Positions 1 to 64,000 of a stretch of 64,000 nt of DNA are shown here, in pieces. The notes beneath the pieces were generated by a model, which saw nothing but the letters and a program-made list of their open reading frames with translations, did not search any database and was not told the origin of the DNA. Both the position numbers and the translations under genes were made by a program. How positions within the stretch are numbered: the first letter of the stretch is position 1; every line of letters starts with the position of its first letter. This DNA comes from Myroides odoratus (lineage in GTDB: Bacteria > Bacteroidota > Bacteroidia > Flavobacteriales > Flavobacteriaceae), in NCBI RefSeq assembly GCF_001549985.1, contig NZ_LROZ01000012.1:1-64000 (forward strand). Direction: 5' to 3'.

Positions 1-1
1 G

Positions 2-745
2 TATGATGCAGTGAATCAATCTTATACCTCTCAGTTAGATTTACCTGTTGCTTGTGAAGTAATTTACACCATCCAGCTTAAAGCAATCAACCCAGTAGTA
101 GGACCTGTTAAAGTAGAAGCAACAATCTTGCGCCCAGATGATATTTATGATCCCGATGCGACGAACCCTAATCCAGCGATTCCGCCTACTGATGCGCATT
201 ATGAATGTGAAAATAATGGATTAAGTACACCGTGTAATAATATCAAAAAAAATCAAGAGGTTATTTATACCCTTGCAGGACTTAAGTTAATCAAGCATGG
301 CGTGTTTAGAGATGCAAACAATAATGGAAGTCCTCAAGTTGGAGAGACAATTACCTATACCTTCAAATTAACCAATACAGGAGAAACTAAGTTAACGAAT
401 TTAGTGTTGACCGATTTCCTGCTAGGAGGGGTCATTACCGCTGTACCCGAAAAGAGTATGAATGAAGATGATTTCTTGGATGTAAATGAAGTATGGACCT
501 ATAACCAAACCTATGTGATTACACAATTGGATCTTGATAATAAAGGAGTTTATAATCAAGCTGAAGTTAAAGGAATAGAAGAGGGAAGTAATCATCCCCT
601 AGAGGAAAAATCTAGACCTGCGGTCTTACTGACTCCGACCGATGTAGGTTATGACCCCAATCGCAAGGAACATACGTTTGTTTCATTGGTTGGTACTAAT
701 GTATTGATTACAAATCCGATGATTCGCCAAAGGTTAAAAAAGTAA
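2..745 (+). CDS. DUF11-type surface/adhesin-like protein, C-terminal part (5' truncated)
   Basis: The reading frame is open to the left edge of the window, so only the C-terminal ~247 residues are present. A conserved-repeat (DUF11/DUF7507-like) beta-sandwich is visible: a GVFRDANNNG entry, then GETITYTFKLTNTG and VWTYNQTY segments. Before it lies the Pro/Asn-rich linker of the DPDATNPNPAIPP type common in flavobacterial surface proteins. Such domains are extracellular and repetitive. I see no clear type 9 secretion C-terminal signal in the last residues (ending RQRLKK). Function beyond a cell-surface or secreted structural role cannot be given. A GTG at 11 could be read as a start but is almost certainly internal. 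Confidence 0.7.
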   Translation, partial: YDAVNQSYTSQLDLPVACEVIYTIQLKAINPVVGPVKVEATILRPDDIYDPDATNPNPAIPPTDAHYECENNGLSTPCNNIKKNQEVIYTLAGLKLIKHGVFRDANNNGSPQVGETITYTFKLTNTGETKLTNLVLTDFLLGGVITAVPEKSMNEDDFLDVNEVWTYNQTYVITQLDLDNKGVYNQAEVKGIEEGSNHPLEEKSRPAVLLTPTDVGYDPNRKEHTFVSLVGTNVLITNPMIRQRLKK

Positions 746-790
746 AATAATAATGAGAAAATACAAGCTATAACATACTACTTCGCATAG

Positions 791-973
791 GAATATTGGG
801 GTAAGGGCCTTGCAACAGAGGTGGGAATAACTTGTTTGGAGCATGGGGCCAACCAACTGGAGGGTCAGGAAGTTTTTGCTGAGGTAGATTGTGAAAATGA
901 GAGTTCAAATCACATGCTGCATAAACTCGGATTTACCTGTATCGAATCCTTTGAAAAGTCCACTCCTTTCTCA
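791..973 (+). pseudogene. GNAT acetyltransferase fragment
   Basis: The frame translates to EYWGKGLATEVGITC followed by HMLHKLGFTCIESF, the acetyl-CoA-binding loop and last helix/strand of a GNAT enzyme. It closely parallels the C-terminal third of the intact GNAT gene at 12204-12746 (KYWGKGLATEAARAC and LTKLGFTRMEAF). An in-frame TAG (788-790) sits directly before it, no start codon serves it, and the first ~110 residues of the fold are missing. The end diverges after the ESF segment. It looks like the remnant of a duplicated or recombined acetyltransferase gene and is not expected to make an active enzyme. Confidence 0.7.
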
Positions 974-1026
974 GTTATATCCATTGTCTCTAGCGGTTTA
1001 AACTGCTTCCTTTGTCAAAAAAAAGT

Positions 1027-1431
1027 ATGAGTACAATCAATGCAATCGATTTTCCAATTGTGCGTGTATCTATCGCATCAACACAAAAGGAAAAGAACCA
1101 AGATCAATATTTTATAGCATATGAAAATTTACTTCAGCGTGGGGAAAAATTTGTTATGATTAATGAGGTAAGTGCTCCAGATGTGGAGGAGACCAAACAG
1201 GATAAAGCGCATATGAAGAAGATGAATCTTTGGATGAAACAAAATAGAGTAGCGCTCTCTGAAAACGTTTTAGCGATGATTCAAGTGGAACCCGATGCAA
1301 TCAAACGTCAAGCGGCAATTGATTTTCAACCTATTTTTCAAAAATATTGGGGACATAGACTGATTGTAGTCGAAACGTATGAAGAAGCTTTAGCTTTAGC
1401 TCAAAAAGAAGTAGAACAATTGAACAAATAA
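1027..1431 (+). CDS. uncharacterised protein, 134 aa
   Basis: A soluble protein without signal peptide or membrane segment. I chose the ATG at 1027 (MSTINAIDFP) over an upstream TTG at 1012, because the upstream bases belong to the decayed GNAT remnant. The protein has an alternating alpha/beta look: IVRVSIAST near the start, FVMINEVSAP in the first third, a basic helix (KAHMKKMNLWMKQNR), LAMIQVEPD, and a final WGHRLIVVETYEEALALA segment. The RLIVVETYEEAL end resembles small STAS/SpoIIAA-type folds, but I do not recognise the family. It is followed by a strong terminator and reads as a single-gene unit. Confidence 0.6.
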   Translation: MSTINAIDFPIVRVSIASTQKEKNQDQYFIAYENLLQRGEKFVMINEVSAPDVEETKQDKAHMKKMNLWMKQNRVALSENVLAMIQVEPDAIKRQAAIDFQPIFQKYWGHRLIVVETYEEALALAQKEVEQLNK

Positions 1432-1490
1432 CAAAAATAGAGAACGTCTAAAACAAACTAAACCGTTATTACCATTTTTTATGTTGCTAA

Positions 1491-1519
1491 GGGCGAATAA
1501 TTATTCGCCCTTATTTTTT
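1491..1519. terminator. Rho-independent terminator, bidirectional
   Basis: A perfect 20-bp palindrome (gggcgaataa followed by ttattcgccc) is followed by a T-rich run at 1511-1519. It lies between the convergent 134-aa gene (+) and the GNAT gene (-). Confidence 0.85.
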
Positions 1520-1520
1520 G

Positions 1521-1940
1521 TTATAATGTTTTGCGTAAATAGAGTTTGGAGTATCCTAAGGGAAAATCTTTTTCTTCTGCAAATATTTTATAACCAAGGC
1601 TTTGGTAAAAACCTGAGGCTTGAAAGGAAAAAGTATTCAAAGAAATATAATGACATCCTCTTTGTCGTGCTATCTTTTCAGCCTTGAGCATTAAATCTCG
1701 CCCTAAACCTTTTTTTCTGTAATCTTCAGCTATCACTAAAGATTGTATTTCTAATGTTCCCCATAGCGAACGACCTAGTAATCCTCCGATAATTTGGTTG
1801 TTTTCTTCTAAGATAATCTCCAAGGATTCATTGATACAATCTTTAATAGCAGCCGTATGACTTAGATTATAATTAGATAGCATTTGCTTAATTGCTTCTT
1901 CATGTGCAAGTTGAGGTGAGGTACTGATTTTTATTTTCAT
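1521..1940 (-). CDS. GNAT family N-acetyltransferase
   Basis: 139 aa, matching a single-domain GNAT enzyme that moves an acetyl group from acetyl-CoA to a primary amine. The central motif A reads VIAEDYRKKGLGRDLM (R/Q-x-x-G-x-G/A), preceded by the beta-4 strand LEIQSLVIA. The C-terminal part has the usual LNTFSFQASGFYQSLGYK, in which ASGFYQSLGY marks the last helix. The substrate cannot be predicted; this small-GNAT type covers antibiotic, polyamine and protein acetyltransferases. It is transcribed leftward, separated by 45 bp from the next upstream leftward GNAT, so the two could share a transcript. Confidence 0.85.
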   Translation of the reverse strand: MKIKISTSPQLAHEEAIKQMLSNYNLSHTAAIKDCINESLEIILEENNQIIGGLLGRSLWGTLEIQSLVIAEDYRKKGLGRDLMLKAEKIARQRGCHYISLNTFSFQASGFYQSLGYKIFAEEKDFPLGYSKLYLRKTL

Positions 1941-1985
1941 TTGTTTCTTCTATTTATTGTACAAAGTGAAGTTTCTATATGCTAT

Positions 1986-2540
1986 CTATTTGTAGTGGTA
2001 TTCAGTGGAAAGCAAAGAATAAACAACAGAGTCTTCGTGTTGTCCCTGCTTAAAATAGTGATGTCTCAATTGCCCTTCTCGTGTGAAGTTGAATTTTTCT
2101 ACTAGTTTGATTGAGGGTTGATTATCGGGACTAATAAAGGCTTCTATGCGTTGGAGTTTTAGTTCATTGAAACCATATGCAATTACATGAGCAAATACTT
2201 CAGACATTACACCTTTTCCTTTATAAGCCTCGCTGTATAAACCATAGCCAATTTCTGCACGATCATGTTCGAGATACCAAGTATGAAAACCACAATATCC
2301 AATTGGTTGCTCTGTTTGAGTATCTATGATGATAAACACATGAAAAGATTTATTGTGTGTTCTAAAACCAAATATGGCTTTTTTGCGTTCAGCTGCAACG
2401 TTCTCTAGGGGTATTCCCATTAAATTCGATATGGCTTCATCACTCGCTGTTTTTAAAAAAGCCTCGTACTTTTCAGCGGTTAGCTGAATCAGAGTATAAT
2501 GTGGTGTGTGACGTTGTTCAAACATAATAGAGGAATGCAT
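1986..2540 (-). CDS. GNAT family N-acetyltransferase, RimJ/RimL-like
   Basis: 184 aa with the RimJ/RimL (Acetyltransf_3) layout: GYCGFHTWYLEHDRAEIGYGL in the central sheet (only key residues noted: the AEIGY strand), a GKGVMSEVFAHVI acetyl-CoA loop, and the RIEAFISPDNQPSIKLVEKF segment typical of these enzymes. Family members acetylate N-termini of ribosomal proteins or small amines. The start MHSSIM at 2540 is used; an alternative is the Met six codons in (MFEQRH). Divergent from the AraC gene at 2665, with 124 bp between them. Confidence 0.85.
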   Translation of the reverse strand: MHSSIMFEQRHTPHYTLIQLTAEKYEAFLKTASDEAISNLMGIPLENVAAERKKAIFGFRTHNKSFHVFIIIDTQTEQPIGYCGFHTWYLEHDRAEIGYGLYSEAYKGKGVMSEVFAHVIAYGFNELKLQRIEAFISPDNQPSIKLVEKFNFTREGQLRHHYFKQGQHEDSVVYSLLSTEYHYK

Positions 2541-2637
2541 ACAAATTATATTTTACGTATATACAAAGATAAGAGATACCGTATAAACGGTTTATCTACT
2601 TTTTGGGGTTTCGAGTATAAATTTCAATTAAAGTGTT

Positions 2638-2645
2638 TATTTTTG
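2638..2645 (+). promoter_or_regulatory. candidate Bacteroidota -7 promoter box
   Basis: TATTTTTG matches the TAnnTTTG consensus and lies 20 bp before the ATG of the AraC gene at 2665. No convincing -33 TTG is seen at the right spacing. Confidence 0.45.
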
Positions 2646-2664
2646 AAGCAGTAAGAAGGAAATT

Positions 2665-3552
2665 ATGTTAGATGTAAATCTTAGAGAATTAGGTGTTAGC
2701 GTTTTGCATGCGAATCAAGACAATACGCATGCCATTGATGATGTACTCAATTATCTAGATTCACGTATTGATAGCTATTCCATTTGTATTTTACAAAAAG
2801 GAACTATTTCCATTGCGTATGATCAAGAAACCCATGATTTCAAGGAGAACTCCGTATTCATTGTAAGTTCATTTATTCCTTTCACAGCCTATCCACAGTA
2901 CTCTGAACAATTCGAATTACTGATGCTTACGTTTGCATCCAATATGCCGATTCCCTTAGAGTTTAGCAACGAATTTACACAACTAATTACCTATTATTTC
3001 GCGAGGAAGTTTTATCCTATCAAGAACTTACCAGAAAACGAATTGGCGCGGATCAAGGAAGTGATTCAGATGATACATACGTACATTCAGCTTGATCCAA
3101 GTTATGCTTATCGCCTTGATAGTTTACAAGCGCTATTTAAGGTTTTCTTTTATGAGTTGGTTCGCATGGTTACCAAGTATGCTCAATTGATTGATGAAAA
3201 GCCAACAGTAAAGAAAAAACTATTTATGGATTTCTTTTTATTGGTTAAAAAGCACGTGAAGCAAAATAGATCCTTGTCTTTTTACAGCGATCAGCTATTC
3301 GTTACTCCCAAATACTTATCTGAAGTAGTCAAGGAGTATTATGGTTCCTCGGCTAAAAAACTGATTGAAGATATTGTTATTCACGAAGCAAAATACTTAT
3401 TAGCCGATCAGACTGTGCCAATCTATGAAATTGCCACAATGTTGAATTTCAATGACCAATCTATGTTTGGTAAGTATTTTAAAAATGCGGTGAATGTATC
3501 TCCTAAAGCATATCGCGAAGAGCTTCAAAAAAGGTTAATTGAACCAATATAA
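2665..3552 (+). CDS. AraC family transcriptional regulator
   Basis: 295 aa. The N-terminal half is a cupin-like sensing domain (IAYDQETHDFKENSVFIVSS). The C-terminal ~100 residues carry the double helix-turn-helix: FYSDQLFVTPKYLSEVVKEY for the first HTH and IYEIATMLNFNDQSMFGKYF for the second, ending in the VSPKAYRE signature. Such proteins sense a small molecule and activate or repress nearby genes. It sits 122 bp upstream of, and co-oriented with, the RND efflux operon starting at 3675, so control of that pump is the natural inference. Confidence 0.85.
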   Translation: MLDVNLRELGVSVLHANQDNTHAIDDVLNYLDSRIDSYSICILQKGTISIAYDQETHDFKENSVFIVSSFIPFTAYPQYSEQFELLMLTFASNMPIPLEFSNEFTQLITYYFARKFYPIKNLPENELARIKEVIQMIHTYIQLDPSYAYRLDSLQALFKVFFYELVRMVTKYAQLIDEKPTVKKKLFMDFFLLVKKHVKQNRSLSFYSDQLFVTPKYLSEVVKEYYGSSAKKLIEDIVIHEAKYLLADQTVPIYEIATMLNFNDQSMFGKYFKNAVNVSPKAYREELQKRLIEPI

Positions 3553-3674
3553 AGTCCTTTATCTCTTGTTTTTTAATTAAAAAACAGAAATTTATACCAA
3601 ATTAGAGGCAGTTTTCCCCTTCTGGGAACTTCGACTTTGCTTGACCTTTGCTAAAGAATAAATAATCAAGTACT

Positions 3675-4709
3675 ATGCAAAGGAATTTAGTAAGAGGCAC
3701 TGTTTTAGTTGCCTTATTGTTAACAACAATGAGTTGTGCAAAAAAAGAATCAAATTTTAGTGCCCCACCGACTGCTATACAAGTAAAGAGTCAAGTAGTC
3801 AAAAAAGTCAAGATTGCCAATCCCAAATCATATGCTGCTACTTTAGAGCCAGACCAAATGGCAACGGTAGGATTTGCGGTTCCTGGTACAATAACTGGAG
3901 TGTATGTCAAAGAAGGACAAACCGTTAGTGCAGGACAAGTATTGGCTAAGTTGGATGATCAAGCTTATGCCAATACCTATCAGATTGCAGCAGCAAGCTA
4001 TGATCAGGTGGTGGATTTATATCAGCGTTTACACAAGCTTTATGAGAAGGGAAGTTTACCTGAACGTGATTATTTGGATGTAAAGACCAAATTGGCCCAA
4101 GCTCAGGCAAATAAAAACATCAATGCTAAACAGTTGAAAGACGCGAGCTTAACGGCTTCTTTTTCCGGTGTTATTACGATGAAAGCGGCAGAAAAAGGCA
4201 TGGTGATTGCTCCTGGACAACCTGTATTTACCTTGTCCAATTTAGATGTTGTATTTGCCAGAATCAATGTTCCTGAAAGTGAAATTAACCAATTTAAAAA
4301 AGGACAGGTGGCGAGTTTATACCTCCCTTCCTTACAAAAGGAATATCAGGGAATCATTGATTTGGTCAATCCACAAGCCGATCCTGTAACGCGTACGTAT
4401 CGCGTGAAGGTGCGTCTAGACAATCCAAACCATGAAATATTAGGAGGAATGTTAGGGGATGTGTGGGTAGCGGATGAGCTACAAGAACAAATTATCATTC
4501 CAGCTAATGCTGTTCAGATTGGGGATCATGGAGTTACCTATGTCTATGTATTAGATGGGAGTTCTACAGGTGTAGTACGCAAGAGAGTTCGTGTGGCAGA
4601 GGTTCGCGGATCAAGTGAATTAATCATTCAACAGGGCTTAGAGGCAGGAGAGCGCTTGGTGACAACTTCTAGTGCTAAGTTATATGAAGGTGCGGTAGTT
4701 GCACAATAA
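3675..4709 (+). CDS. RND efflux periplasmic adaptor (membrane fusion protein), lipoprotein
   Basis: 344 aa. An N-terminal signal ends in a lipobox with Cys21 (LLTTMSC), so it should be anchored to the outer leaflet of the inner membrane. The HlyD/AcrA layout is visible: a biotinyl-lipoyl half motif (VPGTITGVYVKEGQTVSAGQ), a short alpha-hairpin (QVVDLYQRLHKLYEKGSLPE), the second lipoyl half (TASFSGVITMKAAEKGMVIA), then beta-barrel and membrane-proximal domains. It bridges the RND pump and the outer-membrane channel encoded next. First gene of a three-gene operon; 11 bp separates it from the permease. Substrates are probably lipophilic toxins or antibiotics. Confidence 0.9.
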   Translation: MQRNLVRGTVLVALLLTTMSCAKKESNFSAPPTAIQVKSQVVKKVKIANPKSYAATLEPDQMATVGFAVPGTITGVYVKEGQTVSAGQVLAKLDDQAYANTYQIAAASYDQVVDLYQRLHKLYEKGSLPERDYLDVKTKLAQAQANKNINAKQLKDASLTASFSGVITMKAAEKGMVIAPGQPVFTLSNLDVVFARINVPESEINQFKKGQVASLYLPSLQKEYQGIIDLVNPQADPVTRTYRVKVRLDNPNHEILGGMLGDVWVADELQEQIIIPANAVQIGDHGVTYVYVLDGSSTGVVRKRVRVAEVRGSSELIIQQGLEAGERLVTTSSAKLYEGAVVAQ

Positions 4710-4720
4710 AAGAAAGGATT

Positions 4721-7700
4721 ATGTCAAAAAAGAGAAAGATAAATATAATAGAAGCTGCGATGAAATATCGTCAAGTGACAATAGCACTCGCAGTCATACT
4801 CTTGGGATTGGGAATTTATGCAGTAAAGCATATGTCTAGAGCAGAAAACCCTAATATTGAGATGCCCATCGCCATGGTGGTGTCTTTTTATCCCGGAGCA
4901 GATGTGTATCAAACGGAACAGCAAATTACAAAAAAGATTGAGCAATACCTGTTTACGTTTGAGGAGATTGACAAAAAGAAAACAACGTCTGAAACCAAAG
5001 CTGGACAAACATTTATCACGGTGCGTTTGCGTACTGAAGTAAAAGATAGAAAGCGCTTCTGGGCAACGTTACAACACGGTATGAATACAGAAGTGATGCC
5101 CAATTTACCTCAAGGGAGTATTGGACCGATTGTCAATAGTAGTTTTGGAGATGTAACCGCTTTGATTTTATCTCTTTCTTCACCCACGAAAGAGTATAGC
5201 GAACTAGAAGGGTATTTAGATCAGGTAGAAGATGAGCTAAAGACCCTTCCAACAGTGGCAAAGATTAATCGTTCGGGGCTTCAACAACCGCAAATTAGCG
5301 TAGAGATTAACAATCAAAAGCTATTGGATTACGGCATTACCACCACTCAAATTGTGTCGGTTTTACAAGCGCAGAATTTAACGATGTATTCAGGGGAAGT
5401 AAAAATGCCCAACAATACGATTCCTATTTTTACAACCAGTGAGATTGGAAGTCAACGCGATATCGAAAACCTGATGGTATATACCAATCCCAATGGAGAA
5501 GTAGTTCGCCTGCAAGATGTGGCTAAAATTGAGCGTTCTTATACGGATCGCACGTCCTTTATCCGCATGGGAGAAGATAAAGTATTGATGCTCGCTATAG
5601 AGATGCAAAGTGGAAATAATATCGTTGAATTTGGCGCATTAATCGATCAAAAATTAGCAGAAATAGGGAAGCGATTACCCCAAGACGTTAAAATAGATAC
5701 GATTGTGAGTCAACCTGATGCTGTTGATTTGAGTGTTTCTCACTTCATGACAGAGTTTGTTATGGCTATTGGTGCGTGTGTATTAGTTGTCGTGTTATTG
5801 TTGCCGTTCCGTGTAGCTGCTGTTGCTTCTATCGCTGCTCCGATTTCATTTATTATTACGTTCGGAATCATGAGCTTGTTTGGTATTGAATTGCATCAAG
5901 TATCCTTAGCTGCTTTGGTGATTGTATTGGGTATGGTCATTGATAATGCGATTGTCATTGTGGATAATTACGTCGAAAAACTCGATGAAGGGATTGATCC
6001 TTGGGCAGCTGCTTGGCAATCGGCTAGACAGTTAACGGTTCCTGTGCTTTCTGCTACTACGGCTATTATTTGTGCTTTTGCACCAATTCCGTTTTTTATG
6101 GATGGAATTGCAAGAGACTTCTTAATGGCTTTGCCTATAACGATTGCCATTGCGCTGATTTCTTCTCTTTTCGTTTCTTTCTTTATTACACCTTTAACGT
6201 GTTATGTGTTCATTAAAAAAGGATTACACAGCCCAGAGGAAACAGGAAGTAAAAAGAAGAAAAAGAATCTCTTGGATTACTTACAGCATTATTTTAATAA
6301 AGGAATCGCTTGGGCATTTCGACATCCAAAATACACCTATGTGATTGCCATTGGTTCTGTTGTTTTAGCATTGGGAATTGCTTCTCAAGTAGAACAGGAG
6401 TTTTATCCGTTGAGTGAAACCAAACAGTTCAATGTGGAATTATGGCTGCCAACGGGAACTTCTTTAGAAGAAACAGATAAAGTAGCCAAAGAAGTAGAAG
6501 CTATTTTTCAAAAAGATGAGCGCATAGTGAGTATTGCTAGCTTTATCGGAATGAGTTCTCCGCGTTTTAATGTCACCTATTCGCCAGAAATCCCAAGGGA
6601 AAACTATGCGCAGATTTTTATTACGACTCATGATGCAAAAGAAGCGAATCAAGTGGTACAAGAGTATTTACCACAGTTTGACTCCTTTTTAGAAGAGGGA
6701 TATGTTCGCTTACGTCAACTTAGTTTACAAGAAGGTGCACCTATTTCGATTCGCATTATTGGTGAGGATATCGAAGATCAAAAAAGAGTAGCGGATCAAA
6801 TTGAACAAATCTTGAAACGCCATAAGGGAACAAATTGGGTGCGTACGAGTTATCAAGAGGATTTGTTTTCGTTGAATATCGTTCCATTAGAAGATAAAGC
6901 TGAACGCTATGGGGTATTGAATTCCTCTATTGTACAAACGGTAGGAACGGGAACGAAAGGAGCGCCAGTTACGCGATTTTATGAAGGAGATAAACCCGTG
7001 GATGTACAGTTGCGCTTTGTTGAGGAGAACAGAAAGGACTTAGGGGATATTGCACAGATTTATGTGCCTTCTGTTTTTGGCCATGCCGTCCCGTTGAGTG
7101 AAGTAGCACAAGTAGTGCCACAATGGACTCCTGGAGTGATTACGCATCGCAATGGACTTCGCACACTAGAAGTAAATAGTGAAACCCAAAAGGGGATAAA
7201 GGCGGCCTCTATTATGGCTGATGTAAAAGAGGAAATCGATGCGATTCATCTACCCCATGGAATTAAAATTCAATACGGAGGAGATAGGGAAACATCAGAA
7301 GAAAACGGGCCAGCGATGATGAAAGCGTTAGGAGTTAGCTTGGTCTTGATTTTCTTGATTCTGATGATGGAATTCAAAACAATAGGCAAGTCGCTGTTTG
7401 TATTGGCCACTTTTCCTTTGAGTTTACTTGGCGCCTTTTTAGGGTTATGGGTAACGGGAAATCCAATGAGTATGACTGCTTTTATGGGAATTATTAGTTT
7501 GATTGGAATTGTTGTGCGTAATGGAATTATCATTGTCGATTATGCGGATGAATTAGTTCGCGATCACGGATATAGTCGCCGTGGAGCAGCATTAGCCGCC
7601 GCAAAACGACGCATGCGCCCCATCTTCTTAACCTCTGCAGCCGCAGCCGTAGCTGTACTGCCAATGATTATTGGTAAATCCCCCATGTGGGCACCTTTGG

Positions 7701-7807
7701 GAAGTGTACTTGCCTTTGGATTGATTGTATCTATGGTACTGACCTTGTTTGTTGTACCTGTTTTATACTATCGATTTACCAAGTATGTCCCACAATCCGA
7801 ACAGTAG
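4721..7807 (+). CDS. RND efflux transporter permease (AcrB/HAE type)
   Basis: 1028 aa, the usual size for a resistance-nodulation-division proton antiporter with 12 membrane helices and two large periplasmic loops. A first helix follows a short cytoplasmic N-terminus. The TM4 region reads VLGMVIDNAIVIVDNY, that is a single Asp followed by Asn where AcrB has Asp-Asp. The corresponding repeat in TM10 is GIVVRNGIIIVDYADE, and the repeated loop RRMRPIFLTSAAA is conserved. It takes up drugs from the periplasm or outer leaflet and drives export through the adaptor and TolC partner encoded on either side. No frameshift or truncation is seen. Confidence 0.92.
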   Translation: MSKKRKINIIEAAMKYRQVTIALAVILLGLGIYAVKHMSRAENPNIEMPIAMVVSFYPGADVYQTEQQITKKIEQYLFTFEEIDKKKTTSETKAGQTFITVRLRTEVKDRKRFWATLQHGMNTEVMPNLPQGSIGPIVNSSFGDVTALILSLSSPTKEYSELEGYLDQVEDELKTLPTVAKINRSGLQQPQISVEINNQKLLDYGITTTQIVSVLQAQNLTMYSGEVKMPNNTIPIFTTSEIGSQRDIENLMVYTNPNGEVVRLQDVAKIERSYTDRTSFIRMGEDKVLMLAIEMQSGNNIVEFGALIDQKLAEIGKRLPQDVKIDTIVSQPDAVDLSVSHFMTEFVMAIGACVLVVVLLLPFRVAAVASIAAPISFIITFGIMSLFGIELHQVSLAALVIVLGMVIDNAIVIVDNYVEKLDEGIDPWAAAWQSARQLTVPVLSATTAIICAFAPIPFFMDGIARDFLMALPITIAIALISSLFVSFFITPLTCYVFIKKGLHSPEETGSKKKKKNLLDYLQHYFNKGIAWAFRHPKYTYVIAIGSVVLALGIASQVEQEFYPLSETKQFNVELWLPTGTSLEETDKVAKEVEAIFQKDERIVSIASFIGMSSPRFNVTYSPEIPRENYAQIFITTHDAKEANQVVQEYLPQFDSFLEEGYVRLRQLSLQEGAPISIRIIGEDIEDQKRVADQIEQILKRHKGTNWVRTSYQEDLFSLNIVPLEDKAERYGVLNSSIVQTVGTGTKGAPVTRFYEGDKPVDVQLRFVEENRKDLGDIAQIYVPSVFGHAVPLSEVAQVVPQWTPGVITHRNGLRTLEVNSETQKGIKAASIMADVKEEIDAIHLPHGIKIQYGGDRETSEENGPAMMKALGVSLVLIFLILMMEFKTIGKSLFVLATFPLSLLGAFLGLWVTGNPMSMTAFMGIISLIGIVVRNGIIIVDYADELVRDHGYSRRGAALAAAKRRMRPIFLTSAAAAVAVLPMIIGKSPMWAPLGSVLAFGLIVSMVLTLFVVPVLYYRFTKYVPQSEQ

Positions 7808-7831
7808 CGTTCAACATTAAAAAAGAATATC

Positions 7832-9115
7832 ATGAGAGTAAATCATAACTATATCATATTTCTAGGCTTTCTGTTTACATTAACTTCTTTTGCACAAAAT
7901 TCTAAAGTACTTGAATTAGCAACGTGTAAGCAGTTAGCCCTAGATAATAATAGAAGAATAACCCAAGCAAAACGACAGGTTGATGCGGCAAATCAAGGAG
8001 TGAAAGCCGCTAAATTAAGCGCCTATCCCATGTTCGATGCTTCGTTGTCTGGTGCTTATTTAGGCGATCCTTTAGGGGGAGCAATGAATGGCTTGATACC
8101 TGAAAAAATGGCCAATGCGATGGTATCAGCAAGTGTACCCTTATATGCAGGTGGTAAGGTAAGAGATGGCGTAAAAGCAAGTAAATCTCAACAACAGATA
8201 GCGAGTCAAACAGTTCAAATGAAAGAAAGAGACGTCTTGTTTGAAACAGAGAAAACCTATTATGAGGTAGTCAAATTACAAGAAAAAGCAAAGCTAGCAC
8301 AAGAGTATATTACCTTGTTAGAAGCGTTGGAACAAGATGTTAAAAACAGCTATGAAGTGGGACTAACCTACAAGAATGATTTGCTCAAAGTACAAGTGGC
8401 GTTAACGAATGCTAGAGCAGGATTAACCAAAGTACAAGATGGACAGTATCTCGTACAATTAGCTTTAAAACAACTCATTGGTTTGGATCAAAGAGAAGAA
8501 ATAACAATAAACGATCACTTGGAACTGATGGAATACACCGCTTTGATTTCAGAGGAGCAACGAGAAAATTCAATCTTAGCTCGTCCAGAAATACAGATTT
8601 TGGAAGAGGTGACTCAGTTGGAAAACCTACAAGCAAAGATGCTTAAATCAGCGTATTATCCAACAGTTGCCTTGAGTATGATTGGCGTTTCTGGTTTTGG
8701 AGAAGGAATCAATTTCACCAATGGGAAAGATAACTTGACTTCCTACGTCGGATTAGTTCGTATTGAAATTCCTGTATTTGATTGGGGAAAAAGAGGAGCA
8801 AAGGCTAAAGAACAGCGTTTAAAAGCATTAGCGGCAGAAGAGGAATTAGAACAAACAAAAGAGCTCTTGTACTTGGAGGTTCGAAATGCAGAAATAGGAG
8901 TGAGTCAAGCGAGGGAAGATCTAAAATCTTCTGAACTAGCCTTGGGGCAAAGTACAGAGAATAGACGTATTGTTCAAGATCGCTTTGAAGCAGGAACCAT
9001 TGTTAGTAAAGATGTGTTGGAGGCCAATGCTTTATGGCAAGAAGCTTTTAGTCAGGTGATTGAAGCTAAGATTCTCTATTTGATTCAGGTGGCTAATTTG
9101 AATCGCATTTTGTAA
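7832..9115 (+). CDS. TolC family outer-membrane efflux channel
   Basis: 427 aa with a Sec signal ending in TLTSFAQ. The two-fold repeated outer-membrane efflux protein (OEP) domain shows long heptad-rich helices (for example ATCKQLALDNNRRITQAKRQ near the N-terminus) and short strands (FDASLSGAYLGD). The second repeat contains IEIPVFDWGKRGAKAKE, the typical P-x-F/L-x-G turn of TolC relatives. It would form the trimeric trans-periplasmic duct for the adaptor and permease upstream; 24 bp separates it from the permease stop, so the three genes form an operon closed by the terminator at 9192. Confidence 0.92.
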   Translation: MRVNHNYIIFLGFLFTLTSFAQNSKVLELATCKQLALDNNRRITQAKRQVDAANQGVKAAKLSAYPMFDASLSGAYLGDPLGGAMNGLIPEKMANAMVSASVPLYAGGKVRDGVKASKSQQQIASQTVQMKERDVLFETEKTYYEVVKLQEKAKLAQEYITLLEALEQDVKNSYEVGLTYKNDLLKVQVALTNARAGLTKVQDGQYLVQLALKQLIGLDQREEITINDHLELMEYTALISEEQRENSILARPEIQILEEVTQLENLQAKMLKSAYYPTVALSMIGVSGFGEGINFTNGKDNLTSYVGLVRIEIPVFDWGKRGAKAKEQRLKALAAEEELEQTKELLYLEVRNAEIGVSQAREDLKSSELALGQSTENRRIVQDRFEAGTIVSKDVLEANALWQEAFSQVIEAKILYLIQVANLNRIL

Positions 9116-9191
9116 GAACGAAGGCGTATTTACGCCTTCCATTAAAAAAGAAAAATTATCTTTTTCATGGATATTTTGGTTTGAGAGAAGA

Positions 9192-9219
9192 GGCATGACC
9201 GAGTGGGTCATGCCTTTTT
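9192..9219 (+). terminator. Rho-independent terminator of the RND operon
   Basis: Stem ggcatgacc / ggtcatgcc (9192-9200, 9206-9214) with a 5-nt loop and five T residues. A further perfect 9-bp hairpin without T-run (gaaggcgta / tacgccttc, 9120-9139) lies immediately after the TolC gene. Confidence 0.8.
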
Positions 9220-9273
9220 GTATCTAAGTATTTTGCTGCACTTTTTGACAGGATTAGCTGGGATACCAGCGCA

Positions 9274-9747
9274 TTATTCTGCATCCAAACGCATGCGCAT
9301 GGATTGACTAAAAGGTTGAAAACCTTCTCTTTCATATAAAGCAATAGCTTGTTGATTGCGATGTAATACGCTAAGTTCAAAATAATCCACTTGGTTTTCG
9401 AGGCCCCACTCTTTGACGCGTTGGATTAACATTTTGCCATATCCCTTACCACGCGTGTTAGGATGAACTACTAGATCCATCAAATACACACAGCGCTGTG
9501 GTACAAATGCATTGTAAGGGGGACTGTTTTGTAGTTGTGCTATGGCAAATCCTTGTATGGCTCCCTCATCTTCAACGACAAATAAAGCAAAATCCTGCTC
9601 TCCACGAATGACACTTTCTACAAACGCTTGATCTTGGATGGCTTCTTTCATATAGGCCGGTTCTAATTCTCCCATACCTTTGAATAACAAGGTGTATAAA
9701 TGTTGAATGGCAGCTAAATCGTTGCTGTGGGCTAGTCTAATCATCAA
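9274..9747 (-). CDS. GNAT family N-acetyltransferase
   Basis: 157 aa. The central motif VVHPNTRGKGYGKMLIQRV is a clear Q/R-x-x-G-x-G/A acetyl-CoA loop, preceded by the CVYLMDLVV strand. LSVLHRNQQAIALYEREGF gives the last conserved helix and strand. Family members acetylate small amines, peptides or antibiotics; the substrate cannot be predicted. It stands alone between the RND operon (convergent) and a divergently placed AraC gene 162 bp away. Confidence 0.85.
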   Translation of the reverse strand: MMIRLAHSNDLAAIQHLYTLLFKGMGELEPAYMKEAIQDQAFVESVIRGEQDFALFVVEDEGAIQGFAIAQLQNSPPYNAFVPQRCVYLMDLVVHPNTRGKGYGKMLIQRVKEWGLENQVDYFELSVLHRNQQAIALYEREGFQPFSQSMRMRLDAE

Positions 9748-9909
9748 TAAAATCTAAAAAGGTTATCTTTCAAATTTAGGAATTTGATTTGGTATAGCGC
9801 TGATTTACATCAACGATTATACAAACTGCATTCATCCAGTAAAAACCAAAGTTAATCAAGTGTTGGTCCTATTATTTGCAGTATTTCTCTTTTTTTCAGA
9901 ACTTTGATT

Positions 9910-10797
9910 ATGGCTTTATTCATCACATTAGATAATGTTCGAACGCTATATCCTATGGATTCCTCTCCAACCATGGAAGGATTAGTTGTACATCGACAAC
10001 ATCATCAGGCACATCAGTCTTATACGCGACAAAATCGACTGTTTGACGGTTTGCTATTGGGTTTTATGCTCAAGGGTACCATGAAGTTAAACATCCACTT
10101 TTCAACTTATGAAATTAAAGCAGGTGATATAGCAGTAATCCCCCCTCAAATCATGTTAGAAACGCTGGCCTTAGATGAAGAGGCAGAGCTAGTAACAATT
10201 GGTCTTTCGTTGGATTTTATTATGGAATTTCCTGTATTGCGTGAATGGATCATGAATAACCAAATCCGTTGGCAACCTATAGTTCAACTTAAACCCGAAG
10301 AGCAAGAATTACAAGAGGAGTTGTTACAGCTCATCCAACGTTTCTATCACAAAGAACCAAGTACCAATAAAACAGAAATGCTTCGACATTTAATCTTGGT
10401 TCTTATTTATATGCTTGTTGAGGTGTATTCTACAATACCCATAGCAAAAAGTGTAGTTAAAAATCGAACTCATGCTATTATTGATGCCTTTTATGCGTTG
10501 TTGATGGAGCATGCTATTGAGCAACGACAGGTCGGATTTTATGCAGAACAATTGCATTTAACTCCTCAATACCTCTCTACGTTTTTAAAACAACATACAG
10601 GAAAGTCAGTTTCTCAGTGGGTGGATCATCAATTAGTACTTCAAGCGAAAACGCTATTGTCTGCTTCCAATCTGTCTATCAAAGAAATTAGCCATCATTT
10701 ACACTTTATAGAAAGCAGTGTGTTTAGCCGTTTTTTTAAACGAATGACAGGCATATCTCCATCCACTTTTCGCGAGCAAAGGGGAGTGGCGCCTTAG
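9910..10797 (+). CDS. AraC family transcriptional regulator
   Basis: 295 aa. I chose the ATG at 9910 (MALFITLDNV) over an upstream in-frame TTG at 9904. The N-terminal half has a cupin fold (FDGLLLGFMLKGTMKLNI, then AGDIAVIPPQIMLE). The C-terminal AraC domain reads FYAEQLHLTPQYLSTFLKQH, then LSIKEISHHLHFIESSVFSR and TGISPSTFRE. It is paralogous along its length to the AraC protein at 53003-53893 (shared TIGLSLDF, FYAEQLHLTPQYL). The MFS gene downstream (10885), 87 bp away in the same direction, is the probable target. Confidence 0.88.
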   Translation: MALFITLDNVRTLYPMDSSPTMEGLVVHRQHHQAHQSYTRQNRLFDGLLLGFMLKGTMKLNIHFSTYEIKAGDIAVIPPQIMLETLALDEEAELVTIGLSLDFIMEFPVLREWIMNNQIRWQPIVQLKPEEQELQEELLQLIQRFYHKEPSTNKTEMLRHLILVLIYMLVEVYSTIPIAKSVVKNRTHAIIDAFYALLMEHAIEQRQVGFYAEQLHLTPQYLSTFLKQHTGKSVSQWVDHQLVLQAKTLLSASNLSIKEISHHLHFIESSVFSRFFKRMTGISPSTFREQRGVAP

Positions 10798-10872
10798 GAT
10801 AGAAAGCAATTTAGCTTACAAATTGTAGTGCAAACCCATGATTGAGTCAAATTCTTTTTTTTCATTGCCCTT

Positions 10873-10880
10873 TACTTTTG
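10873..10880 (+). promoter_or_regulatory. TAnnTTTG -7 box immediately before the MFS start codon
   Basis: TACTTTTG is a perfect match to the Bacteroidota -7 element. It ends 4 bp before the ATG at 10885, which would place the transcript start on or next to the start codon. No -33 TTG is found at 17-23 bp. Confidence 0.45.
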
Positions 10881-10884
10881 GGGG

Positions 10885-12108
10885 ATGAAAAAAACAGAGA
10901 AAAAAGCAGCAGTTGGATTTATATTTATTACACTGCTAATTGACATTACAGGATGGGGCATTATCTTACCTGTGGTACCTAAATTAATTGCAGAATTAAC
11001 CCATAGTACAATCAATGAAGCAGCACAGTATGGAGGATGGCTTGGTTTTGCTTATGCCATGACGCAATTTTTATTTGCCCCTTTAATTGGTAACCTCAGT
11101 GATCAATACGGAAGACGACCTATTCTACTAGCCTCTCTTTTTGGATTTGCTTTAGATAATCTCTTGCTCGCTTTTGCACCTTCAATCAGCTGGTTGTTTG
11201 TCGGTAGAGTTTTAGCGGGGGTGACAGGAGCGAGTATTTCAACGGCAACCGCTTATATTGCTGATATATCAACGGATGAAAATAGAACGAAGAATTTTGG
11301 GGTAATAGGTGCGGCTTTTGGATTAGGCTTTGTTTTAGGGCCTGTATTTGGAGGTATTCTGGGGCATTATGGTGCGCGCATCCCTTTTTATGTTGCAGCT
11401 GTTTTGTGTTTGGTGAATGGGATGTATGGGTATTTCATTCTACCAGAAAGTTTAGATCAGCACAAACGACGACCTTTTGAATGGAAGAGAGCAAATCCTA
11501 TTGTTTCTTTGCGTTTTTTACTTCAACAGCCTAAGATATCCAAGCTCGTGCTTGCCTTAGTTTTGGTGTATATTGGCCTTCATGCGGTACAAAGCAATTG
11601 GCATTTTTTTGCCTTTTATCAATTGAATTGGAATGAGCGACTGGTTGGAATCTCATTAGGGGTTCTAGGCTTGTTGTTGGGATTGGTACAAGGGGTCTTG
11701 GTCCGTTTGACGGCACCTAAATTAGGAGAACAACGCAGCATCTATATGGGGTTGTTTTTTTATGCCCTTGGCTTGTTGTTATTTGCCTGTACCACCCAAA
11801 GTTGGATGATGTTTGTTTTTCTTATTCCCTATGCATTAGGGGGAATTTGTGGTCCTTCTTTGCAAGGAGTTATTAGTAAAAGTGTACTTCCCAATGAACA
11901 AGGACAATTGCAAGGTGCTTTGACGAGTTTAGTTAGTGCTACTGCAATTATAGGTCCACCTGTAATGACCAACCTCTTTTATTTTAGTACGAAAGAAGAT
12001 GCTGTTATTCAATTTCCCGGTGCTCCTTTTCTACTGGGCTCACTTTTAATGTTTACTAGTGGAATAATTATTTATCGCGCATTTAGACAAATGAAACGAG
12101 AGACGTAG
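10885..12108 (+). CDS. MFS transporter, Tet(A)-like drug:H+ antiporter
   Basis: 407 aa, the size of 12-helix DHA1 antiporters of the TetA/TCR group. The N-terminal helix reads TLLIDITGWGIILPVVPKL, with the Asp and the P-V-P-K-L end of TM1 characteristic of TetA relatives. Motif A (GNLSDQYGRRPILL) links TM2 and TM3, and the antiporter motif C (GLGFVLGPVFGG) lies in TM5. The protein is likely to export tetracycline-like or other hydrophobic drugs, but sequence alone does not separate Tet(A)-type from general drug exporters. It follows an AraC gene that may control it. Confidence 0.85.
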   Translation: MKKTEKKAAVGFIFITLLIDITGWGIILPVVPKLIAELTHSTINEAAQYGGWLGFAYAMTQFLFAPLIGNLSDQYGRRPILLASLFGFALDNLLLAFAPSISWLFVGRVLAGVTGASISTATAYIADISTDENRTKNFGVIGAAFGLGFVLGPVFGGILGHYGARIPFYVAAVLCLVNGMYGYFILPESLDQHKRRPFEWKRANPIVSLRFLLQQPKISKLVLALVLVYIGLHAVQSNWHFFAFYQLNWNERLVGISLGVLGLLLGLVQGVLVRLTAPKLGEQRSIYMGLFFYALGLLLFACTTQSWMMFVFLIPYALGGICGPSLQGVISKSVLPNEQGQLQGALTSLVSATAIIGPPVMTNLFYFSTKEDAVIQFPGAPFLLGSLLMFTSGIIIYRAFRQMKRET

Positions 12109-12203
12109 TTTTTGTGTACATTTGAAGCTTGGTTATTTTTTGGTTTGTTTAAGAAGATAGCCGTAGATGAAAATCCAAAGTAAAATGACAAATAAAAACA
12201 ACG

Positions 12204-12746
12204 ATGATGGAAGTAAATATTGAAACAGAACGCCTATTGATTCGCCCGTTATTATCCACTGATGTGGAAGGTATGTTTGATTTGGATTCCAATCCGGAAG
12301 TCCATCAGTACCTTGGGAATCATCCTGTACAAAGCAAAGAAGAAATAGTGGAGGTACTTGCATTTATTCAACAACAGTATGTAGATAACGGTATTGGACG
12401 TTGGGCAATCATAGATAGAGCCACACAAGATTTTATTGGTTGGACGGGATTCAAGTATGTAACAGAAGAGACGAATGGCCATTTGCATTATTACGATTTA
12501 GGCTATCGTCTGCGCCAGAAATATTGGGGGAAAGGCCTTGCAACAGAAGCAGCAAGAGCTTGTTTAGCCTATGGATTTAATCAACTTGATTTTCAAGAGG
12601 TATTCGCCATGGCAGATTGTGCCAATGACGGTTCCAATGCGATTCTAACCAAGCTTGGATTTACCCGTATGGAAGCATTTGATTTAGACGGAATTCCACA
12701 TTTTTGGTATCAACTGGATAAAGCATCCTTCGAAGGGAAAAAATAA
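12204..12746 (+). CDS. GNAT family N-acetyltransferase, RimJ/RimL-like
   Basis: 180 aa (or 179 if the second of two adjacent ATG codons is used). Features: TERLLIRPLLSTDVEGMFDL opening strand and helix, GRWAIIDRATQDFIGWTGF, YDLGYRLRQKYWGKGLATEA as the acetyl-CoA loop, and LTKLGFTRMEAFD. It belongs to the Acetyltransf_3 group acting on ribosomal N-termini or small amines. Its C-terminal third is the closest visible relative of the decayed fragment at 791-973, suggesting duplication or recombination between the two loci. A terminator follows at 12755. Confidence 0.88.
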   Translation: MMEVNIETERLLIRPLLSTDVEGMFDLDSNPEVHQYLGNHPVQSKEEIVEVLAFIQQQYVDNGIGRWAIIDRATQDFIGWTGFKYVTEETNGHLHYYDLGYRLRQKYWGKGLATEAARACLAYGFNQLDFQEVFAMADCANDGSNAILTKLGFTRMEAFDLDGIPHFWYQLDKASFEGKK

Positions 12747-12754
12747 ATAGAAAA

Positions 12755-12787
12755 GAGCGATAATCTTGGGATTATCGCTCTTTTTTT
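12755..12787 (+). terminator. Rho-independent terminator
   Basis: Ten-base-pair stem gagcgataat / attatcgctc with loop cttggg and seven T residues, directly after the GNAT gene. Confidence 0.9.
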
Positions 12788-12847
12788 GTCGTTATCCCTA
12801 AAATTAGTCGTAAATTTAGAAGTATTTACATCCAATATTACTTTACT

Positions 12848-13438
12848 ATGATTGATCCAAGTATTTTACTTCAGTATCAGGGTTTTATCAAAGAATTTGA
12901 CAAGAATGAAACGGTTTTTTCTCAAGGCGAAGAACCGCGATACTATTATCAAATTATAGAGGGAAAAGTCAAAATGAATAATTACAATGAAGATGGGAAG
13001 GAATTCATCCAAGGGTTGTTTGCAGATGGGGAAAGTTTCGGAGAACCGCCGCTATTTTGTGCGGTGAATTATCCTGCAAATGCTGTTACTTTACAACCTA
13101 CCCGTATTCTCCTCATTAGTAAGTGTGACTTTTTTACCTTGCTAGAAAATGAAAAGAAAAGCTGTTTTGCTATCTTACAAGCCCTTTCTTCTCGTTTGTA
13201 TTATAAGTCGATTATGGCCCCTGAGATTTCTTCTAATGATTCAGAAAAGCGAATACTAACCCTACTCAACTACATCAAAGATCAAAGCAATGCCAACCAA
13301 AAGGAATATCAAGTTGATTTGACCAGACAACAAATTGCTGATATGACTGGACTACGCGTGGAAACAGTCATCCGAACCATCAAAGAGATTGAAGTCAAAC
13401 AACAAATTCGAATCAAAAAAGGGAAGTTGTTTTTTTAG
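12848..13438 (+). CDS. Crp/Fnr family transcriptional regulator
   Basis: 196 aa. The N-terminal two thirds are a cyclic-nucleotide-binding-type beta-roll (ETVFSQGEEPRYYYQIIEGK, GESFGEPPLF). The C-terminal winged HTH reads LTRQQIADMTGLRVETVIRT, where the E-T-V-x-R recognition helix matches the Crp/Fnr pattern that contacts TGA/TCA half sites. No N-terminal Cys cluster is present, so it is not an iron-sulphur FNR. It lies beyond the 3' end of the leftward nos operon, whose promoter carries a TGAT-N4-ATCA box, and is therefore a candidate nos regulator. That pairing is an inference from position. Confidence 0.88.
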   Translation: MIDPSILLQYQGFIKEFDKNETVFSQGEEPRYYYQIIEGKVKMNNYNEDGKEFIQGLFADGESFGEPPLFCAVNYPANAVTLQPTRILLISKCDFFTLLENEKKSCFAILQALSSRLYYKSIMAPEISSNDSEKRILTLLNYIKDQSNANQKEYQVDLTRQQIADMTGLRVETVIRTIKEIEVKQQIRIKKGKLFF

Positions 13439-13439
13439 G

Positions 13440-14462
13440 GAAAGACGAAAAGGGAAAGAAGAAAGGGGAGAATGGGTGACATGCTACAATGAGAGAATTC
13501 GTCTCATCATCACACCCTCTATCTCACCTAGTTTTATATTTATTTTGGTGTTCGATGAATCTTTACTGCGTTTCGATTTCACCGCCTCACAAAAAAGCAC
13601 CTCACAATTTCACACCTCCTCATCGTCACCCCTTCTCATCACCTCACCTCAAAAAAAAACCACAATTTCACACCCAGTATGTCCCCGACGAAGGAGGGGT
13701 CGCATCCGTTACTCAACGACTGTATTAGGTGAGCGCGTGATGCGACCCTTCGTTGCCTCAGGGTGATACACTAGGGAGAAGAAGAAAGGGGAAAGAGAGA
13801 ATTCTTCTTTAATTGATTAAATATCATCATCACACCTTCACACTCTCTATCTCACGTATTTTATATTTGTTTTAGTGTTCGATGAATATATCTCACCTAT
13901 TTCATATTGGTTTTGGTGTTCGATGAATCTTCACTGCGTTCCGATTTTCACTGCGTTTCGATTTCACCGCCTCACAAAAAAGCACCTCACAATTTCACAC
14001 CCTCTCACCACCACACCCCCTCATCGTCACACCCCCTCATCGTCACCCCTTCTCATCACCTCACCCCAAAAAAACAACCCACAATTTCACACCCAGTAAT
14101 CACCCCGACGAAGGAGGGGTCGCATCTGTTACTCAACGACTGTATTAGGTGAGCGCGTGATGCGACCCTTCGTTGCCTCAGGGCGACATACACTAGGGAG
14201 AAGAAGAAAGGGGGGAAGAGAGAATTCTTCTTTAATCGATAAATATCATCGCCACACCCTCTATTTCACTTATTTCATATTGGTTTTGGTGTTCGATGAA
14301 TATATCTCACCTATTTCATATTGGTTTTAGTGTTCGATGAATCTACACTTCGTTCCGATTTTCACTGCTTTTCGATTTCATCGCCACCGCCTCACAAAAA
14401 AGCACCTCACCACCTCACCACCACACCTTCTCACCACCACACCTCAAAAACACCTCCAAAAA
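13440..14462. repeat. 1-kb field of tandem REP-like and CACCTCAC-rich repeats
   Basis: No credible gene. A unit of about 420 bp occurs twice: the core cgacgaaggaggggtcgcat lies at about 13687 and 14107. Each core is followed ~45 bp later by a partly complementary gatgcgacccttcgttgcc segment, then by a gagaattcttctttaat segment and ggtgttcgatgaatct. A third, partial copy runs to ~14450. Between them are low-complexity CCTCAC/CACACC/CGTCACC stretches. Short open frames across the field differ from copy to copy and are repeat translations. Related copies lie near 27.1-27.5, 43.7 and 60.0-60.8 kb. Confidence 0.85.
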
Positions 14463-14469
14463 ATCTCCC

Positions 14470-15252
14470 TTAAAAGTTTTTCTTCTTTCCAGTTACATAA
14501 ATCAATAGAATAGGAAGTAAGGTCCACAGTGACAAGAGTAGAAAAGAAATAAGACTACCAGCACTACTGCCGAAGAATTTTTTAAATACAGCACCTGTAT
14601 AGCCCAAGAGAGCAGAAATATCAAGTTTGAGTAGAATGAGAATACGCGATAAGTCGATGGGGTTGAGGATGGTGCCAAGTAAGGAAATATTCTCAAGAGG
14701 ATAATCGCCAAAAACCAATAAGATACTCAAGAAAATACCATCGTAAATCACAGCTAAAAATAACCATAAGAGGATGGCAAGACCAAATCCTTTGATCTTA
14801 TTTTCATTTCTCAACCCTAGGTTATAGGCTAGTGCACTAAAGATAAAAGTTAAGAAAGCACCAATACCTAATAGGGAGAGAAACTCAAAGATAATATCTG
14901 ATTCAAAGAGACCATAGCACATAAATGGAATCCCTAACCCGATTAATAAACTCATCGATAAAGATAAGGCCACACCGAGGTATTGTCCAATAAAGATGGA
15001 GGATCGCTTAATGGGGAGTGCTAATAAAAGCTCTGTAAATTCTTTAGAGTCGTAGTAATACATGATTCCAAAAATGGTACTGATGAGCGGAACGAGTACA
15101 ATAATGATATTCATTAAGGTAATAATGGCTTTGCCAATATCGTGATTCAAAAATAACAAGACGAATCCCAAGAGTAGGTAGAAGCCTAAATAGAAGTAAC
15201 TCCATCTACTGCGCATTAAGTCGTAACAACTATATTTTAGAATTTTAAGCAT
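14470..15252 (-). CDS. nosY: NosY, ABC transporter permease of the nos cluster
   Basis: 260 aa, with about six hydrophobic segments (for example YLGFYLLLGFVLLFLNHDIG and MLKILKYSCYDLMRSRW at the start), as in the ABC-2 permease family. I use the ATG at 15252; an in-frame TTG three codons upstream would overlap nosF. NosY and the ATPase NosF energise delivery of a sulphur species through NosD to build the CuZ cluster of nitrous-oxide reductase. The start lies one base after the nosF stop codon, indicating translational coupling. It is the last gene of the leftward nos operon. Confidence 0.88.
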   Translation of the reverse strand: MLKILKYSCYDLMRSRWSYFYLGFYLLLGFVLLFLNHDIGKAIITLMNIIIVLVPLISTIFGIMYYYDSKEFTELLLALPIKRSSIFIGQYLGVALSLSMSLLIGLGIPFMCYGLFESDIIFEFLSLLGIGAFLTFIFSALAYNLGLRNENKIKGFGLAILLWLFLAVIYDGIFLSILLVFGDYPLENISLLGTILNPIDLSRILILLKLDISALLGYTGAVFKKFFGSSAGSLISFLLLSLWTLLPILLIYVTGKKKNF

Positions 15253-15253
15253 A

Positions 15254-15952
15254 TTAATCAATTAAAAGATTAGCAATAGCGTGTTCAAACGTATCTTGTT
15301 GGGTAGATTCTTTTAGCTGTTCGATAGTTCCCTTGAAGTATATTTTCCCTTCGAGAATAAAGATAATTTGATCGGATATCTCTTCCACAAAACTCATGAT
15401 ATGAGAAGTAACAAGAATCGTTTTTCCCTTTTGTTTTTCATTGAGAATGAGTTGTTTCAAGGTAATCATCGCTGCAGGATCAAGTCCAGTTGTGGGTTCG
15501 TCTAAAATTAAAATAGGATTGTCGAACATAAACGTCAACAAGAGATTTACCTTTTGTTTGGTTCCTCCAGATAGTTTATTGAGTTTCTTGTTCAGAAAAG
15601 GAGAGAGCTTAAATAGGTCAATCAACGGTTGATGATCTTTTCCTTTATCCTCTCTTAAATCCTTAATCATCTGAATGAGTTCTAGGACAGTAATGTTATT
15701 GGGAAAATTGGCAATTTGAGGTAAATAGTCGATATTCTTTCGATATTCCCATTGATTTGCAATGTTTTGTCCATTAATTTCAATGGTTCCTTGATCAGGA
15801 TACACCATAGATAAAATACACTTGTTTAGCGTTGTCTTACCACTTCCATTTGGACCTAAAATAGCCAATACCCCTTGGCCAATGGTGAGATCAACCCCTT
15901 GAAGAACCTGGTTATCCGCAAATCTCTTATGTAAATTAGTTATCGTTATCAT
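15254..15952 (-). CDS. nosF: NosF, ABC transporter ATPase of the nos cluster
   Basis: 232 aa. Walker A is GPNGSGKTT, the Q-loop LPQ is present, the signature is LSGGTKQ, Walker B is ILILDEPTTGLDP, and the switch His is in VTSHIM. I use the ATG at 15952 (MITITNLHKRF) although an upstream ATG at 15982 is in frame, because the family starts there; this leaves a 17-bp overlap with nosD. NosF powers NosY in CuZ maturation of NosZ. Confidence 0.92.
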   Translation of the reverse strand: MITITNLHKRFADNQVLQGVDLTIGQGVLAILGPNGSGKTTLNKCILSMVYPDQGTIEINGQNIANQWEYRKNIDYLPQIANFPNNITVLELIQMIKDLREDKGKDHQPLIDLFKLSPFLNKKLNKLSGGTKQKVNLLLTFMFDNPILILDEPTTGLDPAAMITLKQLILNEKQKGKTILVTSHIMSFVEEISDQIIFILEGKIYFKGTIEQLKESTQQDTFEHAIANLLID

Positions 15953-17189
15953 GTTGAATTTGTTTGATGAAAGGTTTGGCATCTACTAGATTATCAGGCG
16001 TAAATACAGGAGATACTTTTTCTGAGAAATCAATAATATCCACAAATAGACTACGGAGAAAAATAATCGCTTCAGGTGTCTTGTTGACAATGTAAGAAAA
16101 GAGCTTAATTGGACGATAGGGTACATCACCAATACCATCTTTATCTAAATCATACCCGGTGTAATTACTCCAATAATTAGAGTCAAAATTATTCTGGTTG
16201 AGTTGCCCTTGATAGAGTAAATCAAAAGAGTTATTTAAAAAATTATTGTGATTTACTATGTTCTGATAATTCGCTCCTCTCGAGTTTAAGGCCCATCCAT
16301 TGCTGATAAAATCATTGTGGGTGTATTGTATGCGATTCGACCCTTCAATAGTAATAGCCGTAGTGTTATTTTGAAACACATTATAGCTGATTTCAGTGTC
16401 GTTGACCTCTTTTAATAGCACTCCATAAGCAGCAGACCCCCAATTGTCACTAAATAAATTATGACTCATCTTCATGGATTTAGAAAACATAATCGCTACA
16501 CCAGCTCCATTGTTGGTATAAGAACAATTTGTGACTACATCATGGTTGGAAAACATAAAGTGCAACCCATAACGAACATTGTTTTTACTTATGTTGTTGT
16601 GTATGGTACAATAATTAGAAAACTCTAAGTAGATCCCATCTCTTACTCTTTCCACATAATTGTTTTTAATTTCGATATTGTTGCAGTACCACAGCTGAAT
16701 CCCATTACCTGAATTAAATTCACTCTTGGCTTTGCCGTAAATTTTGTTGGATACGACTTTACCCTCTTTTGATTTTTCAAGATAAATGCCAAAGAATAAA
16801 TCTTTAATGGTATTGTTTTCAATGATAAAGTGCTTACTTTCTCGTACTCGGATGGCTGCATAATCTTTGATGTAACTCGTTCCAACATTGATAATCGTAA
16901 AATCTTTAATGGTTACATAATCGGCCTGGATGATAAAGATTTCTCCTTTGTTTTCTCCATCAACAATAGCATTTTTACTCAGTAGTGTGAGCGGTTTCGT
17001 AATGCGGATGTCGGTTTCTTTATACGTTCCTGCTTCTACAATGATGAGGTCATAATCTTCAGCCAATGCAATAGCCTTTTGTATGGTATTTACCGTTTTT
17101 TGTGGGTGAACGGTAATGGTTTTGGCAATTGTTCCCCATCCTTGTACAAGTAAAATAAGAGCACATGCAATTTTAAGTGTGTTTTTCAT
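15936..17189 (-). CDS. nosD: NosD, periplasmic copper/CuZ maturation protein
   Basis: 417 aa. The Sec signal peptide (ALILLVQGWGTIAKT) is followed by a right-handed parallel beta-helix of NosD/CASH repeats: many N-x-I/V-x-x-N rungs such as IENNTIKDLFFGIYLEKS and IHNNISKNNVRYGLHFMFS. Near the C-terminus is SNYWSNYTGYDLDKDGIGDV, the signature of NosD proteins. It partners with NosF and NosY in assembling the tetranuclear copper site of NosZ. Preceded by nosL with 28 bp between. Confidence 0.94.
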   Translation of the reverse strand: MKNTLKIACALILLVQGWGTIAKTITVHPQKTVNTIQKAIALAEDYDLIIVEAGTYKETDIRITKPLTLLSKNAIVDGENKGEIFIIQADYVTIKDFTIINVGTSYIKDYAAIRVRESKHFIIENNTIKDLFFGIYLEKSKEGKVVSNKIYGKAKSEFNSGNGIQLWYCNNIEIKNNYVERVRDGIYLEFSNYCTIHNNISKNNVRYGLHFMFSNHDVVTNCSYTNNGAGVAIMFSKSMKMSHNLFSDNWGSAAYGVLLKEVNDTEISYNVFQNNTTAITIEGSNRIQYTHNDFISNGWALNSRGANYQNIVNHNNFLNNSFDLLYQGQLNQNNFDSNYWSNYTGYDLDKDGIGDVPYRPIKLFSYIVNKTPEAIIFLRSLFVDIIDFSEKVSPVFTPDNLVDAKPFIKQIQHDNDN

Positions 17190-17217
17190 AGATGTAAGGG
17201 GTTATAGACGCGGTAGA

Positions 17218-17655
17218 TTACGGATGAGACAATTGTTGACGAAGTGTAGCGAATGTATAGTGATCGCCAGTATATTCTTCAATTAGTTTAGTAGCTTGTT
17301 CTGGGGTTGTAGTCGCTGATAAAAAGACCCCCATCGGACTCGGAATATTTTTAGAGATGATGAAATTAGCATCCTCAGCTGGGATTAACACTCCAGGTTG
17401 GAGTAAATCGGCAACCAAAAGGTGCTGATATGCGGTGAGGGGTTTATTTTGCTGTTCAATATAGTGCAACATACATTCGATGGCATCGAATTTGTAATTT
17501 TTGCCTTTGGTGGTTACCAATTGAGCAGCGTGTTTATTATCTACAATTCCCATTTTACAAAAATCACAATTATCCGTGCCATATTCAATGGGTTGTACTT
17601 TTACGGTACAAGAAACAAAAAGTACAAGAAGAATAAGATAAGCGAATGGTTTCAT
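17218..17655 (-). CDS. nosL: NosL, copper chaperone lipoprotein
   Basis: 145 aa. Signal peptide with lipobox Cys16 (LVLFVSC). The Cu(I)-binding motif is C30-D-F-C33-K-M35 in a GTDNCDFCKMGI context, as in NosL. It acts as a periplasmic outer-leaflet chaperone delivering copper to NosZ. The ATG overlaps the stop of the upstream membrane protein (ATGA), showing translational coupling. Confidence 0.93.
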   Translation of the reverse strand: MKPFAYLILLVLFVSCTVKVQPIEYGTDNCDFCKMGIVDNKHAAQLVTTKGKNYKFDAIECMLHYIEQQNKPLTAYQHLLVADLLQPGVLIPAEDANFIISKNIPSPMGVFLSATTTPEQATKLIEEYTGDHYTFATLRQQLSHP

Positions 17656-18266
17656 ATTACTTTTTTTTTAGATTTAGTTCCCAGCACAAAAGCCAGGAAG
17701 GTGAGTAACAATCCTAGTCCCATGAGGTAAGCACCGATATGAGGATAAGAATAAGCATCAAAATTTAGTATTTTGCGATGACCAAATAGGGGAGGTTCGT
17801 AGGTTAAGGGATTTCCTTGAGCATCAACCATCTTCATGATGGCATGTGGATCTAAATCACTTCCGTAGTCAATTAGCCAAAGGTTAAAATCATACATTCC
17901 TGCGATTCCTAAAACAGCCATAAGCAGTAGCCAAGCCAAAAAGAAGGAAGGTTTGACTTTATTGAAGTATCCTCCAATTCCCAAGGCAATACCGAGGATG
18001 GCCATGGAGGCCACTACAATTGGGAAAACGGTAAATTCCCACATCTGTTCTGGTTTAGGAATGGTTTTCATTCCAATATAATGATTCAAACCGTCAATGT
18101 TTTGAAGGTCAAATTCTCCTACACCCTTAATCCCATCAATATAAATATTCATTCCCAAAGGAATTGGATATTGTGGAGCTCCAAGTTCAATGTTCCAGAG
18201 CGGAAAATAGAATAAGGAGAGGAGTAAACTAGCCCCCACTATCATTAAAATAGAGGATTTTTTCAT
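17652..18266 (-). CDS. nos-cluster membrane protein (NosB-like position)
   Basis: 204 aa with about four hydrophobic segments: ILMIVGASLLLSLFYFPLW near the N-terminus, VVASMAILGIALGIGGYF, FFLAWLLLMAVLGIAGMY, and a C-terminal AYLMGLGLLLTFLAFVLG. Between the first two is a periplasmic loop (GMNIYIDGIKGVGEFDLQN). A membrane protein directly downstream of nosZ is characteristic of clade II nos clusters, where it is called NosB, and the position matches. I cannot confirm sequence identity with NosB and give no symbol. Its role may be electron transfer to, or maturation of, NosZ. Confidence 0.75.
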   Translation of the reverse strand: MKKSSILMIVGASLLLSLFYFPLWNIELGAPQYPIPLGMNIYIDGIKGVGEFDLQNIDGLNHYIGMKTIPKPEQMWEFTVFPIVVASMAILGIALGIGGYFNKVKPSFFLAWLLLMAVLGIAGMYDFNLWLIDYGSDLDPHAIMKMVDAQGNPLTYEPPLFGHRKILNFDAYSYPHIGAYLMGLGLLLTFLAFVLGTKSKKKVI

Positions 18267-18280
18267 GTTTTTCTTTTTAA

Positions 18281-18308
18281 AAAGGACAGGGTTTTACGCC
18301 TGTCCTTT
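18281..18308 (-). terminator. hairpin between nosZ and the next gene (possible attenuator)
   Basis: Perfect 10-bp stem aaaggacagg / cctgtccttt with an 8-nt loop, followed on the minus strand by a T tract broken by A. It lies in the 79-bp gap after nosZ inside the operon, so it could reduce read-through into maturation genes or protect the nosZ transcript 3' end. Confidence 0.55.
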
Positions 18309-18345
18309 TGTGAATTAAGATTAAAAAGCGGCTTTGTATAACTTG

Positions 18346-20304
18346 TTATTCATCATCTAAAGACCAAGAAAGAGGAAGTGTTGAATCTGCAGGAGATACG
18401 CGGACATACCCTTGCATTTCTTGGTGTAAAGCCGAACAGAAATCCGTACAATAGAAAGGCCAAACTCCTACTTGTTTGGGTTCCCATACAAAGGTTTCGG
18501 TTTTTCCAGGTGTAACTAAGAGTTCCGTTGTATTAGCCCCTAACATGCTGATTCCATGCGGTACGTCAAAATCTTGCTCTAAGTTGGTCACGTGGAAGTA
18601 GACTTTATCTCCCACTTTAATTCCCTCTATATTATCCGGTGTAAAGTGACTGCGAATCATCGTCATGTAAATGTGTACTTCTTTTCCGTTTCGCGTTACT
18701 TTTGTTTCGGCTGGGGATTTCGCTGCATAGGGATGTTTGTTTTCATCGAGCTTATAAATCTGTCGAGCCTTATCCTTGATCTTGTCCGCTTTAATAGCGG
18801 CTGCATAGTGTGGTTCTCCAATCGTTGGGAAGTCAAGTAGTAATTCCATTTTATCGCCAGAAATATCATACAGCTGAGCCGAATGGTTTAAGTCTGGTCC
18901 TACAGGTAAATAACGGTCTTTGGTGATTTTATTCATCGCTACCAAGTATTTTCCATCTGGTTTTCTGGAGTTTCCGCCAGGAATCATCAAGTGTCCAACC
19001 GAGTAGAAGGTTGGTTTGCGGTCAATAATCTCCCAAGTGCCTAATTTCCATTTTACTACTTCCGAAGAAATGAAGAAGGTCGTATACGCATTTCCTTGCC
19101 CATCAAACTCCGTGTGTAAAGGACCTAATCCTGGTTGTTCGACTACACCAGCCAATACATCCTCAAATTTTAAAATAGGTAGCCCATAAGCCTCACCATC
19201 AAATTTCTTTTTCTCAATCGCATCCAACATTTTTGTAAAAGAGTGTACTGTTAGATTCGCTGAGAGTTTACCATTTCCGATGATGTATTCACCTGATGGG
19301 TCAACATCACATCCATGGGGTGATTTGGGTGTAGGTAATAAATACACCAAATCAGGAAATTCACTCGCATCTAAAATGAGCACTTCTTCCTTCATGGTAT
19401 GGGTTGCCATATGTGTCGCATTGTCAAATTTATTATGTGCATATTTCACTGGCATCTTTTTTCCTTTTCCTGCTTTGATGTATTCTTCTGCTTTTTTCCA
19501 GTTGACTGCTGCAATAAAATCTTTGTCATTTTGTGAAGCATTCACCTCTAATAAACTATGAGCTTCTTCCGTATTATACGTCGTAAAGAAGAACCAACCA
19601 TGGGATTTACCACGCCCAGGGTGTGATAAGTCATAGTTGAAACCAGGCATCTGAATTTGGAAAGACAAATCCATCTCTCCTGATTTTGGATCTACTTTAA
19701 TGAAGGATAAGGATCCTTTAAAGTTTCCTTTGTACTCTTTAATTGGCATATCGCGTTGTGGAATAGGCACAGAGAAACGGGTTCCGGCCACTACATATTC
19801 GGTATTTTCCGTTACAAAAGAGGAGCTGTGATTTCCCGCACTATTGGGGATTTCAATAATTTCGGCTGTACTAAAATCTTCCAGATCGATACGAGCAATA
19901 CGAGGGGTGTTATTTCCATTGATGAAAATCCAACGACCATCTAACTCTCCATTGGTTTGCGAAATATCAGGGTGATGGGAGTCATCCCACGGAATAAAAC
20001 CATGAGAAGTCATCAACATGGGTTTTGTTTCTTCACTATAGCCATAGCCTTTTTCTGGATCTTGTGAGAATACAGGAATTACTTTAAACAGTCTTCCTGA
20101 AGGCAAACCATAGACCGATAATTGGCCGCTAAAACCCCCTGAAAAGAAACCATAGTATTCGTCGTATTCTCCAGGTGCTACATATACTTTTTCTGCTGCA
20201 TTGGAGGATAGCGCTCCTTTGTTATTTTGCTTTGCTTTGTTGCAACTGACGAAGGACAGTCCAGCCAAGCAACTGACTAAAGTGAAAGTTATATACTTTT
20301 TCAT
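18346..20304 (-). CDS. nosZ: NosZ, nitrous-oxide reductase (clade II, Sec-exported)
   Basis: 652 aa. The N-terminus has no twin-arginine motif but a Sec-type signal ending in LSFVSC (Cys21), which defines the clade II type and suggests a lipoprotein. The seven-bladed propeller carries the CuZ histidines in conserved surroundings: SHHPDIS, NHSSSFV, SPHGCDVDPSG, GLGPLHTEFDGQGN, LNHSAQLYDISGDKM and GEPHYAA. The C-terminal cupredoxin domain has the CuA ligands in FYCTDFCSALHQEMQGYV (C-x3-C-x3-H-x2-M). It reduces N2O to N2 in the periplasm, taking electrons probably from the cytochrome c encoded upstream. The protein is full length. Confidence 0.96.
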   Translation of the reverse strand: MKKYITFTLVSCLAGLSFVSCNKAKQNNKGALSSNAAEKVYVAPGEYDEYYGFFSGGFSGQLSVYGLPSGRLFKVIPVFSQDPEKGYGYSEETKPMLMTSHGFIPWDDSHHPDISQTNGELDGRWIFINGNNTPRIARIDLEDFSTAEIIEIPNSAGNHSSSFVTENTEYVVAGTRFSVPIPQRDMPIKEYKGNFKGSLSFIKVDPKSGEMDLSFQIQMPGFNYDLSHPGRGKSHGWFFFTTYNTEEAHSLLEVNASQNDKDFIAAVNWKKAEEYIKAGKGKKMPVKYAHNKFDNATHMATHTMKEEVLILDASEFPDLVYLLPTPKSPHGCDVDPSGEYIIGNGKLSANLTVHSFTKMLDAIEKKKFDGEAYGLPILKFEDVLAGVVEQPGLGPLHTEFDGQGNAYTTFFISSEVVKWKLGTWEIIDRKPTFYSVGHLMIPGGNSRKPDGKYLVAMNKITKDRYLPVGPDLNHSAQLYDISGDKMELLLDFPTIGEPHYAAAIKADKIKDKARQIYKLDENKHPYAAKSPAETKVTRNGKEVHIYMTMIRSHFTPDNIEGIKVGDKVYFHVTNLEQDFDVPHGISMLGANTTELLVTPGKTETFVWEPKQVGVWPFYCTDFCSALHQEMQGYVRVSPADSTLPLSWSLDDE

Positions 20305-20321
20305 ACTTGATGGTATTAAGG

Positions 20322-20846
20322 TTACAGGGTTCTAAAATATTCCAATACAGCACGAGCCTCTTCTTCTGTAAGGTTTTGATTCGCCATAGGTGCACCATTG
20401 AATTCTTTCAGTAAATCTTGTGCTAGTGCATCGTTTTCAAGCATGTTCTCTGGGTTTAGAATCATATTCATCACCCATTCTGGCGTACGGCGTTCTAGAA
20501 TACCTTTAGGCGCTGGTCCAATAAATTTTTTATCTGGTTTGTGACAAGCCGTACACATGGTTTTGAATACTTCTTGGCCTTTTGCTGCCATGGCTTGATC
20601 AATATCGCCTAACAGTAAAGTTTTAATTGGTCCTTTCCCTTTATTTACTAAGTCAATTCGTTCAGAAGCAGGTGCATTTGCGGCATCTGTGGGTGCTGAA
20701 CTCGATGGGGTAGGAGTTGTCGTTTCTATTTTTCTTTCATTCGTTGTTACACTTTCTTCTGACATAGGTTTTGCCGATTTATCACCACATGATACGAGTG
20801 TTAAACAGCTTGCAAGTAGCATAAATGATAGCGCTTTTGATTTCAT
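20322..20846 (-). CDS. periplasmic mono-heme cytochrome c lipoprotein, likely NosZ electron donor
   Basis: 174 aa. Lipobox Cys20 (CLTLVSC), then a ~60-residue Ser/Thr/Pro/Ala-rich tether, then one cytochrome c domain with heme site C98-T-A-C101-H102 and probable distal ligand Met154 (GAPMANQ). First gene of the nos operon, 17 bp upstream of nosZ. In clade II clusters such lipoprotein cytochromes are the expected donors from the menaquinol/bc-type chain, and no nosR is present here. Confidence 0.9.
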   Translation of the reverse strand: MKSKALSFMLLASCLTLVSCGDKSAKPMSEESVTTNERKIETTTPTPSSSAPTDAANAPASERIDLVNKGKGPIKTLLLGDIDQAMAAKGQEVFKTMCTACHKPDKKFIGPAPKGILERRTPEWVMNMILNPENMLENDALAQDLLKEFNGAPMANQNLTEEEARAVLEYFRTL

Positions 20847-20875
20847 TTTGATATAGTTTAGATATTATTTTAACC

Positions 20876-20883
20876 CAAAGTTA
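20876..20883 (-). promoter_or_regulatory. TAnnTTTG -7 box of the nos operon
   Basis: On the minus strand TAACTTTG is a perfect -7 element, 30 bp upstream of the cytochrome c start codon. The start site would be near 20872. No clear -33 TTG precedes it, as expected for an activator-dependent promoter. Confidence 0.65.
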
Positions 20884-20907
20884 CCGCCTTCTTGCAGCTG
20901 TATTTTA

Positions 20908-20919
20908 TGATTCAAATCA
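20908..20919. promoter_or_regulatory. Crp/Fnr-type operator upstream of the nos operon
   Basis: TGAT-TCAA-ATCA is a perfect 12-bp dyad matching the TTGAT-N4-ATCAA Fnr-family box except at the outermost bases. Its centre (20913.5) lies about 41.5 bp upstream of the start site predicted from the -7 box, the standard class-II activator position. Confidence 0.7.
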
Positions 20920-21092
20920 CAATTTGCGAAATAAAGGAGTTTTATGTCCTTTTTTTAATGTAGTTGTCGTTTGCCTGAAGATAGGCGTTTGATTTGTCGG
21001 TTTTAGGTGTAGAGTAAACACGGATGTTTGTGTTTATTTTCTTTTATTGTATTTAAATTTATATTTTATGTTAATAAGGATGGATGTTTTTC

Positions 21093-21100
21093 TAAATTTG
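21093..21100 (+). promoter_or_regulatory. candidate -7 box of the aspartic protease gene
   Basis: TAAATTTG matches TAnnTTTG and lies 40 bp before the ATG at 21141. No -33 TTG is obvious. Confidence 0.4.
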
Positions 21101-21140
21101 TTGCTTAGTTAATTAATTTTAGTAAAAAATGATTTAGGTT

Positions 21141-22310
21141 ATGAGAAAACAATTATTTGTACTGTTTTTTGTGTTGATTCAAATACACGCAACGGCTCAA
21201 AAGGGAATATTCAAACGAGGTACAATTAGTCCAAGTGTTTATAAAGAACAACTTAGTTATAACATTGTAGATAAGTTCATTTATGTAACCGTTGAAATAA
21301 AGGGAAAGGAATATGTTTTTATGGTGGATACAGGAGCTCCTTCAACGATTAGAAAAGGAGTAGATGTTGAAGCTGTTTTTGTTGAAAGTCAGCCTATTAT
21401 GGATGCTGTTCAAAATATACAGCAAGTAGAATATGTTGCTGTATCAGCAGTAAAAATAGGGAATTTAACGTTTGAAAATTTTGTGTTTATGCGGGAGGAT
21501 TTGTCCGTGTTTGACGATTTGGGGATTGATGGCATTATTGGAGGTAATATAACAGCTAAGAGTGTATGGGATTTTGATCTATATCACAATACGATTACGA
21601 TTTCAAGCCACTTAGACCAACAATTGAAGTCCGCCTCAAATTTTTCTCGTTTAAAAATAAAGAAAACGGATGTCGGAACTCCTATGGTAACCTTGACTTA
21701 CTTTGATAAGATTAAAGAAAAGGGGATTTTTTTTGATACGGGGTACAATGGATTGTTTTATTTAAGTTCTAGGATGTTTGAAAAGGTAAAACCGTATGTT
21801 CCGTCTTATATTACAGGTGAAGGAGTATTGAGTATGAATGCCTTTGGAAGTAGCTCTGGAGAAACTGCACTTTTGCCCTTAACCATGAAAATGGGAAAAC
21901 AATCGATTCCTACCTTTTTAGCTGATGTGGACGATGATGAGGAAAGTAATTTAGGGGTGGAATGGTTGTCTTACTATCGCGTAATTCTCCAAGGCAATGC
22001 ACTTTATTTTTCTCCATATGCACAAAGAAAGTTCGAGACGAAATTTAGCGGAAAAGGAATTAAAACGGAGATAGAAAACGGAGAGCTTGTGGTTGTATTT
22101 GTTTGGCACAACTCACCAGCACACCAATACGGAATTCAGGTAGGGGACAAAATACAAGCAGTAAATGGACAAGTTGTAGACCAATTACCTTTACTAAAAC
22201 AAAAAGAATTGAAAAAAGAAATACTGACTTCTCCTGAAATTACACTCGAAATTCATCGACTAAATAAGACCATTGTGCTAAAAGATGAGGTACTCTTAAC
22301 ATGGGAGTAA
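21141..22310 (+). CDS. secreted retropepsin-like aspartic protease with PDZ domain
   Basis: 389 aa. Signal peptide MRKQLFVLFFVLIQIHATAQ. Two aspartyl-protease half motifs are present: D63-T-G-A-P-S-T in FMVDTGAPSTI, and D199-T-G in IFFDTGYNGLFYLS, so the pseudo-dimer active site is complete. The C-terminus has a PDZ domain (AHQYGIQVGDKIQAVNGQVV). This periplasmic or surface peptidase family is common in Bacteroidota; substrates are not known. It is divergent from the nos operon and ends with a hairpin (22417-22444). Confidence 0.85.
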   Translation: MRKQLFVLFFVLIQIHATAQKGIFKRGTISPSVYKEQLSYNIVDKFIYVTVEIKGKEYVFMVDTGAPSTIRKGVDVEAVFVESQPIMDAVQNIQQVEYVAVSAVKIGNLTFENFVFMREDLSVFDDLGIDGIIGGNITAKSVWDFDLYHNTITISSHLDQQLKSASNFSRLKIKKTDVGTPMVTLTYFDKIKEKGIFFDTGYNGLFYLSSRMFEKVKPYVPSYITGEGVLSMNAFGSSSGETALLPLTMKMGKQSIPTFLADVDDDEESNLGVEWLSYYRVILQGNALYFSPYAQRKFETKFSGKGIKTEIENGELVVVFVWHNSPAHQYGIQVGDKIQAVNGQVVDQLPLLKQKELKKEILTSPEITLEIHRLNKTIVLKDEVLLTWE

Positions 22311-22416
22311 TTTCAAAACATCGACTGTATTTTTACTAAAAATATAGTTTTACTGCCTAAGCGAAGCTTTTTATTTTTTCGATTTGACTAAAAAACTGGT
22401 CTAGCTAAGTTTGTTT

Positions 22417-22451
22417 CATCTGAACTATACTAATGGTTCAGATGTCTTTTA
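22417..22451 (+). terminator. hairpin after the protease gene
   Basis: Perfect 9-bp stem catctgaac / gttcagatg with a 10-nt loop, followed by tctttta. A modest T run makes it a probable but weak terminator. Confidence 0.5.
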
Positions 22452-22566
22452 CCTTTGACTCAAAATAAGGAAAACCCACTCATTTAATGAGCTGCACGAC
22501 TCATTCGAGGAGGAATTATTTTACCTATTTAGTAGTCTTTGAAATAAACTGTAATACATACTTAGC

Positions 22567-24699
22567 ATGAAAATTGTCTTTTTTACAGACGGTCTCGCTC
22601 CGCTTAGCACTTCTTTTTTTGCACCTGCTATATCGGTTGAAACACCAGCGATGCAGCCGTTGTCTTTTGCGTTTAATGGAAGTAATACCGCGATTTTACT
22701 CCTCCTTGTGATGGCTCTAGTGATGGTCGTTGCTTTTGGTTTTTTATATGTTGAAGCAAAACAGCTCGTGCAAACATATCAGGAGAGGAAAGCCATGCAG
22801 TTGAACCTAGAAAAGCAACCGCTTGCGTGCTTAAAATCTAATCAGCTACAACAATTACTTGATTTCCTACGAGTAAAAAAACACCTTATTGCGTTGGTTT
22901 TGGGGTTCTTTGTTCAAATGCCGCTTTGGGCCCAAACCTCAATGAAGTTAGAGGATCGCCCGCTTTTAAAAGAACCTGGTATTTGGATTATCCTTGTATT
23001 GATTGCTATTCCTATTATTTTAGGGGCTTGGATGATGGCGGTTCAGGTGTATCACGTCATTAAAAGTCAACGGCAAAAGGTACAAAAGCAAGAGGTAGAT
23101 CATTTGGTACATTATTTCGAGCATTTATCGGAAGAAGATCTTGAAGTGTTTATGCAGCGAAAAGAGGCCTTGGATTATACGCTTTCAAATCAAAAATTAT
23201 CAGGGGAGCAAGAGGCCCTAGATCAGAAAGGACTGATTAGTATTCAGGGAGGTGATGATGTACCTGTTGTAGCGGCAAAGCAGAAAAATGAAAAGAACCT
23301 TGATATCGATCCCAAGCATGCTCAAATAATACTGTGGTTTTTGGGTACAGCAAGTTTTTGGCTCCTATTGGGAACGACAGTAGGGGAGTATTTAGGTATT
23401 AAGTTTGTCGCGCCAGATATCGATCAAACCAGCTGGTTGAGTTTCGGTCGTTTGCGTCCTGTACATACCAATGCCGTATTTTGGGGTTGGTCTTCTTTGG
23501 GCATGATTGGTTTAGGCTACTATATTGTCCCTCGTGTAAGTAATACGGCATTGGCGAGTTACAAATGGGCGTGGTATTCGCTTATTTTGATTAATGCTTC
23601 GGTGTTGATTGGTTCCCTTAGTTTAATGGCAGGCATCAACAATGGAGGTGGTGAGTATCGCGAGTACATTTGGCCAATTATGTTGCTCTTTGCATTGGGG
23701 TTGTATTTTACCTTGCGCAACTACCTCAAGACGATCGCACAGCGTAAAACAGCAGCAATTTATATTTCAAATTGGTATATTGTCGCTGCCGTTATTTTTA
23801 TTACGATTGTTGCGTTAGTGGGATATCTTCCCTATTGGCAAGATGGATTGGGTGAAACCATTGTACAAGGCTACTATATGCATCAAGCAGTAGGTATGTG
23901 GTTTATGTTATTTACCTTGGGCATCGTCTATTATTTCGTGCCTCAACAGCTCAATAAACCCATTTATTCCTATAGTTTGGGAATCTTAGCCTTTTGGACC
24001 CAAATTCTATTTTACACCCTTATTGGCACCCATCACTTTGTGTTTAGTGCGATTCCGTGGTGGTTGCAAACGGTGGCTATTGTGGCCAGCGTAGGGATGG
24101 TTATTCCCGTAGTTGCAGGAACAACAAACTTCATCATGACCTTTAGTGGCGCTTGGCATAAGATAAAGGATAGTTATACCGTGCCTTTCTTTGTGGTGGG
24201 AATCATCTTTTACTTTACGGGGTCACTGCAAGGAACGGCAGAGTCTTTTCGCTTTACAAACTTATTGTGGCACTTTACGGATTTTACGGTTGCGCATTCG
24301 CATTTAACCATGTACGGCATTATTGCCTTTTTACTTTGGGGGGGAATTTACGCATTAGTCCCTCAGATAACGGGAAAAGAAGCCCCACAAATAACCATAG
24401 GAGCCCATTTTTGGTTAGCCCTTATTGGGTTGCTCTTTTATTCAATTCCTTTGATGTATGGCGGAACGCTACGCGGAATCTTGTGGATGGGCGATGCGCC
24501 TTTTATTGAAAGTGTAAAGCTTATGATGCCGTATTGGTTATGGCGCGCCATTGGTGGAAGCCTGATGTGGATCTCTCATTTGTTTTTCGCTTTTAATTTT
24601 TACAGCATGACCCGATCGTTACAGCTTAAGGAGAAGGACATTGCAGATATCGCACTTGCAAGGCTACAAGATCAAATCAAGTCTAGTACAAACGCTTAA
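22567..24699 (+). CDS. cbb3-type oxidase subunit I (CcoN-like) with ~245-residue N-terminal extension
   Basis: 710 aa. The C-terminal ~460 residues are a heme-copper oxidase subunit I of the C family. Key residues: H300 in LRPVHTNAVFWGW (low-spin heme), H439 in GYYMHQAVG (CuB), Y483 and H489/H490 in FYTLIGTHHFVF (cross-link Tyr and CuB), and H577/H579 in TVAHSHLTMYG (hemes). The Tyr-to-HisHis spacing is that of O2-reducing cbb3 enzymes, arguing against a nitric-oxide reductase. The N-terminal part is unusual: a hydrophobic helix at 41-62, a signal-like stretch LIALVLGFFVQMPLWAQ, another helix at 138-160, then a charged segment to ~245. Unlike the CcoNO fusion I expect in this phylum, CcoO is a separate gene 9 bp downstream. 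Confidence 0.88.
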   Translation: MKIVFFTDGLAPLSTSFFAPAISVETPAMQPLSFAFNGSNTAILLLLVMALVMVVAFGFLYVEAKQLVQTYQERKAMQLNLEKQPLACLKSNQLQQLLDFLRVKKHLIALVLGFFVQMPLWAQTSMKLEDRPLLKEPGIWIILVLIAIPIILGAWMMAVQVYHVIKSQRQKVQKQEVDHLVHYFEHLSEEDLEVFMQRKEALDYTLSNQKLSGEQEALDQKGLISIQGGDDVPVVAAKQKNEKNLDIDPKHAQIILWFLGTASFWLLLGTTVGEYLGIKFVAPDIDQTSWLSFGRLRPVHTNAVFWGWSSLGMIGLGYYIVPRVSNTALASYKWAWYSLILINASVLIGSLSLMAGINNGGGEYREYIWPIMLLFALGLYFTLRNYLKTIAQRKTAAIYISNWYIVAAVIFITIVALVGYLPYWQDGLGETIVQGYYMHQAVGMWFMLFTLGIVYYFVPQQLNKPIYSYSLGILAFWTQILFYTLIGTHHFVFSAIPWWLQTVAIVASVGMVIPVVAGTTNFIMTFSGAWHKIKDSYTVPFFVVGIIFYFTGSLQGTAESFRFTNLLWHFTDFTVAHSHLTMYGIIAFLLWGGIYALVPQITGKEAPQITIGAHFWLALIGLLFYSIPLMYGGTLRGILWMGDAPFIESVKLMMPYWLWRAIGGSLMWISHLFFAFNFYSMTRSLQLKEKDIADIALARLQDQIKSSTNA

Positions 24700-24708
24700 T
24701 TTTTAGTT

Positions 24709-25725
24709 ATGGATATTTTTAACAATCATAAAAAATTATACCTCGTTGCCAGTGTATTATTTGGAGTATTAACGCTGTTTGTTGCCATTCTACCTGCTTT
24801 GGACAATCAATCGAGCATTCAACCTCTTCCTGATGCAGTGCCTTTAAGTGAAGCCGCAGTACGCGGTAAAAAAGTATTTATTGCCAATGGATGTGTAGCT
24901 TGTCACAGTCAGCAAGTACGAAATGTAGAAATGGATCGCAAATGGGGAAGTAGACCATCTATGGCTGCAGATTATGCTGGAAATAAGCGAATCGATGCCT
25001 GGATCAATACTGCTACCTTGATGGGAACAGAACGCACAGGTCCCGATTTAACAGATATAGGCACGCGACAACCTAGTAGTGATTGGCATCTCGTACATCT
25101 TTTTAATCCGCGTATTGTAGTCAAAGAATCTATTATGCCTGCGTATCCTTTTTTGTTCCAATACAAGCACAATCCTGCTGATACTGATGTTGTCGTTAGC
25201 ATACCAGAAGGTTATATAAAACAAGGAAAAGGACAAGTGGTTGCGCGTCAGGAGGCTTTAGATTTAGTAGCGTATTTGCGTGAATTGAAACAAGCCAAAT
25301 TACCAGAAGCAGCTGTAGCACCAGAATTCCTGTATCCCTTAAAGGAAAAAACGACGCTTCAAGCAGAAGGAGGAACAGGGGATACAGGCGTAGACGGGAA
25401 GAACCTCTACGCAACGAATTGTGCTTCTTGTCATCAGAGTAATGGAGAAGGATTAGCAGGTGCTTTTCCACCGTTGAAGAACAGTCCCATTGTCCTAGCA
25501 GATAACGTGCAACTCTTTGTGGATATTATTATGAACGGATATGATGCTAGAGGAGAATATGGAGTCATGCCAGCAGTGGGAACAAACCTCAACTGGACCG
25601 CAAACGAGGTAACAGCTATTGTCAATTATGAGCGAAATAATTGGGGCAATCAAGCACCTTTGGTCACCGTAGAGGAAGTAAAAGAAATTATGGATTACAT
25701 TAACGAAATGAAAGCAAAGCAATGA
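24709..25725 (+). CDS. diheme CcoO-type cytochrome c subunit (CcoO fused to a second cytochrome c domain)
   Basis: 338 aa. One N-terminal membrane anchor (YLVASVLFGVLTLFVAILP). The first domain is CcoO-like, with heme site C62-V-A-C65-H66, TERTGPDLTDIG, SDWHLVHLFNPRIVV and ligand Met in SIMPAYP. A linker leads to a second cytochrome c domain with C238-A-S-C241-H242 (CASCHQSNGEG) and MPAVG near its end, resembling a CcoP heme domain. It would relay electrons to the CcoN-like subunit. Its stop codon overlaps the next start (ATGA). Confidence 0.9.
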   Translation: MDIFNNHKKLYLVASVLFGVLTLFVAILPALDNQSSIQPLPDAVPLSEAAVRGKKVFIANGCVACHSQQVRNVEMDRKWGSRPSMAADYAGNKRIDAWINTATLMGTERTGPDLTDIGTRQPSSDWHLVHLFNPRIVVKESIMPAYPFLFQYKHNPADTDVVVSIPEGYIKQGKGQVVARQEALDLVAYLRELKQAKLPEAAVAPEFLYPLKEKTTLQAEGGTGDTGVDGKNLYATNCASCHQSNGEGLAGAFPPLKNSPIVLADNVQLFVDIIMNGYDARGEYGVMPAVGTNLNWTANEVTAIVNYERNNWGNQAPLVTVEEVKEIMDYINEMKAKQ

Positions 25726-26009
25726 AAGTAAAACAAAATATTATCGTTGGATTACTCAGTTTCTTCACTACAAGCACGCTGATGGCTTGTCCCGTTTGTG
25801 AACGCAATCAACCCAAGGTATTAAAGGGTATTGTACATGGTGCTGGTCCCGATAGCCAATGGGATTATTTCATCATTACAGCTGTTGCAGTAATCGTAGT
25901 TTTGACGTTGTTTTTTTCAGTTAAATGGCTGATTAAACCAGGAGAAAGGAATGATAATCACATTAAAAGAACTGTTTTAAATGGGCTGAATCATGGAACA
26001 AAAAAGTAA
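25722..26009 (+). CDS. small membrane protein of the cbb3 operon with CPVC motif
   Basis: 95 aa. A signal-like N-terminus ends in LMACPVC, which could be a lipobox at Cys23 or a metal/redox C23-P-V-C26 pair facing the periplasm. One membrane helix follows at about 50-70 (YFIITAVAVIVVLTLFFSV), then a basic tail (GERNDNHIKR). Translationally coupled to the diheme subunit by ATGA, so it is probably an oxidase accessory or CcoQ-like subunit. I do not recognise a named family. Confidence 0.7.
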   Translation: MKVKQNIIVGLLSFFTTSTLMACPVCERNQPKVLKGIVHGAGPDSQWDYFIITAVAVIVVLTLFFSVKWLIKPGERNDNHIKRTVLNGLNHGTKK

Positions 26010-26391
26010 AGTTTACCTCTTCCTCGATGAGGAACCTCAACCTATCGCGGTTTTAGAAACGCCAATTACCTTTGCATTAGATACGCATAAGTTGATTGAT
26101 GGGGATCATCTTCTGACCCTTGTCAGTAAAGATTATACCGGAAAAGAAGGAATTCGCAAGATTCCCTTCACCGTTAGAAATGGACCTGCTATAGCCGTGG
26201 AAGGCATTAAAGAAGATGCTGTCGTTGATGGTATTGTCGATATTATGGTCAATGCCTATGGAAAAGGAGATCCCAAAACGTTTTTGGTGACGGGCAGTGA
26301 AACACCGCAAAGTATTCCGTATTGGGTGTGGATTACCATAATTGTCGTTGTCGCTTGGGGCATTTATTATATGGTGCGGTATTTTGGATAA
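25993..26391 (+). CDS. tail-anchored Ig-like protein of the cbb3 operon
   Basis: 132 aa. It overlaps the preceding gene by 17 bp, indicating co-translation. The soluble ~105 residues look like a small beta-sandwich (KVYLFLDEEPQPIAVLETPI, DGDHLLTLVSKDYTGKEGI), and the C-terminus is a single membrane helix (YWVWITIIVVVAWGIYYMV). No signal peptide precedes it. No family is recognised; the operon position suggests an accessory role in the oxidase. Confidence 0.65.
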   Translation: MEQKSKVYLFLDEEPQPIAVLETPITFALDTHKLIDGDHLLTLVSKDYTGKEGIRKIPFTVRNGPAIAVEGIKEDAVVDGIVDIMVNAYGKGDPKTFLVTGSETPQSIPYWVWITIIVVVAWGIYYMVRYFG

Positions 26392-26419
26392 GAGGTTAAG
26401 GGTATGGGTTGCATGAAAC

Positions 26420-26461
26420 TGTCCACCGTCCACCGTCCACTGTTCACCGTTCACCGTTCAC
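26420..26461. repeat. 7-bp tandem array, six units N-GTNNAC
   Basis: Six consecutive heptamers (tgtccac, cgtccac, cgtccac, tgttcac, cgttcac, cgttcac), the same consensus as the arrays around the tRNA-like genes at 27.7-28.1 kb. Confidence 0.85.
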
Positions 26462-26691
26462 CATTCCCTGACTCTTGTTCGGGTTTCGTTTGGGTCACCT
26501 TCGGTAAAATGGGCTTTAACCCACGTAAACCCAAGGATGACCCGAACAACTACAGAACAAACCCCTAGGGGTGTTTTTGTTCAGTTTTGATAATCAGCTT
26601 GTTGTATTTTTTAAAATAACCAAAAAAGGCATAAGAAAGGAAAAAAAGGAGTAAAAGAGGAAACTTTACGGGATACGTATTGCCGAAATAA

Positions 26692-26726
26692 AAAAAACGC
26701 TAGGAGTGGTACTCTTAGCGTTTTTT
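26692..26726. terminator. bidirectional terminator
   Basis: A 16-bp stem, with a G-T wobble, of aaaaaacgctaggagt against actcttagcgtttttt with a 3-nt loop, between the oxidase operon (+) and the thioredoxin-fold gene (-). Confidence 0.85.
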
Positions 26727-26731
26727 GTGTT

Positions 26732-26962
26732 CTACTTTAAATCAGCAATAGAAGCTCCAAAGTTGATGTGTAACACATGGCCATTTGGTAAAACTAAAGC
26801 GGGAACCGATTGTACTCCAAGGCGTTCTGCTTCTAATACCTTTTCTTGCTCTTCTCCTAAGTGAATAATTTCAATAGGGTGATCAGCAATTAAGTGTAAT
26901 AAATCCTGCTCTGCGCTCACGCAAACGGGACAACCTGCGTGATAAAAAACTACTTTTTTCAT
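26732..26962 (-). CDS. thioredoxin-fold protein, CPVC type
   Basis: 76 aa. The glutaredoxin/NrdH-like layout is complete in miniature: beta strand VVFYHAGCPVC with the CxxC active site near residues 11-14, a helix, IEIIHLGEEQE, then the cis-Pro loop VQSVPALVLPNGHVL. No signal peptide, so it is cytoplasmic. It probably carries out thiol-disulphide exchange; partners are unknown. Confidence 0.8.
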   Translation of the reverse strand: MKKVVFYHAGCPVCVSAEQDLLHLIADHPIEIIHLGEEQEKVLEAERLGVQSVPALVLPNGHVLHINFGASIADLK

Positions 26963-27059
26963 TTTACATCGTGTTAAATGGATTATGCAATATTGTACAG
27001 TAAAAGTAGTACCCTTTGAAGGGATTGTAGTGGTACAGTATTGAAATTGGAAGACTGGT

Positions 27060-27500
27060 CCAGGGGGGATTTGTAAGGTGTTTTTGGGTGAGGTGGTGAG
27101 GTGCTTTTTTGGGGTGAGATGGTGAGGCGGTGAGAGGGTGTGAAGATGATATTTATCGATTAAAGAAGGAATTCTGTTTTAATTGAAAATTTACCTCTCT
27201 CCCTTTTCCCATTTCTTCTCTCCAATTGATTTGTGAGGTTCTCTCACCGTCTCACCTCCTCATCGCCTCGTAATCTACGCTCTGTATGTCACCTCGACGA
27301 AGGAGGGGTCGCATCCGTTACTCATTAGTGCTTTGTTTTTTGTGAGAGGCTTTTTTGTGAGGTGGTGAGATAGTGCCCTCGTAATCTACGTTCTGTCTGT
27401 CACCCCGACGAAGGAGAGGTCGCATCCCGCGCTTCTCTTCTCTTGTTGTGAGTAACAAGCCTTGATTGACAGATGCGATGCTTCCTTCGTTAGCATGACA
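27060..27500. repeat. REP-like repeat cluster
   Basis: The 27060-27190 part is an inverted copy of the 14.2-14.46 kb sequence (reverse complement of the CACCTCAC stretch and the gaattcttctttaat segment). Two direct copies of the cgacgaaggaggggtcgcat core follow at about 27296 and 27408, the second with one change (ggagagg). A complementary gatgcgatgcttccttcgtt segment follows near 27475. No gene is seen in this stretch. Confidence 0.8.
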
Positions 27501-27680
27501 TACGGAGTGTTGACGTGCTGTATGGATTAACTGTAAAGCGCAGTAGTAGTATTCCATGCTGTCCTTCATTTTTAGGACAAATCACAACCCGTCCCTGGAC
27601 CACCTATAAAATCATAATTCTGTATCATTTTAGTCCTCCAGAGAGGCTGTATGTTTGTATCAGCAAAGAGATTGGTAGGC

Positions 27681-27771
27681 AGTTTACGGTTGACAGTTGA
27701 CAGTTAACTGTGCACCGTACACCGTCAACCGTAAACTGTACACTGTACACCATCAACTGTACACCGTACAC
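27681..27771. repeat. 7-bp tandem array, 13 units N-GTNNAC
   Basis: Thirteen back-to-back heptamers (agtttac, ggttgac, agttgac ... tgtacac, cgtacac; one is catcaac). The GTNNAC core is self-complementary in pattern. It ends 7 bp before the first tRNA-like gene. Confidence 0.9.
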
Positions 27772-27778
27772 CAAAAAT

Positions 27779-27848
27779 GGTTCCGTGGCTGAGTGGTAGG
27801 CCTGGTTACGCAATAACCAGTAGGTTGGTTCGAATCCAACCGGAACCT
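27779..27848 (+). tRNA. tRNA-Cys-like gene, anticodon GCA, copy 1
   Basis: 70 nt. Acceptor stem ggttccg / cggaacc (7 bp), D arm gctgagtggtaggc with a weak 3-bp stem, anticodon stem tggtt / aacca with loop acgcaat, variable gtag, T arm gttgg-ttcgaat-ccaac, discriminator T, CCA not encoded. The anticodon reads GCA, but position 33 is C instead of the near-universal T. The outline matches Bacteroidota tRNA-Cys. Whether it is charged and used is unknown. Confidence 0.75.
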
Positions 27849-27854
27849 CAAGTT

Positions 27855-27952
27855 AGTTTACGGTGTACGGTTAACTGTTAACTGTTAACTGTTAACCGTA
27901 CACCGTAAACTGTACACCGTAAACTGTACACCGTAAACTGTACACCGTACAC
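27855..27952. repeat. 7-bp tandem array, 14 units N-GTNNAC
   Basis: Fourteen uninterrupted heptamers between the two tRNA-like genes, including tgttaac three times and alternating cgtaaac/tgtacac units. Confidence 0.92.
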
Positions 27953-27959
27953 CAAAAAT

Positions 27960-28029
27960 GGTTCCGTGGCTGAGTGGTAGGCCTGGTTACGCAATAACCA
28001 GTAGGTTGGTTCGAATCCAACCGGAACCT
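27960..28029 (+). tRNA. tRNA-Cys-like gene, anticodon GCA, copy 2
   Basis: Identical over all 70 nt to copy 1, 181 bp downstream; flanking bases caccaaaaat before and caagttagtt after are also the same. It carries the same C33 anticodon loop. A tandem duplication of gene plus flank is the simplest explanation. Confidence 0.75.
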
Positions 28030-28035
28030 CAAGTT

Positions 28036-28119
28036 AGTTGACGGTTTATGGTTAACAGTTAACAGTTAACTGTAAACCGTAAACTGTACACCGTCAACCA
28101 TTAACTGTGCACCGTCAAC
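28036..28119. repeat. 7-bp tandem array, 12 units N-GTNNAC
   Basis: Twelve heptamers after the second tRNA-like gene, two of them degenerate (ggtttat, cattaac). Confidence 0.85.
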
Positions 28120-28234
28120 GATCATCTTTAGTTTTTTACATCCTTCATGTCATCTGCTGTTTTGTTTCAACTCGCTGTCATTTCGGTTGACTGCAGCAGG
28201 TACTTGGAGGGACACACTTTTAAATATCAATTTC

Positions 28235-28897
28235 ATGAAATTACACCGAGAAGGAAAAGGTCCTATTACTTTTGCTAGTTGCCTATTTTTATTGTGCAAT
28301 GGCTTAGCGTTTGTTTTACTGAGTACAAGGTTGTGGTATGTACAAGGGTTTATTTTACTCTTAACGTCTGTTTTATTGGGTTTGGTACTTTTCTTCTTTC
28401 GAATTCCGAAACGAGTATTGATTCAAGGTGATTCCTGTATTCAAGCGCCTTGTGATGGTACTGTAGTGGTGATTGAAGAAGTAGAACCCGATGAGTATTT
28501 CAGTGAAAAGCGCTTGCAAATTTCCGTTTTTATGAGTGTGCTTAATGTACATGTCAATTTAAACCCCATTGAAGGAGAAGTCGTGTATAGTTGTTACCAT
28601 AAAGGAAAAAACTTGGTGGCTTGGCATCCAAAATCCTCTACTGAAAATGAACGTCATAGTGTTGTTTACAAGCATGCAAATGGCAAAGAAGTGCTAGCAA
28701 AACAAATTGCGGGTGCTTTGGCTAATCGCATTGTTAACTATTTGCGTTTGGGTGAACGAGCAATGCAAACGCAAGAGATGGGGTTTATTAAGTTTGGTTC
28801 ACGGGTGGATCTACTCTTGCCTTTGGATTGTACGGTAAAGGTACAATTGGGGGAGAAAGTACAGGGAGGAATCACAACCTTAGCACAATGGAAATAG
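28235..28897 (+). CDS. psd: phosphatidylserine decarboxylase
   Basis: 220 aa from the ATG at 28235 (MKLHREGKGP); an upstream ATG at 28187 is less likely. Two N-terminal membrane helices are followed by the catalytic domain: APCDGTVVVIEEVEPDEYF, FMSVLNVHVNLNPIEGEV, LVAWHPKSSTENERHSVV, and GFIKFGSRVDLLLP, in which G188-S189 is the self-cleavage site that yields the pyruvoyl group. It makes phosphatidylethanolamine at the inner membrane. This short, PE-synthesis type is normal in Bacteroidota. Confidence 0.92.
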   Translation: MKLHREGKGPITFASCLFLLCNGLAFVLLSTRLWYVQGFILLLTSVLLGLVLFFFRIPKRVLIQGDSCIQAPCDGTVVVIEEVEPDEYFSEKRLQISVFMSVLNVHVNLNPIEGEVVYSCYHKGKNLVAWHPKSSTENERHSVVYKHANGKEVLAKQIAGALANRIVNYLRLGERAMQTQEMGFIKFGSRVDLLLPLDCTVKVQLGEKVQGGITTLAQWK

Positions 28898-28900
28898 AAC

Positions 28901-30340
28901 TTACGGTTCGAATTCTTGCAGGCATTCACTGATTAGGCGAACTCCTTTTTCAAGTTCTTGAGTAGAAAGCGTACCAAAACTTAAGCGCAATCCATCCGCC
29001 GTAGTGAGAGGAGCATAGTAGCCATTCGGATTGACTAATTGAACGCCTTTTGCTGCCAAACGCTGAATGAATAAGGGATAATCAATAGGATAGAGGGGTT
29101 TAATCCAAAAGGCTAATCCACCATCTGGAATGGTAAACGTTACCCGATTGGCCAAATATTGTTGAATGAGCTGACGCGTAAAGTCTCTTTTCTCTTTGTA
29201 TAAACTGGTCGCTTTTTTAATATGTTTTTTGATCATGCCGTCTTCAATTAGTTGAAGTACGGCTTGTTCCATGATACGATCTCCTTGAATATCAATGATC
29301 TTCCTCAATTGTGTGATCTTATCAATCAAGCTGTTGTGACTTGTCACTAAGAAACCGACGCGAAGTGCTGGAGCAACAACCTTGCTTAAGGTGCCAATGT
29401 AAACGTAATTTTCAAGTTCGGGATAGCTACACAGAGGCAATACAGGTCTGTAGGTATAGTGAAACTCATTGTCATAATCATCTTCAATAACTGTGATATT
29501 GTATTGATTGGCCAATTGAATAATCTCAAGGCGTCGTTGTAAACTCAGCGTTACGGTTGTTGGAAATTGGTGATGCGGAGTGAGATAAATGGCTTTAATC
29601 GCTGGATTTTGTTGCAGTTTTTCTCTTAGGGTTGTTACGCAAATACCTTCTGCATCAACAGGAATGGGAACTAATGTAGCCCCTGCATGTTCAAAGGCTT
29701 GCCAAGCCGATTGATAGCCAGGATTTTCCACTACAATGGCGTCTCCTTTTTGAAGTAAACATTGTGCAATTAAGTAAATAGCCATCTGACCACCACGGGT
29801 GATACATACACAATCTTCTTTTACCTGCATGCCTCGTTGATGGTTGAGCATATGAGCAATGTGTTGAATGAATCTCGGATCACCTAACGCATTGCCATAC
29901 CCCATCATTTGCCATTTTGCATTTCTATTGAAAATCTGTCTATAGGCGCGTGCTAATTCTTTGACAGGTACAATCTTACTGTCAGGATAACCATTGTCAA
30001 AAACAAGAGGCGCAGGATGCTGTAGTTCAGAAGCCGAGAGGGGAACTGAAGGAGTTTTACTTTTTACAGGTCTAGATTGTGGTATTGTTTGAGCAATATA
30101 GATGCCCTTGCGTTCTACAGATATCAACCATTCTTCATCCAATAATACACTAAGTGCTTTGACAATCGTATTGCGGTTGACATTCAACATTTCTGCTAAG
30201 GTGCGTGTGCTTGGTAGAATATTTCCTTTTTGAAGCCTGCCTTGTTGGATTGCATCAATAATAGCATCTGCTATTTGCAAATAGATGGGTTTGTCAGCCG
30301 TTTGATCCAAGCGAATTTCTAATTTCCAAAGCCTTTTCAT
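28901..30340 (-). CDS. MocR-type GntR/aminotransferase fusion regulator
   Basis: 479 aa from the ATG at 30340 (MKRLWKLEIRL). The N-terminal GntR wHTH reads KPIYLQIADAIIDAIQQGRL and TLAEMLNVNRNTIVKALSVL. The rest is a fold-type I aminotransferase domain: VCITRGGQMAIYLIAQCLL, ENPGYQS, YLTPHHQFPT, and the PLP lysine in TLSKVVAPALRVGFL. PdxR-like members respond to PLP, others to amino acids. It is convergent with psd (3-bp gap); the target is not clear from the neighbourhood. Confidence 0.9.
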   Translation of the reverse strand: MKRLWKLEIRLDQTADKPIYLQIADAIIDAIQQGRLQKGNILPSTRTLAEMLNVNRNTIVKALSVLLDEEWLISVERKGIYIAQTIPQSRPVKSKTPSVPLSASELQHPAPLVFDNGYPDSKIVPVKELARAYRQIFNRNAKWQMMGYGNALGDPRFIQHIAHMLNHQRGMQVKEDCVCITRGGQMAIYLIAQCLLQKGDAIVVENPGYQSAWQAFEHAGATLVPIPVDAEGICVTTLREKLQQNPAIKAIYLTPHHQFPTTVTLSLQRRLEIIQLANQYNITVIEDDYDNEFHYTYRPVLPLCSYPELENYVYIGTLSKVVAPALRVGFLVTSHNSLIDKITQLRKIIDIQGDRIMEQAVLQLIEDGMIKKHIKKATSLYKEKRDFTRQLIQQYLANRVTFTIPDGGLAFWIKPLYPIDYPLFIQRLAAKGVQLVNPNGYYAPLTTADGLRLSFGTLSTQELEKGVRLISECLQEFEP

Positions 30341-30540
30341 ATGGACTATGTAATAGTGTTGATTAAACAAGAGTAAGTAGACCAAATATAAACAATATAA
30401 CGGTAGGGACCAATGCTTATTTCGTCTTTATCACTGTTGGCGTAACTACATATAGAGGAATGTATATCGGTTGTATACAACAAGCTAAAGAAGAGTGAAA
30501 AAGGAAGAGAATGCTGGATGAAAAATACGGGTATTACAGT

Positions 30541-31086
30541 TCAGTTCAGTGTTGCTGCTAGTTTAAGTAATGTCAAACAGGTTTTATAATTGCGAGTAGT
30601 AGCCACGATACCTAGTTTTTGTTCCAGTAAAGCATTGGTAATTTTGGTTTTACCATACCCATTTGCAGCCACAAAATAGGCTGCTGAATCCGTAAGGACT
30701 AGATGTTCTTCGGGTGCTTTTTTACTTAATAAGGTGGTTAATTCTAGCTCTGCTGCGGGTTTGGCATTAAAAAAGGTAATGTATAGCTGTGCTTGTTCCT
30801 CTGGATGCTTAAAAGGACAGTGGTCAAGGATGGTTTGAAAGGTAACAAGCGGCAGCGTAATAACAGCAACAATTAACCCCAATTGTTCTGTTATGGCCTG
30901 TTCTATACGGGAGGTGATTTGATCCGCATCGGTTTCTTCCGATTGAAAAATGACATTGCCACTTTGAATATAGGTTTGTACTTGGGTAAATCCTAAATGG
31001 TGGAGGAGTTGTTTTAAAACCTCCATGGTAATTTTGTTCTTACCGCTTACATTAATAGCGCGAAGTAAAGCAATATAGGTCGTCAT
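30541..31086 (-). CDS. DUF1697 family protein
   Basis: 181 aa from ATG 31086 (MTTYIALLRAINVSGKNKIT), the conserved DUF1697 start. Other family marks: FTQVQTYIQSGNVIFQS, ITEQLGLIVAVI, and the ATTRNYKTCLTLL ending. Cytoplasmic; biochemical function unknown. The longer upstream frame is not supported. Confidence 0.88.
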   Translation of the reverse strand: MTTYIALLRAINVSGKNKITMEVLKQLLHHLGFTQVQTYIQSGNVIFQSEETDADQITSRIEQAITEQLGLIVAVITLPLVTFQTILDHCPFKHPEEQAQLYITFFNAKPAAELELTTLLSKKAPEEHLVLTDSAAYFVAANGYGKTKITNALLEQKLGIVATTRNYKTCLTLLKLAATLN

Positions 31087-31273
31087 AAGGTTGGGATTGA
31101 ACACTTGATTACACAAAGATAGTAGATTCCTCTTATTTTGGTGTCTAGCGGAGGCTCTTTGTTGGAGTAGCTTGTGTTTGTAACGATACCATTCATCAAA
31201 TAAAATAAACCAATGGTCAAAGAGATTCGTTCTGTTGGAGGATTTGGAATTGATTTGCACAAAAATCAAAGAA

Positions 31274-32179
31274 ATGAAGATACGTTTAGTTGCCATTTGT
31301 TGTGTGTTCCTTTTGGGGATGTTAACAATGCAGTCACAAGAAAAAATGATTGGAGAATTTAAGGTTGATTATGTGCCTTTTTCCAACTATGTACGCCCGA
31401 TAGACAGTGTGAAAACACCTGCGAAAACAGATTTTAGAAGAGCAGAAGTATACCTTGAAATCCCCTTATCTATGGAGATAGATAAGCGTGGAAAACCGCG
31501 TACTTGGTCTATTGTTGCACAAGGAGCCTATGCTAAAATGCAGCATAAATTATATGAGGAAGAGCTGTTTCCGACCGAATTATTAAATGCACAAATTGGA
31601 GTCAAACACTTTCGTTCTATTAGTGATTCTTGGTCCCTTTTAGTGATGGGAACCGTTGGTTTATATACGGATATGGAAGTGATTAATAGTCAGGCTATTT
31701 TGGGACAGGGAGGTGTGTTTTTCATCAAGCATTTCAATAAGAAAGTAGCCCTAGGAGTAGGGCCTGTTTTGACGAATAGCTTTGGTGTACCTATGGTTTT
31801 ACCAGGGATTTATTTTAATTGGGAAACGTATGGTGATTTCTATGTACGCGTCGCTTTCCCTCAAGGAGCAGAAGTAGGTTATAAGGCTACTTCCATTTTG
31901 GATGTAAAGCTAGCTGTTGACTTACAAGGGATGACTGCTGTGATTAAACAAGACGACAAAAATATGCTATTGGGGTTTCAACAGATTGTTGCAGGTTTAC
32001 GACCTGAATTTAAGTTTAATGACAATCTAACTTTATCTTTAACAGCAGGTAGTTCACTTGTTCGTTCATTTTCGTATAATGAGCGCAAGATTAAAAATAT
32101 TTTTAAAGAGAAAAAAGAAGCCGATCCAAGATTCACGACGACGTTTTACGGTGCCGTTAAATTAAAGTGGGCCCTCTAG
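31274..32179 (+). CDS. outer-membrane beta-barrel protein, DUF6268-like
   Basis: 301 aa from ATG 31274 (MKIRLVAICC); signal peptide to about LTMQSQE. The body alternates polar and hydrophobic residues in beta-barrel fashion (WSIVAQGAYAKMQHKLYEE, FYVRVAFPQGAEVGYKATS), ending in an aromatic strand (FTTTFYGAVKLKWAL) typical of outer-membrane insertion. DUF6268 is my tentative family. It is divergent from the DUF1697 gene and ends at a bidirectional terminator. Confidence 0.7.
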   Translation: MKIRLVAICCVFLLGMLTMQSQEKMIGEFKVDYVPFSNYVRPIDSVKTPAKTDFRRAEVYLEIPLSMEIDKRGKPRTWSIVAQGAYAKMQHKLYEEELFPTELLNAQIGVKHFRSISDSWSLLVMGTVGLYTDMEVINSQAILGQGGVFFIKHFNKKVALGVGPVLTNSFGVPMVLPGIYFNWETYGDFYVRVAFPQGAEVGYKATSILDVKLAVDLQGMTAVIKQDDKNMLLGFQQIVAGLRPEFKFNDNLTLSLTAGSSLVRSFSYNERKIKNIFKEKKEADPRFTTTFYGAVKLKWAL

Positions 32180-32255
32180 GAACGAGTGAAATTCGCCTTA
32201 ACCTTCGTCTTCTAAGAAGACAAGGGGCGTACAGGTGATAGCGTAAATAAAAAAA

Positions 32256-32286
32256 GAGACGATGCAACATCGTCTCTTTTTTTATT
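32256..32286. terminator. bidirectional terminator
   Basis: Stem gagacgatg / catcgtctc with loop caa, T-run after and A-run before, between the barrel gene (+) and the LytTR gene (-). Confidence 0.88.
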
Positions 32287-33022
32287 TACTCAATAACTTT
32301 TTATAGATGATTTCATTTAAGAGGGCTTCTTTACGCAAACGTGCGATGGGTAAAGAAGTACCTTGAATGAGAACTTTATTTCCGGAAATAGAACTCATGT
32401 GGTTGATGTTAATTAAATACGATTTGTGTATGCGAAAAAAGTGTTCTTTGGGTAATAAATCCTCTAATGCAACTATAGTTTGATGGATGATATAACTTTT
32501 TTGAGGGGTGTGAATGCGGACGTAATTCTGCATACCCTCGATGTAGAGGATGGTCTCCCATTGAATTTTGACAAAGCTATCCTCATACTTGATGTACATG
32601 GAACCATCAGAGGAGCTTAGTTCTGTTTTCTGTTGATGTTTTAGTTCATACCACTCTTTAGCTTTCAAGGCAGCTTGATAAAAGCGTTTGAAGGCGATGG
32701 GTTTTAGTAGGTAATCTACAATCTGTAAGCGATAGCCTTCTAAAGCATGTTCGGAATAGGCCGTTGTAAAAATAACCATGGGGGGGTGACTAATGGCTTC
32801 TAAGAAATCAATACCAGATAAATAAGGCATATTGATATCGAGAAAGAGCAAATCAAATTTATCTTGACTCATTAATTCTTGGGCTTCTAATGCAGACCCA
32901 CAAGAAGCCGTTGCAGTTAAAAAGTCTACTTGAGCAATAAAATCCACAATGGCTCTTCTCGCTAGTGGTTCATCATCAATGACGAGGCATTTCAGCTGGA
33001 GTGTATTTTTATCTGTTGTCAT
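32282..33022 (-). CDS. LytTR-family response regulator
   Basis: 246 aa. Receiver domain with LVIDDEPLARRAIVDF start, phospho-acceptor Asp in DLLFLDINMPYLSG, and TTAYSEHALEGY, KPIAFKRF at the end. The C-terminal LytTR DNA-binding domain reads ILYIEGMQNYVRIHT, FFRIHKSYLININ, LPIARLRKEAL. It overlaps its kinase gene by 14 bp, so the two are translationally coupled. Targets are not evident; the small barrel gene and EptA/PAP2 pair lie upstream. Confidence 0.93.
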   Translation of the reverse strand: MTTDKNTLQLKCLVIDDEPLARRAIVDFIAQVDFLTATASCGSALEAQELMSQDKFDLLFLDINMPYLSGIDFLEAISHPPMVIFTTAYSEHALEGYRLQIVDYLLKPIAFKRFYQAALKAKEWYELKHQQKTELSSSDGSMYIKYEDSFVKIQWETILYIEGMQNYVRIHTPQKSYIIHQTIVALEDLLPKEHFFRIHKSYLININHMSSISGNKVLIQGTSLPIARLRKEALLNEIIYKKLLSK

Positions 33023-34076
33023 GGTTTAAATCAATTTGGAGCACTAAAGTAAAGGTATCTTCTTTTTCTTCTAATTGAAACGTATGGGCATCAGGATATT
33101 GTATTTTCAATCGTTCCGTTATATTGAGAATTCCAATACCACCTTGCTGTTTTTCTCGTTTGTACTTGTCATTATAAGAATTTTCAATGGCTAAGGTTAG
33201 TTTTCCCTGTTCTTCTTTGCAGTCTATATGAACATACCCTTGTTGATGGGGTAATCGAGAGACGTGTTTGAAAGCGTTTTCTACTAGGGGAACCAGTAGT
33301 AAAGGAGCAATTTGCAATTGTTTCGTTTCTATTTTCCAAACACATTGAACGCTTAATTCCTCTTGCCATCGGATTTCTTCAATGGCTACTAAATCTTGTA
33401 GATATTGAATTTCTTGATGTAAGAAAACATGCTGTTGGTTGCATTCATAGAGTTGATAGCGCAGAATATCGGAGAATTTAAGCAGTACGGTTGATGCTAA
33501 TTCTACGTTGTTTTGCATGAGGATGTGAATGTGATTGAGGATGTTGAACATCAAATGCGGGTTGATTTGATCCTGTAGTATTTTAATTTGAGCCTCTAAG
33601 TGTTCTTGTTTTAATTTGGCGTTGACTTGTTCAATTTTATGGTGCTCTTCATAGAAGCGTATTCCACAGGTAGTGGTTACAATCGCCATGGCAGAAGGAA
33701 GGGAACTAAATAATTTATGGATAAAAAATTGTTGCCAGGTCGTGGCATCTGCATCACGAAGTACAGCTGTATCGTTAATGTAGTATGGAAAGAAAGTAAA
33801 GAGAATGGAAACAAGTGCATCCAATAAAAGAACACCCAAAAAGAAAAGCAAGATAAAGCGTTTCATTTTTCCCTCTTTTAAGGCCTTAGGCAATGCAATA
33901 TCACTTAAATAATGGGCGACGGTGATAAAGCAAAACATAACGGTAAAGCAATGTAAAAGCCAAAAAAAAGGACGGTTATTGATATGTATATAGGGCCATA
34001 CCGAAAGAGCAAGGATAGACCAAAATAAAATAAAAAAGAGACGTTTGTGCTTGGATATATTGATCGTTGGATGCAT
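33009..34076 (-). CDS. LytS/YehU-type sensor histidine kinase
   Basis: 355 aa. Four N-terminal membrane helices (for example LFFILFWSILALSVWPYI, FILLFFLGVLLLDALVSILF), a coiled linker, then the His_kinase domain with QINPHLMFNILNHIHILMQN (phospho-His in NPHLMFN) and HATPase LLVPLVENAFKHVSR, GGIGILNITERLKIQYP. No periplasmic sensor domain is evident. It pairs with the LytTR regulator directly downstream. Confidence 0.92.
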   Translation of the reverse strand: MHPTINISKHKRLFFILFWSILALSVWPYIHINNRPFFWLLHCFTVMFCFITVAHYLSDIALPKALKEGKMKRFILLFFLGVLLLDALVSILFTFFPYYINDTAVLRDADATTWQQFFIHKLFSSLPSAMAIVTTTCGIRFYEEHHKIEQVNAKLKQEHLEAQIKILQDQINPHLMFNILNHIHILMQNNVELASTVLLKFSDILRYQLYECNQQHVFLHQEIQYLQDLVAIEEIRWQEELSVQCVWKIETKQLQIAPLLLVPLVENAFKHVSRLPHQQGYVHIDCKEEQGKLTLAIENSYNDKYKREKQQGGIGILNITERLKIQYPDAHTFQLEEKEDTFTLVLQIDLNHDNR

Positions 34077-34192
34077 GAATCAGTTAAATTTGAACTACAA
34101 AGGTAAATAAATGACAATCATTTCATTGTGGCTATTTTTTTTTGACGATTGGTCGTTGTTATTTGACTACTGGTATACTAAAGTCAGGAATA

Positions 34193-34227
34193 TAAAAAAA
34201 GCACAGGAAAATTTGATGACCTGTGCT
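34193..34227 (-). terminator. terminator of the small barrel gene
   Basis: Stem agcacagg / cctgtgct (34200-34207, 34220-34227) followed on the minus strand by seven T residues. Confidence 0.82.
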
Positions 34228-34237
34228 TGGTGATAGG

Positions 34238-34816
34238 TTATAAGAAGTAATAACTAAGTCCTACTTGAACGTGGTTGGATTTGGAATTAAAATCTTTCGC
34301 TAGGTTGTTTAAACTGCGTGCATAAACCAAATCAAAACTGAAATTACCCAAACTAATTCCAGCACCTACCTGTGCTTTGATATTGTTTTTATTCCAACGG
34401 CCATCGATTGCTTCTATATTGTCGCGGAAACTCAGTTTATCATCAATCACTTGGCTGTATACTCCACCCGCCATGACGTGTATTTTCATTGCTTTTAAGT
34501 GGAGCAAATCATAACCGACTGCAAGGGGCAAGTCAATACTTTTCCATTTCGCTTGTTTAATTGCAGCATTATCTAAGGTAGATTTGGATTCGCTGTATAG
34601 AAGGTCTGCTTGAAAGAACAGTCGATCAAGGTGATATCTTGTGGTCAATCCTCCAGAAAACCCCAAGGCATTTGATGTACTTAAATTACTTAGATTTCCC
34701 TTAATATTACTGTGGTTGGTATTCACTTTTATTCCAATTTGAATCGGACTTTGTGCTTGAACGGTTGTACTGCCAATGGCCAATAAAAGGCCTAAACTAA
34801 AAATTGTTGCTTTCAT
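34238..34816 (-). CDS. porin-family outer-membrane beta-barrel protein
   Basis: 192 aa, OmpA/OMP_b-brl_2 size. Signal peptide to TTVQAQ, then the eight-stranded barrel pattern: GFSGGLTTRYHLDRLFFQAD, SIDLPLAVGYDLLHLKAMKI, GAGISLGNFSFDLVYARSLN, and final strand VQVGLSYYFL with terminal aromatic. Exact role unknown; similar small barrels serve structural or immune functions. Confidence 0.85.
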   Translation of the reverse strand: MKATIFSLGLLLAIGSTTVQAQSPIQIGIKVNTNHSNIKGNLSNLSTSNALGFSGGLTTRYHLDRLFFQADLLYSESKSTLDNAAIKQAKWKSIDLPLAVGYDLLHLKAMKIHVMAGGVYSQVIDDKLSFRDNIEAIDGRWNKNNIKAQVGAGISLGNFSFDLVYARSLNNLAKDFNSKSNHVQVGLSYYFL

Positions 34817-34934
34817 GTTAAAAATTTAAATTCGTGAGGCAAATAACTTTCGGTTTAGGCAGTTGAGCAATTATCTTTGACCAAAGGAAATGATGCTTTG
34901 ACTAGCAGTAGTTCCGCTTAGGGCAATGGAGTGG

Positions 34935-36458
34935 TTAAGGAGTGAAAATATTGAGTTCTTCGTTGTAAATGGGACTTTCAACACTCAAAAAGTGAAGCAC
35001 ACTGTGAAAAACATGGTGTTGAGATAGCATGCGATTCGGTTTGAGGTTTTGGTTCTTGTCAGACACCCAGACGAGGAACGGGATTTCATACTGTTCTTTA
35101 GGGGCAAAACTCATGGGTAAGCCGTGCATATACACCTTATTTTCTCCTAGTGATTCTCCGTGATCCGAAACAAACAGTAACGTACTTTTAAACTCTTGTA
35201 GCGTTTTGAGGTCTTCAATAATTCGATGCAAGAGATAATCGGTATAGACAATCGTATTATCATAGGCATTGATGAGTTCTTCCTGGGAACAGTTGGCGAG
35301 CTCTACACTTTGGCAAACGGGACTGAAGTGTTCAAATGCTGGTGGATATTTTGTATTGTATGTTGGGCCATGACTAGTACTTGTATGTAATACAACGAGT
35401 ATTTTGCTTTTTGTACTAGCTAGAATATCTTCTTTGAGGTTGGTCAGGAGTATTTCATCATAACCACAGTTTTCTGCTGCGCAATTTTGGCGTAATATTT
35501 CCTTAGTTTGATAGTTTGCAATGTGTACTGGAGGTTCTCCCCAATTGGTCGTTTTCCAAATGACATCAACCTGATTGCGGTATAAATAATTGGGTAAGAT
35601 CTCATATAAATCGCTGGTCTCTTTGTGTTCCAAAATACTCTTTACCCCAGCAGTTGTATAGGTGGCGGAGGACTGTGCATCGAAGTGATAGAGTTGTTTA
35701 GTTTGGGAAAGGAGCGGATTGGTGTTTTTTGTATAACCATAGAGGGAGAAATTCTGTTTTCTTGCTGATTCCCCTATCACTAATACGACAATGGATTTTT
35801 CTGTGTTGGCAATGGTCGCATCGGGTAATTGAATTTCTTTTTTATTCTTTTGGGCTTGATGAACATAGAATAGTGCTGTATTAACGGTATAAGACCAAGG
35901 CATAGCTAAGCCTCCCAATTGCTTGGAGTGCTTGTCAATCCACAGTAAGCTAGTAGCATTCATCAATACTAAGAGAATGAGAGCTAGGAGTGAAGCTCCG
36001 CTGGTAAGGAGAAAGGTTTTTAGCCGGTCTTGAACTAGCTTTACTTGATAGACCAGTATACTAGGCAGTATGCCTAAAAACAGAAAATAGCCCACTAATT
36101 TAATGGAGAAAAAGCTACTGGATTCTTCATAATTTGTATTCAATATATTGCCAATCATACTTTCGTCTATAATGACACCATACGTATGGATAAAGTATAA
36201 GGCTAGCGCATTAAGCGCAAAGAATAAACTCAAGAGTCCTTTTCCTAACCAATGAGCAAGAGAAAGGAAGAGGTAAAAGGCGAAAAAATTAGCCAGGATC
36301 ATGAGTAGAAATAGGCTGCATAGTAAGGTAAGTCGGTGAATTCCTTTGGATTCAATCTGTTGAAATACAAATTGAAAAAAGGGAAGATGGTATAGCCCCG
36401 TATTGACTATACTCATCCAAAAGGCGAATGTTCGCGTTTGATATTTATTTTTGAACAT
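34935..36458 (-). CDS. EptA-type phosphoethanolamine transferase
   Basis: 507 aa. Five hydrophobic N-terminal segments (LTLLCSLFLLMILANFFAFY and following), then the periplasmic sulfatase-like catalytic domain: VVLVIGESARKQNFSLYGYT (metal Glu230), the probable phospho-acceptor Thr cluster near residues 266-269 (SSATYTTAG), LVVLHTSTSHGPTY, and LLFVSDHGESLGE metal ligands. It transfers phosphoethanolamine from PE to lipid A, which lowers polymyxin binding. It overlaps the PAP2 gene by 14 bp. Confidence 0.9.
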   Translation of the reverse strand: MFKNKYQTRTFAFWMSIVNTGLYHLPFFQFVFQQIESKGIHRLTLLCSLFLLMILANFFAFYLFLSLAHWLGKGLLSLFFALNALALYFIHTYGVIIDESMIGNILNTNYEESSSFFSIKLVGYFLFLGILPSILVYQVKLVQDRLKTFLLTSGASLLALILLVLMNATSLLWIDKHSKQLGGLAMPWSYTVNTALFYVHQAQKNKKEIQLPDATIANTEKSIVVLVIGESARKQNFSLYGYTKNTNPLLSQTKQLYHFDAQSSATYTTAGVKSILEHKETSDLYEILPNYLYRNQVDVIWKTTNWGEPPVHIANYQTKEILRQNCAAENCGYDEILLTNLKEDILASTKSKILVVLHTSTSHGPTYNTKYPPAFEHFSPVCQSVELANCSQEELINAYDNTIVYTDYLLHRIIEDLKTLQEFKSTLLFVSDHGESLGENKVYMHGLPMSFAPKEQYEIPFLVWVSDKNQNLKPNRMLSQHHVFHSVLHFLSVESPIYNEELNIFTP

Positions 36459-37272
36459 AGCGTTGTGTCATTTTATAGAGAGAAAATAGTAAGCTGAGTA
36501 ACGCACAATAATAAATAAATAAGTTTTCACTTTGTATGCGAAAGAGCAAAATAATACAGCAGATAAGGAAAATACCTAGGAATACGGGATAATATTTTTT
36601 GTGGTAAATCCAAGGCCATAAAGCATAGCGTTGACTGATATAGGTTCCCAATACCCCTGAAGTATATCCTACTATACATCCAACTAGTACATCCAAGGGA
36701 TAATGAGCACCTACGGCAACACGTGTAAAGGCAAAAAGCAATCCCAATACAATCATTACAATAAAGTAGGGGATTTTATACTTTTTATTTTGTGGACTCA
36801 GTGCAAATAGTAAAACCGTCAATACAGTAAATACCGTTATTGCATGTCCTGAGGGAAAGCTCGTCGATCCTGATAATTTTTCTCCAATAATGTTGAATGT
36901 TGTGTAATCAAAGGCTTTTGCAGGTCTTGGAATTGCAAATATCTCCTTGGCTAATACAGCAAAGATAAAGGAAATCAGCGAACTCGTCAGGAGCGCTTCC
37001 CATAGCTTAGGCGTGTACAAAATAAATAGAGTTAAAAAAGACAACAAGATCAAGGCATCTCCAAATTGGGTGAGGTTAGCCAAAGTTTCGGGCGCTTGTT
37101 GTACATAGTGATTGATGAAGTAAAACCAATCTTTTTGAATAAAAATATAGCCGTGGACCGATAGACAATCAAGACTATAGAGCACAAGTGCAATTTTTAA
37201 CAAGAGTGCCAAAGGCAGTAAAAAAAAGACAACTGTAGGTTTTGAATAATGGGTATGAATCAACTTGTTCAT
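36445..37272 (-). CDS. PAP2 family phosphatase (possible LpxE-like lipid A phosphatase)
   Basis: 275 aa. About six membrane helices with the three PAP2 motifs: KEIFAIPRPAK, STSFPSGHAITV, and RVAVGAHYPLDVLVG. Each motif has its catalytic residues (KxxxxxxRP, PSGH, RxxxxxHxxxD). Coupled to the EptA-like gene, it could remove the lipid A 1- or 4'-phosphate before phosphoethanolamine addition, as LpxE/LpxF do. Undecaprenyl-PP phosphatase is the main alternative. Confidence 0.82.
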   Translation of the reverse strand: MNKLIHTHYSKPTVVFFLLPLALLLKIALVLYSLDCLSVHGYIFIQKDWFYFINHYVQQAPETLANLTQFGDALILLSFLTLFILYTPKLWEALLTSSLISFIFAVLAKEIFAIPRPAKAFDYTTFNIIGEKLSGSTSFPSGHAITVFTVLTVLLFALSPQNKKYKIPYFIVMIVLGLLFAFTRVAVGAHYPLDVLVGCIVGYTSGVLGTYISQRYALWPWIYHKKYYPVFLGIFLICCIILLFRIQSENLFIYYCALLSLLFSLYKMTQRYVQK

Positions 37273-37583
37273 GTATAGAAATTAACTAGTTTGCAAAAGG
37301 GAAGTAAAAAGGAAAGAGGTCAATCGCTATTGTGGGAGTTGTATCTTCCTTTTCTCGGTGCAAAATAGTTGTGCTTGAGTGTCTTATCAAAAAATAAGGA
37401 TGAACATAAACGGAATTGTGATGTACTGCATTGGACCATAGATAAACAGCAAGTGAAGGACATAAAAAAAGGAACCCCTAGGGGCTCCTTTTTGACCAAT
37501 GCGTCTACATTAAGCATTATGGATGAAGAGATCTCGTAAAAAATTCGACTGCATTGGTCGTGTTTAAACATAGTTATTAATAG
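37273..37583. other. gene-free gap
   Basis: Contains the upstream region of the PAP2 gene and the terminator of the TonB receptor gene at 37464-37492. No convincing gene; a short leftward frame (37320-37571) lacks any protein-like character. Confidence 0.6.
37464..37492 (-). terminator. terminator of the TonB-receptor unit
   Basis: An interrupted stem, aaaaaggaacccc against ggggctccttttt, closes the leftward 37584-39992 gene, with T residues on the minus strand side. Confidence 0.75.
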
Positions 37584-39992
37584 TTACTTTATAACCTTTA
37601 TAGCAGGATGCGCTTTATTGAGTATTGGATCTTCTTCTTTTTTGTCTTCTTTTTTGTTTGTACCACCAAAGTTGTACGTGATTCCCAACTTGAATACTCT
37701 CATATCATTTTTAAAGATAAAACGCGTTTGTTGATCGGGATGTTCTAGAATGGATGTTCTAAAACCACCGGTTTTGAATAAATCACTTACAGCAAAAGTG
37801 GCTGTAAATTGATCGTGCCACAATTTTTTGCTTACCCCCACATTGACTTCTCCTAATGAACGATAGCTGAAGTTGGAATCAATTCCTCCATTTTGATACC
37901 ATGCCGTCACTTCCAAACTGAAATTCGCAGGTAATTTAAAATTGTTGTACGTAAATACACCAAGGCTATTCTTGTTCATACTGATGCTACTATTGTCAAA
38001 CTTAGTATTGTAAAAATAAACACCATGGTAATTTTCCCAACCATTGAATCCTGGAATTGGCAAGGATAAGGACGCTTGCCATTCGCTTCTACTTTTTCCG
38101 TTGACACTAGTAAAGTACGCGTTGTTTACACTTTCATTAAAATAGCTGTACAACATGGGATCCGTGATGCGGCTATACCCTAAAGTCAGATCAATAAAAC
38201 CTAGAAACTGCTGAGTAAGTTCGATATTATTCGAAAACTCAGGTTGTAATTTGGGATTACCCCAAGTTTTGGTGGTGTTATTGAGGTAGCGCACCGCAGG
38301 ATTCAACTTATCAAATTCAGGTCTTTCTATTCTTCGTGCATAAGAAGCCATAATGGCGTAGTTTTCACTTGCCGTATAGGTAATTTGTACCGTTGGAAAT
38401 AGAGAGAAATAATCTTGTTTAACTAAGTTTTTATGCTGTAAGGTATCGCCTTTGATATGGGTGTATTCTCCGCGTAAACCTGCTATAATCGCCCATTTAC
38501 CCTGTGTTAAATCAATAGATCCATAAAAGGCATGTACCCCTGTTTTATATTCAAATTTACTTCGATTCAGTTGATTGACCTCTTCGCCTTGTAACAGCAA
38601 GGTGTGTAGACGTTCATCCGTTTGTAAGCTTGCATAATTGCTCTTGATACCCAATTCAATTTTAGCACTAGATTGTTCTTCATCCCATAGGGTTTTTTGA
38701 TAATCGGATTTAAAATTAAACTCTTTGCGATCGGTGGGATACACGTTGTGTTGCTTTGTCGTCCAAGGATTTTCTGGTATAAAAGGAGCTGTTTTATCGA
38801 CAATAAAATCGGTGACATCTGATTTGACGTATACTAGACCCGCTGAGGTTGTCCAACTTTCTTTTTCTGCTAATTTAAGCGTATACTGAACATCTGTTTT
38901 AAACGTTGTCAATTTACTTTTGCTGTCATTTTTTTGCGCCGCTTGTTGAGGGGAAAGTTCCTTTGTACCTGTTGTTGTATGCGTTTGAACTGTACTTGGT
39001 GTGTCATTGTAGTCCAAAGACGTAGTGAAACGCAAGACATGACCTTGTTCAAAGTTTCTCGCGATATCGAGCTTCACCAGGTGGGATTTGCTGTTTAAAA
39101 AGGTACGTTGAGACTGATTTGACCAGTCTTGATTTAAGGCTGCTAAATCTTTTTTCTCATAATTCTCTCTCCAGCGATCTGGAGCATAGCTATAGGAATA
39201 CATTAAATTATAATTCCAATGGTCATTGCCATAACCGAGGTTCAAGGCATGATCAGTACTAACTTTATGGCTAACTCCTACTGTTGAATTGACGGAACCA
39301 TAAAAACCTTGTACCAATTTCTTTTTTGAAATAATATTAATAACACCACCTGTACCTGATGCATCAATATTCGCAGGTGGAATATTCATGATTTCAATCG
39401 ATTGAAGGGTAGAACCTGGTGTGCCTTTGAGGATGGTTTTCAATTGCTCCGTTGTGAGCTGTGTTGGTTGCCCATCCATTAATACCGTAACACCTGATTT
39501 GCCTTTGATTTTAAGCTCTCCACTTTGACTCATCGTAACGCCGGGTAGTGATTTTAATACATCATAAGCAGATTGTGTTTGCGCTAAATTACTTTGCTCT
39601 ATATTTAATGTTGCTTTACCTGGGGTAACCTTCAACGCTTTTCGATGGCTGGTAATAAGCACTTCATCCAGGATGTTTTCATCACTAGTAAGCGTAATCG
39701 TTAATGGGGTATGCGAAGCGGGTAACGTCAGTTGTTGTTCTACCGTTTGATAACCAATAAAACTGACGAGTAGTTTATAATTGCCCTTGTTTTGGTTTAG
39801 CGCAAAGCTAAAGCTTCCATTTTCTTCACTCATCGTGACGTATTCCTCTTTGGGATTATCGATCGCTTGTAAGAGTAAAGTAGCCCATCCAACAGGCTGA
39901 TTTTGCGTGTCTTTTACTGTGCCTTTAAGTTGCGTTTGGGCACAGAGGAATCCGCTCAAGAGTAGGAATACTAAGAGTATACTTTTTTTCAT
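37584..39992 (-). CDS. TonB-dependent outer-membrane receptor with carboxypeptidase-regulatory domain
   Basis: 802 aa from ATG 39992 (MKKSILLVFLLLSGFLCAQ signal). An N-terminal CarboxypepD_reg-like beta domain (LKGTVKDTQNQPVGWATLLL) is followed by a plug domain (TQSAYDVLKSLPGVTMSQSG, GGVINIISKK), then a C-terminal barrel with the family's ARRIERPEFDKLNP and final strand FKLGITYNFGG. Members of this OMP_b-brl_3 type take up unknown ligands; no SusD partner lies next to it. It stands in line with the serine hydrolase and kinase genes upstream. Confidence 0.9.
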   Translation of the reverse strand: MKKSILLVFLLLSGFLCAQTQLKGTVKDTQNQPVGWATLLLQAIDNPKEEYVTMSEENGSFSFALNQNKGNYKLLVSFIGYQTVEQQLTLPASHTPLTITLTSDENILDEVLITSHRKALKVTPGKATLNIEQSNLAQTQSAYDVLKSLPGVTMSQSGELKIKGKSGVTVLMDGQPTQLTTEQLKTILKGTPGSTLQSIEIMNIPPANIDASGTGGVINIISKKKLVQGFYGSVNSTVGVSHKVSTDHALNLGYGNDHWNYNLMYSYSYAPDRWRENYEKKDLAALNQDWSNQSQRTFLNSKSHLVKLDIARNFEQGHVLRFTTSLDYNDTPSTVQTHTTTGTKELSPQQAAQKNDSKSKLTTFKTDVQYTLKLAEKESWTTSAGLVYVKSDVTDFIVDKTAPFIPENPWTTKQHNVYPTDRKEFNFKSDYQKTLWDEEQSSAKIELGIKSNYASLQTDERLHTLLLQGEEVNQLNRSKFEYKTGVHAFYGSIDLTQGKWAIIAGLRGEYTHIKGDTLQHKNLVKQDYFSLFPTVQITYTASENYAIMASYARRIERPEFDKLNPAVRYLNNTTKTWGNPKLQPEFSNNIELTQQFLGFIDLTLGYSRITDPMLYSYFNESVNNAYFTSVNGKSRSEWQASLSLPIPGFNGWENYHGVYFYNTKFDNSSISMNKNSLGVFTYNNFKLPANFSLEVTAWYQNGGIDSNFSYRSLGEVNVGVSKKLWHDQFTATFAVSDLFKTGGFRTSILEHPDQQTRFIFKNDMRVFKLGITYNFGGTNKKEDKKEEDPILNKAHPAIKVIK

Positions 39993-40079
39993 TTCCGTAA
40001 AATTAAAATTGAGTTGTACCGTACCTCTTTTTTGTGGCAAACCATTGAGGTACAGTATAGGACTAAAAAGTGCTGAAAA

Positions 40080-40556
40080 TTAAAGCAAAGGATTAATTTC
40101 CGCTATGGTTTGCAGAGCCTTGGTCCGAATAGCCAAGAGCATCTCCTCCGTCTGATCGAAGTTAAGCTCATCCAATAGTACTACTTCTAAAATAGCATAC
40201 TGAGGCATGGTGGTACGATCGGCATTCCATTTGCTTTTTTTCAAGGTCTTCCAATAGTCTTGTTGCACTTTAGCATTTTGTCCCATTAACCAAAGTTCGA
40301 TTTGCAAGGTAGCGTGATTGAGTACAATGCCATATCTCAACTTCTTTTCTCTTAGTTCTCGATCAAAAAAAGGAAAATAGCTGTAATCGAGATAACCCGG
40401 TGAAATATTCCCTACATTGAATTCCGCTTTGTGATGAAAAGCAAAATCAGCTTTGGCTTGCATCAAAAAGCGCAAGAGCATATGATAGGCTTGGACTATT
40501 TTCTTGTTTTGAATTTCTTTTTGGTAATGCTGTAATAGGGTAGGTGTAGATTTCAT
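40080..40556 (-). CDS. uncharacterised protein, 158 aa
   Basis: Soluble, without signal or membrane segment. Segments SPGYLDYSYFPFFDRELREK and ILEVVLLDELNFDQTEEMLL suggest a small alpha/beta fold; the pattern resembles the DUF7000-type family but I cannot confirm it. It sits between the serine hydrolase (21 bp upstream) and the TonB-receptor gene, so is likely co-transcribed with the hydrolase. Confidence 0.6.
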   Translation of the reverse strand: MKSTPTLLQHYQKEIQNKKIVQAYHMLLRFLMQAKADFAFHHKAEFNVGNISPGYLDYSYFPFFDRELREKKLRYGIVLNHATLQIELWLMGQNAKVQQDYWKTLKKSKWNADRTTMPQYAILEVVLLDELNFDQTEEMLLAIRTKALQTIAEINPLL

Positions 40557-40576
40557 GGCTTTTTTTTAAATTGGGG

Positions 40577-41689
40577 TTATTCTAGTACAGCTTGAGCGAG
40601 TTGATAGCTGATTGCTACAGCATCGATGTTGGCACTATTACTCAGGACAACTAAGGTTAATTTTTTACTTGGAATGCGAATTAAATTACAATTGTAACTC
40701 ATCCATCCTCCGGAATGTTCTAAGGCATCTAGGCCTTGTATTTTGCTTAATCCAATGCCAAAGGCATAAGGGGTATACTGGATGATGTCTTTTCCATCAG
40801 GAGTAGTCGAAGGGAAAGCCGTGGCAAACTTTTTGACAAGTGCTAATCCACCCACTTTACCTGAGGACATATTTTCTCCCCAAAGGACTAAATCGCCAAC
40901 GGTGCTATGTACTTGACCATCTCCAGTATGGGTCCAAAATACTTCGTCAGGTTGATTCATTTCATTATAAGACAAAACATGCTGACGCTCAATGGGGTAT
41001 TGATCCACAATGAAGGTGTGAGTCATCCCTAAAGGAGCAAAAATATACTGCTGACTAAAGTCTTTGAGTGGCATACCACTGACGCGTTCTATAATCTGCG
41101 CCAATAAGAAATACCCTGTATTGCTGTAATCTTGTTGCGTTCCTACTTCAAACTCCGTGTGGGTTAGCTCAGTTAAATGTTGTAATGTCTCTGCGCTACT
41201 TAACGGGTATTGTCCATCAAGTCCTTTGTTATACGCTATTTCCATATAGTCGGATAACCCACTAGAATGACTGATGAGGTGCGCCAGGGTGATGGGCTTT
41301 ACATAGTCACCCAATTCAGGCATATAGGTGTATAGCGATTGATCCAATGCTAACTTCCCTTGTTGTTCCAACAACAGGATGCCAAAAGCCGTAAATTGCT
41401 TGGAGATTGATGCAATATTGAACACATCACCCACTTGTAGAGGTCGAGCAGGATCCAATGCGGCCAAACCAATAGCCCCAGTATACGTTGCACCTTGATC
41501 ATAGTGTACTTGATACGTAAAACCAGGTTTGTCTGCTTTGCCATTTTGTTGGGCAATTCTTTCCAACTTCGTTGTCATTTGTTCTTCTTTTTTTGTGGGT
41601 GTATCGGCTTTGTCCGAACAGCTAAGTAGCCCTAGGCTTCCTAGTGTACCTATACTTACCAAAGTAAGATGTAATAGTTTCTTTTTCAT
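40577..41689 (-). CDS. class C beta-lactamase-like serine hydrolase, lipoprotein
   Basis: 370 aa. Lipobox Cys24 (SLGLLSC). The beta-lactamase/DD-peptidase fold has its three motifs: S93-I-S-K96 in FNIASISKQFTAFG, Y187-S-N in QQDYSNTGYFLL, and HSGG near residue 337 in DALEHSGGWMSY. Other family marks are HLISHSSGLSDY and LKDFSQQYIFAPLGMTH. The role could be peptidoglycan or ester hydrolysis; a true beta-lactamase is possible but not implied by the motifs. Confidence 0.88.
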   Translation of the reverse strand: MKKKLLHLTLVSIGTLGSLGLLSCSDKADTPTKKEEQMTTKLERIAQQNGKADKPGFTYQVHYDQGATYTGAIGLAALDPARPLQVGDVFNIASISKQFTAFGILLLEQQGKLALDQSLYTYMPELGDYVKPITLAHLISHSSGLSDYMEIAYNKGLDGQYPLSSAETLQHLTELTHTEFEVGTQQDYSNTGYFLLAQIIERVSGMPLKDFSQQYIFAPLGMTHTFIVDQYPIERQHVLSYNEMNQPDEVFWTHTGDGQVHSTVGDLVLWGENMSSGKVGGLALVKKFATAFPSTTPDGKDIIQYTPYAFGIGLSKIQGLDALEHSGGWMSYNCNLIRIPSKKLTLVVLSNSANIDAVAISYQLAQAVLE

Positions 41690-41840
41690 GCTTTATTGAT
41701 GTGAAAGGAGTTTGCGTTTCAATCTAGGAAGCAAATATCTCCTTGCCTTTTCTTTTCATCAAAAAAAAAGGATGAACGAAGCTGTTTTTGTGACCAAATG
41801 CCTTCAGCACCATCTTTTTAGGGGGATGTAAACGTTGTGT

Positions 41841-42569
41841 TTACTCTTCTAATTTATCGAGTAATTCTCTTTTATAGGTTGATCCTATCGGTAGAATAAT
41901 TCCTCTTTCTAGTTCTACCTGACCTCCTGAGATTTTTTTAATTTGATTTAAAGCAACAATATGCGATTTGTGAATGCGCATAAAGTGATTGCGGTCTAAT
42001 TTCTTTTCTATTTCAGTGGTGGTAATTGGGCTGAGGTACTGTTTTTCATTGGTAAATACTTTGACGTAATTTCCCCAGCTTTGAAGATGGGTGATATCGC
42101 TGTAGTGTAGCTTCAGTGTATCACCATCTACGCGAAGTAAAATATACGAGGTTTCTTGTTCTTTTGGCATTGCTTCTGCAGCCTCACTGATGGGTTTATA
42201 GCGGGAAAACACATTGTCTATAGCAGCCATAAAGCGTGCCAAATCAAAAGGTTTAACCAAATAATCCACGACGCGATATTCATAGCTTTCTAATGCATAT
42301 TCTTTATAAGCCGTAGTGAGTACAACAAGTGGTGGATTTTGAAGGGCTTTGAGCATTTCTAATCCTGTGATACCCGGCATGTTGATATCCAAGAAGATGA
42401 GATCAACTGGATTTTCATACATGTATTCCATGGCTTCGATAGGATTGTAGAACGACTTTTGTAAGTCGAGTTGTTTTAATTTTTGAATGTAATGCCGGAG
42501 GACTAAGTGTGCGCCTTCTTCGTCATCAATGATCAAGCATTTGAGTGTTTTATGCATAGGTGTGTTCAT
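41841..42569 (-). CDS. LytTR-family response regulator
   Basis: 242 aa. Receiver: CLIIDDEEGAHLVLRHYI, phospho-Asp in DLIFLDINMPGITG, LTTAYKEYALESYEYRVVDY, KPFDLARFM. LytTR: ITHLQSWGNYVKVFT, RNHFMRIHKSHIVALNQIK, GIILPIGSTYKREL. It overlaps its kinase gene by 20 bp. The hydrolase unit 151 bp downstream is a candidate target. Confidence 0.93.
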   Translation of the reverse strand: MNTPMHKTLKCLIIDDEEGAHLVLRHYIQKLKQLDLQKSFYNPIEAMEYMYENPVDLIFLDINMPGITGLEMLKALQNPPLVVLTTAYKEYALESYEYRVVDYLVKPFDLARFMAAIDNVFSRYKPISEAAEAMPKEQETSYILLRVDGDTLKLHYSDITHLQSWGNYVKVFTNEKQYLSPITTTEIEKKLDRNHFMRIHKSHIVALNQIKKISGGQVELERGIILPIGSTYKRELLDKLEE

Positions 42570-43593
42570 TTAAATGTATAATTAAGTAAGTGGTATAGGT
42601 GTCTTGATCTTGTGTTGTTTCTAATGTAAAACGATTGGGGTATAGTAATTCGAGGCGTTGGCGGATATTGGTTAATCCGATGCCCGTCGAATTGTTCTGA
42701 AGCTGTTGATCTCCTAATGAATTGGCAATTTTTAGGTGAATGACTTGTTTTTCTAGGGTCACGGCTAAGGATACAAACCAAGGGTGTTGAATGGTTAAAC
42801 TGTGTTTGAATGCGTTCTCGACTAAAGTAATGAGCAGTAGCGGAGCAATCACATAGTGTGGCGCTAAAGCATCAGGATCTTCAATGGTGTAGCTAATGAC
42901 ACAACGTTGTCCTACGCGCTCTTTTTCTAGTGCAATATAATTGCTGATAAAGGCCAATTCTTCTTCCAGGGTAACGGTATCTTTTTTAGAATTTTCCAAT
43001 TGATACCGCATCAAGTTTGAAAGTTGGAGAATGAGATCTGGCGTACGCGTAGGATCCGTTAAGCTAACCCCATAGAGGTTATTGAACATATTAAAAAAAA
43101 AGTGGGGGTTCAGTTGGGCATGTAAATATTTGATTTGGATTTCACTCAACATCAATTGTGCTTCATTGCGTTTTTGAACTTCTTGAGAATAAGTACGAAC
43201 TAACAGAATGGATAAAATAGCTGCCGTACTAATTATACAAAGAACCAGATGTGAGACGTAATGATCTAGGAGTGTATCTTCATCCATTTGATAGTAGATG
43301 GGATCAATCCACCAATAATCTGCTGCAAGCAATATACCTGCTCCTAGTAGCGTAAAAATAACGGCTGCTATTCCATAGAGGAGGTATTTTTTGTTGAGAA
43401 ATAAGGAAAAAAGAAAGTAGCGATGAAAAATCGCTTGTCCATAGACAATGGAGAAGAATAAGAGAGTTTTGATGAAATCTGCTTGTGAAATGGACTTCAT
43501 TAATTCTGGCAGCATGATCAGCGCAAATAAAGCGCAGAAGTAAATCACTTCCTCTACGAAAGGTTGGGTATACCATTTTTGCGTTTTCTCCAT
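42550..43593 (-). CDS. LytS/YehU-type sensor histidine kinase
   Basis: 347 aa. Four membrane helices (IYFCALFALIMLPELMK, LLYGIAAVIFTLLGAGILLA among them), linker, His_kinase QLNPHFFFNMFNNLYG with the phospho-His, and HATPase LLLITLVENAFKHS, GIGLTNIRQRLELLYPNRF. Same architecture as the pair at 32.3-34.1 kb, which suggests the two systems are paralogous. Confidence 0.92.
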   Translation of the reverse strand: MEKTQKWYTQPFVEEVIYFCALFALIMLPELMKSISQADFIKTLLFFSIVYGQAIFHRYFLFSLFLNKKYLLYGIAAVIFTLLGAGILLAADYWWIDPIYYQMDEDTLLDHYVSHLVLCIISTAAILSILLVRTYSQEVQKRNEAQLMLSEIQIKYLHAQLNPHFFFNMFNNLYGVSLTDPTRTPDLILQLSNLMRYQLENSKKDTVTLEEELAFISNYIALEKERVGQRCVISYTIEDPDALAPHYVIAPLLLITLVENAFKHSLTIQHPWFVSLAVTLEKQVIHLKIANSLGDQQLQNNSTGIGLTNIRQRLELLYPNRFTLETTQDQDTYTTYLIIHLNEHTYA

Positions 43594-43997
43594 CCGATAC
43601 TGCTTTTAAGGACAAACATAGTTGTATTGTTCTTTAAGTTACAAAAAAATATGACGAACGCGTTTCATCATGGGGAAAATATAAGTTTGTATGTGCAGTT
43701 TGTAAGGAGATGGGCTTTTTTGTGCTTTGTGAAGATGGTGAGGAAGGTGAGAAGGTGAAATCGGAACGCAGTGTAGATTCATCGAATACCAAAACAAATA
43801 TAAACCCATGAGATAGATGGTGAGAAGGTGAGGTTTGTTTTTTGTGATAATCTTTCAAAAAACAAAAAGACAAAAAGACAAAAAAGCAAAACACAGTGGT
43901 ACCTATTATTGTTTAGATAGAAATTAAATAGTTATACAACAGTAGAACGATTGATTTATTTACTACATTAGTTTTATTCACCCAACGAATGAAAGAG
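43594..43997. repeat. gene-free gap with inverted copy of the interspersed repeat
   Basis: Bases 43735-43835 are the reverse complement of part of the repeat unit at 13.5-13.6 kb (tcatcgaataccaaaac and the gatagatggtgagaagg-type stretch). The rest is AT-rich upstream sequence of the 43998 gene. No gene is seen. Confidence 0.7.
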
Positions 43998-44459
43998 ATG
44001 AGAAAAATTTTACTTTATTGTTTCGTACTGCTATGCAGTTTGAACGCCTTAGCAGGTAAACGCGTAATTAAAGGACTGGTGTTAGGACAGGATGGTTATC
44101 CTTTACCTGGAACTTCTATCGTGGAAAAAGGAACAAAAAATAGCGTAAGCACAGATTTGGACGGAAAATTTGAAATAAGAGTGAAAAATAAAAAGGACAA
44201 TTATCTTGTGGTTTCTTTTAAAGAATGCGAAACGAAAGAAGTTAAACTCGATAAAAAAGAGGAATTTTATACCCTTACTTTAGTAGATAGCGCTCCTTCA
44301 GGAGAATTGATTATTAATACAGAATATATTAGTAATCAACGAAGAAAGGGAGGGTATCCAGATATTAAAATTTCAGAAGAAGTTTTGGCTAGAGAGCGTA
44401 GGAGGATTGAAGAGACAGCGACTGAAGTACCTGTAGATGGTAAGAATAAAAAAAAATAA
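43998..44459 (+). CDS. secreted single CarboxypepD_reg-domain protein (paralog 1)
   Basis: 153 aa from ATG 43998, chosen because the next gene's start aligns there (MRKILLYCFVLLCSLNALAG signal versus MTKILAYCFILLCSMHVLAG). The domain reads KGLVLGQDGYPLPGTSIVEK, then GTKNSVSTDLDGKFEI, the beta-sandwich usually seen at the N-terminus of TonB receptors. Here no plug or barrel follows; instead the tail is charged (ARERRRIEETATEV). Function unknown. Confidence 0.8.
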   Translation: MRKILLYCFVLLCSLNALAGKRVIKGLVLGQDGYPLPGTSIVEKGTKNSVSTDLDGKFEIRVKNKKDNYLVVSFKECETKEVKLDKKEEFYTLTLVDSAPSGELIINTEYISNQRRKGGYPDIKISEEVLARERRRIEETATEVPVDGKNKKK

Positions 44460-44645
44460 AAGAAAGAACAAACGGCACTAAAAAGCTTAGAACAAAATCA
44501 ACGTTAAAACAAAATTTAGATTTTTGTATGAAAAATCAAGAGTAAATGATAATGTGTTTTGCATCAACTTGTAGAAAAAAGGAAAGTTTTTGAACGAGCT
44601 AATCTTTTATTACAGCAGTAAGGGTGTACCTAAAACAAAGAAGAG

Positions 44646-45104
44646 ATGACAAAAATTTTAGCTTACTGTTTTATATTGCTATGCAGTATGCATGTCTTAG
44701 CAGGAACACGGGTGATTAAGGGTATTGTTATTGCTAAAGGGGATGGACTTCCAGTTTCAGGGGCATTTGTCTTAGAGAAAGGAACAGAAAATGGAGTAAC
44801 GGCCAATATTGATGGAGAATTTGAAATTAAGGTAACTGATAAAGAGGATGTTATTTTGGAGTTTTCTTTTCAAAGCATGGGAATTAGACAAGTTACCATA
44901 CTGAGAAATCAAGATTTTTATGAAATATCTTTAGAAGACGTACTTTCTCTAGAGGTTACTGTTGATTATACACCTGATTATCCACAAAGAAAGCGGATTG
45001 GATGTGGTGGTGATTTACTACCTCGAGGCACACTGTTAGTTGATGGAGTACCTGATGTTAGTCGTACGTCAGAAGTACCTATCAAGATGAAGAAGAAGAG
45101 ATAG
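44646..45104 (+). CDS. secreted single CarboxypepD_reg-domain protein (paralog 2)
   Basis: 152 aa, tandem paralog of the preceding gene with conserved signal peptide, KGIVIAKGDGLPVSGAFVLE, GTENGVTANIDGEFEI, and a divergent tail (CGGDLLPRGTLLVDGVPDVS). Both look like stand-alone relatives of the receptor domain; no receptor is next to them. The 186-bp gap between the two contains no terminator, so they could be co-expressed. Confidence 0.8.
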   Translation: MTKILAYCFILLCSMHVLAGTRVIKGIVIAKGDGLPVSGAFVLEKGTENGVTANIDGEFEIKVTDKEDVILEFSFQSMGIRQVTILRNQDFYEISLEDVLSLEVTVDYTPDYPQRKRIGCGGDLLPRGTLLVDGVPDVSRTSEVPIKMKKKR

Positions 45105-45241
45105 ATGATGCGCTGAACGTATTGAAGATTTGGATTCACAATTTGTAAAAGACAATTTTTTTGCTTTTTTGTGAAGTCGTTCTTTGTGCGCTTTGCTCTT
45201 TACGAGAAAGCAAATAACAACCAACAAAAAAGCAAAAAAAA

Positions 45242-45880
45242 CTATCCCTCAATTCCATCGCACAATTCCTGTAAACTGTGTAACAATTGAGCCACATGTA
45301 AACCATCACAAGTAGCGTGGTGTACTTGAATGGAGATTGGTAGTAGGGTTTTATTTCCTTCAACGGTGTATTTTCCCAACGTAAAAATAGGAGCGAAGTA
45401 GTCACCAAATCCTGGCACATTGAGGTTAAAACCATCAAAACTCACCCAGGGAATCATGGAAATATGAAAGATATTCTCAATCCCTTGTTGTGGGGATAGG
45501 GCATAATTATCTTTATATAGCTCGTGTACGCGATCATATTCTGCTAAAAAAGCAGGTAAATCTGCCGTGTACATCGAACATAGTTCAGAAAAGGTTTCCG
45601 TTTCTGGGTGCATAATGGTATAGGCAGGGTGGATGATATCCCATTGGATAAGTTCACCATCTTTCATAGCAAATTTAAAAGCAGCATGTTTATTCACCGC
45701 TTTTGCAAGTAAATAGATGATGGTGGGATAAAATTTATAGTCATTCGCTTTGATGAAAGGAAGGATCTTACTGATATCAATCTTTGTAGTTAAACTAAAT
45801 CCGCAGCGCAATTGATCTTTAAAATGGTAGAAATGCTCTTTTCTGTTCCATGTTTCTATGTCGAATTTTTTGTAACTCAT
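45242..45880 (-). CDS. chloramphenicol acetyltransferase (CatA type)
   Basis: 212 aa, full CAT length. Catalytic motif in SIQVHHATCDGLHVAQ (HHxxxDG), the ETWNRKEHFYHF start, NVPGFGDYFAPIFTLGKY core, and FKFAMKDGELIQWDIIHP. It acetylates chloramphenicol using acetyl-CoA as a trimeric cytoplasmic enzyme. The sequence looks intrinsic rather than recently acquired, with no flanking mobile element. Confidence 0.9.
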   Translation of the reverse strand: MSYKKFDIETWNRKEHFYHFKDQLRCGFSLTTKIDISKILPFIKANDYKFYPTIIYLLAKAVNKHAAFKFAMKDGELIQWDIIHPAYTIMHPETETFSELCSMYTADLPAFLAEYDRVHELYKDNYALSPQQGIENIFHISMIPWVSFDGFNLNVPGFGDYFAPIFTLGKYTVEGNKTLLPISIQVHHATCDGLHVAQLLHSLQELCDGIEG

Positions 45881-46010
45881 CTTGAAATAAAAATTTTAAT
45901 AAAGAAAACAAAAGTACAAGGATTATTTGATTTTAGAAGATGTTCGCCCAAAACGAGAAAGTTGAAAGAAAGCAGAAATGATAAATAAAGGATGAATTGT
46001 TAGTGCCGAT

Positions 46011-46349
46011 TTACGGTAGACTACCAGCTTCAGCTTTTCCTAGTTCAAGAGCTAATACCCCTGCGATAATCAGTACAAGTCCGAAAAGCTGGAGGAGTGT
46101 GAGGGTTTCTTTAAAAACAACTACGCCAATAAGAGCGAGTATGGTAATACCCAGTGCAGCCCAAATACCATAAGCGATTCCAATAGACATCCCCTGTTTG
46201 AGTGAAAGAGACAGTAAATAATACGCTCCTACAACGCCTAAAACAGCAAGAATTGAAGGAATTAACTTGGTAAAGCCATTGGATTGCCTAGTAGCTAAAG
46301 CACCGATAACTTCAGCTAAAATAGCAGCGATAAGGAAAATGTATTTCAT
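46011..46349 (-). CDS. SMR family multidrug exporter (EmrE/QacE type)
   Basis: 112 aa, four helices. Conserved Glu13 in IAAILAEVIGALATRQSNGF (EmrE Glu14), GIAYGIWAALGITILALIGV in helix 3, and FKETLTLLQLFGLVLIIAGV in helix 4. It exports quaternary ammonium and other cations by proton exchange as a dimer. Confidence 0.93.
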   Translation of the reverse strand: MKYIFLIAAILAEVIGALATRQSNGFTKLIPSILAVLGVVGAYYLLSLSLKQGMSIGIAYGIWAALGITILALIGVVVFKETLTLLQLFGLVLIIAGVLALELGKAEAGSLP

Positions 46350-46698
46350 GTGTTTTGAATTTGAGGTAAAGGTATTTCGATGCTTTTAAATTTGGAATAA
46401 GACACAAATTAATCCTATGGACAATTTTATCCACTAGTACAAAAGCAATTGCTTTGCGGTTTTCTTCTTAATTTTGTTTGGATTTTTTCCCTTTGGATTA
46501 GGTATAGAAATAAAATACCACAGCATTTGGATTATGGGGTAACCGTAACATTGAAAGTAATGGCGGTAAATAGACATGAAAGCATACAAATGGAGTAAGG
46601 GTTGGTATCAGGTTACTGCTTGGAATAGGATATAATCAAATCTTCTAGTTTAGAAGATAAATAAAAAAGCGCTAAGTAAGATTAGCGCTTTTTATGTA
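46350..46698. other. gene-free gap
   Basis: Holds the upstream region of the SMR gene and, at its right end, the terminator of the 46699 gene. I see no gene or repeat. Confidence 0.6.
46667..46690 (-). terminator. terminator of the DHA2/NTF2-like operon
   Basis: Perfect 9-bp stem aagcgctaa / ttagcgctt with a 6-nt loop and flanking A/T runs. Confidence 0.85.
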
Positions 46699-47097
46699 TT
46701 AGATCCATTCTTCAACCAAGTGATACCACATGGCTTGTCCATTTTCATAGCGAAAAACAGCAGAAGCTTGTCTCGTATTTTGGTTCTCGTCAGTATATTG
46801 GATTTCAGTATAAGAAACAAGAACATGATGGGAGGTTGCTTGTGCTTCGATGTTTTTTACCTCTACTTTGCGCTGGGGAAATTGTCCATACACTTGCTGT
46901 AGCCATTGCGTTAGCATGAGAAAGTCAACGGTATGACCATCGCCATTGATTAATTGGAAGGCGGGATCAAAGGTATTTGTTATTGCCTCATATAGGGCTT
47001 GTTGGTCTGTGGCTGTGCCATTGAACCACATTTCGATGTGGTGACAAAAATCTTGAACTTGCTTTTTGCCTAGTTCGATAAGTGCTGTTGTATGCAT
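46699..47097 (-). CDS. NTF2/SnoaL-like protein
   Basis: 132 aa, a cone-shaped alpha+beta fold expected: helix VQDFCHHIEMWFNGTATDQQ, ITNTFDPAFQLINGDGHTVD, LTQWLQQVYGQFP, then three strands VEVKNIEAQATSHHVLVSYT, ASAVFRYENGQAMWYHLVEE. No catalytic residues can be named. Nine bp after the DHA2 transporter, it is the second gene of that operon. Confidence 0.75.
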   Translation of the reverse strand: MHTTALIELGKKQVQDFCHHIEMWFNGTATDQQALYEAITNTFDPAFQLINGDGHTVDFLMLTQWLQQVYGQFPQRKVEVKNIEAQATSHHVLVSYTEIQYTDENQNTRQASAVFRYENGQAMWYHLVEEWI

Positions 47098-47106
47098 AAG
47101 ATTGAT

Positions 47107-48483
47107 TTAAATATTCTTGTTTTTTTTATTGACTAGGTAGAAACCGATACCTAGGAGTTGTACGGTTCCAATTGTAGCTAAAGCGGAGGAAAAAGCGACT
47201 GGAAACCCTTGGGTTTCGCTTATGCTAAAAAATAAGGTGCCGAGAATCGCCCCCCCTAATACACTGCCCACTTGAATAATGGTACTGATGATACCCGAAG
47301 CTTGTCCTGCTTGCTCTACGGTAATGGGGCGAATGCTTTCTTTCATCATGACGGGCATAATGAGACCATGACCTAATCCCGCACTAAAGAATAAACCATG
47401 TGCTAGGAGGTTAGGGGTAGGGAAGTTGTAGAATAGTAGGCCAAGGGATACGAAGGAAACACATAATAGAGCTAAAGCAAATGGAATCCAAAAAGCAGCA
47501 CTTCGTTCTACTTTAGCAAATAGAATTGGCCCTAGAAAGAATCCAATACCATAGGGAATAATGGCCAATCCAGTAGCTAAAACAGACCATTGTAGATGTG
47601 TCTGTAAATAGTAAGGATAACAAATGAAGAGACCTGCTGTAAAGTTGTAGAATAAGATAATGGGCAGATGAAGGACAAAGGATTTATTTTTAAACAACTG
47701 CAAAGATATTACCACATTTTGATGCTGTCTTTCTCTGTTTCTTTCGTAGTAGATGAAACAAGTTAGCAAGGCAAAACTCAAGCCAATAAGTCCCCAGATC
47801 CACCAAGCCCAATGAAATGTTCTCCCGTAAATAAGAGGGGTTATGAAGCAAAGTAGGGTACTGATAATCAGTAAAACACCGCCATAATCCAACCGTTGTT
47901 TTTGCAGAGGTTCAGCGGGCATATTGGTGTAGATCCCAAATAGACAAAGGGCAGCAACAGGAACATTGACGAAGAAGATAATTTCCCAAGTCAGACCTCC
48001 GATTTGAAGCTCTAATAAAACTCCGCCTACTAATTGTCCCATAATCGCTGCCAATCCAAATACAGCGCCAAAAAAACCTAAGGCTTTGGCACGTTCTTCT
48101 TCTTCAAAGAGTATTTTAATCGAAGCCAGTACTTGTGGCGCTAATAAAGAAGCACCAATACCTTGTAAAAAGCGAGCAAAGATGAGGAATTGAATCGTAG
48201 GCGATAAACCACAGGCAATGGACGAGAAGAGAAAAATCCACAAGCCCAGCGTAAAAATGTTTTTCCGACCGTATATATCTCCTAATTTTCCACTGCAAAC
48301 CACCAAAGCCGCATAGGTTAGCCCATAAATAGCAATAACCATTTGCAGCTGATTGTCTGTTGCTTGAAAAGAGGTTTTAATTGCTGGTAAAGCCATGTTG
48401 ACAATGAAGTAGTCCAAAGGGGATAAAAAAGCACCCACGACGAGGTAACGCAAGATGGTCCACCTATTTTTATATTCGTTCAT
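47107..48483 (-). CDS. MFS transporter, DHA2 drug:H+ antiporter type
   Basis: 458 aa from ATG 48483 (MNEYKNRWTIL). Motif A GKLGDIYGRKNIFT, then GFFGAVFGLAAIMGQLVGG in helix 5, and length fit the 14-helix DHA2 family. Its start lies 84 bp from a divergent AraC gene, with a GATACAA/TTGTATC palindrome between them. Confidence 0.88.
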   Translation of the reverse strand: MNEYKNRWTILRYLVVGAFLSPLDYFIVNMALPAIKTSFQATDNQLQMVIAIYGLTYAALVVCSGKLGDIYGRKNIFTLGLWIFLFSSIACGLSPTIQFLIFARFLQGIGASLLAPQVLASIKILFEEEERAKALGFFGAVFGLAAIMGQLVGGVLLELQIGGLTWEIIFFVNVPVAALCLFGIYTNMPAEPLQKQRLDYGGVLLIISTLLCFITPLIYGRTFHWAWWIWGLIGLSFALLTCFIYYERNRERQHQNVVISLQLFKNKSFVLHLPIILFYNFTAGLFICYPYYLQTHLQWSVLATGLAIIPYGIGFFLGPILFAKVERSAAFWIPFALALLCVSFVSLGLLFYNFPTPNLLAHGLFFSAGLGHGLIMPVMMKESIRPITVEQAGQASGIISTIIQVGSVLGGAILGTLFFSISETQGFPVAFSSALATIGTVQLLGIGFYLVNKKNKNI

Positions 48484-48521
48484 TCTATTATTTTTTATTT
48501 CTTTGCAAAGAAAACACGCTC

Positions 48522-48541
48522 GATACAAAATAAATTGTATC
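48522..48541. promoter_or_regulatory. perfect palindrome, candidate operator
   Basis: GATACAA, six bases, TTGTATC: a perfect 7-bp dyad in the divergent gap between the DHA2 operon and the AraC gene, 27 bp before the AraC ATG. Confidence 0.5.
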
Positions 48542-48567
48542 TAAAAAGGTTTTTGTTGGTTTTAGCC

Positions 48568-49425
48568 ATGCCATTAAATCGAATAGATCCCATCCATATT
48601 GAACAAGTAGAATGTATTGCTGATGCCTATACGATACAGTCTAAAGCAGAATTAGCCTTGGTTTATGTGTTAGAAGGAGTTGGAATCACCCATTTTGACG
48701 ATCAAGCGATTCCCTTTCAGCAGGGCAAACTTTTTTTGATCCCCTTTGATGTAAACTACAGTTTTCACAGTGTGAAGCGCAGTCGCTTTTTAGTTGTTGC
48801 ATGTCCACAAAGTTTTATTACGCAAATTCGCTTAGAAGCTGATCGGATTGAAACCTGTGATAACTTGACGAAGTTGAGCTATATTACCCATAATTATCAC
48901 GCTAAAGCAGGTTGTGTATTTCGCATAGCAGAAGATGGTGTATTGGCAGAACACCTGTTGTATGCGATGGAGAGGGAGGCTAAAAATCCCATTCAAGATT
49001 ACCTAATTATTCGCCAAGCGATGGGCATTTTGCTCAATCTTGTGGCGCGTAATTTAATCCAAAGTGATTACAATTCTACAGCAGAAAAACAAAAAGTACG
49101 CGATGTGATGAAGGTGATTACCTACATCCAACAACATATTGCCAATCGGGATAAATTGTCCATTGCATTCTTAGCACAGGAGTTTGGTATGGCCAAGAGT
49201 TATATTGGTGCGTATTTTAAAAAACAAGTGGGACTATCCCTGCAAGATTATATTTTGGATTACAAATTGAAGTTGGCTGAAATCCGATTAAAATACAGTA
49301 CAATGCGATTAAAGGAAATTGCCTTTGAGTTAGATTTTAACGATGAGAGTCACTTTTCAAAATTATTCAAGAAATACAAGGGAATGACCCCTTCTCAGTA
49401 TCGAATTTTACACAAGAAGCAATGA
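48568..49425 (+). CDS. AraC family transcriptional regulator
   Basis: 285 aa from ATG 48568 (MPLNRIDPIHIEQ); an upstream TTG at 48535 lies within the palindrome. N-terminal cupin (VYVLEGVGITHFDDQAIPFQ, GKLFLIPFDVNYSFHSV), C-terminal HTH FLAQEFGMAKSYIGAYFKKQ, ARY end LKEIAFELDFNDESHFSK, and MTPSQYRI. Divergent to the DHA2 operon, so likely its regulator. Confidence 0.87.
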   Translation: MPLNRIDPIHIEQVECIADAYTIQSKAELALVYVLEGVGITHFDDQAIPFQQGKLFLIPFDVNYSFHSVKRSRFLVVACPQSFITQIRLEADRIETCDNLTKLSYITHNYHAKAGCVFRIAEDGVLAEHLLYAMEREAKNPIQDYLIIRQAMGILLNLVARNLIQSDYNSTAEKQKVRDVMKVITYIQQHIANRDKLSIAFLAQEFGMAKSYIGAYFKKQVGLSLQDYILDYKLKLAEIRLKYSTMRLKEIAFELDFNDESHFSKLFKKYKGMTPSQYRILHKKQ

Positions 49426-49460
49426 GTTGAAAGAATGTGCTTGTTGGATACAAAACGAAA

Positions 49461-49492
49461 CGGGTGACCTTTTTGGGGCCACCCGCTGAGTC
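49461..49492. terminator. weak bidirectional terminator
   Basis: Imperfect stem cgggtgacc / ggccacccg with a T-rich loop between the convergent AraC and VOC genes; flanked by T-rich stretches on both strands. Confidence 0.5.
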
Positions 49493-49574
49493 CTTTTACA
49501 ATAAGGTATTTACTGTTAGTGCTAGAGCGACTTGTTAGTGCCCGTATTTTTATATCATTTAATTTGATGGGTGT

Positions 49575-50105
49575 TTACCCTAAATTATGGCGTTCATAGG
49601 AGTGGGTATAAATTTCAATCATATTGCCAAAAGGATCTTTAACATAGACCATCTTATACGGTTTTTTTCCTGGATCTAATTCAATAATCTCGCACATACG
49701 CTGTCCGCCATATTGCTCTATTCGAGCTACTAAATCTTCAATGTTAGGGTCTTGGACACAAAAGTGAAATATTCCCGTACTAAATGGCGTATTAACTGAT
49801 GTTGGATGGGTATTTGTTTCAAATTCGAAAATTTCACATCCTATGCCATCCGCAGCACTCAGGTGAGCAAAGCGAAATTTTTTCCACCCTTCACCATATA
49901 GGAGTTTACCTATAGTAGTAAGTCTACTTTCTCGATCGTCTTCATAGACGTCAATAGGTCCAGCAATGTGATACCATCCCATAACATTTAGATAGAAATC
50001 CAGTGCTTCTTCTAAATTGGGAACAGTTAGTCCAACATGAGAAAAATTCACAGGATAGATTTGTTTTTTTACAGCGATTGCTGATTTTTTATTTAATGTC
50101 TTCAT
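49575..50105 (-). CDS. VOC family (glyoxalase/bleomycin-resistance fold) protein
   Basis: 176 aa. FSHVGLTVPNLEEALDFYLN with metal His opens the domain, CEIFEFETN supplies a second acidic ligand, FHFCVQDPNIEDLVARIEQY a third, and VYVKDPFGNMIEIYTH the last Glu. A complete metal site suggests a dioxygenase or lyase activity, substrate unknown. Its start overlaps the DUF981 stop by one base (TAATG). Confidence 0.85.
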   Translation of the reverse strand: MKTLNKKSAIAVKKQIYPVNFSHVGLTVPNLEEALDFYLNVMGWYHIAGPIDVYEDDRESRLTTIGKLLYGEGWKKFRFAHLSAADGIGCEIFEFETNTHPTSVNTPFSTGIFHFCVQDPNIEDLVARIEQYGGQRMCEIIELDPGKKPYKMVYVKDPFGNMIEIYTHSYERHNLG

Positions 50106-50815
50106 TATTCCATTGTATTAACAATTAAACCAATATGAGTAAAGTAGTTCAATGCACCAAATAATAACCAAGTCCATCCTACAACAACCAATAGAAAATA
50201 ACCCAATTTTGCAACCGGATTGAAATAATTCCCCTGGGTGAATTTTTCTAAAATAGACGGAGCAATACAAGATGCAACACCAATTCCTGCATAAACTAAA
50301 GAAATACAGATCGCTTCAAACATCGGGTAATTTGCAAACATACCCGAAATAGGTTCTTCTTTTGGAGCGGCAAACAATTGATAAATAACACCAGCAAAAG
50401 CAATTCCAATCATTCCAAGTCCTATACCGATCAAGAGGTATTTAAAATGCCTAAAATTTGCTGCAATTATTTGCATTCTTTCGTTATTTTCAATTAGTTC
50501 TTTTTCGTGTTTCCAGAAATAAAAGGCCACGGGCAATAACAATGCACCTAACACTAAACTAGGTTCTCCAAAAACTATATTGTCAAAGGGAAAATACTTG
50601 GCTAAAGGCCATGTAACGGTCATATGCAATCCTGTTGTCAGTAAGATAAGCGATAGCGCAAATAGATTCATTGCCCATCCCTTGGGGTTTACTTTGGTAT
50701 TGTGAATCAAATTTTTACTTATAGTTGCTAAAGAAAGTAAAGCTGCTCCACTAGCTACAGCCATAACGGTATTGTAGGTAGGCATTTGCTGCCAATCAAT
50801 AATTAATTTATCCAT
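50105..50815 (-). CDS. DUF981-family membrane protein
   Basis: 236 aa, about six membrane helices (TVMAVASGAALLSLATISK, MNLFALSLILLTTGLHMTVT, LGALLLPVAFYFW, LLIGIGLGMIGIAFAGVIYQ, GYFLLVVVGWTWLLFGALNY). The family is uncharacterised. Coupled to the VOC gene. Confidence 0.75.
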   Translation of the reverse strand: MDKLIIDWQQMPTYNTVMAVASGAALLSLATISKNLIHNTKVNPKGWAMNLFALSLILLTTGLHMTVTWPLAKYFPFDNIVFGEPSLVLGALLLPVAFYFWKHEKELIENNERMQIIAANFRHFKYLLIGIGLGMIGIAFAGVIYQLFAAPKEEPISGMFANYPMFEAICISLVYAGIGVASCIAPSILEKFTQGNYFNPVAKLGYFLLVVVGWTWLLFGALNYFTHIGLIVNTME

Positions 50816-51056
50816 AACTACTCTATTTTTAGAATATTACAATATACTAAAAATAAGCGAGATAACCCAAATTCCCATGCTCTGTAAACAGCCGAATCCC
50901 TAGATAATCATGATAAAATGCTACGCACACCTTAGTATTATTTTTTACTATAGAAGAAGATCAATCCTACGCATTGAATATCCGTTTTTAAATGAACTGA
51001 TTTGCCGTAGCAACCCTTTTTTGTCATATGACAATTGCCTTTGAAAGGAGGCGGTC

Positions 51057-51064
51057 TACTTTTG
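51057..51064 (+). promoter_or_regulatory. -7 box of the purA-like gene
   Basis: TACTTTTG, a perfect TAnnTTTG, with a TTG at 51035-51037 giving a 19-bp spacer. The ATG is 29 bp further on. Confidence 0.6.
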
Positions 51065-51092
51065 TTGTTTAATTCTTTAACGTTTGAACAAC

Positions 51093-52376
51093 ATGAGTAT
51101 GGATATTTTAGTAGGACTCCAATGGGGAGATGAAGGAAAAGGCAAGTTTATCGATCACATTTGCAATCAATACGACATCATAGCTCGCTTTAATGGGGGA
51201 GCGAATGCGGGGCACAGTATTTACTACAACGAACAAAAAGTGACGTTGAAATTGCTTCCATCGGGTGTGTTTTATCCCAATACGATGAATGTAATTGGCA
51301 CTGGAGTAGTGGTCAATCCAATCCAATTGAAACAAGAAGTTGAGCAGTTGATGGCATTGGATGCTACATTAGCTTTACCACAACGCTTGTTGCTTTCTGC
51401 TAAAGCCCATTTGGTACTACCTACTTATGCTTATTTTGATCAGTTTTATGAATCGCATCCAGATTATCGAACGATTGGTACAACAAAGAATGGAATTGCT
51501 CCTGCGTATGCTGCGAAAATACTCCGCCAAAATTTGCGTGTGGGTGATGTTTATAGCACGCGATTTTCAAGTGAATTACAGGCGATACTTCAACGACAAT
51601 ACCGAGAATTGGAACAGTTGCAGTGCGATTTACCTCCTTTAAATGAAATGGAAGCGGCCTTTTTAGATGGAGTTGCATTTTTGAAAACGCTACTTGTTAC
51701 GGATACAGAACTATACGTCAATCAAGCGTTACATGAAGGAAAAAAAGTATTAGCCGAAGGAGCCCAGGCTACTATGCTGGATATTGATCATGGTACATAT
51801 CCGTATGTGACCTCTTCGAGTACAGTTGCTGGAGGTGCTTGTACTGGATTGGGTGTGTCTCCTAAGAAGGTAGGTGCAATTTTTGGGGTAACGAAAGCGT
51901 ATACAACTCGTGTAGGGGAAGGGATTTTTCCGACAGAACTAGCAGGAGCAGAAGCAGAACAGCTCCGTCTGAAAGGGGGGGAGTTTGGCTCTAATACCAA
52001 ACGACCAAGACGAGTAGGGTGGTTGGATTTACCTGCCTTAAAGTATGCTTGTATGGTGAATGGTGTTACTCAACTTATTGTAACAAAAGGGGATATCCTC
52101 AGTGATAGGGAAGAAGTTCCTATTTGTACACATTATGAAGTGGAAGGAAAAAGACAGGCTTATTTTAGTGCAAATCAAGAAGAAAAAACAAGTCAAGCTG
52201 TGTACCAATTATTCCAAGGTTGGACAGGTGATTTCACTCAAATTAAAGCGGAAAGTCAAGTGCCTTCGGCGTATCGAGCGTATCTTAATTTTATTGCTCA
52301 AGCTGTAGGTGTACCCGTAACCTATCTTTCAACAGGGCCAAAAAGAGAAGAAATTATCGAGTTGAAAGCAAACTAA
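51093..52376 (+). CDS. adenylosuccinate synthetase-like enzyme (divergent PurA)
   Basis: 427 aa from ATG 51093. P-loop GLQWGDEGKGKFIDHI with the catalytic Asp; FNGGANAGHSIYYN where PurA has GGNNAGHT; KLLPSGVFYP; GTTKNGIAPAYAAK; AEGAQATMLDIDHGTYPYVT; TRVGEGIFPTEL; KRPRRVGWLDLPALKYA; VTKGDIL with the guanine Asp (usual TKLDVL). The catalytic Asp and His are kept, so it should condense IMP and aspartate with GTP. Its divergence and setting suggest a second copy. Confidence 0.85.
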   Translation: MSMDILVGLQWGDEGKGKFIDHICNQYDIIARFNGGANAGHSIYYNEQKVTLKLLPSGVFYPNTMNVIGTGVVVNPIQLKQEVEQLMALDATLALPQRLLLSAKAHLVLPTYAYFDQFYESHPDYRTIGTTKNGIAPAYAAKILRQNLRVGDVYSTRFSSELQAILQRQYRELEQLQCDLPPLNEMEAAFLDGVAFLKTLLVTDTELYVNQALHEGKKVLAEGAQATMLDIDHGTYPYVTSSSTVAGGACTGLGVSPKKVGAIFGVTKAYTTRVGEGIFPTELAGAEAEQLRLKGGEFGSNTKRPRRVGWLDLPALKYACMVNGVTQLIVTKGDILSDREEVPICTHYEVEGKRQAYFSANQEEKTSQAVYQLFQGWTGDFTQIKAESQVPSAYRAYLNFIAQAVGVPVTYLSTGPKREEIIELKAN

Positions 52377-52419
52377 AAAGAGGATTCATTAACTTTATAG
52401 CAACGGGAAATATACACCT

Positions 52420-52986
52420 ATGGAAGAGCTACTACTCTATATCGAGAAATTTGCTACACTTACAGCAGCGGAACGCGAACGGATACAAGCTGTATTCACG
52501 TTTAAATGCGTGGCGAAAGGAGAGTATTTTGTAGAAAGTGGTAAGAATAGCCATGCGATTGCCTTTGTAGAATCAGGGGTATTCCGTTCGTTATACTACA
52601 ATAAAAAAGGGGACGATTTTACGCGTTATTTCATTTATGAAGGGCGTTTTGTGGGAGATTTGCACAATTTCTTTATTCAGGCGCCCGCCAATGATTATGT
52701 TGAAGCGTTAACGGATGCTTGTGTTTGGAGTATTGATTATGCGGATTTTTGCCAGCTAGAAAAGGAAATCTCGGTTTGGCCTTTATTGATGGCCAAGCTA
52801 CATGCCTTTGCAACCGAGAGTAAATTAAAGACAGCCAATATGATGTTGAATTTAGAAGCAAAAGAACGCTATTTGCTTTTTTTAGCTCATTATCCGGGTT
52901 TGGTCAATCGAGTGCCTCTGAGTATGTTAGCTTCCTATTTGGGAATCACATCTTCCTCGTTAAGTCGAATTAGACGCAGTGTTTAG
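52420..52986 (+). CDS. Crp/Fnr-like transcriptional regulator
   Basis: 188 aa. cNMP-type roll (VAKGEYFVESGKNSHAIAFV, GVFRSLYYNKKGDDFTRYFI), then a shortened HTH VPLSMLASYLGITSSSLSRI. It ends right after the recognition helix, which is common in Bacteroidota members. Lies 43 bp after the purA-like gene and may be cotranscribed; convergent with the AraC gene at 53003. Confidence 0.85.
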   Translation: MEELLLYIEKFATLTAAERERIQAVFTFKCVAKGEYFVESGKNSHAIAFVESGVFRSLYYNKKGDDFTRYFIYEGRFVGDLHNFFIQAPANDYVEALTDACVWSIDYADFCQLEKEISVWPLLMAKLHAFATESKLKTANMMLNLEAKERYLLFLAHYPGLVNRVPLSMLASYLGITSSSLSRIRRSV

Positions 52987-53002
52987 CTCGATTTACGGGC
53001 AG

Positions 53003-53893
53003 TTAAATGAGTCGGTAATCCCGTTGTATTCTATATTTTTCTGGTGAAATTCCAGTATTTCTTTTAAAATAACGACAAAATAAACTGGTATCGGTAAAAT
53101 GCAGCTCGTGACTAATTTCTTTGATGGAGAGATTGGTTGTGTTTAATAAGGTTTTCGCCTGGATCATGACAAAAAAAGTAACCCATTCCAAAATGGATTT
53201 ACCTGTTTCTGCTTTGAGTAATGTGGTTAGATATTGAGGAGTGAGATGCAGTTGTTCTGCATAAAATTTAGCACTTCGATGTAAGGTAGCTTGCTGAAAT
53301 ACCAGCTGATAAAACTCGTGTATAATTGCAGAGGATCGACTGATTGGTTTGGGATTGGATTGATTCATTGGGGCGTACGCTTCCAGCACAAAGGAAATAA
53401 GAGCAAGCGTAAGATAATGCAGGGTTTCGGTTGTTTTTGAAACATTATTTTTTACATATACACTTTGCAACAAATGAAGCAACTCTGTAAAAACAGAGGT
53501 GTCTTCATCATTTAATTGAATTAAGGGATGATTGCGTAGGGTATTGTTGTGAATCAACTGGAGGAGCATTGGAAAATTACTTAGAAAATCCAAAGAAAGT
53601 CCAATCGTTGTCATGGTTGAATCTGTACTTGCAGCTAAGGGTTCAATAATCACATGAGGTAAAATAATGGCAATATCTCCTTTGTTGATGCGATAAGACG
53701 CTGTTTGAATGCGAATGTCCATATGACCTTGTGTCATAAAACTCAAAATAAGACCATCAAATTGTTGGCGATAATCTACGTCCTCATCCATCACTTGATA
53801 GACCTGATTCACGATGATCATCCCTTGCACGTGTTGCGGGTGATTCGCTTCATATAGTTGGTATAAATCATCGAGAGTAAAGGCAAGAGACAT
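53003..53893 (-). CDS. AraC family transcriptional regulator
   Basis: 296 aa. Cupin half (FDGLILSFMTQGHMDIRIQT, INKGDIAIILPHVIIEP) and HTH half (FYAEQLHLTPQYLTTLLKAE, LSIKEISHELHFTDTSLFCR, TGISPEKYRIQ). A full-length paralog of the AraC protein at 9910-10797. No transporter lies directly beside it, so the target is unclear. Confidence 0.88.
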   Translation of the reverse strand: MSLAFTLDDLYQLYEANHPQHVQGMIIVNQVYQVMDEDVDYRQQFDGLILSFMTQGHMDIRIQTASYRINKGDIAIILPHVIIEPLAASTDSTMTTIGLSLDFLSNFPMLLQLIHNNTLRNHPLIQLNDEDTSVFTELLHLLQSVYVKNNVSKTTETLHYLTLALISFVLEAYAPMNQSNPKPISRSSAIIHEFYQLVFQQATLHRSAKFYAEQLHLTPQYLTTLLKAETGKSILEWVTFFVMIQAKTLLNTTNLSIKEISHELHFTDTSLFCRYFKRNTGISPEKYRIQRDYRLI

Positions 53894-54317
53894 AACAGCT
53901 GTATCGTTTAAGGATTAGGGCGTGCAATATATTACAAAATGAATGAATTGTTCAAAAAATGGAAAATGAAAATGACGAAACTACTTGTAATTTTGTTGAA
54001 CTGAATAAAGCGATGGATGAGTGATCCACATTCGTTTTTAATCAGAATGAGAATCGGAAACAAATTATTGTAAATAAAAACACTTTTCAAGTTTTTCCTG
54101 GGGACTAATTTAGAAGTCAAGCTGAAAAAGAGTATGTAAAACATACTCTTTTTTTTTTTAGAAACTGGGGATGGGAATTGAGTCGTGTTGAACGCTCTTT
54201 TACTTTTCTAGTGTTTTTGTGGCAAAATGAGCTTTTGAGAAAATAAAAATGAACCGCAGGGTAAGATAAACCCTTTACTTTTTCGTATATTTAGACGTAC
54301 AAAAAAAGTGAGGAAGC
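53894..54317. other. gene-free gap with an orphan terminator
   Basis: Short open frames of about 21 codons only. A strong hairpin with T-run (54128-54160) ends no annotated gene, so a short non-coding transcript from about 53930-54150 is possible. Confidence 0.5.
54128..54160 (+). terminator. orphan terminator
   Basis: Perfect 10-bp stem aagagtatgt / acatactctt, loop aaa, then a long T run. Confidence 0.8.
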
Positions 54318-55145
54318 ATGCAGCAGAATACCCTAAAAACATTAAACTATGCCGGAATCTTTCTCTCCTGTTATACCGATTATAGCGAGAAATGCATTCA
54401 TGCAACGCCCGAACATGTTTTGGTCTATGTGTATTCAGGAGAGCAGATTATTGAAGATAGAAACAAAAAAACGCGAGTAAAGGCGGGTCAATGTGTGTTT
54501 ATCCGACGCAATCATCAGTTAGTTATGCATAAAAACAGCGCTAGAAATGAGCATTATAAAGGAATCTCTTTAACCTTTAATCGCCATGTCTTACGCGAGT
54601 TTTACAGTACATTGGATAAAACGCAATTGCCTAAAAAAGTATCGGTTTCAGATAAAAATGTCTTTGCTATTGAGCAACGCCCGGATATTACCAGTTTATT
54701 TGAATCGCTCACGCCTTATTTTGATCAAAATATACAACCCAGTAAGGAAGTGATCCACCTGAAGTTATTAGAGGGAATTTATGCACTACTCAATAATGCA
54801 ACGGTATTTTATCCGCTGCTTTTTGATTTTACAGAACCGTGGAAAATAGATATTCTCGATTTCTTACAGGAACATTATAAGGATGATTTGACCATTGAGC
54901 AAATGGCAACTTATACGGGACGAAGTTTAGCAACCTTTAAAAGGGATTTTAAAAAGGTAAGTACGCTTACTCCCCAGAAATGGATCATTAAAAAGCGTTT
55001 GGAAACGGCCTATATCAAGCTCAAAGAAGAACGAGCCAAAGTGCAGGATGTCTATTGGGAAGTAGGGTTTAAGAATCCCTCCCATTTTTCTACCGCTTTC
55101 AAAAAACAATATGGAATTCCTCCTTCTGAAATTGGAGTGAATTGA
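54318..55145 (+). CDS. AraC family (ChpD/ExsA-like) transcriptional regulator
   Basis: 275 aa. N-terminal ligand domain (VLVYVYSGEQIIEDRNKKTR, AGQCVFIRRNHQLVMHKNSA). The C-terminal HTH reads LTIEQMATYTGRSLATFKRD and VQDVYWEVGFKNPSHFSTAF, ending in YGIPPSEIG. Single regulator 106 bp upstream of the alcohol dehydrogenase gene, which it probably controls. Confidence 0.87.
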   Translation: MQQNTLKTLNYAGIFLSCYTDYSEKCIHATPEHVLVYVYSGEQIIEDRNKKTRVKAGQCVFIRRNHQLVMHKNSARNEHYKGISLTFNRHVLREFYSTLDKTQLPKKVSVSDKNVFAIEQRPDITSLFESLTPYFDQNIQPSKEVIHLKLLEGIYALLNNATVFYPLLFDFTEPWKIDILDFLQEHYKDDLTIEQMATYTGRSLATFKRDFKKVSTLTPQKWIIKKRLETAYIKLKEERAKVQDVYWEVGFKNPSHFSTAFKKQYGIPPSEIGVN

Positions 55146-55251
55146 GCCGTAGGGCAATGAAATTTGAACCGTAGAGCAACGGAAGTATGCAACGTAGATG
55201 GTACTTTTACCTCAAAATAAAACCAATAAAATCGAATTAAAAAAAGTGAAA

Positions 55252-56307
55252 ATGGAAACAAAAAATGTAAAAGCATATGGAACGGAAGCGCCAGATGCGG
55301 CTTTAAAACAAATGGAGATTAATCGTAGAGCTGTGACAGAAAAAGATGTAGCGATCGATATTTTATACTGTGGTGTATGTCATTCGGATTTGCATACGGC
55401 TCGCAATGAGTGGGGGGGAACCCAATATCCGAATGTACCTGGACACGAAATCGTGGGACGTGTAACGCAAGTTGGAAGTGGGGTAACCAAATTTAAAGTT
55501 GGGGATTTAGTGGGAGTAGGTTGTATGGTTGATAGTTGTCGTACGTGTGAGAGCTGTAAAGAAGGATTGGAACAATATTGTGAAAATGGAAACATTGGAA
55601 CCTATAACAGCCCTGATGTACACTTGAATCAACAAACGTTTGGAGGATATTCTGAAGCAGTAGTAGTGGATGAAGACTTTGTTTTACGCGTGCCTGAAAA
55701 TTTAGATTTAGCGGCAGCTGCTCCTTTACTTTGTGCTGGAATTACCACTTTTTCGCCTTTGCGTCATGCTAATGTAGGACCAGGACAACGTGTAGGAATT
55801 GTTGGGATTGGTGGTTTAGGTCATATGGCAGTAAAAATTGCCAAAGCAATGGGGGCTGAAGTTGTTGTGATTACAACTTCGCTTTCTAAAGTAGAGGATG
55901 CAAAACGCCTTGGTGCAGATGATGTTATCTTATCTACCGATCAAGAGCAAATGAAAGCCAATGCTCATACGTTGCACTTTATCTTGGATTGTGTTTCTGC
56001 TCAACATGATATCAATGCGTATATTAACTTGTTAAAACGCGATGGAAAATTGACGTTGGTAGGTGCACCAGAACATCCACTTCCTGTATCTGCATTCAGC
56101 TTGATTCTCAACCGAATTAGTTTCTCTGGGTCTTTGATCGGTGGAATTGCGCAAACGCAAGAGATGTTAGATTTTTGTGGTAAACACAACATCACGTCAG
56201 ATATTGAAATGATTCAAATGCAAGACATCAACCAAGCGTATGAACGCTTGCTGAAAGGAGATGTGAAATATCGATTTGTAATTGATATGGCTTCTTTAAA
56301 AAATTAA
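55252..56307 (+). CDS. zinc-dependent NAD(P) alcohol dehydrogenase (CAD/YahK type)
   Basis: 351 aa from ATG 55252. Catalytic zinc ligands in YCGVCHSDLHTARNEW and GHEIVG; structural zinc cysteines in CMVDSCRTCESCKEGLEQYC; Rossmann GIVGIGGLGHMAVKIAKAMG. Family members reduce aldehydes with NADPH. The protein is full length and closed by a terminator at 56319. Confidence 0.93.
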   Translation: METKNVKAYGTEAPDAALKQMEINRRAVTEKDVAIDILYCGVCHSDLHTARNEWGGTQYPNVPGHEIVGRVTQVGSGVTKFKVGDLVGVGCMVDSCRTCESCKEGLEQYCENGNIGTYNSPDVHLNQQTFGGYSEAVVVDEDFVLRVPENLDLAAAAPLLCAGITTFSPLRHANVGPGQRVGIVGIGGLGHMAVKIAKAMGAEVVVITTSLSKVEDAKRLGADDVILSTDQEQMKANAHTLHFILDCVSAQHDINAYINLLKRDGKLTLVGAPEHPLPVSAFSLILNRISFSGSLIGGIAQTQEMLDFCGKHNITSDIEMIQMQDINQAYERLLKGDVKYRFVIDMASLKN

Positions 56308-56318
56308 ATAAAAACAGA

Positions 56319-56347
56319 AAGACCTCCAAAAGGAGGTCTTTTTTTTA
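56319..56347 (+). terminator. terminator of the alcohol dehydrogenase gene
   Basis: Stem aagacctcc / ggaggtctt with loop aaaa and a run of T residues. Confidence 0.9.
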
Positions 56348-56458
56348 TGGATTAGGTATTTGATATTCAGGAAGTAGTAGAGGTTGGTTCGCTTGTTTAA
56401 AACAAAATAAATATTTTATCTATACTATGTTGTGATTTTTTACTTTCTTTGTATCGTA

Positions 56459-56473
56459 AATTCTCGATATATA
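56459..56473. promoter_or_regulatory. shared ArsR/LLM operator motif, site 1
   Basis: AATTCTCGATATATA directly before the ArsR ATG (56477); the same AATTCTCGATATNTA recurs at 56834. Confidence 0.5.
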
Positions 56474-56476
56474 GAA

Positions 56477-56776
56477 ATGACCGAACTCTTTAAAGCTTTA
56501 TCGAATGAACATCGCGTTCAAATATTGAAATGGCTCAAATCACCTCATGATTTTTTTGAATTAGAAGACATCGAACCTGAAGTGCATGAATTTGGGGTGT
56601 GTATGAGTGTCATACAAAAGAAAGTGGGACTCTCTCAATCTACGACATCCGCCTACTTAACTTCTCTAGTTACTATCGGATTGCTAGTATCGGTCCGTAA
56701 TGGTCAATGGACGTATTACAAGCGCAATGAAGAGAAGATAACCGAATTGGCGCATTATATTCAACATACGTTGTAA
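56477..56776 (+). CDS. ArsR family transcriptional regulator
   Basis: 99 aa from ATG 56477 (MTELFKALSNEHRVQILKWL). Winged HTH: KKVGLSQSTTSAYLTSLVTI and wing VSVRNGQWTYYKRNEE. Between lies an FGVCMSVI segment with one Cys. It lacks the classical metal motif CVCDLC, so it may sense a redox or organic cue. It lies 85 bp upstream of the luciferase-like gene, with which it shares a candidate operator. Confidence 0.88.
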   Translation: MTELFKALSNEHRVQILKWLKSPHDFFELEDIEPEVHEFGVCMSVIQKKVGLSQSTTSAYLTSLVTIGLLVSVRNGQWTYYKRNEEKITELAHYIQHTL

Positions 56777-56833
56777 GGCATTTGCTGGATTGTGTAATCC
56801 AACGGTTCTATTAGTTTGTTCTATAATATCTAT

Positions 56834-56848
56834 AATTCTCGATATCTA
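56834..56848. promoter_or_regulatory. shared ArsR/LLM operator motif, site 2
   Basis: AATTCTCGATATCTA, 13 bp before the luciferase-like ATG; it matches site 1 at 14 of 15 bases. Confidence 0.5.
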
Positions 56849-56861
56849 AATATCTATAAAT

Positions 56862-57836
56862 ATGAATGCTTCTTTTACTACACATTCGGTTTTTAATCGG
56901 GTGTTTTGCCCAGGGAAATTGACCTTGGGTATTTTCTTACCGTTACGGGTTTATGAATCCGCTACGGAGCCTTTGCATCAACATCTGAAGTATATCCAAC
57001 AAATTGACCGCAGCGGGTTTGACGCCCTGTGGGTAAGGGATATCCCCGTTTATGACCCGAATTTCAGGGATGTAGGGCAGGTATACGATGCATTGACCTA
57101 TTTGGCTTATATCGCAGGGCAAACGGAGCAGGTAGCTTTAGGGACCGCGAGTATTGTGTTGCCTTTACAGCATCCTATTGCTTTGGCAAAGGCAACCGCT
57201 TCTATTGATCAATTGGCCAATGGTCGCTTGCTTTTGGGAGTAGGATCAGGTGATCGTTATGCTGAGTTTCCAGCTTTTGGAAAGTCTTTTGAGGGAAGAG
57301 GTGAATTGTTTCGCGAGGTTTTCCAAGACCTACAGACGTTACATCGCGTCGATACGCCTAAAATGAATTCAAGTTTAACGAAAATGCAGGATTTAAACGT
57401 AGTGCCTAAACCCTTACATCAAGGCGTTCCGATGCTAGTCACAGGGGCGAGTCAACAATCTTTAGATTGGATTGCCACACATGCCGATGGGTGGATCACA
57501 TACCCTGGACCCACAACCACGAAGGAGGATACGCTGGGGTTAAAACAAAAAATAGCGGCATTTAGAAACCTAGTACCTCAGGGGATATTCAAACCGCATA
57601 TGACCAATGAATGGATTGAATTGGATGAAGACCCACATTTTCCACGAACTCCGTTAAGAGGGGGATTTGTCTTGAAAACAGGGCGTTATGGCTTGCTAGA
57701 CTTACTGCATCAATGGGAGGAAATTGGAGTGAATCACGCGGCTTTAGGAATACAGTTTGGCAAACGTGATATCGGTGAAACACTGGAGGAATTAGCTCAA
57801 GAAGTATTGCCTTATTTTAAAGGGGAGCATGTTTAG
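56862..57836 (+). CDS. LLM class flavin-dependent oxidoreductase
   Basis: 324 aa. Luciferase-like TIM barrel: LTLGIFLPLRVYESATEPLH start, FDALWVRDIPVYDPNFRDVG, VALGTASIVLPLQHPIALAK, LANGRLLLGVGSGDRYAEFP, VPMLVTGASQQSLDWIATHA. It uses FMN (or F420 in actinobacteria, not expected here). Substrate unknown. Likely under the adjacent ArsR. Confidence 0.9.
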   Translation: MNASFTTHSVFNRVFCPGKLTLGIFLPLRVYESATEPLHQHLKYIQQIDRSGFDALWVRDIPVYDPNFRDVGQVYDALTYLAYIAGQTEQVALGTASIVLPLQHPIALAKATASIDQLANGRLLLGVGSGDRYAEFPAFGKSFEGRGELFREVFQDLQTLHRVDTPKMNSSLTKMQDLNVVPKPLHQGVPMLVTGASQQSLDWIATHADGWITYPGPTTTKEDTLGLKQKIAAFRNLVPQGIFKPHMTNEWIELDEDPHFPRTPLRGGFVLKTGRYGLLDLLHQWEEIGVNHAALGIQFGKRDIGETLEELAQEVLPYFKGEHV

Positions 57837-57877
57837 TTGATGTAGCACTAAATAAATATTGTTGTAAGATGTAAAAA

Positions 57878-57915
57878 TAGAACCTTTATGATTCGTCATA
57901 AAGGCTCTATTATTT
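57878..57915. terminator. bidirectional terminator
   Basis: 15-bp near-perfect stem atagaacctttatga / tcataaaggctctat, between the LLM gene (+) and GNAT gene (-). Confidence 0.8.
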
Positions 57916-57981
57916 ATCTTTTTTGAATCAAATTTAGATGTGATACATTAGATTCTCTTCATATTATTTTGAAAGTTTGGA

Positions 57982-58473
57982 TTAAACTCCTTTTTCCAGC
58001 ATTAATTTTTCTGTGGGTAATCCATCTTCAATACCAATAAAATAGCTTTTAAAGCCAAACTTTTCAAGCAGTTTTTTGGATGCTATATTTGCTGGGTCAA
58101 TGATTCCAATAATAGATGTAGTTGGATAGGTGCGTGCTGCAAGGGCTAAGAGTTCCGAACAAATTTGGGTTCCATACCCCTTACCCCAATAAGATTCCTT
58201 GAGGATATAACCAATTTCCAATTGTGTGCGATCGCGTTTGTTCCATTCCATTTTACCATCCCCTAAATACGCGCCTGTGGCATTGTATATTTTAAAGTAA
58301 CCCAACATCGGATCTTGTGCATTTACTTCGAGAATAGAAGCAAATTTTTCTTGCGCTTGTTCTTCGGTCAGTCCCTGTCCAGAAACATAACGCATAACAG
58401 CATCCTCTTTGACTAAAGAATAAAAGATAGTAAAATCATTTGGGGTGTACGGGATGAGTTGAAGTGGTTCCAT
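57982..58473 (-). CDS. GNAT family N-acetyltransferase
   Basis: 163 aa from ATG 58473 (MEPLQLIPYTPNDFTIFYSL). LEIGYILKESYWGKGYGTQI is the acetyl-CoA loop and NIASKKLLEKFGFKSYF the closing helix and strand. RimJ/RimL-like; substrate unknown. Confidence 0.87.
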   Translation of the reverse strand: MEPLQLIPYTPNDFTIFYSLVKEDAVMRYVSGQGLTEEQAQEKFASILEVNAQDPMLGYFKIYNATGAYLGDGKMEWNKRDRTQLEIGYILKESYWGKGYGTQICSELLALAARTYPTTSIIGIIDPANIASKKLLEKFGFKSYFIGIEDGLPTEKLMLEKGV

Positions 58474-59067
58474 AAGGTGAATTGAAAATTTTATCAAAGA
58501 TAGGAATTTATTACGCAAGTAATCTGTTGAATGCCGCTGTAAATCGGATACTATGATTGTTTTTATGAGTACTAAAATCTTGAGAAGTCGTTCTTGATAT
58601 ATAGGTGGTACAACATATTAATACGAAAAATACTTTGTTTTTGTTTTATATTAAAATTAATGGGGATATTATATACATTTAGTGTATGATATCCCCATTT
58701 TTCTCTACATTATTAATCTTTTTGTGATTTATTTCTTTTAAACGTTATATTATTTACAAGGAGAAGCGAACGAAGAGTATCACTTGCTTTACGTTAACTT
58801 TTAGCTTTATTTTTTTAGTTATTTTTTGTAAATAATCTCGATATAGTATGCTTTTTGCATTTATTTAAGTAAGAAAGCGATTTCTTTTTTTAAGAAAAAC
58901 CGAAAGTACAGTATCGCGATACACTGTTCTATTTTAAACAGAAAATAAATACGAAATAACGAGTATATTCAACTAGAAAGAAATTTTTTCTTGTCAGAGA
59001 AAAAGAAGTTATCACTAGAAAATAGGATGACTAAATAGATAGAGTAAAAATAGTAAAATCAAAAAAA
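58474..59067. other. gene-free region with inverted repeats
   Basis: Holds an aatggggatat/atatccccatt hairpin (58659-58699) serving no visible gene, a perfect 11-bp inverted repeat attatttacaa/ttgtaaataat (58749-58836), and the near palindrome at 58908-58927. No gene of useful size. Confidence 0.55.
58908..58927. promoter_or_regulatory. GTATCGCGATAC palindrome, candidate operator
   Basis: A perfect 12-bp palindrome (58911-58922) within a longer near-palindrome with acag/actgt flanks, 140 bp before the small stress-type genes. Confidence 0.4.
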
Positions 59068-59232
59068 ATGAGAGATATTTTTTGGATCATTGTTATTCTT
59101 CTACTGCTAGGATGGGGAGTTGGTTATTTTGCCTTTGGGGAAGTAATTGGAGAACTGATACATATTTTGTTGTTAGTTGCCTTAATTATGTTAGTTGTAC
59201 GCCTTGTTCAAGGAACGAAAAGGAAAGTATAA
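59068..59232 (+). CDS. lmo0937-like small membrane protein
   Basis: 54 aa: MRDIFWIIVILLLLGWGVGY, then GELIHILLLVALIMLVVRLV and a KRKV tail. Two hydrophobic helices separated by a glycine-rich turn, as in the lmo0937/DUF5670 family found in bacterial stress operons. Inner membrane; function unknown. Confidence 0.85.
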   Translation: MRDIFWIIVILLLLGWGVGYFAFGEVIGELIHILLLVALIMLVVRLVQGTKRKV

Positions 59233-59334
59233 TAGACAAACTCATCCCAACGAATAGCATAAAACAAAAGGAAAAATAAATTGTAAAATGTTGCTTGATC
59301 AATTTTTATAAATCAATTTAAAAAAAGATAACCG

Positions 59335-59475
59335 ATGAAAAAAGATGAAATTTACAAGTATGGAAAAATCCTTTGTTGTGCGGCTGCAGGCCTAGCTGTA
59401 TTAGCCGTAGTTTTAAAGAAAACAGTATTTAGTGAAGGAGCATGTTTAGATGAATGTGCAACCGATGAAGACTAA
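59335..59475 (+). CDS. small predicted membrane peptide, 46 aa
   Basis: MKKDEIYKYGKILCCAAAGL, one hydrophobic helix with paired cysteines, VVLKKTVFSEG, then an acidic tail with two more cysteines (CLDECATDED). The order suggests a small stress-type membrane protein co-expressed with its neighbours; no family is recognised. Confidence 0.6.
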   Translation: MKKDEIYKYGKILCCAAAGLAVLAVVLKKTVFSEGACLDECATDED

Positions 59476-59537
59476 ATGGTTAAGTGAATAATATAGTTCA
59501 CCGTATAAATTAAATAATAATCATAAAAACGATACCT

Positions 59538-59732
59538 ATGAATAAGTTAGAATTAGAAGGAAAATGGAAAAGAGTAAAAGGAGCCGTTAAACAAAAATAT
59601 GGAGAATGGTTTGATAACGATAAAGTTTTCGCTGAAGGGAAATTTGATGAAATAGTAGGGAAGATGCAGGAAAAAAGCGGAAAAACTCGAGAAGAAATTG
59701 AAGATGTAATTCGAAATTGGAAGGAGGAATAA
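59538..59732 (+). CDS. CsbD family stress protein
   Basis: 64 aa with ELEGKWKRVKGAVKQKYGEW, GKFDEIVGKMQEKSGKTREE. Complete CsbD-like, soluble and helical, induced by general stress in other bacteria; function unclear. Confidence 0.93.
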   Translation: MNKLELEGKWKRVKGAVKQKYGEWFDNDKVFAEGKFDEIVGKMQEKSGKTREEIEDVIRNWKEE

Positions 59733-59771
59733 TATAATTCTGTTTTAGTTCAATATACTAAACTTACGAAA

Positions 59772-59817
59772 AGAGAAGTACTAAACAGGTATTTCTGCGA
59801 TAGGCTTCTCTTTTTTT
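59772..59817 (+). terminator. terminator of the CsbD gene
   Basis: Stem agagaag / cttctct with a 26-nt loop, followed by seven T residues. Confidence 0.65.
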
Positions 59818-59920
59818 ACTAAAACAGTATAGGTGGTTGATAATCAAGAGTAATCCATCTCAATCGGGTTAAGGTTTGATTGTTAGGCCCCATATAAAAC
59901 GTAAGTCTATGAAAAAGAAG

Positions 59921-59957
59921 AAAACCCCGTATGCTAGTCATATGGGGTTTTGTTTTT
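59921..59957 (+). terminator. second terminator-like hairpin
   Basis: 13-bp stem aaaaccccgtatg / catatggggtttt with one G-T pair and a T-rich tail. Confidence 0.7.
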
Positions 59958-60825
59958 TGTTACGAGGTGAGGTTTGCTTTTTTGTGTGGCGGTGAGAAGG
60001 TGAGAGGGTGAGGTTTGTTTTTTGTGAGACGTTGAGGCGGTGAGAGGATGAGGTTTGCTCACGCCTAACTTCTCATCGACTCATAATCCACACCCAGTAT
60101 GTCACCCCGACGGAGGAGGGGGCGCATTAGTCACTCAACGCGAGTTATCCTTTTCAGTATTAAAAGCAGGAACTCTATTTTAACTAGAACATTCACTTCT
60201 TTCTCTTTTCCAATTTCCCCTCTCCAATTTGTGCTTTGTGAGGCGGTGAGGTGGTGAGGTTTGCTCATCGTCTCATAATCCACACCCAGTAATCACCCCG
60301 ACGGAGGAGGGGTCGCATCTCGCGCTGATACCACGCTATCAAATAGCTGTTTGGTACAACAAACATTGGTTGACGGATTGGTACAGTGTTCCGATTAAAG
60401 CAGTAACTCTGTTTTAATTAGAAAATTTACTTCTCTCCCTTTTCTTCTCTCCAATTACTTTGTAAGGTTTGCTCATCGCCTCATCCTCTCACCTTCTCAT
60501 AATCTGCACCCAGTATGTCACCCCGACGGAGGAGGGGTCGCATCTCGCGCTGATACCACGCTGTGGAATGGCTATTTGATACAATAAACGTTGGTTGACG
60601 GATTGGTACAGTGTTCCGATTAAAGAAGGAACTCTATTTTAATTAGAAAATTTACTTCTTTCCCTTTTCTCCTCTCCAATTACTTTGTAAGGTTTGCTCA
60701 CGCCTAACTTCTCATCGTCTCATACTCTCACCGTCCCACCAATCTCATCACTATAAAAAAACAAAGAGGAAACATAAAGCTTCCTCTTTGTATACAGAAA
60801 ATAACGAAATATAAAAATGTACTAA

Positions 60826-61551
60826 CTAGTAATTGTATCGACTGCCAAAACCATAGCGTTTTGATCTGCGGTTGTTGTGGGATGAGTCTGAATTAGAGTC
60901 AGTAAAGATTGAATCTCTTGACGTATCCATCGCATCGTAGTTGCGAGATGTTCTTCCTGCAGTGCTACGAGAACGACTACTGCGTCCTGTTTGCGATTGA
61001 TTATACGTTTGATCATAGGGCTGATTTTGGCTGTATCGTTGGTCTTGATGACCGTATTCTCTTGGTGAGTTCATGCGGTAAGGACGATCATACTCCTCAT
61101 CATAACGATTGCGAAACGTTTCATTATAACCATAGTTATCGTCGTTGTTTTCGTAACTATTGTCATTGTAATTCTCATTGTAATTGGGATGATCTGAGTA
61201 ACGATCGTTTCTAGCGTAGATCTCTTTGTTGTAATCTCTTTGACGGTTCATTGGATATTCCAAGTTTCTGTCGTAGCTATCCATGTAGTTTGAACGTTGA
61301 TTTGGGTGGTATTCATTGTCGTTGAAATACCCGTCATTTTCATAATCTACATTACTGTCGTATTGTGGATTTCTCGAATTATTGAATCGATAATCCTCTC
61401 TATCATTTGTGTTGTGATTATAATCGTCAAAATGATAATTATCTTGAAACTGATTCTCGTTGTGGTTATCGTAGTTTCTTGAATAACCTGAGTTATTTCT
61501 GTTGCTTCTTTGGCGATTCGATCTTGATCGGCTGTTATTGCGATTATTCAT
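60826..61551 (-). CDS. Asn/Arg/Tyr/Asp-rich disordered protein
   Basis: 241 aa, extreme composition: N, R, Y, D and S fill most of the sequence, for example NRNNSRSRSNRQRSNRNNSG at the start and YENDGYFNDNEY within. There is no hydrophobic core, signal or membrane segment. It ends KRYGFGSRYNY. An opposite-strand frame within it is a by-product. It is likely intrinsically disordered and possibly nucleic-acid-binding or condensate-forming. It lies between CsbD and the SDR stress gene. It could be an expression artefact but has a proper start, a stop and an intact frame. Confidence 0.6.
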   Translation of the reverse strand: MNNRNNSRSRSNRQRSNRNNSGYSRNYDNHNENQFQDNYHFDDYNHNTNDREDYRFNNSRNPQYDSNVDYENDGYFNDNEYHPNQRSNYMDSYDRNLEYPMNRQRDYNKEIYARNDRYSDHPNYNENYNDNSYENNDDNYGYNETFRNRYDEEYDRPYRMNSPREYGHQDQRYSQNQPYDQTYNQSQTGRSSRSRSTAGRTSRNYDAMDTSRDSIFTDSNSDSSHNNRRSKRYGFGSRYNY

Positions 61552-61956
61552 AGTCTTGAAGTTTTTGTGATTAATAAAAAGTAGTGACAGCTAGTATTTA
61601 TTATTTCATTGCTTCAATGTTGTTATAACTAAGGCAAAAGTCATGCAAAAGACTGAATAGTGTTATTATTTTATTTTAATATTGTTATTAATTCTTCATT
61701 AGCTTAAAGACAGAAGTATAGGTTTATACCTCTTGAAAGGTTTTTTTTTATTTAAATTGTTGTTTTTCAAACTATTGTTTCCTATTAAGTCTATTTTATT
61801 TTTCATCTTTTTATTGATGAGATGTTATACATGTTGTAGAAATAATACCCAATTATTCTACAGTATAAAAGTATTTGAAAAGCAAGAGATGAAGAATGAC
61901 AAGGAAGGCTAAGAATTGCATGGTTTTAGTTTTATTAGGTTGAAATAAAAAAGAAC
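61552..61956. other. AT-rich intergenic region
   Basis: Divergent promoter region of the Asn-rich protein gene and the SDR gene. I see no terminator, repeat or gene. Confidence 0.5.
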
Positions 61957-62805
61957 ATGATGCAAGAAAAAGAAAAAAAACAGCAGCCTCCTGGAAGTGA
62001 GCACCAAATGAAGAATTACCCGGATCACGGAGAATATACGTATAAAGGACATGCGTTATTTACTGGGAAAACCATATTGATTACGGGAGGAGATTCTGGA
62101 ATAGGAAAAGCGATAGCCATTGCTTTTGCACGGGAAGGTGCAAATGTCGTATTTGTTTATCTATCCGAGCAAGAACGCGAAGACGCCGCGGATACGCTTT
62201 ATTGGATTGAACAAGCAGGCGTAAAAGGATTAGCCATTGAAATGGATTTAAAGCAAGCAGAGAACTGTAAAAAGGTAGTGCATCAAACGATTGCATCCTT
62301 TGGACAAATTGATGTATTGATTAATAATGCCGCTTTTCAGAAGGAACATAAAGAGTTTAAGGATATTACCCTAGAGGATTGGAAAACGACTTATGAAACC
62401 AATGTAAATGCGTTGTTTTATATGACAAAATACAGCTTGGAGCATATTCCAAAAGGAGGGAGTATCATTCATACAACTTCAGTAAATGTATACGATCCCA
62501 ATCCAAGTTTATTGGCCTATGCTTCTACAAAAGCAGCGATTCAAAATATGACAGCCAGTATGAGTAAAATGTTTTTGGAACAAGGCAAAGAAATTAGAGT
62601 AAATGCCGTTGCTCCAGGTCCGGTTTGGACACCGCTAATTCCCACGACACTATCCAATGTGGATACATTTGGACAAAATACGCCAATAGAACGCCCAGCC
62701 CAGCCAAAGGAAATCGCACCCGCCTATATCTTTTTAGCCAGTGAAGATGCAACTTATGTTTCAGGTGCAATTATTGCAGTAACAGGAGGGCGGATTACGT
62801 TATAA
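61957..62805 (+). CDS. SDR family oxidoreductase, general-stress type
   Basis: 282 aa. The ~35-residue polar N-terminal lead (QQPPGSEHQMKNYPDHGEYT) precedes the Rossmann fold: GKTILITGGDSGIGKAIAIA, DVLINNAAFQ, catalytic Ser in SIIHTTSVNVYDP, Y-x-x-x-K in LLAYASTKAAIQNM, and ATYVSGAIIAVTGG at the end. Full length; the lead is typical of the SDR enzymes related to Bacillus general-stress protein 39. Substrate unknown. Confidence 0.9.
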   Translation: MMQEKEKKQQPPGSEHQMKNYPDHGEYTYKGHALFTGKTILITGGDSGIGKAIAIAFAREGANVVFVYLSEQEREDAADTLYWIEQAGVKGLAIEMDLKQAENCKKVVHQTIASFGQIDVLINNAAFQKEHKEFKDITLEDWKTTYETNVNALFYMTKYSLEHIPKGGSIIHTTSVNVYDPNPSLLAYASTKAAIQNMTASMSKMFLEQGKEIRVNAVAPGPVWTPLIPTTLSNVDTFGQNTPIERPAQPKEIAPAYIFLASEDATYVSGAIIAVTGGRITL

Positions 62806-63356
62806 ATGATACGAAAAGTATAAAAAAATCGAGGACAGTATTCTTTTTTTAAGTAGGGGAGTGCTGTCCTCATTTTTTTTTTAATACATTACTGTTGAGT
62901 TCCTATATAACCTGATATTTTAACCATTTCTAATGGACTAAAATCGACGGAAAAAGAAGGCGAAATAGTGTATTTATACACAATATAAAAAGTGTTATTA
63001 AATTGTTATACTTTTTAGAAATATGTACATTTGTTGCTTAAATAGAACTGTTTAAAAAATTTAAATCAAATATAAATAACAGAAGTGGTATATATGAATC
63101 ATTTTCATATGCGTCACTTTCGTTTTTTTTGTATAATTTGGAAGGAAATAAAGGCTCCTTTTCTTTTTTTGGTAGGGGTATTCTTGTATCAAAAAAAGAA
63201 AAGGGAGGAAGTAAGTTTTACAAGCTGAACGGTTGAGATATCTCTTATTTGTTGAATAATGGTAGTAAAGTACAATTGAACTTTAAATTAGATTTATTAG
63301 GTAGTGAAACTAGTGGGGAGAATTTTGAAAATCAATAAATGAACTAACAAGGTCCG
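62806..63356. other. intergenic region with long hairpin
   Basis: A terminator follows the SDR gene (62831-62881). A 20-bp imperfect stem-loop occurs at 63155-63207 (ctccttttctttttttg and its complement, one bulge, one wobble). A 44-codon frame across it (63094) is probably chance. Confidence 0.55.
62831..62881 (+). terminator. terminator of the SDR gene
   Basis: Stem gaggacag / ctgtcctc with a long loop and a run of T residues. Confidence 0.75.
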
Positions 63357-64000
63357 ATGTCTATTACAATCAGCAAAGAAAGAGTTAAAGCGTTAATTGA
63401 AGCGCTTGAAGAATTATCCAAAGGGAATTACACTAGACGGCTTGACTTGAAAGTGGAGCAAGATTGTTTTTCTCATGCTGAAGTGTTGTTCAATATTTTA
63501 GCTGGTGATTATGAAAGTAAATTCAAATATTTTATTTCCTTACAGCCTACGTTGGGGTATGAATTTGTAACGACTAGTATTGTCAAGATTAGTGCACAAG
63601 GACAAATTTTAGATATTTCACTTGTACAAGATAATCAGAAATGCTTTGACGAAACGATATATATTAATCGGAATGTTCTTGATTTTTTGGAAGATGACCA
63701 ACAAGAGAAGTGGATGAAGAATTTTTTACTGTTTCTTCAGACGCCTTCCCATAAAAATTCATTTTCCTTACAGTTGACTGTGGCGGATAAAAAGCTGAAT
63801 GGATATTGTGGTTTTCATTATATGGATAAATCTCATGATATTTGGATGAGTTTTGCTTTGGTAAATCCCATTGTTCAACAAGATCCATTGACAACGCCTA
63901 TAAGTTTGGAAAAGCTTCGGAAGATGAGTGAAGAGGAACGGGATAAGATTCAAAAGATACACGCTTTAATTGGAAACAAAGAGTATGAAAGAATCTATAC
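63357..64000 (+). CDS. probable AraC-type regulator, N-terminal part (3' truncated)
   Basis: Open from ATG 63357 to the window end (214 codons). The start MSITISKERVKALIEALEEL is followed by SKGNYTRRLDLKVEQDCFSH, AEVLFNILAGDYESKFKYFI, TSIVKISAQGQILDISL, and a PAS-like core. In the flavobacterial regulators I recall with this layout, such a domain precedes an AraC HTH; the KIQKIHALIGNKEYERIY end would lead into it. The HTH itself lies outside the window, so the call is tentative. Confidence 0.5.
   Translation, partial: MSITISKERVKALIEALEELSKGNYTRRLDLKVEQDCFSHAEVLFNILAGDYESKFKYFISLQPTLGYEFVTTSIVKISAQGQILDISLVQDNQKCFDETIYINRNVLDFLEDDQQEKWMKNFLLFLQTPSHKNSFSLQLTVADKKLNGYCGFHYMDKSHDIWMSFALVNPIVQQDPLTTPISLEKLRKMSEEERDKIQKIHALIGNKEYERIY

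Follow-up and report, generated by a model that had tools for sequence, protein, structure and literature searches.

In Bacteroidota, cbb3-type oxidases are usually encoded as a CcoNO fusion followed by CcoP. The cbb3 oxidases of V. cholerae and R. sphaeroides are described as strongly inhibited by NO, and that of P. stutzeri as reducing NO, in the available text of PMC9266656 and PMC8780969. A cbb3 isoform that is induced by an inhibitor and supports respiration in its presence has a precedent in the cyanide-induced orphan subunit CcoN4 of P. aeruginosa; as outlined in PMC10790758, CcoN4 is an exchangeable CcoN with another regulator (MpaR) and another inhibitor, whereas the system described here is a rearranged four-gene enzyme. 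The window, a 64,000-nucleotide stretch of Myroides odoratus DNA, contains a four-gene unit at positions 22567–26391 that encodes a C-family (cbb3-type) heme-copper oxidase, as assigned by open reading frame listing and profile search. At a probability of about 0.6, we read it as a C-family cytochrome c oxidase variant of Bacteroidota whose family belongs to an Rrf2-controlled NO response.

The first gene (22567–24699, + strand) encodes a 710-aa subunit I with a catalytic core at approximately residues 250–690. COX1 (PF00115) spans residues 254–665 (E 9.3e-82), residues 258–692 align with subunit I of the P. stutzeri cbb3 oxidase, and the predicted core fold is nearest to cbb3 CcoN (Z 44.5 over residues 246–688, in a fold search informative for residues 246–685 only). 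Six histidines (H300, H439, H489, H490, H577 and H579), which by sequence make up the full ligand set of hemes b and b3 and of CuB, are invariant in an alignment of 90 variants, as is Y483, which aligns to the helix-VII active-site Tyr of P. stutzeri (Y251); a motif filter leaves three of the 80 named loci (L042, L081 and L092) out of these residue counts. The initial annotation had noted the histidines and the Tyr in the window, and both hold across all 90 relatives, with no loss of core ligands. The fold, the six His, the helix-VII Tyr and, instead of CuA, a mono-heme domain of the CcoO type make the enzyme a member of the C family.

Despite this shared core, the variant is only ~27–33% identical to canonical cbb3 subunit I (33% to an ordinary CcoNO fusion carried elsewhere in its own genome) and scores 250.1 bits against the 583.15-bit cut-off of the ccoN equivalog TIGR00780. 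At the positions of P. stutzeri S240, H243 and E323, which we take to be K-channel-analogue residues, all 90 variants carry Gly, Ala and Gln, whereas canonical CcoN has Ser in 100%, His in 98% and Glu in 100% (n = 43, a reference set that replaced a first set of 10). The changes below Tyr483 (Ser to G472, His to A475, and a new Q479 and T484) suggest a rebuilt proton route. The superfamily fold is common to cNOR and qNOR, but membership in either family is ruled out by residues. The NOR catalytic-site glutamates, presumably P. aeruginosa NorB E211 and E280, fall at positions 443 (Glu in 18/18 NOR) and 511 (Glu in ~83% of the 18); the variant has G443 and M511, and retains in 90/90 the Tyr that NOR lacks. 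In a tree of 24 hand-picked variants of the 90, 16 of the 43 canonical CcoN and six of the 18 NOR, the variant forms its own clade (support 100/99), apart from canonical CcoN (100/100) and NOR (100/100). Together with the divergence from the CcoNO fusion of the same genome, this bears out an earlier suggestion of an under-described oxidase and supports a distinct variant present in many species. Pattern matching retrieved 454 relatives in all.

Approximately 250 residues precede the core, and we count them as extra because the PF00115 match starts at residue 254 and the P. stutzeri alignment at 258. These match starts uphold the ~245-residue extension of the initial annotation, which noted three hydrophobic segments (~40–62, 107–122 and 137–160, by eye) and a charged domain; the extension has no counterpart in the ordinary CcoN of the same genome, which begins where the variant core begins. 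Profile comparison resolves the extension into two copies of a signal-peptide/TM module that resembles the CcoP N-terminus. Module 1 (residues 1–125; 22567–22941, + strand) contains a signal-peptide-like segment, a TM helix and a charged tail, and module 2 (residues 126–250; 22942–23316, + strand) a TM helix, similar to the CcoP N-terminus, and a charged linker. The modules match each other at E 3.9e-16 (hhalign), and module 1 matches the CcoP N-terminus at E 8.4e-7. TM composition was rejected as the source of these matches, as 12 TM windows from the core reach at best 0.0095 against the CcoP N-terminus and, in 24 comparisons, 4e-4 against modules 1 and 2. The low-confidence structure prediction of the modules places helices at residues 2–17, 38–80, 137–185 and 189–202, and the stretches between them are also of low confidence. 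A long N-terminus is found in 78/90 relatives, while the aligned piece of module 2 is present in 90/90 and is the sole module in 12. Residues 46–125 are 39% identical to the closest relative, compared with 93% in the core, with dN/dS ~0.36 (dN 0.575, dS 1.60). We reject a mis-called start because the long form recurs in 78 of the 90 relatives and substitutions favour synonymous sites; this part looks genuinely coded yet weakly constrained.

The second gene (24709–25725, + strand; 338 aa) joins CcoO to a mono-heme cytochrome c, with FixO at residues 7–159 (7.6e-28) and Cytochrom_C at 229–307 (4.9e-18). Two CxxCH motifs occur in 78/79 relatives, and candidate heme Met ligands are kept at Met143 (80/80) and Met287 (79/80), the window included. 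CcoO is thus apart from ccoN, as first annotated, but it is not a plain CcoO, since a second cytochrome c domain is fused to it. The four-gene unit has no separate diheme CcoP gene; a single CcoP-like heme domain is fused to CcoO. By name and match range, the domain order is that of the bifunctional CcoO-cytochrome c PRK14486/NF011054; the score of 112.7 bits (cut-off 447) indicates a related architecture and not a member. Two small membrane protein genes follow on the + strand with overlaps, as the initial annotation had it: a 95-aa gene (25722–26009), overlapping the second gene by 4 nt, and a 132-aa gene (25993–26391), overlapping the 95-aa gene by 17 nt. The 95-aa protein has a signal peptide, CPVC, HGxGP, one TM helix and KPGE..HIK, with C23, C26, H39 and H80 invariant in 71/71; the 132-aa protein has an N-terminal domain (Ig-like by eye) and a C-terminal TM helix. 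Neither has a Pfam or NCBIfam family above cut-off or a convincing PDB relative (none below E 0.2 for the 132-aa protein), and both may be subunits or copper/assembly factors. Gene order is conserved for both: it is identical in the 12/12 other class-level loci fetched, and ORF calling recovered all four genes at 64 of the 80 named loci from Bacteroidota.

Gene neighbourhoods link the family to NO response. Across 40 matched genomes (of 50 searched), the variant and canonical CcoNO loci differ in neighbouring Rrf2 (23 versus 0), truncated globin (22 versus 1), ScdA/RIC (16 versus 6), hemerythrin (11 versus 0) and Crp/Fnr genes (5 versus 27), and the variant counts are the same with equal 9-kb flanks. 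The neighbouring Rrf2 proteins carry three Cys in 59/59. A dyad, AATAAAAGA-N8-TCTTTTATT (18 scored positions), occurs with ≤3 mismatches within 1.5 kb upstream of 58/79 variant loci, against a shuffle expectation of 0.25 and compared with 0/40 canonical CcoNO loci and 8/17 NOR loci (L037, with too little upstream sequence, is out of the count). The remaining 21/79 are dyad-free within 1.5 kb, as are 9/12 class loci at ≤3 mismatches. The M. odoratus genome has only two exact dyads, one ahead of Rrf2-qNOR-RIC and one ahead of flavohaemoglobin, with the adjoining gene families confirmed over cut-off and qNOR by PDB match. In 10 other genomes, all nine sites with ≤1 mismatch lie at the variant (six, within ~5 kb), hmp (two) or nirK (one). 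Weaker matches are less specific, with 42 versus 19 control matches at two mismatches in the 10 genomes (control exceeding real in 2/10) and, at ≤3 mismatches in the M. odoratus genome, 51 versus 42 in the reversed control, mostly noise. We propose the dyad as a candidate NO operator of Bacteroidota.

Targets of NsrR include the genes for RIC, Hmp and NO reductase. The putative Bacteroidota regulon resembles the NsrR-type NO regulons, as presented in PMC1274295 and PMC9268430, in its Rrf2 family and in these targets, and RIC genes of several bacteria are given as NsrR-repressed in the latter. The operators differ, gATGyAT-N5-ATrCATc being the form given for NsrR regulons, and so does the inclusion of an oxidase as a target. 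Both dyad-adjoining Rrf2 proteins of the M. odoratus genome pass the Rrf2 superfamily cut-off, but they fall far below that of NsrR: the hmp-linked one scores 45.5 against 182 bits (NF008240), and the qNOR-linked one has no NsrR match at E ≤ 1e-10.

The window copy itself has no Rrf2, globin or ScdA gene among its near neighbours, and no operator-like site within 1.5 kb of ccoN at ≤4 mismatches. The nearest candidate Rrf2 operator (20930–20955, strand not assigned; three mismatches of 18) is individually weak and lies beyond another gene, between that gene and the nos operon. This intervening aspartyl protease/PDZ gene (21141–22310, + strand) is missing at the corresponding place in Myroides sp. 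NP-2 (L028). One gene away from ccoN, the nos operon includes a Sec-dependent nosZ (18346–20304, − strand; TIGR04246 958.8 bits, cut-off 625), which we take to be clade II, and upstream of it on the same strand a cytochrome c gene, lipoprotein-like by eye (20322–20846; PF00034 1.2e-9). Two named loci hold this cytochrome c with nosZ, the Myroides one with a preceding site (≤3 mismatches) and L085 without. Within the class, nosZ occurs in 10/12 variant-bearing and 85/283 other genomes, and the variant lies <60 kb from nosZ in 8/36 genomes (0.9 expected; 36 of 37 nosZ-bearing genomes counted, with a variant position for 48/50 among the matches listed). One of the eight is a close relative of the window. 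The location link to N2O respiration proposed in the initial annotation therefore stands as a statistical nosZ association, but the stronger family link is to NO-response genes and not to N2O alone.

The variant could itself be a respiratory NO reductase that arose within the C family, with CuB and Tyr kept, and fills in for the missing nor in nirK/nosZ Bacteroidota, a reading that we regard as unlikely. It draws on the slot Rrf2-X-RIC, which the variant occupies in other loci and which a dyad-linked qNOR fills in the M. odoratus genome, and on the 33/50 variant genomes with no qNOR/cNOR match at E ≤ 1e-20, although these gaps come from a single qNOR query, with NirS and other NO reductases outside the search and several genomes being MAGs or drafts. 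Of 14 variant genomes with nirK over cut-off, seven have no qNOR/cNOR match, and all seven have nosZ. Agriterribacter humi combines nirK with nosZ, and the matches listed include two heme-copper subunit I proteins from it, one of them the variant; in line with such gaps, PMC4250227 gives, in the portion available, one third of nirK+nosZ Bacteroidetes as lacking norB. Against it, the NOR glutamates are Gly and Met, the Tyr absent from NOR is kept, the M. odoratus genome already has qNOR, and NOR occurs in 17/50 variant genomes. The class sample contains 12 genomes with the variant and 24 with a NOR; one genome, that of the window, has both, approximately the overlap expected by chance, and the two are not mutually exclusive. 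A bolder form, a previously unrecognised NO or dual O2/NO reductase on a CuB/Tyr C-family core, NO-induced via the Rrf2 dyad and, in some Bacteroidota, standing in for the absent nor that would link nirK to clade II nosZ, is similarly doubtful; if true, certain genomes scored as nor-less would turn NO into N2 with an enzyme annotated as a cbb3 oxidase.

The nosZ association and the globin and hemerythrin neighbours would also fit an oxidase of high O2 affinity that, in micro-oxic settings, shields O2-labile enzymes, NosZ included, by scavenging O2, with Rrf2 sensing O2 or Fe-S state instead of NO. By profile score, the Rrf2 proteins show no preference for NsrR over IscR and further Fe-S Rrf2 models, and a protective role is given for ccoNO in the available text of PMC11879220. 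The placement of the dyad at qNOR-RIC, flavohaemoglobin and nirK and at none of the 40 canonical CcoNO loci, which keep company with Crp/Fnr genes instead (27/40), makes this decidedly improbable. An ordinary accessory low-O2 cbb3 paralogue with incidental neighbours would explain the intact catalytic residues and the lack of NO neighbours at the window copy, but the matched-genome neighbourhood and operator controls already disfavour it, and we give it very little credence.

We thus favour an NO-responsive oxidase: probably an NO-inducible, NO-tolerant or NO-consuming cytochrome c oxidase, where NO tolerance is inferred from the neighbouring genes alone. Weighing against this reading are the want of a near operator and of NO-response neighbours at the window copy, the dyad-free loci, the low NsrR scores of the Rrf2 proteins and the variant-free same-genus genomes of the class sample. 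NO (or nitrite) would disable a putative Fe-S-type Rrf2 repressor bound at the dyad and allow expression of the operon. From cytochrome c, electrons would travel by way of both c hemes and then heme b to the b3-CuB site, where O2 would be reduced and NO probably turned over too, under conditions that inhibit ordinary oxidases. This suggests that the enzyme lets the bacteria keep respiring, or remove NO, under NO stress. Whereas those canonical cbb3 enzymes examined to date are strongly NO-inhibited in the account of PMC9266656, the variant sits among NO-response genes in most of 80 Bacteroidota loci. Because operator and neighbours place it there, tuning of the C-family site for NO becomes testable, as does the reality of the reported nor gap in nirK/nosZ Bacteroidota. 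The variant also offers a natural experiment in subunit rearrangement and a rebuilt proton path, in which two CcoP-like parts appear relocated, the membrane module to the CcoN N-terminus and the heme domain to the CcoO C-terminus.

Within the class sample, the variant was found in 0/5 same-genus genomes, and the order of genome G144 was represented by only five genomes. Outside the phylum, cbb3-like subunits I of betaproteobacterial plasmids from Paraburkholderia (L202, the best plasmid match listed) and Cupriavidus (L203) are 35.5% and 35.1% identical to the variant and share its Gln at position 555. At 554 and 529 aa they are too short for the double module, and they keep Ser at 472; L202 has separate CcoN, CcoO and cytochrome c genes. 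In the tree, L202 and L203 pair with each other, apart from the variant.

The four-gene unit occupies positions 22567-26391 on the forward strand, as delimited by open reading frames and profile searches. Gene 1 encodes a 710-aa protein that matches heme-copper oxidase subunit I from residue ~250 onward (PF00115, E = 9.3e-82) and scores far under the cut-off of the ccoN profile TIGR00780 (250 bits, cut-off 583). In gene 2 (338 aa) a FixO/CcoO region is joined to a C-terminal mono-heme cytochrome c domain, and genes 3 and 4 encode small membrane proteins of 95 and 132 aa, for which profile searches returned no family over cut-off and no convincing PDB relative was found. Three further heme-copper subunit I matches are present in the M. 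odoratus genome: one A-family-like by score, one canonical CcoNO fusion and one qNOR. The atypical cbb3-type operon proposed in the initial annotation is real and distinct, the ordinary CcoNO fusion of the same genome being only 33% identical to it, and it occurs in many species. No description of the four-gene variant was found in the open-access literature among the matches listed, judged by title and opening abstract.

Within the class-level sample, 12 of 295 genomes carry the variant at 13 loci (E<=1e-80), and the 12 loci fetched besides the window all match it in the content and order of the four genes. Scanning genomes of named species returned 454 relatives, the best 80 of which all come from genomes named as Bacteroidota, with the closest in Myroides (82% and 68%). 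Among these best 80 of 454, gene 1 was recovered at every locus, gene 2 at 79, gene 3 at 70 and gene 4 at 69; ORF calling recovered all four in 64 of 80, some of the missing genes reflecting contig ends or ORF-caller losses. The distribution is patchy, and the variant is absent from five genomes of the same genus in the class sample (E<=1e-80). One genome, G144, holds two copies (L015 and L016), one with a long N-terminus and one with a short one.

The catalytic core was compared across 90 variants (77 of the 80 named loci plus 13 further ones). Without exception these retain the six His ligands and Tyr483 (P. stutzeri Y251), bearing out the earlier statement that the heme and CuB histidines and the active-site Tyr are retained. 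At positions 443 and 511, where NO reductases carry Glu (18 of 18 NOR and ~83% of the 18, respectively), the variants have Gly and Met. Three residues of the cbb3 proton path are also replaced, with S240, H243 and E323 (P. stutzeri numbering) corresponding to Gly472, Ala475 and Gln555, and Gln479 and Thr484 are new invariant residues. An AlphaFold model (59 sequences; mean pLDDT 71) most closely matches cbb3 CcoN in a fold search (Z 44), followed by cNOR (Z 41). In a 49-protein tree that includes 24 of the 90 variants, these group together (100/99) and separately from both canonical CcoN and NOR; the placement of their clade is ambiguous, and long branches in the tree are flagged.

The first ~250 residues of gene 1 consist of a duplicated module, each copy comprising a signal-peptide-like segment, a transmembrane helix and a charged tail (module 1 versus module 2, hhalign E = 3.9e-16). 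This N-terminus is long in 78 of 90 relatives and short in 12. The transmembrane part of each module resembles the N-terminal transmembrane segment of canonical CcoP (8.4e-7 and 7.3e-6), compared with a best value of 0.0095 for 12 transmembrane windows from the core. Because a CcoP-like heme domain is fused to CcoO and CcoP-like modules precede CcoN, CcoP may have been dismantled and its parts redistributed, the transmembrane segment to CcoN and the heme domain to CcoO, a tidy reading of short matches.

The link to a regulon is the main new result. Genes recurring near the best 80 of 454 relatives encode Rrf2 regulators (55), truncated globins (47), ScdA/RIC (30), hemerythrins (27) and ferredoxin-like proteins (25); Pfam searches with one member per type confirmed all except the ferredoxin-like protein. 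In 40 matched genomes whose canonical CcoNO locus was also fetched, variant and canonical loci differ in Rrf2 (23 versus 0), globin (22 versus 1), ScdA (16 versus 6) and Crp/Fnr (5 versus 27); trimming the variant flanks to the controls' 9 kb left the variant counts unchanged, though a handful of loci of each kind are cut short. Three Cys are invariant in the Rrf2 proteins (59/59). On an alphaproteobacterial Roseinatronobacter plasmid (L205 2345-7230), canonical ccoNO-Q-P adjoins a gene for a group III truncated haemoglobin and one for an Rrf2 protein whose relationship is only distant (median 22% identity); in parallel to the variant, a cbb3 oxidase is here independently paired with partners of these types. 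A 422-aa protein with a weak PF00115 match (L092 15529-16797; 1.3e-8, 34.6 bits, cut-off 34.8) belongs to a cluster with members close to the variant at 7 of 80 loci.

A dyad, AATAAAAGA-N8-TCTTTTATT, lies upstream of the variant-linked Rrf2 genes. Allowing <=3 mismatches and <=1.5 kb upstream, 58 of 79 variant loci have it, where shuffles predict 0.25; this count is partly circular because the motif was derived from those loci. The same limits gave 0/40 for canonical CcoNO, 8/17 for NOR and 3/12 for class-locus variants. The M. odoratus genome contains two exact copies. One precedes an Rrf2-qNOR-RIC operon, which lies with nirK in L182 (C1:40000-59900; 245-1720 and 5428-8905); this nirK (TIGR02376, 345.8 bits, over cut-off) has a 3-mismatch dyad and the corresponding gene of M. 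odoratimimus one with a single mismatch (L243 11960), which outlines a candidate NO/denitrification regulon in Myroides. The other is the exact member of two tandem dyads (the second with 2 mismatches) before hmp, beside a second Rrf2 gene (L240, C12:52000-66000; 5730-7517). RIC and the 'NO-inducible flavohemoprotein' score over their cut-offs. A further ten genomes with the variant contain nine sites at <=1 mismatch in total: six are no more than ~5 kb from the variant, two are at flavohaemoglobin and one is at nirK. The own-genome and ten-genome sites are independent support for the operator. Because the own-genome Rrf2 proteins, which pass the superfamily cut-off, fail those for NsrR and IscR, NO sensing by them is something we infer. 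Evidence for an operator at the window's own copy is weak, the sole candidate being a 3-mismatch dyad (20930) that separates the nos operon from the gene preceding ccoN; in Myroides sp. NP-2 (L028), where nos and ccoN diverge, the equivalent site sits immediately between the two.

The suggested locational link to N2O respiration has statistical backing: nosZ is found no more than 60 kb from the variant in 8 of 36 genomes (0.9 expected), and from canonical CcoNO in 3 of 34 (0.8 expected). In the class sample, nosZ is present in 10 of the 12 genomes with the variant, compared with 85 of the other 283 (Fisher 3e-4, kinship ignored); among named genomes carrying the variant, 37 of 50 have nosZ. 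A rival explanation is that the oxidase would scavenge O2 for NosZ (PMC11879220). Most likely, judging from genomic context, the variant is instead an NO-inducible cytochrome c oxidase that would work where ordinary oxidases are poisoned, and it may itself consume NO. qNOR/cNOR is found in 17 of the 50 named genomes and NirK over cut-off in 14, of which 7 lack qNOR/cNOR; all 7 have nosZ. The cleanest case is Agriterribacter humi (L085): it has nirK and nosZ, and the variant accounts for one of its only two heme-copper subunit I matches. In published work, norB is missing from a third of nirK+nosZ Bacteroidetes (PMC4250227), the cbb3 oxidases of V. cholerae and R. sphaeroides are strongly inhibited by NO and that of P. 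stutzeri has NO reductase activity (PMC9266656, PMC8780969), RIC genes of several bacteria are under NsrR repression (PMC9268430), and in P. aeruginosa cyanide induces the cbb3 isoform CcoN4 (PMC10790758).

Repeats lie at 26418-26462 and 27685-28119 of the window: intergenic arrays of 7-bp units, and a 181-bp unit in 2.4 copies that bears two tRNA-Cys genes (27779-27849, 27960-28030). A small thioredoxin/glutaredoxin-like gene, recognised by weak matches alone, lies at 26732-26962 on the reverse strand and has relatives near the variant in 3 of 80 loci (L028, L030 and L079).
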